Positions 1 to 34,773 of a stretch of DNA of 34,773 bases are shown piece after piece. The notes below the pieces were generated by a model. That model was given only the letters and a program-made list of their open reading frames with translations, did not search any database and was not told the DNA's origin. Made by a program: the position numbers and the translations under genes. Each line of letters begins with the position of its first letter. Position 1 is the first letter of the stretch. Source of the DNA: a virus. Where the stretch lies: positions 1 to 34,773 of the IMG/VR virus record IMGVR_UViG_3300031963_000506. The stretch is one strand, 5' to 3'.

Positions 1-1002
1 ACCTGCTAGTTTAGCTGGCTTTATAGCATCTCCATGGTTAAACATCATAGCAGAGTTTCCATAGCTGACATACTTTCTGTAGCTGTTTGAAGTTTCAAAA
101 CTCACTTGGTCAATGTTTCTGAAATATGTCTGGAGCCATTTGATGAGGTGCCAGCCTACATATTCATCGTGATTACCAGCTACATAAATCACTTCCACTT
201 CTTTGGAGAAATCCAACAAGAGGGAAATCATTCTCACCTCATGCTCACAGATTTTCTCAAAAGACTCGTGAAATCCTAATACATTCTTCTGAGGAGTGCC
301 TTTTGTTGTAGTTTCTGTAAACTCGCTGTTAAACTCATCTGACCCTATAATATAAACAATTTTTGCAATATTATTGGAGAGCTTGGCTTGGTGGAGAATA
401 ACAGAGAACCTATTCAGAACAGCCCTAAATCTGGCATCCATGGAATTGAATCCATCTACATCATGTTTATTGTAATGGGCATCCTGCTTGTTTATAATTA
501 AACAACCGTCCATTTTCTCTTCATAAGCCAGCGGAGGGTTTATTTTGATTGAGGACGGTTTGTAGGTGGATAGGAAGTCAATGAAAGAATCTTGGAACAC
601 CTGATGCTCTTTTTTCTTACTGAGCCACGCTTTCACTTGATAATGAGGTGTTTCTGCATTCCCCCAGTAGTTTTGGACATACTTGGTGATTTCCCATTTG
701 TCCGTATCAATCTTGCACTTTTTGATTAGCTCGTCTAGTGTTCTGATTTCTTCCTTACTGTTAAACACCAGCTCTCCTGTTCCTTTAGAGAGGTCTTCTT
801 CAAACTTAACTATTCTGTCTTCTAAGTCTGCTATGTAGTTTGCTGTCTCAGCAGCTTCTCCTAGTGGAGAGGTTTTTAGCTCTTTTAAGAGCTCGTTCAC
901 CTGTTCTTCTGTAATTCCTAGTTTTTCTGCATAAAACTTCTTGCTTTGTTTCCAGCTCAAAAGGTTTTTCAATTGAACCAGAAGGGAGTAATTTTCCTGC
1001 AT
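1..1002 (-). CDS. Metallophosphoesterase (calcineurin-like), partial
   Basis: The reading frame is open from the ATG at 1002 to the left edge, giving 334 residues with the C-terminus missing. After an N-terminal helical region of about 170 residues come the ordered metal-binding motifs of the calcineurin-like phosphoesterase superfamily: D174-x-H176, GSDEFN at 220-225 in place of the usual GDxxD, GNHDE at 276-280, and an NHGD motif at 322-325. Family members hydrolyse phosphomono- or diesters with two metal ions; the substrate here is unknown. It is the last gene seen in the leftward virion block, separated from it by a terminator hairpin, so it may have its own transcript. The long N-terminal extension is not part of the catalytic domain. 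It could be a nuclease-type (SbcD-like) enzyme or a protein phosphatase; sequence reading does not decide. Confidence 0.85.
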   Translation of the reverse strand, partial: MQENYSLLVQLKNLLSWKQSKKFYAEKLGITEEQVNELLKELKTSPLGEAAETANYIADLEDRIVKFEEDLSKGTGELVFNSKEEIRTLDELIKKCKIDTDKWEITKYVQNYWGNAETPHYQVKAWLSKKKEHQVFQDSFIDFLSTYKPSSIKINPPLAYEEKMDGCLIINKQDAHYNKHDVDGFNSMDARFRAVLNRFSVILHQAKLSNNIAKIVYIIGSDEFNSEFTETTTKGTPQKNVLGFHESFEKICEHEVRMISLLLDFSKEVEVIYVAGNHDEYVGWHLIKWLQTYFRNIDQVSFETSNSYRKYVSYGNSAMMFNHGDAIKPAKLAG

Positions 1003-1107
1003 TTAGGGTATTTTAGGTTAAAATTGGAGTAAAGGTACGAAAACTTTCTGCTAACTTCCAAATTATTTTAACCCCTCAGGTTATTGTGAATAACTGGAAT
1101 TGTTAGA

Positions 1108-1141
1108 AATAAAAACTCCCAGGGGTGGACACCCCCAGGAG
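1108..1141 (-). terminator. Intrinsic terminator after the 87-aa gene
   Basis: On the minus strand a GC-rich hairpin (outer CTCC/GGAG, inner CCCC/GGGG) is followed directly by TTTTTATTT. It lies between the 87-aa gene ending at 1200 and the phosphoesterase start at 1002. It fits the end of the leftward tail operon. The rest of 1003-1199 holds no ORF I can support. Confidence 0.7.
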
Positions 1142-1199
1142 ATAGCCCTGAAAACCAATAAACAGGACTTTTTGAATATATTATTAATGTTTCACTATA

Positions 1200-1463
1200 T
1201 CAAATATTTACTGGTTTTACCCAGTCAGAACCATTTAAAATATTCAACATTTGAGGATAAGTATATGGTCCTTCCTTAGTAGTTAAACTACCTAAGAATG
1301 TAGGAGTAGACCCACTCTCATACTTAATAAAAGTTTTAGTTCCATCTACTGATTTTCTAACGGTAGTAGCATCAGTTTCTTCAACTTGATTAAAGTCTAC
1401 TTTTGATATTTCACTTACGTTTAGAATTATAAAGATTCTGTTTAATGCTGGTTGTGTTAGCAT
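1200..1463 (-). CDS. Hypothetical small protein of the tail gene cluster
   Basis: An 87-residue protein of no recognised family. It has no membrane segment or signal peptide; the first 16 residues are hydrophobic and strand-like and the rest is polar. It starts 12 nt after the stop of the 501-aa adhesin and is followed by a terminator, so it is the last gene of the tail-fibre run. A role as an adhesin accessory or assembly factor is possible from position only. Confidence 0.6.
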   Translation of the reverse strand: MLTQPALNRIFIILNVSEISKVDFNQVEETDATTVRKSVDGTKTFIKYESGSTPTFLGSLTTKEGPYTYPQMLNILNGSDWVKPVNI

Positions 1464-1475
1464 ATTATTTTGTTT

Positions 1476-2981
1476 TTATAATCCGTATCTTGATTTTAGT
1501 GCGTTGTAGTTTTGTGATACCTCTGATGCAGATAGTGCTCTGTTGTACATTATGGCTTGTGCTATCTTGCCATTAAAATATGCAAATGGAGAATTTATCC
1601 CATTAACTCCTAATTTAACACCTGATGGAGGTGATGGATATGTATCTAATATAACTGCTTTTGTATTATTTAATTGACCATTTAAATATCCACTAAGGAC
1701 ACTTCCGTTATAAGATATTGAAACATTATACCAAGTACTTGTGTTTATTGTCCCATTAAAAGTCATGTCATATGCTGCCCCATTTCCATGAAAGACTGGT
1801 GTACCACTATTCAAATACAATCCAAAAGCACGTCCATCATTATTATCTATACCTCCACCAACAATCCAACCTTGAGTCAAATTTGTAACATTAAACCATA
1901 CAGAAAAAGATTTTGCTAAGTTTCCACCTGGAAACATATATGGTGTAGCAACAAAATCATTTGTCCCGTCAAACACAATACTTCCACCATTTGCACTACT
2001 ATAAGTAGGCCCATTAATTAATGTTGCATTATTTCCATTTCCACTAATGTCCGTCCAAGTAATTCCTGTTCCAGGATATGAAAGTGGGTTTCCTGCATCA
2101 AGGTTTACTACTAAACCATCAGTAACAATTTGTGAATAAGATGTCCAATATCCATTTGTATTTAGCCATGTTGCGGCAGCACCAGCATTAGCAAATGTTT
2201 GTGGAGTTCCTGCTATTCTAGCTACATATTGAGCTATGTCTATAAAAGAAGCGTCTGTTTTAGCTGTAGATCTCCAGAATCCTACAGAGGCTGTTGTAGG
2301 TGCTGCTGTAAAACTTCTAACAGCACGAACTCCTAAATTACTAGTTTTAGCATCTGTTGATTGTCCTCCATTTGTCATTCTTGTATAAGTTGCAAGTGTT
2401 GAACTATTTTGTGAAGATGTCCAATAATCAAGAGCGGGAAAGCTACCGAGGAAACTTCTATTGATATATAATTTAGCCATTTCATCTGTACTAGGTAAAA
2501 ACCAATCACTAAAACCTCCACCGTTATGTGCAGCTGCAATTGATGCTGCTATTGGTCTAGTAACACATCCTGCTAATATATTTGTTGTATTAGTAACTCC
2601 ACCACCCAAAGCAGTACTTGTACTAATGCTGGTACCACTGCAACCCCATCCTGCAAAATCTGATTGATCTGATGTTGCAGCAATCAATCCCTTCTGAACA
2701 TTAGCATCATATCCAGGATCTCCAGGTTGTAGTATATATGCTACTATTCCTCCTAAAGCAGATTGACCAATTGTATAACTTGTTGATACAGGTGTTGGCT
2801 GGTTGTTAGCAGGCACCTCTGTAGCAATAACATAACCAAGCTCTTCATCAGGTCCATTCCACCAGGGAAGCCCTGTAGCAGCAAATCCTGCTGTTGGTAT
2901 TCCTACAGCTAGATTTCCCACCTGTTCTGTACCAGCTATAGCTGCTCCTGTGTTTCTAGCAAAAGGTCTTGCTGTTGGCAT
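1476..2981 (-). CDS. Tail adhesin with DUF1566-like and LamG-like domains
   Basis: A 501-residue protein. The N-terminus (about 1-60, with WWNGPDEELGYVIA at 40-53) looks like a virion-anchoring segment. Residues about 75-224 match the DUF1566/Lcl-type fold seen in many phage tail proteins: GGGFSDWFLPSTDEM at 154-168, YWTSS at 186-190, and a closing GVRAVRSF. Residues about 290-500 look like a concanavalin A/LamG-like lectin fold, with DISGNGNNATL, a following FDGTNDFV, and the typical end GKIAQAIMYNRALSASEV. Such domains bind glycans or surface polymers, so this is probably a receptor-binding tail-tip or fibre protein. It is the last large gene of a tandem fibre set. The domain calls come from motifs; the receptor is unknown. 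Confidence 0.8.
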   Translation of the reverse strand: MPTARPFARNTGAAIAGTEQVGNLAVGIPTAGFAATGLPWWNGPDEELGYVIATEVPANNQPTPVSTSYTIGQSALGGIVAYILQPGDPGYDANVQKGLIAATSDQSDFAGWGCSGTSISTSTALGGGVTNTTNILAGCVTRPIAASIAAAHNGGGFSDWFLPSTDEMAKLYINRSFLGSFPALDYWTSSQNSSTLATYTRMTNGGQSTDAKTSNLGVRAVRSFTAAPTTASVGFWRSTAKTDASFIDIAQYVARIAGTPQTFANAGAAATWLNTNGYWTSYSQIVTDGLVVNLDAGNPLSYPGTGITWTDISGNGNNATLINGPTYSSANGGSIVFDGTNDFVATPYMFPGGNLAKSFSVWFNVTNLTQGWIVGGGIDNNDGRAFGLYLNSGTPVFHGNGAAYDMTFNGTINTSTWYNVSISYNGSVLSGYLNGQLNNTKAVILDTYPSPPSGVKLGVNGINSPFAYFNGKIAQAIMYNRALSASEVSQNYNALKSRYGL

Positions 2982-2991
2982 AACTTATTAA

Positions 2992-3696
2992 TTAACAAGT
3001 GACAAGAACATTGGTTGTCCATGTAGAATCGTCTCCTGTTGAATTTATATTGAAATAGTAGTTTATCTTATTTAAAATGAATCCATAAGGGTTTGCTTGT
3101 CCACAATATGTTGTATAGTTTCCTGCAGGAGGAACAGCAAATCCTACACCAAATTGAAGGTTTTGTAATGTGGATGCTCTCACTACATAAATCTCAATAA
3201 AATCTCCAACCACTGCTCCAAGGTTGCTGTTAGGTATGTCCCCTGGACTATTGTATTGAAGGGGATATACACCACCTACAAAAAATGTTCCTGCAGGTGC
3301 ACCTGTGGATGTAAATGTAGTCCATGCTCCTCCATTCTTTCTAAATATAAATCTTATGTCTCCTTGAGCACCAGGATTTATTCTAGTTCTACATATTGCA
3401 AAGAAAGAACCAAGTGTTGATAGAGTGGTGGTAGTAGTTGTGGAAGAACTGGTTGATGTTGTAGATGTAGTGCTTGTAGAAGATGTAGAGGTGGTGGTAG
3501 TGAGAGAATTAAGCTGGTTTTGAAGAAGTACCAATGTACTCTGCAAACTACACACCTTTGCCTCAGCTTTCTGAAAAGCCTCTGTGACAGTGTCACAGGT
3601 TTCTATTGTTGTGCATACCAAGTTGGGTCCTACGTAGTTTACACTATCAGAGGAATATTGTGGTTGACCGCAAGGATCAGTTGATGTACAAGACAT
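2992..3696 (-). CDS. Tail fibre-like protein with Thr/Ser-rich linker
   Basis: A 234-residue protein. Residues about 15-60 carry the module shared with the two genes before it: an aromatic-x-GPNL-x-C pattern, then a short coiled-coil-like helix ending in KVCSL. A low-complexity Thr/Ser tract follows at about 65-93. The C-terminal ~140 residues are rich in Gly, Asn and aromatics and look beta-rich, as in fibre heads. The likely role is an appendage built on a common N-terminal anchor, with the Thr/Ser tract as a flexible spacer and the C-terminus as the binding head. The specific function is inference. It follows the 67-aa gene by 17 nt. Confidence 0.65.
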   Translation of the reverse strand: MSCTSTDPCGQPQYSSDSVNYVGPNLVCTTIETCDTVTEAFQKAEAKVCSLQSTLVLLQNQLNSLTTTTSTSSTSTTSTTSTSSSTTTTTTLSTLGSFFAICRTRINPGAQGDIRFIFRKNGGAWTTFTSTGAPAGTFFVGGVYPLQYNSPGDIPNSNLGAVVGDFIEIYVVRASTLQNLQFGVGFAVPPAGNYTTYCGQANPYGFILNKINYYFNINSTGDDSTWTTNVLVTC

Positions 3697-3713
3697 TTGT
3701 ATTTGATTTTAAA

Positions 3714-3917
3714 CTAAGGAGAGGTTGTTGTTGTTGTGGTTGTGGAAGATGGAATTACATTATTTATTTCCTGTTGAAGATTGTAGATTTCTGTAGTGAG
3801 TTCACACAGCTTCTGTTCAATCTTTTGAATTCCCACAGTGGCAATCTCCCCTTTATCTATTCCTGTGCAGGGAAGATTTGGACCTTTGTATATAAGATTA
3901 TCAGTGGCGATGGACAT
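3714..3917 (-). CDS. Short fibre-anchor-like protein
   Basis: A 67-residue protein consisting almost only of the shared module: IYKGPNL-x-C near the N-terminus, a helix with QKIEQKLCELTTEIYNL, and a C-terminal SSTTTTTTTSP tract where the neighbouring gene has its Thr/Ser linker. It looks like a fibre protein reduced to anchor plus linker. It could be a real accessory subunit or the remnant of a longer fibre gene that lost its head domain. It ends in TAG, 17 nt before the next ATG. Confidence 0.6.
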   Translation of the reverse strand: MSIATDNLIYKGPNLPCTGIDKGEIATVGIQKIEQKLCELTTEIYNLQQEINNVIPSSTTTTTTTSP

Positions 3918-3926
3918 GAGTTAGGT

Positions 3927-5009
3927 TTAAGGAATGTACATAATGTAATAGCATCCAAGACCAGGCTGGAAGTTATTGTGACCAAGTCCACCTCCTGTAT
4001 TAGCTACATTCACACTTGTGCTCACTGTTACACCAGTGACAGAGCTACTGGTTGGTTGTGTACTTCCTCCTCCTACACCAAATCCTCCAGATCCGCCACT
4101 TTCATTTTTAGGTACATATGACCAAGTGTGAGTGTGACCTGGGTCTGTAACAGTGCTTATTGCTGTAGCAGTGTGAGTGTGTGAAGGAATTTGATTTACA
4201 GAGAGTACCACTTGGTTAGCGCCTGCTGTTCCAAGGAAGGTGTATGAGGGATTACCTGCAACAGTTGGGTCTACAGCTGCATTCATTGCTCCTCCACCCA
4301 TGCCACTTGTTACACCAACACCAACACGTCCTCTTTTATCAGGTGTGCCATTGTTTCCATTACAGAGATAGATTTTCTCCCAATCACCAATTCCTGCACC
4401 TGTAACATCAAATCTACCTGACAGTGGGCCATAATATTCTACAACAGTGAAAGGCACCATTCTGTTGTAGTATTTTGTACCTGTACCAAGGCTAGCCAAA
4501 TAGGTGGCTATGTAGGAATTGATTTCAGAAATCTTTACATAGTTGGCATTAACATTTGTAGAAAGAGCTGTTAATGCTACATCTACAGAACAAAGCTTTG
4601 TTATTGTGGCTTGTAGAATGTCATGTGTGTCTGAGGAAGCAGTGACACCAGTGAGACAGTCAATTGTATAATTAGCATTGAGAATGGTTATATCATTCTG
4701 AACTTGTGTCACTTTCTGGTCTACCTCACAAATTGCTCTCAGAAGAGCATTGATTACATTAGGGAGATTGAGAGTTTCACAATCCACCAGGTATTTATCC
4801 ACAATCTCACAAATCACATTAGGGCTAATATTAAGAATAATACCCTCTCCGTCAAGCACGGATGTAATGAAACCAATCAAAGATTGTTCCACATATGAGA
4901 GAGAATCTCCGTTCTTAATTCCAAGAACTGGTACATCCACTCCTGTATATTTAACGCATTTGTCAGAAACTATTTCTGTACATCCATTATAGCAATTAGA
5001 ACAAGACAT
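3927..5009 (-). CDS. Tail fibre with collar-type head domain
   Basis: A 360-residue protein. The N-terminus is Cys-rich (MSCSNCYNGC) and carries a version of the shared anchor (CVKYTGVDVPVLGI at 18-31). A helical middle of about 60-170 residues looks like a fibre shaft. Residues about 186-360 match the phage tail collar family: LCNGNNGTPDKRGR at 215-228, IPSHTH at 274-279, a second GHTHTW at 291-296, and the closing aromatic YYIMYIP. In related fibres, HxH motifs near the tip bind iron ions inside the trimer. The protein is probably trimeric and receptor-facing. It starts directly after the stop of the 88-aa gene, consistent with translational coupling. Confidence 0.8.
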   Translation of the reverse strand: MSCSNCYNGCTEIVSDKCVKYTGVDVPVLGIKNGDSLSYVEQSLIGFITSVLDGEGIILNISPNVICEIVDKYLVDCETLNLPNVINALLRAICEVDQKVTQVQNDITILNANYTIDCLTGVTASSDTHDILQATITKLCSVDVALTALSTNVNANYVKISEINSYIATYLASLGTGTKYYNRMVPFTVVEYYGPLSGRFDVTGAGIGDWEKIYLCNGNNGTPDKRGRVGVGVTSGMGGGAMNAAVDPTVAGNPSYTFLGTAGANQVVLSVNQIPSHTHTATAISTVTDPGHTHTWSYVPKNESGGSGGFGVGGGSTQPTSSSVTGVTVSTSVNVANTGGGLGHNNFQPGLGCYYIMYIP

Positions 5010-5276
5010 TTATTTATATTTTAAGGTTTTCACTCTGCTCGCAATCATATTCACCGTATATGATGGCAGATAACTTGGGTTAAAATACTTAGAGGTGAGT
5101 ATTTTTTTGTATTGAATTAAATCATACAAGGCTTCTGTAGGCACAGGTTGATTTAACATATACACAACATTATTGTACATATTGCTTCCAAGCTCTGCTA
5201 TTCTGCAGTCTATTTCCTTCAGAAGCGCAGGGATGCTTGAACACTCTGGACAATTTGTTAGTCTAGGTGATAACAT
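5010..5276 (-). CDS. Small virion-associated protein (88 aa)
   Basis: The ATG at 5276 gives MLSPRLTNCPECSS and fits directly after the stop of the 30-aa Cys-rich gene at 5278. An upstream in-frame start at 5333 would overlap that gene and is rejected. The protein has a CPEC pair, a helical core (IPALLKEIDCRIAEL) and an aromatic C-terminal half. I recognise it only as a type of small protein often placed between connector and fibre genes in Bacteroidota phages; the exact role is unknown. Confidence 0.65.
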   Translation of the reverse strand: MLSPRLTNCPECSSIPALLKEIDCRIAELGSNMYNNVVYMLNQPVPTEALYDLIQYKKILTSKYFNPSYLPSYTVNMIASRVKTLKYK

Positions 5277-5277
5277 T

Positions 5278-5370
5278 TTAATTAGATTTGGTGACGCATG
5301 CTGAACAAAGACCGTTAACCAATTGACAGCCACATCCTACATTAGCGCCACAGTTTCTACAAGATGCCAT
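5278..5370 (-). CDS. Cys-rich microprotein (30 aa), possible zinc knuckle
   Basis: The ATG at 5370 opens a 30-codon frame ending in TAA at 5278-5280. The peptide holds CRNC, CGC and a final CSAC: seven cysteines in 30 residues, enough for one or two metal sites. It sits 2 nt after the preceding gene and 1 nt before the next, so it fills the gap exactly, which supports it as a real gene. The function is unknown; it could be a structural zinc knuckle in the tail or a cofactor for fibre assembly. Confidence 0.6.
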   Translation of the reverse strand: MASCRNCGANVGCGCQLVNGLCSACVTKSN

Positions 5371-5372
5371 GA

Positions 5373-5936
5373 TTAATAGAAGTTTACAAGGTAATTGTTT
5401 CCAGTGCAACCACAATTATTCTTAACAAAGTTATCCAACATCATGTTTGCCTGATTATAGAGTTTTGTAGCCTCTGTTTCTGCGCAGTTGTTACCAGCAG
5501 CAATGGCTCCCTGTATGAAGAAACTAATGGATGTTAGATTCACCTTAGCTTGGGTTTTTATAGCTCTGTCACATTCCATCATATCCAGCTTCATAAAGGC
5601 TTCATCAAATTTCTCTTGCAGCTGCTCAATACGCATAATTGATTTCTCAACATAATTCTCGTACGCAGGAGCTACAGAATATTTCAAACGATAGATGCCA
5701 TCAGGAAGAGGTTGTTGGCTTCCTACAGGAACCAGCCCAAGATTGGACATTGTAAAGACATTAAAATCCTGTACGCTGAATGGTTTAAGTATTGTACCAA
5801 ATCCAGGGACAGTGACTTCAATTGTAGCACTAGAAACAGAAGGGGGATCTGTTGGGTAGGTGGAAGCATCAGCAACCCCAAGCGTATATTTACTATACGT
5901 TGGAATAACCAACAAATCTAGTTTTAATTCTGCCAT
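5373..5936 (-). CDS. Virion structural protein, putative (187 aa)
   Basis: The N-terminal ~90 residues look beta-rich (Val/Thr/Pro pattern, ending in LPDGIYRLKYSVAP). The C-terminal half is helical and includes a Cys-containing helix (MKLDMMECDRA) and a final NNCGCTGNNYLV. The beta-then-helix layout and the position between a tail-type protein and the fibre genes suggest a tail or baseplate-like component. I do not recognise a named family. A hairpin terminator lies just upstream, so this gene begins a sub-operon or depends on read-through. Confidence 0.6.
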   Translation of the reverse strand: MAELKLDLLVIPTYSKYTLGVADASTYPTDPPSVSSATIEVTVPGFGTILKPFSVQDFNVFTMSNLGLVPVGSQQPLPDGIYRLKYSVAPAYENYVEKSIMRIEQLQEKFDEAFMKLDMMECDRAIKTQAKVNLTSISFFIQGAIAAGNNCAETEATKLYNQANMMLDNFVKNNCGCTGNNYLVNFY

Positions 5937-5951
5937 GTTACTTTAAATAAA

Positions 5952-5997
5952 ATAAGCCAGAGGATTTGAGAATTAATCCTCTCACCCTCTGGCTTAT
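5952..5997 (-). terminator. Terminator hairpin with an alternative inner stem
   Basis: A perfect 12-bp stem (ATAAGCCAGAGG, 5952-5963, with CCTCTGGCTTAT, 5986-5997) is followed on the minus strand by TTTATTT. A second stem (AGAGGATT/AATCCTCT, 5959-5966 with 5975-5982) shares bases with the first, so the two cannot form fully at once. It lies between the 387-aa and 187-aa genes. Confidence 0.7.
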
Positions 5998-6029
5998 AGG
6001 TTATCAAATTGTTTCTCTTCTCCTAGCTA

Positions 6030-7193
6030 TTATGGAATTCTAGTTGAAGTGGTGCTGGTTGAAGGCCATATGGTGGTGGTTGTAGACGTTGTAGTCACAC
6101 AAGCTCCATTGATAGCGCTTACAGTGCCAAGACCAGCATTAAGAACAGTTTCAAGGGCAGTTTCAAAAGCACCTCCAGCAAGAACAGCAATTATTACCAT
6201 GGAGTCTTGATATACATAGTCTCCCCATTGATAAGCTGAACGATCAAAATCGTTAAACTTAATGTAATATGTGCTGTAAGTGGAACCGCTATTTACATAG
6301 CTCTCAAAGTTCTCATTGTAGCCACCCATTCTGTAGAGATGCTTCAAATATCCAGCTTGATAGCTGTAGAAGTTTTTCTCCAGTTGAGCAATCTCGTCAG
6401 AAGTACCAGTGGCGTAAGAAGAACGCTGCTGAACAGTGGCAGTTGCTACAATGTTACAGCTGTCAGGCACAATAAAATCTGCTGTGGTGGCTGGACCGCT
6501 GTACACAAATGTACGGAACCACATACGATCATACTCGTAAGGGAAGGCAGCCACATCACAAGGTTGACCATACTTGGTCAAAGGCTTAGCAGTGATGCGA
6601 AGAATAGCACTTGCGTTGTTACCCAGACGCTGGAATTGATAGAACTGATTCAAGTTAATGTCATCAGGATTGATTCCAGGAGCTTGTCTTTGCAGAGCAA
6701 TAATCAGTTTGTCAATCAGACCAGGAACATCCACGTTTGTACAAGGGTTAGCACCACAGTCACAACAAGGAGCTTCAACAGTTACGGAACGAGTGAAACC
6801 ATTGAAATACAGAGTGTCCAGATAGCTGGAATGTGCACGAAGAGTGAGAGTTACGATTTCTCCACATTTTACGTTAAAACCACTAACGTCAGTGATTTGA
6901 ACCAGAGGAGTGGCGCAACCAGTCACTTTGTACCATTCAGTTACATTTGAAGTAACACCTGTACCGCCTTTAATCTTATCTGAACGCTTAGAGCCTTGCA
7001 AATAAGTGTTTTGACGGCCCTGCGCAATGTAAAAATAGGGAGCTGCAGCAATGTTACCTGCTGTAGCAAGGGAGTAGTCATTCCTAAAAACACCTAGTGT
7101 TCCAGGAGCGAGGTCTTGCGTAGATCCAGAACTAGGGAGCGCAGTTTGCCCTACTGGTACTACGAAGAGCGTAGTCAATGAAAAATCAGCCAT
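6030..7193 (-). CDS. Major tail/virion protein candidate (387 aa)
   Basis: A 387-residue, mostly beta-type protein. The N-terminus runs into SGSTQDLAPGTLGVFRNDY. A Cys cluster (CCDCGANPC, near 143-151) is followed by a helical segment and a second beta-rich part. The C-terminus is a Thr/Ser-rich tail (TTTSTTTTIWPSTSTTSTR) like those of the fibre genes. It has a gene space to itself: a 30-nt leader before it and a strong terminator after it, as expected for an abundantly made protein. A tail-tube, tail-sheath or decoration role is possible. I found no decisive motif. Confidence 0.6.
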   Translation of the reverse strand: MADFSLTTLFVVPVGQTALPSSGSTQDLAPGTLGVFRNDYSLATAGNIAAAPYFYIAQGRQNTYLQGSKRSDKIKGGTGVTSNVTEWYKVTGCATPLVQITDVSGFNVKCGEIVTLTLRAHSSYLDTLYFNGFTRSVTVEAPCCDCGANPCTNVDVPGLIDKLIIALQRQAPGINPDDINLNQFYQFQRLGNNASAILRITAKPLTKYGQPCDVAAFPYEYDRMWFRTFVYSGPATTADFIVPDSCNIVATATVQQRSSYATGTSDEIAQLEKNFYSYQAGYLKHLYRMGGYNENFESYVNSGSTYSTYYIKFNDFDRSAYQWGDYVYQDSMVIIAVLAGGAFETALETVLNAGLGTVSAINGACVTTTSTTTTIWPSTSTTSTRIP

Positions 7194-7223
7194 TTTGCTT
7201 TATTTTAATTGTTATGAAAAAAT

Positions 7224-7955
7224 TTATTCGTTAGTTTGTATTCTTAACTGAGCACTCTGAACAGCAGAAGCATTCTCTGTATACATTGCCAGGTTTTGCA
7301 CTGTCAAGTCTACCAATTCATCTTCAAGGTAGAGTTCTAGTTCGCAATCTTGGTTGATAGAATCTTCACCATCAAACTTTACATATCCTTCTTTATCAAT
7401 AAATATTGGATAGCGCATGTAAGAAATGCATATAGTTTTTGGGGTGAACGTGCCATCAGTGAAGATGGATATTTCATCTGAAGACAGAAAGTTGAAAGTT
7501 TCCTGATATTCAAAGGAAGGTTTGTAATGGCTGTTGTTCAATAAAAATTGAAGGTCACCATGCTTAGTCATATCCCTGTTAATCCAAATCTTTCTATCCT
7601 TACAAGGCCCTTTATCAGCTAAAACATATGAATCCAAATAGAACATATATTTTGGAACAAGCTGATGAAGACCTGCTTTCCATTGATTTAACTCTGGATT
7701 CAGAATTGTTAGTTCTAAAGGTTGGTTGTTGTAAGTGACCACTAAGCTTTGTAGGTCTTCATAGCGCTTCTTAAACGCATCAAGTCCCATACCACTTATT
7801 ACACTAAATCCATCAACCTTTTGTTTTATCAGCTTGATTTGAGCCTCGTTCAGAGCGAGGATTTTATCTTCCAAGTTAATCTGCTGGTGTACATTAGTTG
7901 ACAGTTTATTTAGTTTCTGGTCTATCTTATATAATAAACTGTCTACAGGAATCAT
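7224..7955 (-). CDS. Connector/neck-type virion protein (243 aa)
   Basis: A 243-residue protein. A coiled-coil-like N-terminus (about 5-50) is followed by a mixed region with ISYMRYPIFIDKEGYVKF and a helical, acidic C-terminus (LELYLEDELVDLTVQNLA). It overlaps the preceding gene by 4 nt (ATGA). The position after the capsid gene and the pattern suggest a head-tail connector or ring protein, of the kind that follows capsid genes in crAss-like phages. That assignment is inferred from order; no catalytic motif is present. Confidence 0.6.
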   Translation of the reverse strand: MIPVDSLLYKIDQKLNKLSTNVHQQINLEDKILALNEAQIKLIKQKVDGFSVISGMGLDAFKKRYEDLQSLVVTYNNQPLELTILNPELNQWKAGLHQLVPKYMFYLDSYVLADKGPCKDRKIWINRDMTKHGDLQFLLNNSHYKPSFEYQETFNFLSSDEISIFTDGTFTPKTICISYMRYPIFIDKEGYVKFDGEDSINQDCELELYLEDELVDLTVQNLAMYTENASAVQSAQLRIQTNE

Positions 7956-8920
7956 ACGGCAGCTAGTTTCTTGCTTTTAAGCTTTCCTTCGAGTGTCAGA
8001 AGCATGTCCTGATTATCATCGTCAGAGAGCAATTTAATTAAATCATCTTCGTCTTTAGCCACTTCAAACTCACCCTCATACACCTTACCGTTAGGTCTAA
8101 TTCTGTATATGGAATGTGCTACGGCTTGTTTAACCAAGTCTTTAATATGGAGCAAGTTTTCCTTCATATCAGCGAAGCGACTGAACACTTCTACAGGACT
8201 TAGGCCTTGATACTTACCACCCTTAAACTCTGTCTGTTTGAGGACATTATCTACAAGGTTGTATACAGCTTCTTCTTTTGTATCTTCTGTTACAGGAAGT
8301 CCCAAGAGTCTTGCCACCTTTCTTTTCTTTTCAGGTGTCATGCTATCAAACTTAATGATGGCTTTATTGATGAGCTGTTTCTTTTTGAACAGAACAGCAT
8401 TTTCAATTTCATCATCAGCTACATAGAATTGCACATCAGCAGGGTATTCACCACGCTCCCAAGCCTGATAGCTGGAAGCAATTGTAGGATGAACACGCAA
8501 CCAAGAGAATGCAAGTTCCTGTAGAGGCACTGTAAGGTCGAAGAAATTATCTCCGTCCATCAGTTTAACAGGTTGTACATGCAGAGAATCGTTTGCAGAA
8601 GTGGAGAGTCCGTAGTTCCAGAAAGAAGCACGAGGTCCAAGGTCTATATCACCAAGTGCAGACTCAAGCCTTTCTTTTAACTTTTTAACACGCTCAGTTT
8701 CCATTTCTCTTTCCAGAGGATCTTGGATTCTGCGGATGTAAGCAGCTTCAGGATCAAGTCCTGTTCTATATCTGCCATCAAGTTCTTTGTAAGGATATTT
8801 GAACACCCCTGTTCCAGGGATTCTCGTAAGTCCTTTTAAAGAAAGTCCTCCTTGCATAGTTTGAATCTGGGAGTTTTGATACTCCTTTTTAATCGTTGAG
8901 ATTTTGCCTAGCTTGCCCAT
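7952..8920 (-). CDS. Virion structural protein downstream of the capsid gene (322 aa)
   Basis: A 322-residue soluble protein with no signal or membrane segment. It contains a central charged helical stretch (MTPEKKRKVARLLGLPVTED) and a C-terminal acidic part. It is the first gene after the capsid terminator and is translationally coupled by 4 nt to the connector-like gene that follows. Position suggests a head-completion, connector or internal virion protein. No family could be named with confidence. Confidence 0.6.
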   Translation of the reverse strand: MGKLGKISTIKKEYQNSQIQTMQGGLSLKGLTRIPGTGVFKYPYKELDGRYRTGLDPEAAYIRRIQDPLEREMETERVKKLKERLESALGDIDLGPRASFWNYGLSTSANDSLHVQPVKLMDGDNFFDLTVPLQELAFSWLRVHPTIASSYQAWERGEYPADVQFYVADDEIENAVLFKKKQLINKAIIKFDSMTPEKKRKVARLLGLPVTEDTKEEAVYNLVDNVLKQTEFKGGKYQGLSPVEVFSRFADMKENLLHIKDLVKQAVAHSIYRIRPNGKVYEGEFEVAKDEDDLIKLLSDDDNQDMLLTLEGKLKSKKLAAV

Positions 8921-9011
8921 ATTGTAGTTGATTTGGTTTTAATTAGCAGAGTGGTTCCCATCGAAGGGTCAGCAAATGAAACATAGTATTTCACCTCAAC
9001 ACTCTGTATGT

Positions 9012-9055
9012 AAGAAGAGCTCCCCCATTCTGAAAATGGGGGGCATTCTCTTCTT
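9012..9055 (-). terminator. Terminator hairpin after the capsid gene
   Basis: A long nested stem: AAGAAGAG (9012-9019) with CTCTTCTT (9048-9055), enclosing a CCCCCATT/AATGGGGG stem. It lies 41 nt after the capsid stop in the 175-nt gap 8921-9095. There is no T-run on the minus strand after it, so it may be a partial terminator or an RNA-stabilising hairpin that sets a high capsid mRNA level. Confidence 0.6.
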
Positions 9056-9095
9056 GATATAAGGGGTCCAAGGATGCTATCCTTAGAGGGGTTCC

Positions 9096-10649
9096 TTAGA
9101 ACTGTGGAATCTCTTCAATCAACACTGTACGAGACAGGTCTTCAATAAAGATGTCACAACGGTCTTTCATCCAGATTTCATATCCAGGGAATTTGTTAGC
9201 AGAACTCATACCCTGAGATTTAGCAAAACCTAAGTGGTGACGAGTACCGTCAATATATCCCCAAGTCATAGAAGGAGCACCTTTCATGCGCACTTCACGG
9301 ATGTTGTTCACCAAGGAACCATCAGACATAGGAGATACATCAAACACCATGAATACAGGGGTTGATTTCTTATTCTGACCAAATTCCAGGTTAGTTTGAG
9401 GCAGGTCAAGTTCCTTCAGGTGAATCAGTTCAACACGACCAGTCTCACGAGTAACCATTGCATCGAATGCAAAGTTGTAAGTGATGTGTTGTCCTTCTCC
9501 CTGGAGGTAACGATTACCACTGTCAGCCATGAAGGTGAGTCCGCTATTCAAAGCGTCAGCCTTCAGAGCTTGTTGGAACACGTCAAAACCAGCTTCATTT
9601 GTGTACATTTTAACACGACGGTCTTTAACATCCACACGACGATAGAACAGGTCACCAAATACGCTACGAATTAAGTTTGCACTAAATTCACCACGATTGT
9701 ATTGAACCAAGTTACCGTTGTTACGCATACGATGGTAAACACCAGCAGAGGTACGCTTCAGCTCCTGCTTAGAACCATTGCTCTTCACAGTGCCTGGACG
9801 AGACCAAATCATACGCTTCACCTTCAGTTCCAGCATAGATTTACGCATCCAGAATTCAATAAACGGCTCCCATTTAACATCATTGCGTGTGAGAGGCAGT
9901 TGATTACGACGCTGAGGAGCATACACCAGAATGTCCAAAGGACGACCAGCAGCATCACGCATCATTTTGTCATCAGCCCACTCAGTGATTTTGTGTTCAA
10001 AACCATATGCAGAACCCAGAGATTCAAACATAGTGATTTGCTCACCCAAACGAGGAAGACCCAGCAAATCTTGGTCAAACTCACCAATAGCAGCATCAAC
10101 CAGTTCCAGTTCAATACCCACTTGCAAGAAGGTAGAGCTTACGAAATCCACTGTAGGATTATCAGTAACCAGAGTGAAGCTGTACAGGAAGCCCATGTTC
10201 CAAGGAACGGGATCTTTAATAACGTAGAAACGAGGACCATACTGGCGAGAACCTACAGAAACGATGGCGTTCTTAGAGAACTCGTTTGTGTCTAACACCA
10301 ATTGGAACTCTTGACCATCAATACCAGGCTTACTTAAATCAGTAGTGGCGGTTGGAATGTTGATGATTTTGGGGAATTTGTACGGAACAGCCACTTGCCA
10401 TTTCCAAGCATCACTGTTATTATCAATGTAATAAGGTGTGCTCTTGTTAATCATGTCAAGAAAGTCGTTGCTGTACAGAGAGCTCTGTGTATAGAGGCTG
10501 ATGATTTTCTTATCGTAATCAGCAGGCTCTGTAGAGTGGAAGCTCTCCAGGTGGTTAGCGTCTGTCAGCTTTCCCACAGCTCGTTTGTCCATAGAAGCGA
10601 CACGAGCGTACGTAAAACCAGTAAGACCTGGGATTGTTTGAATTGCCAT
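9096..10649 (-). CDS. Major capsid protein, putative
   Basis: A 517-residue protein. The call rests on position directly after a scaffold-like gene in the TerL-portal-scaffold order, on a length suited to an HK97-fold capsid protein, on a strong hairpin after the gene, and on composition: soluble, with a mixed alpha/beta pattern throughout. Conspicuous segments are a middle WEPFIEFWMRKSMLELKVKR and a C-terminal PGYEIWMKDRCDIFIEDLSR, of a style I associate with capsid proteins of Bacteroidota phages. I cannot show the HK97 fold from sequence alone, and no cleavage site is obvious. An alternative would be another abundant head protein, but no better capsid candidate exists in this block. Confidence 0.75.
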   Translation of the reverse strand: MAIQTIPGLTGFTYARVASMDKRAVGKLTDANHLESFHSTEPADYDKKIISLYTQSSLYSNDFLDMINKSTPYYIDNNSDAWKWQVAVPYKFPKIINIPTATTDLSKPGIDGQEFQLVLDTNEFSKNAIVSVGSRQYGPRFYVIKDPVPWNMGFLYSFTLVTDNPTVDFVSSTFLQVGIELELVDAAIGEFDQDLLGLPRLGEQITMFESLGSAYGFEHKITEWADDKMMRDAAGRPLDILVYAPQRRNQLPLTRNDVKWEPFIEFWMRKSMLELKVKRMIWSRPGTVKSNGSKQELKRTSAGVYHRMRNNGNLVQYNRGEFSANLIRSVFGDLFYRRVDVKDRRVKMYTNEAGFDVFQQALKADALNSGLTFMADSGNRYLQGEGQHITYNFAFDAMVTRETGRVELIHLKELDLPQTNLEFGQNKKSTPVFMVFDVSPMSDGSLVNNIREVRMKGAPSMTWGYIDGTRHHLGFAKSQGMSSANKFPGYEIWMKDRCDIFIEDLSRTVLIEEIPQF

Positions 10650-10675
10650 TTTTAGATTGTTTTATTATTAAAAAT

Positions 10676-11929
10676 TTATAAGGACCAAGAACTTTGAGGT
10701 TTTGCTGTAGAACTTCCTGTCTTAACTTTAGTCACTTGTCTAGCCACTTCTCCAAACAGTTGGTCAGATTTTTTCGTAACACCTGTTTTTTGAATGGTGG
10801 AGAGAGTGGGATCTTTTTCTAGGATTTTTAACAGCAAAGCCACCTTCACCTTTGTAGAATGATTCTCAGGCCTCTTCAATTCCAAAATGGTTTTGTCGAA
10901 ATCCGTAAGGGTTTCACCGCTTGCTGTTTTATACTTATCCACCAGCAGGAAGTCTTGTAGTTCGTTTGCCAATTTTGGATTGATGGGAATACCATCAAAT
11001 TCTTTTGTTTTAATCTTTTCTTGGAGAACTTGTTGTACGTTCTGAATGTATTGGTTTTTAACCATTTGCTTTTGCTGTAATTCCAGCTCAGCATTTTTTT
11101 CGATTTCCTGAAGCTTTTGAGCTTCTTTTCTAACCAACACCTTGTGGTGCTTTGTAGCTACAGTTTCTAAATCACCGTAGTTTCTAAGTCTTTCCACTTC
11201 TGTATCAATGTCCTCCTGGTCAAAACCTTGATCTGCAAGTGCTTGTCTAATGACAGTCACTTGATTACCTTCCTGTGCAAGATCCATCTCAGCAAAACTT
11301 GCGACATTATTATATGTCTGGAAGTATTCCTTGGGACTAGCTCCCTTTACAAATATTGCTTCAAATGCACGTTGATAGTCTTCGCCAAACTGACCGATGA
11401 AGTTGTTCACCATTTCTACAGCTCCTTTCTTTTTTTCATTCTGGAAGCGTTCCAGAAATTCCTCTGGAGTGGAAATGTTTACATCTTCTTCGTCTTCATC
11501 TTTTGAAAATACACCTAGCTTTAATAGGTCTTTAGAAAGAGCTGTGAACTGATTCACATCTTCTTCTTCTTCCCCAGGTTGCTGTTCTTGAGGAGCAACT
11601 TGTTTTTTAACAGGGGTTGTAGATTCTTCTTCCTCTTCTTCCTCCTCACCTGTATTATCTCCTAGGAAATTAGAAATAAGGTCTTGTCCAGTTGGTTCTT
11701 TACCATCCTCTTTAGGCACTATTTCTTTTCCCTTGGGTACGTCAGGTTTGGCAGCTGGAGCAGGGGGTTCTGCAGTTTTAACAATCTCTTCAATTTTGTC
11801 AGGATTGGCTGTAGAAGTTTCTGGGGAAAACAGGTCGTTTAACAACTCTGCACCTCCAGGGCCCATCTCCATAGTAGTTTCAATACTAAAGTTTCCAAAT
11901 GATTGGGGCGTATCAAGATTTTGATCCAT
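10676..11929 (-). CDS. Capsid scaffold-like acidic coiled-coil protein
   Basis: A 417-residue, strongly acidic protein. Residues about 1-135 are low-complexity and Pro/Glu-rich with two poly-Glu runs (EEEEEEEE near 96). The middle and C-terminus are helical and charged (for example AQKLQEIEKNAELELQQKQM), ending in a basic tail. Acidic, helical, disordered proteins just upstream of the capsid gene are typical of internal scaffolds, which guide procapsid assembly through a basic C-terminal helix-turn-helix. No protease motif is seen. It is separated from the capsid gene by 26 nt and preceded by a 113-nt leader containing two hairpins. Confidence 0.65.
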   Translation of the reverse strand: MDQNLDTPQSFGNFSIETTMEMGPGGAELLNDLFSPETSTANPDKIEEIVKTAEPPAPAAKPDVPKGKEIVPKEDGKEPTGQDLISNFLGDNTGEEEEEEEESTTPVKKQVAPQEQQPGEEEEDVNQFTALSKDLLKLGVFSKDEDEEDVNISTPEEFLERFQNEKKKGAVEMVNNFIGQFGEDYQRAFEAIFVKGASPKEYFQTYNNVASFAEMDLAQEGNQVTVIRQALADQGFDQEDIDTEVERLRNYGDLETVATKHHKVLVRKEAQKLQEIEKNAELELQQKQMVKNQYIQNVQQVLQEKIKTKEFDGIPINPKLANELQDFLLVDKYKTASGETLTDFDKTILELKRPENHSTKVKVALLLKILEKDPTLSTIQKTGVTKKSDQLFGEVARQVTKVKTGSSTAKPQSSWSL

Positions 11930-11975
11930 ATGTAGTTTTTATTTGGTTTGATGTAAAAGTAAATGAAGGATGTTG

Positions 11976-12041
11976 AATAGCAAAGAGTTATGAGCCTTTA
12001 TTGCTATTTTTTGCAAATAATATAGCATTACGCTAATTTGC
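11976..12041 (-). promoter_or_regulatory. Two-hairpin leader before the scaffold gene
   Basis: In the 113-nt gap 11930-12042 there are two stems. One is AATAGCAA (11976-11983) with TTGCTATT (12001-12008). The other is GCAAAT/ATTTGC (12013-12018 with 12036-12041), enclosing TAGC/GCTA. The second abuts the SPFH stop. On the minus strand neither is followed by a T-run, so processing or attenuation between the portal-SPFH part and the scaffold-capsid part is more likely than full termination. Confidence 0.45.
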
Positions 12042-12042
12042 T

Positions 12043-12573
12043 CTAATCAAGTTTGTTTACCACTGTGTCATTAATTAGCCTAAAAGAGCGTATAGGAGCC
12101 AAGTCTGTAAGTGTCACCTGATGGATTTCCACTCCCCATTTCTTAGCTTCCACTCTGGCTTTCTTGCTCAAGGTGTTGTCTATTTCTGTATCAATACACT
12201 CATCTAAAGTTTTGTCCATGATGATGTTTTTGATGATGGACTGTGTCATGTCTGACAAAGCATCCTGGGCATCATACACCTCCAGAAGGAAGATTTTCAC
12301 ATCCACTATTCTGTATTTCACTAGTCCCTTCACCACAATGTTCTGCCTATCCTTTGTATACAATGATTGGGGAGGAAGACTGAGGGTGGTGACAACAACG
12401 TGTTGATTAATCACCTCATCGAAGAAGGGGATTTTGAAATACACTCCAGGGGACACAACACATTTATATTTGCCCCATCTCATTAACACTCCCATTTCAT
12501 AATGCCTGATTATGAATACAGGCAGGAGCTGCTCTATCCAATTGGACAGGAGCTCAATTAGTTTGTCAAACAT
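12043..12573 (-). CDS. SPFH/Band 7 (stomatin-prohibitin type) protein
   Basis: A 176-residue protein. Residues 1-22 are a short amphipathic/hydrophobic N-terminus (LIELLSNWIEQLLPVFII), followed by the SPFH core: YEMGVLMRWGKYKCVVSPGV at 25-44, a strand-rich part with DRQNIVVKGLVKYRIVDV at 75-92, and the helix SIIKNIIMDKTLDECID. It ends near AKKWGVEIHQVTLTDLAPIR. Bacterial SPFH proteins (HflK/HflC, stomatins, flotillins) form membrane-bound ring cages. The long C-terminal coiled coil of those proteins is missing here. The gene is wedged between portal and scaffold and overlaps the portal stop by 1 nt, pointing to co-translation with virion genes. A membrane-linked role in prohead assembly or protease control is inference. 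Confidence 0.8.
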   Translation of the reverse strand: MFDKLIELLSNWIEQLLPVFIIRHYEMGVLMRWGKYKCVVSPGVYFKIPFFDEVINQHVVVTTLSLPPQSLYTKDRQNIVVKGLVKYRIVDVKIFLLEVYDAQDALSDMTQSIIKNIIMDKTLDECIDTEIDNTLSKKARVEAKKWGVEIHQVTLTDLAPIRSFRLINDTVVNKLD

Positions 12574-15158
12574 TATTTAGGTTTTTTAGATGCCCTGTTC
12601 TTAGCATTAAGTTTTGCTATCTCCAGGTCATTCTTTTGGTTTTCTCTAGCCACTTGCAACTTCTCTCTTTCTAGCTGCATCTTCTGAGCATTTTCTCTAG
12701 ACTTAGATTGAAGCTCTCTCATCTTTGATTCATAATCCCTAGCTGCTTTTGATTGTTCATTGGCTAACTTGCTGATTTCCAATACATCTGGAACTTTGTT
12801 TTCATCAACATCCACCATTGAACCAGCTTTAGCTTCAGCTGCAATCAAAGCTATTTCTTTCTTATTAATTCTATCCAGCTCATTCTGATAGTTTTCATTT
12901 TCTATATCCTGTTGTTTCTGAAGCTGAGCTTGTTCCATTTGAGCAGCAGCAATCTCTTTTTGTTGATCAATTTGCTGTTGTTGCTGTTGCATTTGCTGAT
13001 CTTGCATTTGTAACTGCCTGTCTCTCAAGTCTTTAAACACCTTCTTCATTTCTCTCATAGACTTGGTGCTGTACAGCTCTATTACATCATACAATGTACC
13101 TCCATTTTGTATAACTGCCTGAGAAAGCTGACGAAGTTCATTAAACATTTGTGTATCTTCAGGACGATTTGTGAGAAACACTTTCAAATCACGAAACTTC
13201 AAATCTGTACCGTTTACAGATACAAATGCACTTTCTCCCTCACTGGTTATATATGATAGGGTTGATTCTGACTTCTTACTTTCTACATACAGGGAAGCAT
13301 CAATAATGGCCTGGTAGAGTTGTCCAAGGACATATTCATGGGCTACAAACAAAGGTTCTGTTTGAGCGTAGCTTTGTTGAACAGCTGTATTAACTCCTGT
13401 GGCAGATTCACTTGATGTAACAGACCCCATTCTTTGCCTGCTCATACCTATCAACTCCCAGCATTCATTCTTTAATTGCATAGCTAGCTGGTAACGAGAT
13501 TGTATTTCCTGCGTACGTGTGAGGTCAATATCCCTAAACTGATTAAATGAACTTGGGGATTTTAGGTTTTCAGGACTGTCGTCAATAAACACTATTCCTC
13601 TGTTACGAGCTTCCATTTCCCATTGGTCTAATGCATCCTGGGCATCCCCATCTTTTGGAATAGGAACGTGTCTAATAGATGTTAGATACACTTTACCCAC
13701 TTCCTTCTCAAGAAGTTTATAAAGCTGGTTCATACAAACATTGTACAGCACCTGAAAAGGCTTCATTAGGTCAACCAGGGATTTAGCCTCTGTGTTCTTC
13801 ACTTCAAATGTTGTACCAATAATGGGACAATAATTGAGAAGTCTAAATGGTTTTATATGATAGATGTCAGGTCCAACCTTGATTCCCTGATACCATTCAT
13901 TAATCCATCCCCATTCAAGGCTCTGTTGTGTGGGAATAGCTCCAGATTTGTAGTTTTCGTCTACAAGAAGAGATTGTTCATTCCCCATTTCGTCAATATA
14001 AATCACCTTTCCAATCTTCCTCTTACTAATCCAATAAGCTCTCACCACTACATATTTATATCCAAATGAAGACACATTTGATGTAAGTCCCAAAAAGTCT
14101 TTAAGCCCGTCATTGTTTTCTTTCATCTCTGATTCAATAACCATACGAGTTTGAAGAACCAATGGGTCATAAGTGTCATATGTAACTGAATCAATACCAG
14201 GAGCTACATTAGGGTTGCCTAGGTTGGACTCACGAACATTTATCAATCCATAATCTTGCAGAGAGCTTCTGAGGTGGTCTATTTCTTCTTTGGTAAGGTC
14301 TGGTATGCTTTCAATAATCTCAGAAAGCTCCATCACTTGCACTGTACCAGCAGCATATGCTCCTTGGGCCCTACCTGTTGGGTCACTAATCCATTTCCTA
14401 TCTGGGGTGGTAAGGAACCAAACATTCTTTGGGTTGGCCACCTCAATATTAAATCCAAGCTTGGAGTTGTCTTCATATATATGATAGAACTCTCTGGCTG
14501 AAATTAATAGGTCACGAAAAGCATCTTCACTCTTCTCCTTTAAATTAAATTCAGCTTTCTCACATGTCAATACGTGATTAGCCCATTTCTCTGCTACAGA
14601 TGTATAAGAGTCAAGGCTTTCTTTCACCTCTTCCATTGTCATCTTCTGAACATCTTCTTCAGAAACTTCTTCTCCAGAAATGGAAAGTTTTTGCAATATC
14701 TTTTCCCTGGCGTTAGCTATTACATAATCTTGTAATATCTGTGTCTTAAACTCAAGTTCTTCAGACTTACTGTCATCATCAAATGCTTTCACCCTAAATG
14801 TATCAGGACGTTTGGATATTTCACCAACCAGTTCGTTAATAGGAGTGGTGATGATGGAATACATTTTTACATAAGCTGGAAGTTCCAAATCAGCTGTCAC
14901 TACATCTGTAAAACTCCTCACCTGAGGCTCCTGGTAGAAATCTTCCATTCTCAGGATGCCCTTCAGAAGGTCATAGTTTTTTACAAAGGTGTCACGATTT
15001 TTAACAAATTCTGCATATGCCTTGTTTGCAAAATAGTCCATTGTGTTCTTAATCCAACTCTCATCCTTCTTCTCCTTCTCAGTTTTAAACTGGTCAGGGA
15101 ATATGTTCAAATAGGCATACCTGATGGTAGCGTCTTTTGTATATCTAATAATAGCCAT
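12573..15158 (-). CDS. Portal protein
   Basis: An 861-residue protein directly after TerL, sharing 1 nt with its stop. The N-terminal ~600 residues have the mixed layout of large portals: early helices, a wing region with VANPKNVWFLTTPDRKW, a second domain containing VVRAYWISKRKIGKVIYIDE, then a long helical stretch with ECWELIGMSRQRMGSVTS, a pattern common in portals of crAss-like and related phages. From about residue 695 the protein becomes a very Gln/Lys/Glu-rich coiled coil to the end (for example MQDQQMQQQQQQIDQQKEIA), presumably the barrel or crown reaching into the capsid. The portal is the dodecameric DNA gate at one vertex and docks TerL. Confidence 0.8.
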   Translation of the reverse strand: MAIIRYTKDATIRYAYLNIFPDQFKTEKEKKDESWIKNTMDYFANKAYAEFVKNRDTFVKNYDLLKGILRMEDFYQEPQVRSFTDVVTADLELPAYVKMYSIITTPINELVGEISKRPDTFRVKAFDDDSKSEELEFKTQILQDYVIANAREKILQKLSISGEEVSEEDVQKMTMEEVKESLDSYTSVAEKWANHVLTCEKAEFNLKEKSEDAFRDLLISAREFYHIYEDNSKLGFNIEVANPKNVWFLTTPDRKWISDPTGRAQGAYAAGTVQVMELSEIIESIPDLTKEEIDHLRSSLQDYGLINVRESNLGNPNVAPGIDSVTYDTYDPLVLQTRMVIESEMKENNDGLKDFLGLTSNVSSFGYKYVVVRAYWISKRKIGKVIYIDEMGNEQSLLVDENYKSGAIPTQQSLEWGWINEWYQGIKVGPDIYHIKPFRLLNYCPIIGTTFEVKNTEAKSLVDLMKPFQVLYNVCMNQLYKLLEKEVGKVYLTSIRHVPIPKDGDAQDALDQWEMEARNRGIVFIDDSPENLKSPSSFNQFRDIDLTRTQEIQSRYQLAMQLKNECWELIGMSRQRMGSVTSSESATGVNTAVQQSYAQTEPLFVAHEYVLGQLYQAIIDASLYVESKKSESTLSYITSEGESAFVSVNGTDLKFRDLKVFLTNRPEDTQMFNELRQLSQAVIQNGGTLYDVIELYSTKSMREMKKVFKDLRDRQLQMQDQQMQQQQQQIDQQKEIAAAQMEQAQLQKQQDIENENYQNELDRINKKEIALIAAEAKAGSMVDVDENKVPDVLEISKLANEQSKAARDYESKMRELQSKSRENAQKMQLEREKLQVARENQKNDLEIAKLNAKNRASKKPK

Positions 15159-17182
15159 TATGAAAACAGTTTATTTTTTCTTTTAGTGAATAAGCCTCTT
15201 GACTCTGTGAATAGCTGGTTTTTCTTGTTTGGTTTAAACAATGCTGCCACCCTTGGATCACCGCTTCCCCCCACCTTTCCAATAATGGGGTCCATCTTAA
15301 CTGCTTGAGCTATAGCTAGTTCTGCAGCAATGACACGGTCAAAGTTACCATCATCGTTATATTGTATAATCTCTTCTAAAAGTACAGGGTCAAATATTTT
15401 ACTCACCCCTGTCACCTCTCTTATAATATTACCATCCTCGTCTTTTTCCTGATAGACAATCTGCTCCATATACTTCTTCAGACAGTTGTGCAGATAGTCT
15501 CTAATCTTTTCTGCTGAACGATGCACCCCATATTCACGATTCACTGTTGTTCCAGGTACCACCTCTTTCAACCAAGGGGGTTGTTTTTCCAGGTAGTGAG
15601 CATCTCCTTTGGATTTCATATATTCAATAAATGATATATCATCATTCTCACACAATGTACGAGCATTGTAATATTTGATGAGAAGGCGAGCTTGTTCTTC
15701 CCAGGTTTCTTTTCTATCAGGACGTGCACAATACGAAGCTACGAACATATCTTGATATTTCTCCCCTGTAATATCATGCATTCTTTTATAAATGTAGACA
15801 GATCCCAGGGAAGTGGAATATGCAGCTTTTCCTTGTCTGTAGGGGTCCACTCCAGCTACATACAGTCCATAAGGAGGACTTTCTATAGGAAACTCGTATA
15901 TGACAACAGGAGCATCTTTTGAATCTGTGTTTTTCAGAGGGAAGTTGCTAATAGGCTGTTTATCTGTAAACTCGTGACTTATCTTCTCACCATCATTAAA
16001 AAGCACTACAGGTGTACCTGTACGTTCAGCATTTAGAATTCTGGCTTTCTGACGTTTAGCTGCCTCAATATCAAATATGTTTGTGTCCTCATTGAGGAAT
16101 ATGTCATCCACCTCAATAGGGTAGTACATCTTTTCCTTCAGATAGGCAATTCTGTCTCCAGCTTTTTTAAGACGCTCCAGGTTTGAATTGGTGATTTCCA
16201 AGGCTTTATCCTCATTGCTCACCATCATTGGAACATCGTGTAGAGGGCTACCCTTTGGCTGATTTAGGAATTTTCCAAGGGAACTGTCCTCTTTGGCTTC
16301 CATTCTATATTTGTAAGAAATGAAAAGTCCATGGAAGCGCCTTTCGTCTTTTTCATTCTGATAGGACAGGAAGTTGAAATTGTCAGCATCAAACATCAGG
16401 CTTTTGGCATCCATGAATTTCTTCATATCGCCACCTGTACCTGTAAGAATAGGAGAGCAACCCCATCCATAAGGAGTGGTGAAACCTGGCACAGCTGCCT
16501 GAAATCCTCTGAGAAAATTACCCTTACCAATCTCATCTATAATTAGTTTACGTGGTTTGGTACCAGCAATAGCTTCTTCATTATTACCCTCATCCAGGTT
16601 ACGAATGAGAATTTGGGAAAACGGAATACGTTCCCCCTTTCTGGTTTTTACACCAAGTGTCACCTGTTTAGCCCAGTTGTCTTCCACCTTCTGCCATCTC
16701 CAGGCTTCAGGCAGGAAGTTGAGCCCCTTGTCCAGCTTATCTGTAATCAGTTTTATATCTGGGGCATTCAGCCCAGCAATAACATTCTGTGAGTTTTGGT
16801 CAAATGTAGCTCCCCATCCAATGTAAGAAGCCTCAAGAACAGACTTGGCAAAACGTCTGATTCCCAATATCACAAGTCCCTTTTTCTCATTCTGGGCCTT
16901 GTCTATTTCATTTGTAACAATCCATTCATTATCCCTCAGAAGGGGATTGGCGTAGCTCTGATGGATTCTTCCACGCTCATCTATAACGTCCACCTCTGTA
17001 TGCCAGACGTTTAAATGCCAATACAAAAAGGGGTTGATGTACACCCCATTCATCATAAATCCATCTAAGCAGAGCTGTTTATGGAAGTCAAAAAAAGCTT
17101 TATGTTCCGCTGACTCCTTATCTGGAACTCTCTTTTGGTTGATGAACCAGTCTTTGTAGTCTATGGAAATTAGTTCACTCAT
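15158..17182 (-). CDS. terL: Terminase large subunit (TerL)
   Basis: A 674-residue protein with the two-domain layout of TerL. ATPase domain: Walker A-like GIRRFAKSV at 107-115 (a deviant P-loop), Walker B LIIDEIG at 213-219 with D216 and catalytic E217, and a coupling motif SPILTGTGGD at 243-252. RNase H-like nuclease domain: GVDPYRQG at 444-451 with D446, an acidic ENDD at 512-515, and NFDRVIAAEL at 613-622 with D615. It packages DNA into the prohead by ATP hydrolysis and cuts the concatemer. It overlaps the gene before it by 4 nt, which may encode the small subunit, and the portal by 1 nt. Confidence 0.93.
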   Translation of the reverse strand: MSELISIDYKDWFINQKRVPDKESAEHKAFFDFHKQLCLDGFMMNGVYINPFLYWHLNVWHTEVDVIDERGRIHQSYANPLLRDNEWIVTNEIDKAQNEKKGLVILGIRRFAKSVLEASYIGWGATFDQNSQNVIAGLNAPDIKLITDKLDKGLNFLPEAWRWQKVEDNWAKQVTLGVKTRKGERIPFSQILIRNLDEGNNEEAIAGTKPRKLIIDEIGKGNFLRGFQAAVPGFTTPYGWGCSPILTGTGGDMKKFMDAKSLMFDADNFNFLSYQNEKDERRFHGLFISYKYRMEAKEDSSLGKFLNQPKGSPLHDVPMMVSNEDKALEITNSNLERLKKAGDRIAYLKEKMYYPIEVDDIFLNEDTNIFDIEAAKRQKARILNAERTGTPVVLFNDGEKISHEFTDKQPISNFPLKNTDSKDAPVVIYEFPIESPPYGLYVAGVDPYRQGKAAYSTSLGSVYIYKRMHDITGEKYQDMFVASYCARPDRKETWEEQARLLIKYYNARTLCENDDISFIEYMKSKGDAHYLEKQPPWLKEVVPGTTVNREYGVHRSAEKIRDYLHNCLKKYMEQIVYQEKDEDGNIIREVTGVSKIFDPVLLEEIIQYNDDGNFDRVIAAELAIAQAVKMDPIIGKVGGSGDPRVAALFKPNKKNQLFTESRGLFTKRKNKLFS

Positions 17183-17511
17183 TGTCTGTTTTTAAGGAAA
17201 TCCTCTGCCATTGCTCCCAGCTCCCCTCCACCTCTCACCTCTATTTTAGACTCTTCTTTCTCACGTAGTTTATCCACCACTTCCAGAAGAGACAGATAGT
17301 TTTTCATGGTGTCCTGTACAAATTTCCCTTGGGCCTCAATAGAAGCAATCACCATAGGAAGCATTCCTCCTTTAGATGTAGGTTTCCATTCAATCCTGTC
17401 TTTCAACTGATGCAAAGGATTGGCATCTACATAAGCCTTCCAACTAGCCAGCTGTTGTTCAGCCCAATCTAGCTCTGTATTAATATATGTAGTTTTAGAA
17501 CTCTTCGCCAT
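17179..17511 (-). CDS. Small protein upstream of TerL, possible small terminase subunit
   Basis: About 110 residues, starting MAKSSKTTYINTELDWAEQQ at 17511; upstream ATGs at 17514 and 17520 are also in frame. It is mainly helical and charged, with a coiled-coil-like stretch near residues 55-90 ending in LREKEESKIEV. It overlaps TerL by 4 nt. Position and size suit a small terminase subunit, but no helix-turn-helix stands out, so this is a positional guess only. Confidence 0.55.
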   Translation of the reverse strand: MAKSSKTTYINTELDWAEQQLASWKAYVDANPLHQLKDRIEWKPTSKGGMLPMVIASIEAQGKFVQDTMKNYLSLLEVVDKLREKEESKIEVRGGGELGAMAEDFLKNRQ

Positions 17512-17767
17512 CATTATCATCTTTTAATATGTTCCCAAGATCTATTCCTTCCTTTACAATCTCATCTACATCATCTGTATGGGGAACGTCCATTTCAAGC
17601 TCTGTTGCATATTTCTCAATAGCAAAATGTAATTCTTTATCTGACACCCCCCACAAATCTCCATATTCATAGAATACAGCTGCTAAATGTCTCCCTAAAT
17701 TGTGTGTGGGATGGGAAGAATGTAATTTTTGAAGGAGCCTTAGGCTTTTGTTATAAAAATCAGCCAT
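17495..17767 (-). CDS. Hypothetical helical protein (90 aa)
   Basis: A 90-residue protein with a helical N-terminal half (YNKSLRLLQKLHSSHPTHNL) and a very acidic C-terminus (KDDNDGEEF). It overlaps its upstream neighbour by 8 nt and the next gene by 17 nt, so it is tightly packed in the packaging operon. The helical half could be a small protein-protein interaction domain. Function unknown. Confidence 0.6.
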   Translation of the reverse strand: MADFYNKSLRLLQKLHSSHPTHNLGRHLAAVFYEYGDLWGVSDKELHFAIEKYATELEMDVPHTDDVDEIVKEGIDLGNILKDDNDGEEF

Positions 17768-18026
17768 CTATTAAATCATTAAAGGTGATGTCATCATTTT
17801 CATTTTTTTCTTCTTCTTCTTCAATTTCTATTTTATATTCTTCTTCATTAATAGCGTTAAAATATTCAGCATTCACCTTTATTAAGATGTTATCCTGAAC
17901 AGCATCTGGCACACCAATAATATCTACAAAATCTGCCCCTCTTTCCCAAATATCCGTTAGAATATCAAGAAGCATCCTTACAGGAATCTTTTGTAGAGAA
18001 ACTGTATTCTCATTGTTATTTTCCAT
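17760..18026 (-). CDS. Hypothetical acidic protein (88 aa)
   Basis: An 88-residue protein: a short helical N-terminal domain (VRMLLDILTDIWERGADFVD) followed by an extremely acidic tail with a poly-Glu run. It overlaps both neighbours by about 8-11 nt. It has no recognisable family; the acidic tail suggests a DNA mimic or a partner of a basic protein, but this is speculation. Confidence 0.6.
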   Translation of the reverse strand: MENNNENTVSLQKIPVRMLLDILTDIWERGADFVDIIGVPDAVQDNILIKVNAEYFNAINEEEYKIEIEEEEEKNENDDITFNDLIDG

Positions 18027-18312
18027 ATTCTATGTTCATTTCTTTTTCCTGTGTTTCTGTAATTACAGCTTTCCATTGTTCCAGGGGACAGCTGCATGAA
18101 AGGCATTTTGTCTTGGCTGAGAGCGTACATCCACATTCAACACAATGTTCATCCACCCTAAGCGTAACATAATTTGGCTTATTCAGGGAATTGTGAGGAC
18201 ATGCTCTGCAAATCTCCATCCTCTGTTTGCTCACCCTTGCTATCTCCGCTTTCAACTTCTTGGGAGGCAGCAGATTGTTTCTCCAACCCTCGTAAATCTG
18301 TCCTATTTTCAT
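18016..18312 (-). CDS. Zinc-ribbon protein
   Basis: A 98-residue protein with three Cys clusters: C35-x2-C38, C57-x2-C60-x-C62, and C70-x2-C73-x-C75, a clear multi-zinc ribbon layout. The N-terminal helix (YEGWRNNLLPPKKLKAEIAR) leads into RMEICRACP. Proteins of this style are frequent near structural or regulatory genes of Bacteroidota phages; the precise function is not known to me. The ATG at 18312 lies inside the IHF-like gene, giving a 134-nt overlap in another frame. A later start at Met32 (18219) would reduce it to 41 nt but would remove the N-terminal helix. Confidence 0.7.
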   Translation of the reverse strand: MKIGQIYEGWRNNLLPPKKLKAEIARVSKQRMEICRACPHNSLNKPNYVTLRVDEHCVECGCTLSAKTKCLSCSCPLEQWKAVITETQEKEMNIEYGK

Positions 18313-18688
18313 AAACCCTTGGTTTTAAATCTTTTATATATTCTAAAGTGGATTGCAACTTCAAATAATAATTCCTCCTTTTAGTTTCAGAAAGCTCCTG
18401 TGTGTCCAGGGCATTTTGGAAAAAATCTCTCTTTGAATAGTTTTTCATAAGCTTCTTTAAAGCTTTCTTTTCATTAAAGAAGAACTTCCCAAACCCAGAA
18501 ATCTCTATGCTTTTGTTGTGCTTCAATGCCTCATTAGCTGAGCTAAATTGGTGATTTACAACGCTTTCTATAACCTTCTCTGACACCCTTAGCTTTACAG
18601 CCATCTTTCTAATCAAATAATCCTTGACAGAAAGACTAACAGGTTTATCTACGAAGAAGTCTGATTTCAAGAACAATGCCATCTTCAA
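18179..18688 (-). CDS. IHF/HU-like DNA-binding protein
   Basis: A 169-residue protein (ATG at 18688, or Met3 at 18682). The core (about 20-80) matches the HU/IHF family: an N-terminal helix pair with VSEKVIESVVNHQFSSANEA and the signature NKSIEISGFGKFFFNEKK at 59-76, equivalent to the IxGFGxF beta-turn of IHF. The DNA-binding beta-arm region after it is short and Lys-rich. The C-terminal ~70 residues are charged and probably disordered, and their codons overlap the zinc-ribbon gene. HU/IHF proteins bend DNA; IHF-like genes within the virion block are a known trait of crAss-like phages. It may help packaging or late promoter activity. Confidence 0.75.
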   Translation of the reverse strand: MKMALFLKSDFFVDKPVSLSVKDYLIRKMAVKLRVSEKVIESVVNHQFSSANEALKHNKSIEISGFGKFFFNEKKALKKLMKNYSKRDFFQNALDTQELSETKRRNYYLKLQSTLEYIKDLKPRVYENRTDLRGLEKQSAASQEVESGDSKGEQTEDGDLQSMSSQFPE

Positions 18689-18983
18689 AATTTAAAACGA
18701 TTTGGGGGGCCACTTTAATCTTTCCTCCATCCTTAATAAGCAACCCCGTTTTCTTAAGCTTGGAAATAATATTATTGATTGAGGGATTGGTGGTTCCATA
18801 TTTATCACAAAACTCCTTTCTAATATTAGCATAAGAAATATTTCCCCTAACAGCTGTAAAAGCCACAAGCTGCACCTCCCTAGGTGTAAGAGAAATATTA
18901 TTCACCCCAGCTAACAACGTATAATACATCTCAGCCAAAGAATAAACATCTCCTTCTATTCTCTTAATTTTCTGTAACACCAT
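18645..18983 (-). CDS. Winged-helix-like regulator, first gene of the late operon
   Basis: A 112-residue protein. LTPREVQLVAFTAVRG (about 32-47) looks like a helix-turn-helix entry; NPSINNIISKLKKTGLLIKD (about 66-85) reads as a recognition helix and wing; a KIKVAPQIVLNF strand follows. The family is not certain, but the pattern fits a winged helix in the MarR/phage replication-organiser style. It is the first gene after the leftward promoter at 19008-19037, with a leader of about 20 nt, so it may control the late block or itself. It overlaps the IHF-like gene by 44 nt. Confidence 0.65.
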   Translation of the reverse strand: MVLQKIKRIEGDVYSLAEMYYTLLAGVNNISLTPREVQLVAFTAVRGNISYANIRKEFCDKYGTTNPSINNIISKLKKTGLLIKDGGKIKVAPQIVLNFEDGIVLEIRLLRR

Positions 18984-19007
18984 ATATTCAACAATGTAAT
19001 TATTTTA

Positions 19008-19037
19008 CAAAATTACCCTTTTCCTAACACATTCAAA
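19008..19037 (-). promoter_or_regulatory. Leftward Bacteroidota-type promoter
   Basis: On the minus strand TTTG (19034-19037) and TAATTTTG (19008-19015) are 18 nt apart, matching the Bacteroidota vegetative pattern TTTG...TAnnTTTG. The predicted transcription start near 19003 gives a ~20-nt leader before the ATG at 18983. It would drive the whole leftward virion block. Confidence 0.6.
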
Positions 19038-19165
19038 CACAATATTTTACACTTATGCTATATTATCCCTACATTTTATTTTCCTTTCCTGAAACATCCT
19101 TCCCCACCCACCACCCCAAAGGTAGAGGTGAAACAATATACCATCCAAAAAAAACTTTTCCACAT

Positions 19166-19221
19166 ACACCCGTAAGGGTGTAATACACCCATAAACACCC
19201 CCATATATACCCGTAAGGGGT
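19166..19221. repeat. Two hairpins with identical GTAA loops
   Basis: ACACCC-GTAA-GGGTGT (19166-19181) and ACCC-GTAA-GGGGT (19209-19221) share the core ACCCGTAAGGG, about 43 nt apart. Further ACACCC copies follow the first. GTAA is a stable GNRA-type RNA loop; as DNA the pair could be repeated operator or iteron-like sites. Confidence 0.5.
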
Positions 19222-19390
19222 TAAAAATGCCCCCCTATAATTTTCCACGTGGAAACAAGCCCCCTTCCCAGACATACTGAAAATTTTTTATATGCATGGG
19301 GGGAGAGGGTACTTCCAACAGAAACCCCTCAACATTTTAGGCAGGTGGGGGAGCCCCCCTTTGATTCAACTGTCGTTTAAAATTTATGTT

Positions 19391-19819
19391 ATGTCAAAAA
19401 AAAGCATCGGCCTTCGTGAAGCCGCTAAAATCACAGAAATCTCTCATTTGCAGAATCGTCCTTATGATGTAGACGCAGAGCATCCATTTTATGGTCGTTC
19501 TTACAATGCGTACAGTTATTTAAACACAACTTTCACAGTTCCTTCAGACAGTCGTTTTGCCAAATGGTTCAACGACGGTATTCTGCACACTGTAGAATTC
19601 CAAGTGGGAACCCGAAAGGCTGTTGACAGAGACACCAAGGAAGAAATTGATGTGGAATCTCTGCAAGTTGTGTCTTGTCTTTCCACCAAGCAGCACAAAG
19701 AGATTTTGGAGAGCGAAATGCAAGACGAAAAGGCTGCATTCCAAAAGCGTGCTTATCGTGAAATGGCTGCCACCAAAGTTATGGACACTCAGTTGCTTAA
19801 CGAATTAGCGAACGATTAG
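19391..19819 (+). CDS. Hypothetical protein, first gene of the rightward block (142 aa)
   Basis: The start at 19391 (MSKKSIGLREAAKI) is preferred over an upstream ATG at 19292 that would translate the C/G-rich switch region. The protein has an N-terminal polar region, a middle with strand-like segments (SYLNTTFTVPSDSRFAKWF) and a charged helical C-terminus. I do not recognise the family. It is followed by a strong GAAA-loop hairpin and a 257-nt gap, so it is a separate transcription unit, perhaps abundantly expressed. A role in DNA binding or virion function is possible but unsupported. Confidence 0.65.
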   Translation: MSKKSIGLREAAKITEISHLQNRPYDVDAEHPFYGRSYNAYSYLNTTFTVPSDSRFAKWFNDGILHTVEFQVGTRKAVDRDTKEEIDVESLQVVSCLSTKQHKEILESEMQDEKAAFQKRAYREMAATKVMDTQLLNELAND

Positions 19820-19829
19820 AATTGTAAAT

Positions 19830-19857
19830 GAAAGGGGAGTAGAAATACTTCCCTTTC
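19830..19857 (+). terminator. 12-bp hairpin with GAAA tetraloop
   Basis: The stem GAAAGGGGAGTA (19830-19841) pairs with TACTTCCCTTTC (19846-19857) through one G-T wobble, closed by a GAAA loop. It begins 11 nt after the stop of the 142-aa gene. No T-run follows, so it may terminate weakly or protect the 3' end. The rest of 19858-20076 holds no gene I can support. Confidence 0.55.
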
Positions 19858-20029
19858 ATATATAAGGGTGGGAAACGACCTTAGCCTGCGAAGTGTCTTG
19901 TTTGGGTGGGGAATAAATGTCCAATTTTGTTGCTAAAATGTTGCATAACTCGTTGATAATCAAGGAGATGTATAACCCCTTCACGCTTTCAATGTGTTCT
20001 TTTCAATTCACCAATTTAATTCATTCATT

Positions 20030-20063
20030 GCTATACATATAGCATTAAAAAGTCTGTATACAG
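20030..20063. promoter_or_regulatory. Pair of palindromes before the 48-aa gene
   Basis: GCTATACATATAGC (20030-20043, arms GCTATA/TATAGC) and CTGTATACAG (20054-20063) lie 14-47 nt before the ATG at 20077. They look like binding sites for a dimeric regulator. A related palindrome lies at 20282-20297. Confidence 0.4.
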
Positions 20064-20076
20064 GCAACCTATTGTT

Positions 20077-20223
20077 ATGGAAAAGTATTTAGTATTACTA
20101 TGGCATAAGACAGGGTTCATGGAGTTCTCTGTTATATCAGATAGATATCCTATGTATAGTGAGATAGTTAGTGTTTCTGGTATTAGTGATAATGATATTA
20201 TTAACTATGAGATACATTATTAA
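20077..20223 (+). CDS. Small protein (48 aa)
   Basis: The ATG at 20077 opens 48 codons ending in TAA at 20221-20223, immediately followed by a clear terminator, which supports a real single-gene unit. The protein (starting MEKYLVLLWHKTGFMEF) is probably a small soluble beta-type domain. No family recognised. Confidence 0.55.
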   Translation: MEKYLVLLWHKTGFMEFSVISDRYPMYSEIVSVSGISDNDIINYEIHY

Positions 20224-20247
20224 GAACCCTTAATTGGGTTCTTTTCT
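20222..20247 (+). terminator. Intrinsic terminator
   Basis: AAGAACCC (20222-20229) and GGGTTCTT (20236-20243) form a perfect 8-bp stem with a 6-nt loop, followed by a T-rich stretch (TTCTTT). It overlaps the stop codon of the 48-aa gene. Confidence 0.8.
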
Positions 20248-20281
20248 TTACTAGCAGGTGTTAGGGCTAGTGCGTAGAAAG

Positions 20282-20297
20282 CTATGTACATACATAG
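20282..20297. promoter_or_regulatory. Palindrome CTATGTA-CA-TACATAG
   Basis: A perfect 7-bp inverted repeat with a 2-nt centre, 27-54 nt before possible starts of the next gene. It shares a CTAT...ATAG outline and the CA centre with the palindrome at 20030, so the same regulator could bind both. Confidence 0.4.
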
Positions 20298-20350
20298 TGA
20301 GTAAGGTCACCAAATTGTATTTTATGACACTTGATTACTTACAGCCTCTT

Positions 20351-20563
20351 ATGGCTCAATCTGTGGTTAAAGAAACACCACGTGGTACTCGTAGGTATTT
20401 TCCCATCCAAGCTAAACAAAAACGTGGGTGGAAATGGTTATACCAAGCATTCTTTATCATCTATGGTAGAGAAGCCAAAGACAATGCTCAAGTGGGATAT
20501 GCCATCTTAGAGAGCATTACTAACCTGCATAGAGCAATTTGCAACAGTGTTTCTGTTATGTAA
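20351..20563 (+). CDS. Hypothetical basic protein (70 aa)
   Basis: The start at 20351 (MAQSVVKETPRGTRRYFPIQ) is chosen because the conserved-looking basic part begins there; ATG at 20324 and GTG at 20258 are in-frame alternatives, the latter lying on the palindrome side. The protein has a basic N-terminus and an amphipathic helical half (WKWLYQAFFIIYGREAKDNA). No family recognised. It could bind nucleic acid. Confidence 0.5.
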   Translation: MAQSVVKETPRGTRRYFPIQAKQKRGWKWLYQAFFIIYGREAKDNAQVGYAILESITNLHRAICNSVSVM

Positions 20564-20585
20564 TATTAAAAACTACATTTTTGGT

Positions 20586-20628
20586 GAAGAGAGTCTGGGG
20601 ATTGCTATATGGCGTTCCTAGGCTCTTC
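20586..20628 (+). terminator. Long hairpin after the 70-aa gene
   Basis: GAAG plus AGTCTGGGGA (20586-20601) pairs with TTCCTAGGCT plus CTTC (20615-20628), with three wobbles and a 2-nt bulge. It is preceded by TTTTGGTGAAGA, which recurs before the hairpin at 21115. There is no T-run after it, so a processed or protective 3' end is as likely as termination. Confidence 0.5.
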
Positions 20629-20656
20629 CCAATAACACACACAAAAACATAAAATT

Positions 20657-20845
20657 ATGAAAGTAATAACATTTGAACTTGATGTTCAACTTCCTGATGG
20701 TGAATCACAATACATAACAGTTGATTATGATTGGAAACCTGATTGTGCCGCTAAATCAAAAATTTCAGATGGAAAGAACAAAGAGTATAGAAAAAGAGGG
20801 AAGCTTGGTAGAATTCTTCGCAGTTTTAACTTCAAAAACAAATAA
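20657..20845 (+). CDS. Hypothetical small basic protein (62 aa)
   Basis: A 62-residue protein: an N-terminal beta-type half (MKVITFELDVQLPDGESQYI) and a Lys/Arg-rich C-terminus (EYRKRGKLGRILRSFNFKNK). The leader is CA-rich (ACACACACAAAAACAT), with no Shine-Dalgarno sequence. It may bind nucleic acid through the basic tail. No family recognised. Confidence 0.6.
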   Translation: MKVITFELDVQLPDGESQYITVDYDWKPDCAAKSKISDGKNKEYRKRGKLGRILRSFNFKNK

Positions 20846-20876
20846 CATTTCTTTAACCAAATAAAAACACACACAA

Positions 20877-21098
20877 ATGAAAGTTACAATTTCAAGAAAT
20901 CCAAAACCATTAAAGCTTAATGGATTTGCAAGAAGAAATGCCTATATGGGCATCAACAAAATGATTGAGAACAGAAAAGATCTGAAATCCACTTTTATGT
21001 ACAAACTTAAAAAGATGGAGACTTTTTCTGACCAAGAACTTCTTAAGTTGTCCACTGAAGTGGCTGAAGTAGTTAATCCACAGATGTTCAGAGACTAA
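20877..21098 (+). CDS. Hypothetical basic helical protein (73 aa)
   Basis: A 73-residue protein, basic and helical, with no membrane segment. It shares the MKV start and a CA-rich leader (AAAACACACACAAATG) with the preceding gene, 31 nt upstream. It is followed by a 15-bp hairpin. Function unknown. Confidence 0.6.
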   Translation: MKVTISRNPKPLKLNGFARRNAYMGINKMIENRKDLKSTFMYKLKKMETFSDQELLKLSTEVAEVVNPQMFRD

Positions 21099-21114
21099 AT
21101 TCGGTTTTGGTGAA

Positions 21115-21148
21115 GAAGGGAATAGGGCTTTTTAAGCCCTTTCCTTTC
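21115..21148 (+). terminator. Terminator-like hairpin
   Basis: GAAGGGAA (21115-21122) plus AGGGCTT (21124-21130) pairs with AAGCCCT (21134-21140) plus TTCCTTTC (21141-21148), about 15 bp with one bulge and a TTT loop. It is preceded by TTTTGGTGAAGA, the same lead-in as the hairpin at 20586. Confidence 0.65.
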
Positions 21149-21185
21149 ACACCATTTGATTTTTAAACACAAACACACACAAACA

Positions 21186-21356
21186 ATGAAAAAATCATTT
21201 CGCACACTCAAATTCAAAAACTATTTCCAATTTAGGACTTGGTGGTCTCACATTGCAAAATCTTTTAATGTTTCTCTAAAGGAACTAAAGAGAAAATGGC
21301 ATTCAAGTGAACTAATTGTAACTATTTCTTACACATTAAAACCTTCTTTAAGATGA
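21186..21356 (+). CDS. Hypothetical basic protein (56 aa)
   Basis: The start at 21186 (MKKSFRTLKFKNYFQF) follows a CA-rich leader (AAACACACACAAACA); an upstream in-frame ATG at 21156 lies inside that leader region and is less likely. The protein is very basic and aromatic. It overlaps the next start by 4 nt. Function unknown. Confidence 0.5.
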   Translation: MKKSFRTLKFKNYFQFRTWWSHIAKSFNVSLKELKRKWHSSELIVTISYTLKPSLR

Positions 21357-21919
21357 AACACGTATTACAAATTTTAATAATGACATTAGCATTTGTGCTA
21401 TGTATCATTCTGGAGGTGCTCCAAAAGATGGTTATATGGGATAGCACCCTGAAGGAAAACCTGAAATACACCTATCGTGACTACAAGGCAACATTAGCTT
21501 CTTATTCTAAGAAGATATATTGGCCTGAGGTGATCGGAGTGTTTGCTGGAATATTTGCTGTTATAGCAGTTTATTATAGTGTTGTTGATAATCTTACAAA
21601 GACAGTGATTTCAGCAATTATGTCTGTAGTTGTTATTTCTTGGGCATTATTACTTGACACACGCCCTACATATCAGGTGACAGGGAAGAACAAATGGTCT
21701 ATATATGTATTATTTCTGTTATTTGTTATGATTGTATTATTTAGTTCTTGCAGCCAGGGACAATGTCCAACAACTAATAAGAAGTATTTCTATAAGGGTG
21801 TTCCAAGGCCCAAACCTCTCTATAAGGGATATGGGTCTCAAAAGGGATATGTTGTTCCATATAAATACAGAAGAAATGTTCCTAATTACGGGAAAACAAA
21901 ACTATTTGGCAAGGGTTGA
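21353..21919 (+). CDS. Polytopic membrane protein with lipobox-like internal segment
   Basis: A 188-residue protein with four predicted membrane helices: about 4-24, 59-79, 83-101 and 114-132. The last helix ends in LFSSCSQGQC, which resembles a lipoprotein signal with lipobox (LFSSC) followed by a Lys/Tyr/Gly-rich tail (YKGYGSQKGYVVPYKYRR). It looks like a membrane protein joined to a small lipoprotein-type domain. The helix containing VFAGIFAVIAV is similar to one in the 159-aa membrane protein at 24329. Its stop is followed by a terminator. A role in envelope modification or superinfection exclusion is possible but inferred. Confidence 0.65.
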   Translation: MKHVLQILIMTLAFVLCIILEVLQKMVIWDSTLKENLKYTYRDYKATLASYSKKIYWPEVIGVFAGIFAVIAVYYSVVDNLTKTVISAIMSVVVISWALLLDTRPTYQVTGKNKWSIYVLFLLFVMIVLFSSCSQGQCPTTNKKYFYKGVPRPKPLYKGYGSQKGYVVPYKYRRNVPNYGKTKLFGKG

Positions 21920-21930
21920 TGTAAGCAAAT

Positions 21931-21962
21931 GGGGAAGAGTTATAAATTCTTCCCCTATTTTT
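21931..21962 (+). terminator. Intrinsic terminator
   Basis: GGGGAAGA (21931-21938) and TCTTCCCC (21948-21955) form an 8-bp stem followed by TATTTTT, 11 nt after the membrane-protein stop. Confidence 0.8.
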
Positions 21963-22022
21963 AACACACGCACATTTTTCAACTCTTAAAAATATTAGGT
22001 TTGTGTGTGTGTTTGTTTAATG

Positions 22023-22064
22023 AACAGAGAGGGGTTGTAAAAAACCTCTCTCTGTTATTTTTTA
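22023..22064 (+). terminator. Second strong terminator in the same gap
   Basis: A 14-bp stem, AACAGAGAGGGGTT (22023-22036) with AACCTCTCTCTGTT (22043-22056), one wobble, then ATTTTTT. It is the second terminator in the 165-nt gap 21920-22084; between them is a TG-repeat tract (GTTTGTGTGTGTGTTTG) that can pair with ACACACGCAC near 21963. It may isolate the downstream genes. Confidence 0.8.
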
Positions 22065-22084
22065 TTATAAAAATCATTTAATAA

Positions 22085-22585
22085 ATGCAAAACATTATTG
22101 CTGAATTAGTTGTGAAGAGTTATATGCCACGTTTTTTAGAGCCAGGTATGTATTTCGTAAATAAAAACTATTATTCAAAAGGAGAAGTTATAGATGTCTG
22201 GCAGTTACAAAATATACCACAAGAACCTATTGAATCTTTTATAGCTACAAATGGTGCTCCTGTTGAATTATGTGTTATATTTGAGAATGAAGAGTATTTT
22301 GGTGTATTAGCTACTCACGAACAAATTGGTTGGTGGGATGAAGGAGAACATACAGATGAACTAAGAGACATTGAACTGAAAGATATTAACTTTATTCTTA
22401 ATGAATGCGATGGGTTTATTGCTATTGCATTTGAAGAAAATGATGAAGAAGAAGAAACACATCCTATGCTTTATGAAAATAAAGTGGTCCTATCATCACC
22501 TTTCACTTATAACGATGATGATGATGATGATGAAGAGGACGAAGATGAATTTTATAACGAAAACAATGAAGATGACACAGATTAA
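22085..22585 (+). CDS. Hypothetical protein with poly-Asp/Glu tail (166 aa)
   Basis: A 166-residue protein. Residues 1-115 are a mixed alpha/beta domain with ENEEYFGVLATHEQIGWW; from about 120 the protein is extremely acidic, ending in a run of Asp and Glu encoded by a GAT/GAA repeat near 22514-22550. The tail is a DNA-mimic or metal-binding type of composition, without a family match. The triplet repeat may vary in length between related phages. It overlaps the next gene by 20 nt. Confidence 0.6.
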   Translation: MQNIIAELVVKSYMPRFLEPGMYFVNKNYYSKGEVIDVWQLQNIPQEPIESFIATNGAPVELCVIFENEEYFGVLATHEQIGWWDEGEHTDELRDIELKDINFILNECDGFIAIAFEENDEEEETHPMLYENKVVLSSPFTYNDDDDDDEEDEDEFYNENNEDDTD

Positions 22586-22739
22586 AGAATTCTTATTTGG
22601 AAGGAGAACTTCTAAAATAGAAAGTTTCAAACCAGGTTATCACACTGTACACCCTCCTCAGCGTATTGATAAATACAAATGGATGAAGGAGTTTAAAGTG
22701 GGAATGTTGCACGACAGAAAGGCTATTCACTTAAATTAA
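22566..22739 (+). CDS. Hypothetical small basic protein (57 aa)
   Basis: The start at 22566 (MKMTQIKEFLFGRRTSKIES), or Met3 at 22572, is preferred. A longer frame opening at 22401 would read the acidic repeat of the neighbouring gene in another frame and is not credible. The protein is basic, with a Gly-Tyr-His region (FKPGYHTVHPPQRIDKYKW). Function unknown. Confidence 0.5.
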   Translation: MKMTQIKEFLFGRRTSKIESFKPGYHTVHPPQRIDKYKWMKEFKVGMLHDRKAIHLN

Positions 22740-22762
22740 ATACAAAAACACAATTAAAGCAC

Positions 22763-23326
22763 ATGAAAAATACTTACTTACAATCAGTCATTTTAAATGA
22801 AGATAGAAAAAACAAAAAGGAAGCAAGAAACTTCCTTTTTTCTTTTTTTGAAAATCGTAACTTAAAAAGAATTGTAGGGCTCGCAGGCCCTAACATTCAA
22901 GATTATCTATCTTATTGTAAATCAAGGGGTTTTAAAGACTTTGTCATCTATGAAAATCATCCTATTACAGCAATACTTCAACTTTCTTCTATTAAAGAAC
23001 CTGTTTCTTTAAAGTTGATGGATGTTATTAACGCAGATGCAGATGAACCTTGTACGCTTTATGATTTGGATTTTTGTGTAACAGTGAGGAATTTAAAAGA
23101 GCACATAGCAAAGTTTAAAAATAGATTCATTATGACATTTTGTTGTAGAGTTTCTATTGAAGAAACTATTGAAACTTTTTTCAAATCAAGAAGCGAGCAG
23201 TTGATTACAACTTATTCAAGGAAAACTCCTATTAAACACACAATTTTTAGAACAACAATGGGCAAATATGTATTTTTAACATATAAAGATACAGTTCCAA
23301 TGTGTTGTATAGCAAAAATTTCTTAA
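22763..23326 (+). CDS. Possible methyltransferase-like Rossmann-fold protein (187 aa)
   Basis: A 187-residue protein. LKRIVGLAGPNIQDYLSYCK (about 34-53) followed by GFKDFVIYENHP (about 56-67) resembles motif I and the acidic loop of class I SAM-dependent methyltransferases. YDLDFCVTV (about 99-107) could be the motif IV region, and NRFIMTFCCRVS (about 119-130) the following strand. No catalytic NPPY, DPPY or PC motif is seen, so it could be a methyltransferase relative that has lost activity or another Rossmann enzyme. If active, a role in DNA or RNA modification would fit an early phage gene. This is inference only. Confidence 0.5.
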   Translation: MKNTYLQSVILNEDRKNKKEARNFLFSFFENRNLKRIVGLAGPNIQDYLSYCKSRGFKDFVIYENHPITAILQLSSIKEPVSLKLMDVINADADEPCTLYDLDFCVTVRNLKEHIAKFKNRFIMTFCCRVSIEETIETFFKSRSEQLITTYSRKTPIKHTIFRTTMGKYVFLTYKDTVPMCCIAKIS

Positions 23327-23343
23327 CTATTAAAACAAAAAAA

Positions 23344-23634
23344 ATGAAAAAAAACTTTTTTTACACCGCTGAAGAAACCAAAAAAATGAAAGAGTTGCTT
23401 AAAATGGAAGAACCTATTGCAAGAATAGCTAAAAGACATCACAAGCAATTCAATGTTTCTTTGGGTGCATTTACAGTTAAGCTGTATTCTGTTGCTAAAA
23501 CTTTACCAGGGAGAGTGAATTCACCGCGTTCTTCTAATACGAAAATGACTTTAAATGTACCAAATGGTACTTCTTTTGAAGGAGTTGCTAAAAAGGTACG
23601 TTTATATAGTGATCATTTTCGTGTTTATTTCTAA
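23344..23634 (+). CDS. Hypothetical protein, possibly DNA-binding (96 aa)
   Basis: The start at 23344 (MKKNFFYTAEETKKMKELL) follows an A-rich leader; an in-frame upstream start at 23302 would overlap the preceding gene and is rejected. The N-terminal half is helical and basic (ARIAKRHHKQFNVSLGAFTV), with a helix-turn-helix look. The C-terminal half is strand-like. No family recognised; a small DNA-binding protein is possible. Confidence 0.55.
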   Translation: MKKNFFYTAEETKKMKELLKMEEPIARIAKRHHKQFNVSLGAFTVKLYSVAKTLPGRVNSPRSSNTKMTLNVPNGTSFEGVAKKVRLYSDHFRVYF

Positions 23635-23655
23635 CCAAAACTTACACACATACAT

Positions 23656-23877
23656 ATGCCAACCCTTGTCTATCGCTCTTGCTGGAGCAAAATTCAACCA
23701 CTTCATTATTCCGATGACACCATTGATCCGTTTGTAAACAAACTGGTTGATAAAATCTTTAAAATCAAGTCGAATAGAATTATTGTCTATCCGAATGGTA
23801 AAAAGTATTATCAGCCTTCAGAAGAATACAAAAGGTATGTCATTTCTATTAAAAGGAATGTGTTAAGAAGGTTATAA
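23656..23877 (+). CDS. Hypothetical basic protein (73 aa)
   Basis: A 73-residue protein, strongly basic toward the C-terminus (IVYPNGKKYYQPSEEYKRYV). The leader (ACTTACACACATACAT) is CA-rich. It is followed by a strong terminator. No family recognised. Confidence 0.55.
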   Translation: MPTLVYRSCWSKIQPLHYSDDTIDPFVNKLVDKIFKIKSNRIIVYPNGKKYYQPSEEYKRYVISIKRNVLRRL

Positions 23878-23883
23878 CAAACT

Positions 23884-23924
23884 ATTCCCCTCTTTGTGTA
23901 TATTTGCATAAAGAGGGGAATTTT
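23884..23924 (+). terminator. Perfect 12-bp terminator hairpin
   Basis: ATTCCCCTCTTT (23884-23895) pairs exactly with AAAGAGGGGAAT (23910-23921), then TTT. The 14-nt loop contains TATATTTG (23899-23906), which matches the Bacteroidota TAnnTTTG box; no TTTG partner is at the proper distance, so I call only the terminator. Confidence 0.75.
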
Positions 23925-23937
23925 AAAACTAAAGACA

Positions 23938-24309
23938 ATGAAAGACTATTTAATTATTGATCGCTCTAAATGGCGCAGTGGTGATTGGAGCTTTAATACA
24001 ACAGGAGAAGGAGGTACATATTTACTAAATAAACAGGGATATATGTGTTGCCTTGGTTTTAGATGTCACCAAATGGGCATTCCTAAAGAAGATTTACTTG
24101 ATAGAGGGGGTCCTTGGGAATTATCTTTTAAATGGAACATTCCTGATTTGCTGGATGAAGATGTCAGTTATAAAAATTCAGATTTCACTGATGAAGCAAT
24201 TGACATTAACGATGATGTCTTACTAACACCAGCAGAAAGAGAAATAGCCATTAAAAACCATTTCAAAAAGATTGGTGTAATAGTGGAGTTTACAGGAAAA
24301 TATAAATAA
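23938..24309 (+). CDS. Hypothetical conserved-type phage protein (123 aa)
   Basis: A 123-residue protein starting MKDYLIIDRSKWRSGDWSFN; the ATG at 23938 is preferred because an upstream frame would begin within the terminator. It has a Gly/Trp-rich N-terminus, a central YMCCLGFRCHQMGIP and a charged C-terminus (TPAEREIAIKNHFKKIGVIV). The pattern, in particular the MCCLGF core and an AIDINDD-like stretch, matches a family I have seen in many phages of diverse hosts, of unknown function. Confidence 0.65.
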   Translation: MKDYLIIDRSKWRSGDWSFNTTGEGGTYLLNKQGYMCCLGFRCHQMGIPKEDLLDRGGPWELSFKWNIPDLLDEDVSYKNSDFTDEAIDINDDVLLTPAEREIAIKNHFKKIGVIVEFTGKYK

Positions 24310-24328
24310 ACCCTTAAAAACAAACATT

Positions 24329-24808
24329 ATGAATTGGTACAAACTTTTTTATTGGATGACAGTTGCAGATAATGCACATCTATTCTTTAAAGTGTTCGCT
24401 GGAATTTTTACAGTTATTGCTGTAATTGTTACAATTTGGTTTTTGTTAGATGAAACTGATAGTAGAAAAGAACTTAAAAAATGGATTTTTTGGTCATATC
24501 CTTTTACTATTTTTTTCTGGGCTTTTCTAATCTTCACTCCCAATAAGCGTGATGCTTTATTAATTGTAGCAGGTGGCGGTACAATGAACTTCCTTACATC
24601 TGATTCTACAGCTAAACAAATTCCTCATGAACTATCAAACTTTGTTGTAACAGAGTTAAAGAACATGGGTGTTGAAGCTAAAGTGGATTTAGGAATAGCA
24701 AGTCAGAAGAATAGAATACTGGATGAAGCAAAGAAAATGACCACCACTGAGCTTTTAGAAAAGATGAGAGTGGATTCAAACTTTGCTAAGATAGTCACTG
24801 ACAGATAA
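24329..24808 (+). CDS. Membrane protein (159 aa)
   Basis: A 159-residue protein with two membrane helices, about 20-40 (VFAGIFTVIAVIVTIWFLL) and about 52-69, then a soluble domain that begins NKRDALLIVAGGGTMNF and ends in a helical region. It is of a type recurring in Bacteroidota phages. The helix motif VFAGIF-x-VIAV is shared with the 188-aa membrane protein at 21353. The soluble part may lie in the cytoplasm and interact with a host factor; function unknown. Confidence 0.65.
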   Translation: MNWYKLFYWMTVADNAHLFFKVFAGIFTVIAVIVTIWFLLDETDSRKELKKWIFWSYPFTIFFWAFLIFTPNKRDALLIVAGGGTMNFLTSDSTAKQIPHELSNFVVTELKNMGVEAKVDLGIASQKNRILDEAKKMTTTELLEKMRVDSNFAKIVTDR

Positions 24809-24811
24809 AGT

Positions 24812-24913
24812 ATGAAAAAATATAAGATAACAGATTATTGGGGGTTAATAAGTTCTTTATTGTTGTTATCATTATCTATAATAGCAGGAATTTATTTTTT
24901 GATAAAGCGGTGA
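24812..24913 (+). CDS. Membrane microprotein (33 aa)
   Basis: The ATG at 24812, 3 nt after the preceding stop, opens 33 codons ending in TGA at 24911-24913. The peptide is one hydrophobic helix (WGLISSLLLLSLSIIAGIYF) with basic ends. Small single-helix proteins are frequent in phage accessory regions. It is the last ORF before the structured RNA region. Confidence 0.45.
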   Translation: MKKYKITDYWGLISSLLLLSLSIIAGIYFLIKR

Positions 24914-25366
24914 AATATTAACGAGGGTTAATGAAATCCCTGAAACTGTTCACACGTATGGGTTGTGAGAGAGCATCGTAACGTATGTACCTGGTGAAAT
25001 ATTCCGTGGGAAGACAACGTAGGATGGTGTATAAAAATGGAGTCCTGTCTGTTCAGCTCGTAAGAGTTATCAGCAAAATACTCTCTTACAGTTTCAAAAA
25101 CCTATCAGTAATGGTAGGCGTGTTGTTCCCTTGAGAAAGGAGGCATGGAGTAGTAATCAAGATTCATCTACTACAACACGAACAAGTTCTCAGCAAGTGG
25201 TTAAGTTCTCTTGGATGATTAAATCCTTAAGCTAAACGTAATGGTGAGCTGAATCCTATGAATGAAGTAACTACGTGACCCTACTCTTGGGTATATATCT
25301 ATACATAGTATGGTAGATTGGTTACAAGACAAGAGGGTGCTAATTATTTAAAAACAAAATACGTTA
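24914..25366 (+). ncRNA. Large structured non-coding RNA, candidate
   Basis: About 450 nt without a supportable ORF, between genes packed almost end to end, and visibly richer in G and C than its neighbours. Stems I can trace on the plus strand, in order: AGGG/CCCT (24924-24927 with 24938-24941); TCACA/TGTGA (24950-24954 with 24964-24968); GTAAGAG/CTCTTAC (25060-25066 with 25083-25089); CCTATC/GGTAGG (25101-25106 with 25113-25118); CGTGTTGT/ACAACACG (25119-25126 with 25173-25180), enclosing CCCTT-GAGA-AAGG and AGTAG/CTACT; ACGTA/TACGT (25236-25240 with 25272-25276); CCCTACTCTTG with CAAGAGGG (25279-25289 with 25330-25337). Nested, multibranched stems are the hallmark of a folded RNA. Size and setting recall GOLLD and ROOL, large ornate phage RNAs often near tRNA genes, but I see no identity to either. 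Group I intron motifs were looked for and not found. Confidence 0.7.
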
Positions 25367-25369
25367 TGT

Positions 25370-26056
25370 ATGTTTAAAAAGTGTAAAGTGGTTATGCTTC
25401 CCACTAAAGAAAAAGCAAATATTATAAAACATGATTTAGGTCATATCTTTTATAGTAAAGAAGCATTAAATAAAGAAACTGTTTCAATGTTAAGTAATCA
25501 ACATCTCTATTTCCTATCAGATGAAGAAGAAATTAAAGAGGGTGATTGGTGTTATGATAAAGTATTGAATGTTATATTTCAAACTGATGAACACACAGAT
25601 TTCAAATATATTAATCAAACAGATATGGTTTTTGTTTTTAATAATGTATTAAAAATCATTGCCACTACTGATGATTCTTTAGCTATTCCTTACGATGGTA
25701 AAACACCAATCAGTGAAAATTGGGGAGGATATAAATTACCTCAACCCTCTCAATCATTCATTGAAAAATATGTAGAAGAATATAACAATGGAAATGTTAT
25801 TACAGAGGTGAGAGTTGAGTATGAATTTGGTGGTATTGAAGAGTCTTATTTTGATGGCAACAATGAGAAATTACCTTTAAGATTAAAAGTCAATCCCAAA
25901 GACAACACCATCACTATTCGTAAGGTGAAGGATAGTTGGAGTAGAGATGAACTGATTATACTTCTCAACAAGTTTGGTTCTAAAGTGTATGGTGAATATA
26001 CAAGAAACGAAACAATGGAAGATTTTACTGATAAATGGATAGAACAAAACCTTTAA
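25370..26056 (+). CDS. Hypothetical conserved-type phage protein (228 aa)
   Basis: A 228-residue protein. The N-terminal half contains LYFLSDEEEIKEGDWCYDK and VLKIIATTDDSLAIP. The middle has LPQPSQSFIEKYVEEYNNGN, followed by VRVEYEFGG and a mixed C-terminus with a charged helix (MEDFTDKWIEQNL). The EGDW, KIIATTD and LPQPSxxFIEKYVE signature recurs in phages and prophages of Bacteroidota; function unknown to me. A weaker version of its IAT motif occurs in the 164-aa protein at 31154. Confidence 0.7.
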   Translation: MFKKCKVVMLPTKEKANIIKHDLGHIFYSKEALNKETVSMLSNQHLYFLSDEEEIKEGDWCYDKVLNVIFQTDEHTDFKYINQTDMVFVFNNVLKIIATTDDSLAIPYDGKTPISENWGGYKLPQPSQSFIEKYVEEYNNGNVITEVRVEYEFGGIEESYFDGNNEKLPLRLKVNPKDNTITIRKVKDSWSRDELIILLNKFGSKVYGEYTRNETMEDFTDKWIEQNL

Positions 26057-26069
26057 AAACACATAAACT

Positions 26070-26912
26070 ATGAACGTAGATGAATTTCCAATAGAAATAA
26101 GACATTTAATGTTGTATAGACAGCAAGAGCAACAGGGAAAAAGAGATTGGTCTGTATTTCAAAATCTAAAAATAAGTGGATTCACTTGGGATCAAACACC
26201 AGAAAAAGAAGACTTTTGGTGGAATGTTATAAGTAATGAAAAGTTTGATGTATTCTATGCTAAATATCCAAAGGTGGACTATCCCAAAGACATGCCTGAA
26301 GAAATTAAAATGTTAGTTCTTGATAGAAGAGTGGAACAAGAATGGCCAAAAAATTGTCGCTTAGGGTTTCATTGGAGTGTAGCTCCAGAAAATTTTGATT
26401 TTTGGAATAAAATTCATGGAGGAAAATACTCAGTCTACTACGAGAAATATGGACATCCTACTAAAACTAATACTTCTACACCTTCTTATAAAGGAGATAT
26501 AAAAGATTTCCCTCCTGAAGTGGTAGAACTAATGCTTCAAAGACAGTTTGAACAAACAGGTAAACGTGATGTATCTTTGTTTGAAAAAGATAGAACAATA
26601 GGTAAAGGAGTCGGTGGATTCACTTGGGACGAGACAATAGAAGATTGGGTTTTTTGGCATAATGTTATTGAAGATAAAAAGTTTCAGGTATTCTTTGAAA
26701 AATACCCTAAACAGTCTCTTATTAATTCACATATAAAAACAAAACAAAATGACAAAGAAAGTACAACCAGCAGCACAGGGATCAAAGTATTTAAACCTGT
26801 TGCAACAATCTCAAACGGAGAAAAACGAACAGGAACAAGAATTTCAGGCAGAAGCAGCAAAACAACAATTGGAAGCGGACATATTAGCTACCAAGCGGTC
26901 ATTGGCTATTAG
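26070..26912 (+). CDS. Triple-repeat protein (280 aa) with overlapped tail
   Basis: Three copies of a 57-67-residue repeat, about 4-67, 72-128 and 146-212. Consensus: FP-x-E-(I/V)-x-x-LML-x-RQ-x-EQ, then GFTWD, then FW-x-NVI, and finally KF-x-VFY-x-KYPK. Repeat 1 runs from FPIEIRHLMLYRQQEQQGKRD to VFYAKYPK; repeat 3 is the closest to it and repeat 2 is diverged. The repeats are presumably small alpha/beta domains in tandem. After residue 213 the frame continues for about 68 residues of Ser/Thr/Lys-rich, poorly structured sequence, which overlaps the next gene by 164 nt, so the natural stop may have been lost. It ends in TAG. Function unknown. Confidence 0.65.
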   Translation: MNVDEFPIEIRHLMLYRQQEQQGKRDWSVFQNLKISGFTWDQTPEKEDFWWNVISNEKFDVFYAKYPKVDYPKDMPEEIKMLVLDRRVEQEWPKNCRLGFHWSVAPENFDFWNKIHGGKYSVYYEKYGHPTKTNTSTPSYKGDIKDFPPEVVELMLQRQFEQTGKRDVSLFEKDRTIGKGVGGFTWDETIEDWVFWHNVIEDKKFQVFFEKYPKQSLINSHIKTKQNDKESTTSSTGIKVFKPVATISNGEKRTGTRISGRSSKTTIGSGHISYQAVIGY

Positions 26913-27045
26913 TAGACAAGACCTGTTGAAAGCTAAATCAGCACAGCCATTCAATGCCCAAAGAATCATTGATGTACAAATCCACATTGAAGGATTGGAA
27001 GATGGCTTAGACAGATTGCTTAATCTGATGGAAGAATTGTTCTAA
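26749..27045 (+). CDS. Coiled-coil protein (98 aa)
   Basis: A 98-residue, highly charged helical protein with long heptad-like stretches (QLEADILATKRSLAISRQDL and later RIIDVQIHIEGLEDGLDRLL). The A/C-rich leader (TATAAAAACAAAACAAAATG) is of the same type as at other starts here and supports this ATG. It overlaps the triple-repeat ORF by 164 nt in another frame. Coiled coil suggests an oligomer or assembly factor. Confidence 0.6.
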   Translation: MTKKVQPAAQGSKYLNLLQQSQTEKNEQEQEFQAEAAKQQLEADILATKRSLAISRQDLLKAKSAQPFNAQRIIDVQIHIEGLEDGLDRLLNLMEELF

Positions 27046-27252
27046 AAAACTGAAAAACTGCTGATTAACACTGAACAGTAACTCAAAAGTAATAGAGGAG
27101 CGACAGTAATGCACGTTACTATTATGTTACAACACAGTTCTAAGATGTGTTTAGTTTAGGTTAAGTGTATATCAGGTAATGTACGTTGGAGAACCAACGG
27201 AGGATAGTCCTGCTCTATTATCCACTTAGAAGGACAGCAGTTTTTCTTTTAT
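27046..27252 (+). ncRNA. Second structured RNA region, candidate
   Basis: About 207 nt with no supportable ORF. Stems: AGTAA/TTACT (27105-27109 with 27116-27120); AACACA/TGTGTT (27131-27136 with 27146-27151); CGTTGG-AGAA-CCAACG (27184-27199); and GGATA/TATCC (27202-27206 with 27219-27223), which competes with GTCCT/AGGAC (27207-27211 with 27231-27235) and CTGCT/AGCAG. It ends where the 18-bp direct repeat begins (27253). It may be a separate small RNA or a leader of the gene at 27281. Confidence 0.5.
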
Positions 27253-27270
27253 TTGTCCTGACTACTAAAA
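27253..27270 (+). repeat. 18-bp direct repeat, copy 1
   Basis: TTGTCCTGACTACTAAAA, identical to copy 2 at 27820-27837, 567 nt apart. The GTG start of the next gene follows after exactly 10 nt, as the ATG does after copy 2. It contains CCTGACT, complementary to AGTCAGG at 27516-27522. Confidence 0.85.
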
Positions 27271-27280
27271 ATTAAACAAC

Positions 27281-27511
27281 GTGACTGTAAAAGAAGCAGA
27301 ACTTACAAAAAACATAGTAGAGAATAAATTACTACTGATGAACAAATTAAATGACGTAGGTAAACACCAAAACGCTTTAATGAAGAGGATGAGTAAAGAG
27401 AGATGTGATGACATCCATTCTGTTTTAAGAAGTAAAGATTATGCTAATAGCATTATCGAATTGGAAGCCAAAAAAGAATTATTGATTGACTTGCTAAGTA
27501 AAGTAAAATAA
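27281..27511 (+). CDS. Hypothetical helical protein (76 aa)
   Basis: GTG start at 27281 (MTVKEAELTKNIVENKLLLM), 10 nt after direct repeat copy 1. It is an all-helical, charged protein (for example NALMKRMSKERCDDIHSVLR). No Shine-Dalgarno is visible. The first in-frame ATG further down would remove much of the first helix. The stop at 27509-27511 is 4 nt before the tRNA-like 5' half. Function unknown. Confidence 0.55.
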   Translation: MTVKEAELTKNIVENKLLLMNKLNDVGKHQNALMKRMSKERCDDIHSVLRSKDYANSIIELEAKKELLIDLLSKVK

Positions 27512-27515
27512 ACAT

Positions 27516-27831
27516 AGTCAGGTGGCGGAATTGGTAGACGCTAACAGCGGGGGAAGATGGTAGGATTTGAATTAACCACAAAAGATAATTAGATGCAGAA
27601 AGTTGAAAATATAGACGAAACCCCCGCTTTTGCAAATCACGTGTTACCTGCCGTTTATTGGTTGGTAGCTTGGTTAGGTTGTTGCCTTATTTTAGGCTCA
27701 ATATTTTATTCAAATATTCAACATAAAAAAAGGATTGATAAAATATTTGATGATTATTATAAGGAGATGTCTGTTATAAATGGCAGGTAACACATAAATA
27801 CACGCTATAAGCATTCAAATTGTCCTGACTA
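27516..27831 (+). tRNA. tRNA-Leu-like 5' half with distant acceptor partner (interrupted or degenerate)
   Basis: AGTCAGG (27516-27522), TG, and a D-arm GCG-GAATTGGTAGA-CGC (27525-27541) are those of a tRNA-Leu 5' half. The exact acceptor partner CCTGACT is at 27824-27830, with A as the discriminator base at 27831 and CTA after it. A TTCAAAT T-loop (27814-27820) precedes it, but the T-stem is only about 3 bp. The interval, about 280 nt, contains stem AGCGGGGG/CCCCCGCT (27546-27553 with 27621-27628) and a perfect 12-bp stem GTGTTACCTGCC/GGCAGGTAACAC (27641-27652 with 27782-27793). No complete anticodon arm can be built. It is probably a tRNA-Leu disrupted by insertion, or a structured RNA that mimics one. 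Confidence 0.5.
27593..27790 (+). CDS. Small membrane protein inside the tRNA-like element (65 aa)
   Basis: A 65-residue frame: a short polar N-terminus, one membrane helix (about 17-40, LPAVYWLVAWLGCCLILGSI), then a charged helical tail. Its start is in the loop of one stem and its stop is in the 3' strand of the 12-bp stem of the tRNA-like element. It has the look of the other small membrane proteins of this region. Whether it is translated is uncertain because of the RNA structure around it. Confidence 0.45.
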   Translation: MQKVENIDETPAFANHVLPAVYWLVAWLGCCLILGSIFYSNIQHKKRIDKIFDDYYKEMSVINGR

Positions 27832-27837
27832 CTAAAA
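27820..27837 (+). repeat. 18-bp direct repeat, copy 2
   Basis: TTGTCCTGACTACTAAAA, identical to copy 1 at 27253-27270. It contains CCTGACT, the acceptor-stem complement of the tRNA-like 5' half. The ATG of the next gene begins exactly 10 nt after it, at 27848. Confidence 0.85.
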
Positions 27838-27847
27838 CACAAAACAT

Positions 27848-27943
27848 ATGATGTTATTTTTTATTGTATCAGCCTTTATTCTAATAGCATTGGCTGTAGA
27901 TGTTATTAAACAAGCAAACAAATACAAAAACATAGACAAATGA
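27848..27943 (+). CDS. Membrane microprotein (31 aa)
   Basis: ATGATG at 27848 opens 31 codons ending in TGA at 27941-27943, overlapping the next start (ATGA at 27940). It is a single N-terminal hydrophobic helix (MMLFFIVSAFILIALAVDVI) plus a basic tail, as in several microproteins here. It begins 10 nt after direct repeat copy 2. Confidence 0.5.
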   Translation: MMLFFIVSAFILIALAVDVIKQANKYKNIDK

Positions 27944-28353
27944 AAGAATTTATACCATATCAAGAAGCATTAGCTCTTAAAGAACTAGGATTCGATGAAC
28001 CATGTTTTGGATTTTATAATAATCATGAACCTAAACGAGGTCCAAGAGGTTTAGTAATAAGTGGTTATCAAGACCATAATGAAGAAACTGAAGGAGATGA
28101 TTTAATTTGTTCAGCACCAACCTATTCCCAAGCATTTCGTTTCTTTAGGGAGAAGTATGGGTTACATCAATACATCAAACAATATTATGGGGAGAAGTTC
28201 TATTTTCAAATTGAAGACATGGTTCACCCCAGAAGATGGGATGAATACACGGTAGAGATGCTTAGATCATTTAATGAATCCACTTCACAAGAAGAATCAG
28301 AACTTGCTTGTCTGAAGAAATTAATTGAACTTGTTAAAAACAAAGAAAAATGA
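27940..28353 (+). CDS. Hypothetical conserved-type phage protein (137 aa), paralogue of the 32506 gene
   Basis: A 137-residue protein. ALKELGFDEPCFGFYN near the N-terminus, then APTYSQAFRFFREKYGL (about 67-83), then a charged helical C-terminus. The layout (a GFDE motif, then an APT-x(n)-REKYG helix) is the same as in the gene at 32506, so the two are distant paralogues. The family is widespread in Bacteroidota phages; function unknown. It is translationally coupled to both neighbours by ATGA. Confidence 0.65.
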   Translation: MKEFIPYQEALALKELGFDEPCFGFYNNHEPKRGPRGLVISGYQDHNEETEGDDLICSAPTYSQAFRFFREKYGLHQYIKQYYGEKFYFQIEDMVHPRRWDEYTVEMLRSFNESTSQEESELACLKKLIELVKNKEK

Positions 28354-28862
28354 GAAAATTATTATTTATGGGGCTTTTGAGCCTTATGTATTGTGCTACA
28401 TATAGCCAATACACATTTTCCTTCTATGGAAGCAATAATAGAAGCATTGGAGCTGAGCTTAGGAAACAGAAAAAGAAAGAAATCTATGGAATGGGCATTA
28501 CAACATTCTCTAATAGAGGGGCTAAGGGTATAGATTATACAGGATTTGTCAATCCATCTACAGCCTATGAGAGGGTTACAGCCTATAATGGCTCTCTTTA
28601 TGGTGTATATGGCATTCAATATCCCTATTTGTCTGTAACAGCCAGAATAGGAGCTGGAGCAAGAAAGTATTTCTACAATGGTAGATTTGCCTCAGGACAA
28701 GAGTGGTATGTTGTTCAGGATGGTGGCACCTATCTCTTATATGGAATCATGCTATCCACATCTATTGACAATGTAGCATTTTCTTTTGTGTACGACAACA
28801 TAAATAACATCTCTTTAGGAATAGGTCTCTCATTTAATGAACCTAAAACAAAAACAAAATGA
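28350..28862 (+). CDS. Exported beta-rich protein (170 aa)
   Basis: A 170-residue protein with a clear signal peptide: MRKLLFMGLLSLMYCATYSQ, with cleavage likely near residue 20. The rest is rich in Tyr, Gly, Ser and alternating hydrophobic residues (SLYGVYGIQYPYLSVTARIG, later NISLGIGLSF) and looks like a beta barrel or sandwich of outer-membrane type. The closing NEPKTKTK is not a classical barrel end. It is coupled to its neighbours by ATGA overlaps. It could be placed in the host envelope to block superinfection or alter the surface; this is inference. Confidence 0.6.
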   Translation: MRKLLFMGLLSLMYCATYSQYTFSFYGSNNRSIGAELRKQKKKEIYGMGITTFSNRGAKGIDYTGFVNPSTAYERVTAYNGSLYGVYGIQYPYLSVTARIGAGARKYFYNGRFASGQEWYVVQDGGTYLLYGIMLSTSIDNVAFSFVYDNINNISLGIGLSFNEPKTKTK

Positions 28863-29098
28863 CAATAGAAGTTCCTTCAGAAGCAGAATTACAGTTTTAT
28901 TACTACATGCGTGGTACATGTGGCAGTGGGACTAAAGCCCTAATTACAGCTATATTTGCTCTTGATGTAGAGAATAGAGAGAGAATAGCCAAGGGATTCC
29001 CTGAACTTGTGTCTATATGTAACAGATATAACACAGAATCAGGGTTTTATGACAACCTATTAAAGAAAATTGATAACTATTACAACTCATTTGAATAA
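28859..29098 (+). CDS. Hypothetical small protein (79 aa)
   Basis: A 79-residue protein: a helical core with YYYMRGTCGSGTKALITAIF and a helical C-terminal half. It is coupled by ATGA to the exported protein and followed by the DnaA-like gene after 1 nt. Function unknown. Confidence 0.6.
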   Translation: MTIEVPSEAELQFYYYMRGTCGSGTKALITAIFALDVENRERIAKGFPELVSICNRYNTESGFYDNLLKKIDNYYNSFE

Positions 29099-29099
29099 T

Positions 29100-29450
29100 A
29101 TGGAACAAATAAACTACATGGCTGTCCCAGGCTTAAAGCTTGATAAGAATGTTGGTAGGGAAAAAACTGTTGAATGCATTATAGACACTGTCTGCACTTA
29201 TTTTCAAGTGCCCAAAAAACTAGTTATACATAGTAAGACAAGAAGAAGAAATGTTGTTAGAGCAAGACATCTCTGTAGATGGTATATTCTAAAAAACACT
29301 CATATGACACTCAAAGAAGTGGGAGATATATGGGGAGGAGCTGATCACACCACTATTTTACACAGTAAAAACTATGTAAGAGAGCAAACACAAGCCAAAC
29401 ACCCCAACGAGTTCAAAATATTTGTAGAACAACTTGATAAACAATTATAA
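29100..29450 (+). CDS. Stand-alone DnaA domain IV-like protein (116 aa)
   Basis: A 116-residue protein consisting of the DNA-binding domain IV of DnaA without the AAA+ part. Residues about 20-60 form the first helices (IIDTVCTYFQVPKKLVIHSK, then RRRNVVRARHLCRWYIL). MTLKEVGDIWGGADHTTILH (69-88) is the DnaA signature, with GGADHTT in place of GGRDHTT; the D-H-T contacts to the DnaA box are kept. The ATG at 29100 follows the previous stop by 1 nt and is preferred over an in-frame start at 29070. It may bind DnaA boxes of the host or phage origin, to recruit or to block replication. Confidence 0.85.
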   Translation: MEQINYMAVPGLKLDKNVGREKTVECIIDTVCTYFQVPKKLVIHSKTRRRNVVRARHLCRWYILKNTHMTLKEVGDIWGGADHTTILHSKNYVREQTQAKHPNEFKIFVEQLDKQL

Positions 29451-29451
29451 C

Positions 29452-29730
29452 ATGAACCACATTGTAATGACAACAGGTAAAAAAGGAATGTACTTATTCC
29501 TTGTTGACAGAAGAAAAATTAATAACAGATGGTGGTCTACAGATTGGAGTGATGCAATGCAATTTCAAAAAGAGTCTGCTGCAATTATTCAGTCTAAAAA
29601 ATTAAAGTATAAGTCACCTGAAGTTATATCAATAAACACCGCTATAAAGCTATCAAAAGAAAACGACAATAACTTTGATTATGAATCCTTAGAACATCCT
29701 TTTTCATTAGATGCTCTTGGACAAGATTAA
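29452..29730 (+). CDS. Hypothetical protein (92 aa)
   Basis: The start at 29452 (MNHIVMTTGKKGMYLFLVDR) is used because the leader ACAATTATAACATGAA recurs at the next gene; an upstream ATG at 29434 overlaps the DnaA-like gene. A small alpha/beta-type protein with RWWSTDWSDAMQFQKESAA in the middle. It may be a small nucleic-acid- or protein-binding domain. Function unknown. Confidence 0.6.
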   Translation: MNHIVMTTGKKGMYLFLVDRRKINNRWWSTDWSDAMQFQKESAAIIQSKKLKYKSPEVISINTAIKLSKENDNNFDYESLEHPFSLDALGQD

Positions 29731-29749
29731 AAACATAAACAATTATAAC

Positions 29750-30055
29750 ATGAAACTAACACCACAACAAAGACTATTAGTCTATGAAGCTTTATTGAAA
29801 GTAGTGTGCAAAGACTCATCGGTAGTAAATGGCATGTGTTTCTATCTAGACTTCTTGTTAGATGAAAGCAAAAAAGTGCCTTATATATGGAAACGGATGA
29901 GAGGGTGTGACAAAATGGAGCTTTTAGATGAGCTAAAAAGAAAAGCACCTCGTCCTCAACCTGTTTATTGGGCCCCTCGTACAAAGAAGGGTTGGGAAAC
30001 ACGCATCCATTGGATAGAACAATCTATTATTGAAGTTAAAAAGAAAATCAAATGA
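29750..30055 (+). CDS. Hypothetical protein (101 aa)
   Basis: The start at 29750 (MKLTPQQRLLVYEALLKVVC) uses the same leader (CAATTATAACATGAA) as the preceding gene. The protein is helical and basic, with an aromatic, Pro-containing part (RPQPVYWAPRTKKGWETRIH). It is coupled to the next gene by ATGA. Function unknown. Confidence 0.6.
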   Translation: MKLTPQQRLLVYEALLKVVCKDSSVVNGMCFYLDFLLDESKKVPYIWKRMRGCDKMELLDELKRKAPRPQPVYWAPRTKKGWETRIHWIEQSIIEVKKKIK

Positions 30056-30228
30056 CAGTAGAACAACACATAGAACAAGAAGCTAACGTACAAATAGAAG
30101 ACATAAAAAAAATGTTTCCTGACATAGGAGAACTAGAATTAAAATACATATTTATTTGTTTAAAACAATGTTATGTCAAAGGGGCTAATACAGCTCTCTC
30201 ACTTGCATCTGAAAATCAAATCAAATGA
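30052..30228 (+). CDS. Small helical protein (58 aa)
   Basis: ATG at 30052, overlapping the previous TGA, with 58 codons to TGA at 30226-30228. The protein is helical and acidic (MTVEQHIEQEANVQIEDIKK), with LKYIFICLKQCY and a final helix. It is overlapped by the next ATG. The exact double overlap supports a real gene. Confidence 0.6.
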   Translation: MTVEQHIEQEANVQIEDIKKMFPDIGELELKYIFICLKQCYVKGANTALSLASENQIK

Positions 30229-30413
30229 AGAAAATACGTAATATATTAACATCACTGCTCATACTTTTTATATTCATTGTTGCTGCTAACCTATTAACAA
30301 TACTCCTCTATAAAGCATATTTGAATGTACCCATCATATTCTATGTTGTATCAGCTGTGATGTGTTTCTTCTTATTTTGCATTATTGTAGCAATAGTGGA
30401 TGATTATAGTTAA
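30225..30413 (+). CDS. Two-helix membrane protein (62 aa)
   Basis: A 62-residue protein with two hydrophobic helices (about 9-28 and 36-57) and few charges outside them, starting from an ATGA overlap. It may act as a holin-like, inner-membrane or immunity protein. No lysis partner is nearby, so I do not call a holin. Confidence 0.6.
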   Translation: MKKIRNILTSLLILFIFIVAANLLTILLYKAYLNVPIIFYVVSAVMCFFLFCIIVAIVDDYS

Positions 30414-30425
30414 AAAACAAACACA

Positions 30426-30698
30426 ATGACACATATAAGAAAATATTGGCTAGGCTATTTTAGTGGTTTAGTAATCTTAATTGTTATTGTTCTTTACCAC
30501 TACACTGAAACATACACAGTTGATGGTATTGTATTAGAACATAATGTTACCTCTACTAAAAGTGGAGACAGGATATATTCCACTCTTATAAAATGTAATG
30601 ATGGATATATTAGAGAGAAGATAGGACTAGATCATTACGTAATACCAGTCGGCAATACTACTACAATAGAACTAACAAGACTAAACTTTAATAAGTAA
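30426..30698 (+). CDS. Single-pass membrane protein (90 aa)
   Basis: A 90-residue protein: one N-terminal membrane helix (about 8-25, WLGYFSGLVILIVIVLYHYT) and an extracytoplasmic-type beta-rich tail (YTVDGIVLEHNVTSTKSGDR). The N-terminal helix acts as an uncleaved anchor. Function unknown; a surface or periplasmic role is plausible. Confidence 0.6.
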   Translation: MTHIRKYWLGYFSGLVILIVIVLYHYTETYTVDGIVLEHNVTSTKSGDRIYSTLIKCNDGYIREKIGLDHYVIPVGNTTTIELTRLNFNK

Positions 30699-30701
30699 AT
30701 C

Positions 30702-30962
30702 ATGACACACATAGAAAAACTACATTTAGAAGCTATACAAAACGACAAATCAGTTAGAAAGCAACTTTGTGTAAATGATTTTGGAACATCCAAATTAGAA
30801 ATGATTGTTGCAGAGAAATCAGCAGAAATAACAGAGCAGATTGCTATTGAGTTTGCTCAATGGGTAGATAGAAACAAATTTAATATTTTTAATCTTTCAT
30901 TTAAAGAACTATTCCAAGAATACCTAAAATCAAAAGAAAATGAGCAAAAGAAAGAGGGGTAA
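30702..30962 (+). CDS. Hypothetical helical protein (86 aa)
   Basis: An 86-residue, charged helical protein containing AIEFAQWVDRNKF near the middle, a small motif common in phage hypothetical proteins. It starts 3 nt after the previous stop and is overlapped by the next gene by 23 nt. Function unknown. Confidence 0.55.
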   Translation: MTHIEKLHLEAIQNDKSVRKQLCVNDFGTSKLEMIVAEKSAEITEQIAIEFAQWVDRNKFNIFNLSFKELFQEYLKSKENEQKKEG

Positions 30963-31173
30963 TTACGAAATAGGTCAAACGGTTTTATACAATTCAGAGC
31001 CAAGAACCATAGTTGATAAAATAATGGGGGGCAAAACAAAAAAGCCGAATATACAAGGTGGCATAGTTACGGGCTACAAGTCAAAGCCTCCTGTTTATAA
31101 ATTGGATAACGGACTATTATTACGGGGCAATAAATTAAGAAAATCAACAGAAAATGAAATACAAATTAATTAA
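30940..31173 (+). CDS. Small basic protein with SH3-like outline (77 aa)
   Basis: A 77-residue, very basic protein. The pattern IGQTVLYNSEPRTIVDKI...VYKLDNGLLLRGNKLRKS suggests a small SH3-like beta barrel, as in KOW-type or ribosomal domains. It might bind RNA or DNA. The family is not identified. Confidence 0.55.
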   Translation: MSKRKRGNYEIGQTVLYNSEPRTIVDKIMGGKTKKPNIQGGIVTGYKSKPPVYKLDNGLLLRGNKLRKSTENEIQIN

Positions 31174-31648
31174 TAAGACAACAGGTGAGGAACACATCTG
31201 CTACATGGTAGTAATAGATGGATGGCATTATTATATAAGTGGTAATGAAGTTCAAGTAGGTGACATTGTAGTAGAATTATATGTAGATGGTACAATAGGA
31301 TTAGAGCAAATTGACACACTAAATGATATAGACTCATCACTACAGAAAAAAGTAATAGCAACCAACAACCCAAACATTGATATTCTACAAGTGGTGGATG
31401 AGGTTGAAATATTGGCTAACCTTTATTGTAAAGAAATGGATAGATTGGCAGAACCTCACGATTTCAATTCTTTCAAATATGCTTACAACAAATCCCAAGA
31501 AACACATCCATTTAGTGAGGAAGATGTTAAAGAAATATTTAAAATAGCTCAAATGCAAAAGAATTACGGTGATTATAAGCCTTATACTTTTGAAGAAACT
31601 ATCCAACTTTGGAAAGAACAAAGACCTAAAACATTGTATTATGAATAA
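31154..31648 (+). CDS. Hypothetical conserved-type phage protein (164 aa)
   Basis: A 164-residue protein. The N-terminal beta-rich half includes HICYMVVIDGWHYYISGNEV and a later KKVIATNNPNID. The C-terminal helical half has DFNSFKYAYNKSQETHPFSE, then EEDVKEIFKIAQMQKNYGDY. The IATN/D stretch and layout recall the 228-aa protein at 25370, but the similarity is weak. Function unknown. Confidence 0.6.
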   Translation: MKYKLINKTTGEEHICYMVVIDGWHYYISGNEVQVGDIVVELYVDGTIGLEQIDTLNDIDSSLQKKVIATNNPNIDILQVVDEVEILANLYCKEMDRLAEPHDFNSFKYAYNKSQETHPFSEEDVKEIFKIAQMQKNYGDYKPYTFEETIQLWKEQRPKTLYYE

Positions 31649-31829
31649 CATAAAAAAATATGGTAGTTTGTTTATGTTTATAGTGAACTGCCTCACCTTA
31701 ATTGGTTACACTATAGCAGTTGTATATAATATGTTTCCAATAGAACCATACAAATGGATAGTAACATCAATATTTGCTATTTTCTTTTTAAAGTCTTTTA
31801 TTAATTGTCTAAAAAATAAACATGAATAA
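31641..31829 (+). CDS. Two-helix membrane protein (62 aa)
   Basis: The start at 31641 (MNNIKKYGSLFMFIVNCLTL), overlapping the previous stop by 8 nt, is preferred over an upstream in-frame start at 31569 that would read through the neighbouring gene. It has two hydrophobic helices (about 7-27 and 35-55) and a basic tail. It resembles the 62-aa membrane protein at 30225 in size and layout. Function unknown. Confidence 0.55.
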   Translation: MNNIKKYGSLFMFIVNCLTLIGYTIAVVYNMFPIEPYKWIVTSIFAIFFLKSFINCLKNKHE

Positions 31830-32103
31830 CGAATATGTAATAATCAACAAGACAGAGTGGTTGAAGGTGATGGAAACTAATCAAAAACCAGGATCTCATC
31901 ACGATGGAATTTATGTAAGTGAGGCTCAAAATGCGAGAGCTGATTTAATAGAAGAAATCTTATCAAAATCAACTCCTTTAATTCCTGTGGTTAAGAAGGC
32001 TTTTGATGCGGGTGGAGCTTATACACTTGGTAGTCATAAAGAGTTTACACAGACACATCCTAATAGACAAGACTACATCACAAACTTAAAACTTGATATA
32101 TGA
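31822..32103 (+). CDS. Hypothetical protein (93 aa)
   Basis: A 93-residue soluble protein starting MNNEYVIINKTEWLKVMETN, with a Gly/His-rich turn (QKPGSHHDGIY) and a helical tail. It overlaps both neighbours by a few bases. No family recognised. Confidence 0.6.
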   Translation: MNNEYVIINKTEWLKVMETNQKPGSHHDGIYVSEAQNARADLIEEILSKSTPLIPVVKKAFDAGGAYTLGSHKEFTQTHPNRQDYITNLKLDI

Positions 32104-32399
32104 AAATAGACTGCATTTTAAAAACTTGGTACAAACAAAAACAAGAAAGTGATAGAATGTGGCATGAAATCCCTTCATGCAATATTGAAAACTACCATAA
32201 TATTTCTGATCTAGAATTCAAGTGTGCATTGCAAATTATTGCTGTGGGGAGCAAGGATAGGTCTGAACAAGTATTAGTAGAAAGAGTTTTCGTTCCTGAT
32301 GGGAAGACAATCAGGTATATAAATTTTTTGAATGCTTTATACTGCTATGATGAGGAAAAGAAATTAATTTACACCACACAAACAGAAAGAGATATATGA
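32100..32399 (+). CDS. Hypothetical protein (99 aa)
   Basis: A 99-residue protein, mixed alpha/beta (LEFKCALQIIAVGSKDRSEQ and VFVPDGKTIRYINFLNALYC). It is coupled by ATGA to the gene before it and to the microprotein after it. No family recognised. Confidence 0.6.
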   Translation: MKIDCILKTWYKQKQESDRMWHEIPSCNIENYHNISDLEFKCALQIIAVGSKDRSEQVLVERVFVPDGKTIRYINFLNALYCYDEEKKLIYTTQTERDI

Positions 32400-32509
32400 C
32401 ACAAGAAGAAATTTCGTTCTTTGCAGCAAAGGTAGCTATGATCTCTCTAATCATTTATGCAGTAATAGCCATAGATTGGCTACTCAATCACATAAAAATT
32501 ACATCATGA
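32396..32509 (+). CDS. Membrane microprotein (37 aa)
   Basis: ATG at 32396, TGA at 32507-32509. One hydrophobic helix (AAKVAMISLIIYAVIAIDWL) with short polar ends. It overlaps both the previous stop and the next start (ATGA), which supports it as translated. Function unknown. Confidence 0.55.
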   Translation: MTQEEISFFAAKVAMISLIIYAVIAIDWLLNHIKITS

Positions 32510-32868
32510 ACACACCAGTAAGTTTCCCAATAGCTAAGTTGCTAGCAGAAAAGGGGTTTGATGAAGTATCTCAAAAATGGTATTCTGTCGAAGGCAGTCT
32601 TTATTCTCAAGTTGTATTTAATAACAACAGAGGTTTTGTCCCTGCTTATAAATGTGAAGCACCAACCATTGCAGATGTAGTGATGTGGTTGTATGAAAAG
32701 CATGGGATTTGGATTACTATATGTGTAATTGGTGAAAATGGTTTTGGTTATTGGTTACACAATAAAGATAGAAAAAGACTTAATCCTGAAGATCAAGGAG
32801 GTTACTGGTATTCACCAACAGAAGCCTACGAAGCAGGTATTGAATACACATTAAATAATTTGATATGA
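32506..32868 (+). CDS. Hypothetical conserved-type phage protein (120 aa), paralogue of the 27940 gene
   Basis: The start at 32506 (MNTPVSFPIAKLLAEKGFDE) lies within an ATGA overlap. A longer in-frame start at 32476 would read inside the microprotein and is rejected. Motifs: LAEKGFDE, then APTIADVVMWLYEKHGIW (about 60-77), then PTEAYEAGIEYTLNNLI at the C-terminus. It is a widespread family in Bacteroidota phages, of unknown function. The gene at 27940 has the same layout. Confidence 0.7.
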   Translation: MNTPVSFPIAKLLAEKGFDEVSQKWYSVEGSLYSQVVFNNNRGFVPAYKCEAPTIADVVMWLYEKHGIWITICVIGENGFGYWLHNKDRKRLNPEDQGGYWYSPTEAYEAGIEYTLNNLI

Positions 32869-33239
32869 GAAGTCCCACAGTACAAAGAATAATGGATGAA
32901 ATGGAGAAAGACTCTTGGTGGGTAAAACTAAAAAGAACAATAAAGATCAAATGGTGGGTATTTAAATGTCTTACAAGGAAATATTGGGATAAAGAGTTTA
33001 TAAACAGAAGAGACCATATTGCTCATTGGAAAATACGTAGAGGAACCATATTAAAGGTGTTTCCTGCCTCCAGGAGCCATAGAAAGAAGCCTTACAAGGT
33101 GGTGGTGTTATATTCTGACAAAAGCGGATTTATTACACGTTTATATAAAGATAGGCATGAACATGATACAATTTTTGAATATAATTCAACATCTTGGACT
33201 ACATATCATCATAACAGATTTCAAATAGTAAAATATTAA
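32865..33239 (+). CDS. Hypothetical basic protein (124 aa)
   Basis: A 124-residue, strongly basic protein (Arg/Lys/His), with WWVKLKRTIKIKWWVFKCLT near the N-terminus and a later KIRRGTILKVFPASRSHRKK. It could bind nucleic acid. It is coupled to the previous gene by ATGA. No family recognised. Confidence 0.6.
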   Translation: MRSPTVQRIMDEMEKDSWWVKLKRTIKIKWWVFKCLTRKYWDKEFINRRDHIAHWKIRRGTILKVFPASRSHRKKPYKVVVLYSDKSGFITRLYKDRHEHDTIFEYNSTSWTTYHHNRFQIVKY

Positions 33240-33242
33240 TAT

Positions 33243-33518
33243 ATGAAACTATACACAGAAGAACAGGTAAAACTTATGTTGCTTTATACAAAACTTCGTA
33301 CAACATTAGGTAAGAAAAAAGATAATACAGAACTGTTTACAGATGAGCAAATATTGTCAGTAGAAATTCCAATCGAACTACCAAGTGATGAGGAGATAGA
33401 GAAAAAAGCTAATGAATATGTAGAAAATAAATGGGAATATGCACAAGATGAGTGTAAGGAAACATTCACAGATTGTGCTAAATGGCTAAGAGATAAATTA
33501 CTAAATAAAAACAAATAA
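33243..33518 (+). CDS. Hypothetical acidic helical protein (91 aa)
   Basis: A 91-residue, helical and charged protein ending in ETFTDCAKWLRDKLLNK. It starts 3 nt after the previous stop and ends 4 nt before the HNH gene. The C-terminal stretch recalls a small recurring phage motif (ADCAKWLRDK). Function unknown. Confidence 0.6.
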   Translation: MKLYTEEQVKLMLLYTKLRTTLGKKKDNTELFTDEQILSVEIPIELPSDEEIEKKANEYVENKWEYAQDECKETFTDCAKWLRDKLLNKNK

Positions 33519-33522
33519 ACCT

Positions 33523-34005
33523 ATGGCACAACAGACAGCGAAGTATGTTTTACCACATATGACATTATATTATGATGGTAGATTGTACAATCATAAAACG
33601 AAAAAGTTTAAGAAATGGACAAAAGATACTAATGGTTATATGAAAACTCAAATTTGGGTAAAAGGTAAGCCAAAAAATGTACATCAACATAGATTACTTG
33701 CTGAACAATTTATTGATAATCCGTCCAACAAGCAACAAGTAAATCATAAGAACGGAATAAAGCATGATAATAGAATTGAAAATCTTGAATGGGTTACTGC
33801 ATCTGAAAACACCAAACACTCTTTTGATAATGGATTTCAAAAAGTTACAAGACCATGTAAAAAGGTTATTGATACCATTACAAATAAAATATATGAAAGC
33901 GTAACGGAAGCAGCAAAAGAAAGTAAAATTTGTAGAAGTCATTTATCTAATATGCTTATAGGAAGGGTAACCAATAAAACAACACTTAAATTTTATGGAA
34001 AATAA
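33523..34005 (+). CDS. HNH homing endonuclease with NUMOD1-like tail
   Basis: A 160-residue protein. VHQHRLLAEQFI (53-64) and VNHKNGIKHDNRIENLEWVT (73-92) match the HNH_3 nuclease of free-standing phage homing endonucleases; the catalytic His and Asn of the beta-beta-alpha-metal fold are within HQHR, VNHKNG and NRIENLEW. The C-terminal part (about 112-150) with FESVTEAAK-type YESVTEAAKESKICRSHLSN resembles the NUMOD1 DNA-binding repeat. Such genes insert into intergenic sites of related phages and spread by cutting alleles lacking them. The neighbouring genes look intact. It overlaps the next ORF by 11 nt. Confidence 0.88.
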   Translation: MAQQTAKYVLPHMTLYYDGRLYNHKTKKFKKWTKDTNGYMKTQIWVKGKPKNVHQHRLLAEQFIDNPSNKQQVNHKNGIKHDNRIENLEWVTASENTKHSFDNGFQKVTRPCKKVIDTITNKIYESVTEAAKESKICRSHLSNMLIGRVTNKTTLKFYGK

Positions 34006-34225
34006 ATCAATGACGGCAGTGGAGTGGTTGGTATCACAATTAAAAAGTAGATACGATATTGATATTGAAAGATTATCAGTAACGGACAAAGCCAATAAAA
34101 TGTTTGAGCAGCAGATAATGGAAGCTTTTGATAACGGAGACCATTGTATTGATTTACCTGACGGTGGATTTGAACAAAAATATAAATCAGCAGAACAATA
34201 CTACACCAAAACCTACGGCAAATGA
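33995..34225 (+). CDS. Hypothetical conserved-type phage protein (76 aa)
   Basis: A 76-residue protein. TAVEWLVSQL near the N-terminus and AEQYYTKTYGK at the C-terminus are a pairing I have seen in a common small-protein family of Bacteroidota phages. The start could be 33995 (MENKSMTAVEW) or 34010 (MTAVEW); the latter avoids the overlap with the HNH gene and may be the original start before that gene was inserted. Function unknown. Confidence 0.65.
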   Translation: MENKSMTAVEWLVSQLKSRYDIDIERLSVTDKANKMFEQQIMEAFDNGDHCIDLPDGGFEQKYKSAEQYYTKTYGK

Positions 34226-34392
34226 AAAAGAAAAGACAAACATACATTCTCGTTACAGTGCTTTATGTATTACTTACTATGTTTGTATTGGGTGATACTG
34301 AGACAGATGCAGGTAGTAGATTTTTAATTGTCTTTTTATGGACAATAGTTATGGGATTAACAGCTATGATTGTAGAATCAATTGACATATAA
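34222..34392 (+). CDS. Two-helix membrane protein (56 aa)
   Basis: ATG at 34222, overlapping the previous stop (ATGA), with 56 codons to TAA at 34390-34392. Two hydrophobic helices (about 7-23 and 33-51) separated by an acidic loop (GDTETDAG). It belongs to the run of small membrane proteins of this block. Confidence 0.6.
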   Translation: MKKKRQTYILVTVLYVLLTMFVLGDTETDAGSRFLIVFLWTIVMGLTAMIVESIDI

Positions 34393-34407
34393 AACAAACC
34401 TACGGAA

Positions 34408-34581
34408 ATGCTACACGTACACCCACTAAATGACATTAAAGAACATGACACCTCTGACACAGGCAACACCTGTCATTGTAATCCAAGTGTTAAAATAGAA
34501 GCAGGTGAAATGATTGTTATACACAATTCATTTGATGGCAGAGAGGGTGTTGAATGGACTAATGAAATATTAAAAAATTAA
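34408..34581 (+). CDS. Small protein with CHC motif (57 aa)
   Basis: ATG at 34408, 57 codons to TAA at 34579-34581. It is a soluble protein (MLHVHPLNDIKEHDTSDTGN) with a CHC motif and a beta-type middle (VKIEAGEMIVIHNSFDGREG). The MLHVHPLNDxxxH start occurs in other phage proteins I have seen. His and Cys could bind metal. Function unknown. Confidence 0.55.
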   Translation: MLHVHPLNDIKEHDTSDTGNTCHCNPSVKIEAGEMIVIHNSFDGREGVEWTNEILKN

Positions 34582-34584
34582 CTT

Positions 34585-34773
34585 ATGGCATGGCAAAAAT
34601 GTCCTGTATGCAATGGTACAGGTAAAAACAATGAGTTTTATTCGAAGAGAAATGAACCTTGCCCAACTTGTAATGGGCAACGAATAATAAACGAGGCAAC
34701 AGGTCTTGCTCCCTCAATAGTAAATATTAAATCTTCGAGTACAACTAATCTTCCAATAGAAGATGATAACTCA
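34585..34773 (+). CDS. DnaJ-type zinc-ribbon protein, partial
   Basis: ATG at 34585, open to the right edge (63 residues). Two CxxCxG motifs (CPVCNGTG at 6-13 and CPTCNGQR at 26-33) match the DnaJ zinc-finger repeat, in a short protein without a J domain so far. The C-terminal part is Ser/Thr-rich and low in structure. It may bind zinc and unfolded protein or nucleic acid; the rest is outside the window. Confidence 0.65.
   Translation, partial: MAWQKCPVCNGTGKNNEFYSKRNEPCPTCNGQRIINEATGLAPSIVNIKSSSTTNLPIEDDNS

Follow-up and report, generated by a model that had tools for sequence, protein, structure and literature searches.

A common N-terminal module in three consecutive fibre-type genes of a crAss-like phage fragment

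Three consecutive genes on the minus strand of this DNA, encoding proteins of 360, 67 and 234 aa, raise the question as to whether one phage particle carries several adhesins on a common virion dock. An earlier note, made from the letters alone, had taken them for fibre genes with one related N-terminal segment and completely different C-termini, arisen by duplication and head swapping. In order to address this we analysed the window, meaning the whole stretch of 34,773 bases, which is a complete IMG/VR record, together with related loci from other contigs.

The three proteins and their N-terminal module

All three ORFs are present as described. The 360-aa fibre-type protein (3927..5009) is predicted to have a distant module variant near its N-terminus (residues about 14-52, nt 4854-4970), then a stalk of helices and, at the C-terminus, a domain resembling those of tail collars. 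Residues 211-358 match the tail protein family phrog_8763 (3.6e-23), and the last 150 residues resemble domains of the phage tail collar and T4 Gp10 C-terminal type, with Pfam Gp10_C on this protein at 0.0029 and 19 bits, under the cut-off of 27 bits. The profile of the 360-type family matches the solved tail fibre 9qgo at 7e-4. An AF2 model of the protein was poor (mean pLDDT 61, pTM 0.25). We also considered repeats of the module inside the stalk and do not claim them: stretches 62-114 and 112-172 match each other at probability 51 and the module at 10 and 27, and against the true module segment they reach only 0.1 and 1.0. The 67-aa protein (3714..3917) has the module at residues about 5-44 (nt 3786-3905), continues in coiled-coil heptads and closes with seven Thr, Ser and Pro, and is here called 'headless'. 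In the 234-aa protein (2992..3696) a Cys-containing leader precedes the module (residues about 16-55, nt 3532-3651), followed by a coiled coil, a Ser/Thr linker (about 3421-3501) and a putative head (about 2992-3420). The three C-termini, a collar-type domain, a Thr tail and a putative head, thus differ as had been proposed, and a common N-terminal anchor on proteins with different C-termini is a feature of anchor-sharing fibre (RBP) systems.

The similarity of the N-termini, without which the proposal would fall, is significant, being close for the 67- and 234-aa proteins and distant for the 360-aa protein. Aligned directly, the N-termini of the 67- and 234-aa proteins give a score of 101, whereas shuffling gives a mean of 23.1 (sd 4.5) and no score as high in 5000 trials; the 67- and 360-aa N-termini score 52 (shuffle mean 24.7, reached in 2/5000), a weak signal that nevertheless exceeds chance, and the pair of 234 and 360 aa scores 34, which 351 of 5000 shuffles reached and which is not significant. 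A profile grown from the 67- and 234-aa proteins over 3302 ORFs, from 45 related loci and the window, took in the 360-aa protein (E 5e-6) in the fourth of five rounds, by which time it may already have included relatives of that protein. With the two sets in separate alignments, 49 rows of module proteins against 32 rows of 360-type proteins gave an hhalign probability of 94.8 (E 4.9e-8, score 39.8), compared with a maximum score of 21.2 in 200 column shuffles, none of which reached 39.8. On its own the 49-protein module profile finds the 67-aa protein at E 3e-23 and the 234-aa protein at 7.8e-23, and at E 1e-3 it finds none of 44 360-type proteins, that of the window standing at E 0.19. The relation of the 360-aa protein to the module is thus real, though distant, and is significant only from profile to profile.

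The module reads Y-x-G-P-N-L-x-C, followed by a helix with I/L-C-x-L that continues as a predicted coiled coil, and so agrees with the motif first noticed, an aromatic-x-G-x-N/D-x-C element with a Cys-x-Leu in the helix. Among the 49 aligned rows Tyr is kept in 48, Gly, two residues after it, in 46 and Cys in 39; other kept columns before the helix are Pro (38), Leu (44), Thr (37), Ile/Val (42) and Asp (41). The helix keeps Lys in 44, Asp in 42 and Cys in 37 of 48 ungapped rows. Hydrophobic residues then recur with a 4-3-4-3 spacing across ten positions (alignment columns 34, 38, 41, 45, 48, 52, 55, 59, 62 and 66), each 60-100% hydrophobic, a sign of a coiled coil from which we infer trimers. 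In the 67- and 234-aa proteins the module is covered by no Pfam family that passes its cut-off and by no PHROG with an E under 0.06, and neither the module nor the gene block was found described in a limited literature collection searched with limited terms.

Evidence on the location of such proteins comes from named phages. Neither the 234-aa N-terminus nor a longer 360-type consensus matched any phage record; a short module consensus reached phi17:2 and phi4:1 (E 0.2), as well as two phages of Burkholderia whose matches (E 1) we judged to be chance. In the cultured Cellulophaga phage phi4:1 the consensus matches within gp47, annotated in its record as a virion protein from experimental MS/MS, and by this annotation a relative of the module proteins is part of the virion. 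Its homologue in Cellulophaga phage phi17:2, gp048, matches the module at an hhalign probability of 94.9 (E 4.5e-8) and by HMM at 3.6e-10 among 19 proteins. For gp047, gp055, gp056 and gp057 of phi17:2, matches to the module or stalk profiles were weak or none and we make no claim. Leptolyngbya phage Lbo-JY46 encodes two module proteins in a row, one of them annotated as a tail fibre, after the gene of a 156-aa protein related to the N-terminal half of the 360-aa protein (hhalign 87.6). In all of these, phi4:1 gp47, phi17:2 gp048 and the Lbo-JY46 fibre genes, the module likewise stands at the N-terminus and the heads are others.

Virus group and neighbouring genes

The major capsid protein of the window (9096..10649, minus strand) matches Pfam PF23898 Crass_capsid at 1.2e-27 with 96.9 bits against a cut-off of 27, and in a PHROG search of the window proteins the portal matched phrog_6547 (1.6e-99) and the terminase phrog_6681 (1.5e-87). 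The portal is matched by 134 phage records, and among the 30 matches listed most are gut crAss-like phages. These crassvirus-family matches of capsid, portal and terminase identify the record, by sequence, as a fragment of a crAss-like phage (Crassvirales). A Band_7/SPFH (stomatin-like) protein (12043-12573, minus strand) is encoded between the portal gene and a gene for a 417-aa protein that is possibly a scaffold. The capsid, portal and 187-aa proteins of the window, and the module genes too, have relatives in Lbo-JY46 (our locus L050), whose recorded host is a cyanobacterium; crassviruses are otherwise described from Bacteroidetes (PMC10136315). The sole genome contig with a relative of the 187-aa protein, recorded as a Tissierellales MAG, was taken to be a stray phage contig.

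Directly upstream of the 360-aa gene lies the gene of an 88-aa protein (5010..5276, minus strand), in the position of tail hub B (THB) of crAss001. Its start was placed at a conserved ATG at 5276, the Met with which a 26-row alignment begins, and not at a GTG at 5333. Before it comes that of a 187-aa protein (5373..5936, minus strand), in the position of tail hub A (THA), which would comprise an FN3-like domain and three helices. Its AF2 model has a mean pLDDT of 87.3 and is FN3-like by VIA-align, with Z up to 8.4. A PDB fold search with the model met beta domains, FN3-like ones among them, with Z of 8.4 at most and no match reaching E 0.001; crAss001 gp38 was absent among the fold matches listed, these being filled by FN3-like domains. 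In BFVD the model matched a phi17:2 structural protein (4.0e-14), another entry (3.4e-6) and a 184-aa protein of cr118_1 (2.2e-4), the last of which is taken to be gp84 because that protein has 184 aa, and by its record. The 184-aa gene of cr118_1 adjoins a gp36-like gene. The profile of the 187-aa family also matches phi17:2 gp58 and Lbo-JY46.

Sequence comparison with the crAss001 hub proteins gave at most a weak C-terminal trace. With hhalign gp38 was met at E 0.0009-0.004 with a probability of 9-23, gp38 as query having found only 3 loci, too few for a good profile; the 88-aa family gave no sequence match to gp39, and neither the two proteins nor their families matched anything significant among solved structures. 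No relation of the 88-aa family to the module is claimed (probability 15). Further upstream a 387-aa protein (6030..7193, minus strand) stands where crassviruses have their auxiliary capsid protein (gp36 in crAss001). Among 15 proteins the profile of the 387-aa protein finds cr118_1 gp83 (E 0.003) and misses crAss001 gp36 (E 0.5), these two matching each other at 7e-4, and its relatives sit upstream of the 187-type gene in related loci. The 387-, 187- and 88-aa genes thus match, by position only, the order of auxiliary capsid protein, THA and THB that is seen in crAss001 (gp36, gp38 and gp39, with a homing endonuclease gene inserted) and in cr118_1 (gp83, gp84 and gp85).

Between the hub-like genes lies a 30-aa Cys-rich mini-protein, MASCRNCGANVGCGCQLVNGLCSACVTKSN (5278..5370, minus strand), below the usual size for gene calling. 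An ORF of 20-60 aa with at least four Cys directly follows the 187-type gene in 96 of 97 loci, near-identical contigs being unmerged, and the motifs CxxC, CxCxL and GxCxxC are kept among the 45 distinct sequences listed. Such Cys-rich mini-proteins (30-50 aa) may be an overlooked virion or assembly factor, perhaps zinc-binding. In loci L016, L032, L041, L045, L046 and L047 the THB-like protein forms part of an ORF of 397-493 aa, and Thr-rich stretches follow the conserved part in the long ORFs listed; in such loci the hub protein itself may carry a head.

On the downstream side the block is followed by a 501-aa protein (1476..2981, minus strand) with Laminin_G_3 at 1e-15 and Lcl_C at 7.6e-8, the latter just under the cut-off. 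It matches phrog_24074 (2e-38) and phrog_8510, a virion structural protein (1.5e-17). The module profile does not find this protein, which is likely to be a further adhesin. After an 87-aa ORF (1200-1463) a terminator-like hairpin with an 11-bp stem and a T-rich tail (1116..1141, minus strand) is a possible end of the gene block, terminator-like sites being no commoner in the window than in shuffles (4 vs 3.8).

Gene order, copy number and distal variation in related loci

A first set of 45 loci was fetched with the 67-aa module protein, so that module genes are present in it by selection and it was left out of the synteny counts; a 360-type gene, whole or cut, stands beside the module gene in 43 of them. 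For the counts we used a second set of 80 loci fetched with the 360-type family, keeping the 70 on contigs that were not in the first set, without merging contigs by similarity. Of the 66 second-set contigs with room for it, 64 have a module ORF whose start lies no more than 150 nt downstream of the 360-type gene. The misses are L059 and L129; an apparent fusion of collar and module in L129 comes from a frame shift at the collar end, probably an error, and was counted as a miss. On the other side, the distance from the end of an 88-type gene to the 360-type gene downstream of it is at most 150 nt in 66/67 contigs and about 160 nt in the remaining one, L112. In phi17:2 and phi4:1, unlike the window, the clear module gene is set apart from the hub-like genes by other virion genes.

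Second module ORFs are uncommon: of 41 second-set contigs that extend over 3 kb downstream, 5 have one, and 4 of these belong to a single group of relatives. Tandem adhesins are therefore not the rule, and the window, with two such genes, belongs to the less common kind. Across 19 loci with two module genes (the window and near-identical loci included), 36 of the 38 copies have their nearest relative in another genome and not beside them; the exceptions are a tie in L023 and one of the Lbo-JY46 copies. Neighbouring copies are 0.28 to 0.59 identical, those of the window 0.39. The duplication that had been suggested thus holds in so far as the copies are paralogous; a recent origin does not, since so many lie nearer to other genomes, and the duplication must be old. 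In several lineages the first copy resembles the first and the second the second; the second copy of the window, however, is most like copies that in other loci are the first or the only one (0.57). That copies are kept apart in at least some lineages would speak for distinct seats over one interchangeable dock. The idea of several adhesins per particle finds little backing here, given the 5/41 contigs with a second module gene, the many headless copies and neighbours that are old, diverged paralogues.

At most 41 residues follow the module in 21 of 51 distinct module ORFs, a list that includes ORFs cut by record ends (at least L032:9257-9397). Thr7-type tails, consisting of about seven Thr in mixed ACN codons, one or two residues and a stop, as at 3714-3743 in the 67-aa gene, end 23 of 97 module ORFs (360-type included); among 1323 other ORFs with a length of 60 aa or more, 11 end in this way. 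Such a tail is not crassvirus-specific: at least 85 ORFs in 74 of 80 loci listed have it, and a crassvirus marker is found in only 26 of the 80. We also considered whether a frameshift joins T-tailed proteins to a head encoded downstream, and rejected this for the window, where the shifted frames are open for 20 and 10 codons. With both frames tested, a shifted frame of at least 60 codons occurs in 7 of 40 T-tailed ORFs. In five of the seven (L018, L029, L031, L038 and L040:619) it is accounted for by the following gene, which encodes 160-383 aa and has an ATG of its own; the next ORF of L040:1995 has 80 aa, and in L046, where the frame enters the THA-like gene, the examined stretch contained no ATG.

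The 28 module ORFs with at least 80 residues beyond the module fall into 16 groups by head, 14 of them single. Related heads accompany 12/12 pairs with module identity of at least 80%, 5/31 at 60-80%, 4/67 at 50-60%, 2/160 at 40-50% and 1/108 below 40%, and fast divergence could explain part of this variation. In one trio of loci the distal part has been exchanged by recombination, with the crossover inside the module gene: in steps of 100 nt, the second module genes of L093 and L006 share 90-100% identity as far as nt about 1490 and 40-63% thereafter. Beyond that point L093 agrees instead with L084, at 93-99% for about 280 nt and again at 84-100% in the final 320 nt; the stretch between, about nt 1870-2330, is poorly matched by both L006 and L084. 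Head swapping is thus seen in relatives of the window gene, with L093 as a clear recombinant. For the 234-aa head itself the scan of close relatives returned one match, a contig carrying the same gene at 100% identity, and phage records gave none at E 1; comparison among relatives therefore bears out distal variation, with no relative showing exchange in the window gene.

Models for the module and comparison with known systems

On balance we think it probable that these are trimeric fibres which share an N-terminal docking module, vary distally and are seated near the tail hub, a reading built on the common module, the conserved gene order, the distal exchange in relatives and the annotated virion location of one relative. 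The three genes would encode fibre-type virion proteins of a crAss-like podovirus, and the docking-and-trimerisation module, a short Y-x-G-P-N-L-P-C-T-G-I element followed by a coiled-coil helix with Cys-x-Leu, would seat them side by side on one tail-collar platform. Gene order points to the hub as dock, most likely one formed by the 187- and 88-aa proteins, whose genes immediately precede the three. The constant member, with a stalk and a collar-type tip, would be the 360-aa protein, and the next gene or genes would combine a closer module variant with a variable distal part, exchanged by recombination or, as in the 67-aa protein, absent; receptors would presumably be bound by the heads. The earlier picture of a shared dock with swapped heads is thus largely right as to the shared module and head variation, its dock being placed by gene order.

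A serious rival, which we nevertheless hold to be rather unlikely, is a hierarchical fibre, in which only the 360-aa protein would sit on the hub and the modules of the 67- and 234-aa proteins would join its stalk or each other, as mixed trimers or branches. Consistent with it, the 360-aa copy is a distinct module variant beside a module gene in 64/66 contigs and neighbouring copies are diverged paralogues; in crAss001, moreover, the gp22 tail fibre docks on the hub and carries further fibre proteins (PMC10172136). A module common to all three N-termini is more simply explained by the same type of site. It is also possible, if unlikely, that the hub is addressed by slots, the module variants being read by distinct sites on a hub of the 187-aa, 88-aa and Cys-rich (30-50 aa) proteins, with headless proteins as constant plugs or mixed-trimer partners that set the heads shown.

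That the module only helps coiled-coil trimers to fold or to find their register and does not dock, its similarity among the proteins reflecting this shared requirement, seems quite improbable to us. Heptads do follow it in the 67- and 234-aa sequences, and more shortly in the 360-aa one, but the best-kept residues (Y, G, P, L, C and I) precede the coiled coil and copies are kept by gene position in several lineages, which fits a specific partner. Least probable, and held at low confidence, are head fibres, with the module seating trimers in capsid hexon pockets as capsid decorations. In crAss001 there are two kinds of head fibre, with gp21/gp29 in such pockets (PMC10172136), and the block of the window also comes after an auxiliary-capsid-like gene. 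Against this, the 360-type gene directly follows the hub-like pair, not a capsid gene, in 66/67 contigs, its product has a collar-type tip and tail-protein PHROGs, and the module shows no similarity to gp21 or gp29.

For the preferred reading, fibres docked near the hub, the closest known arrangement is in crAss001, where the N-terminus of a trimeric fibre, residues 1-26, is received by the hub of THA and THB (gp38 and gp39; PMC10172136). That phage, with its tail fibre gp22 on the hub, belongs to the same virus order, and its hub genes likewise come after an auxiliary capsid gene; its fibre genes lie between portal and MCP, whereas those of the window adjoin the hub-like genes. The module was not found among crAss001 gp21-gp26 and gp29 (best E 0.03), gp22 having no significant similarity. 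A small anchor recognisable by sequence marks fibre genes in environmental crAss-like phages, and the fixed gene block offers a place in which to seek host-binding heads and to test how a crassvirus hub picks its fibres.

Anchor-sharing RBP systems include the T7-type gp17 anchors of Klebsiella phages and the tailspikes of Ackermannviridae, in which a conserved N-terminal anchor is combined with exchangeable heads and several fibre genes stand in a row. Compared with these, the module described here is much smaller and apparently unrelated, and it is borne also by constant collar-type and headless proteins. Tentaclins, which are anchored C-terminally, are a different family (PMC10743442). A shared anchor with swapped distal ends is a known phage strategy, of which the three-gene block is a new example.
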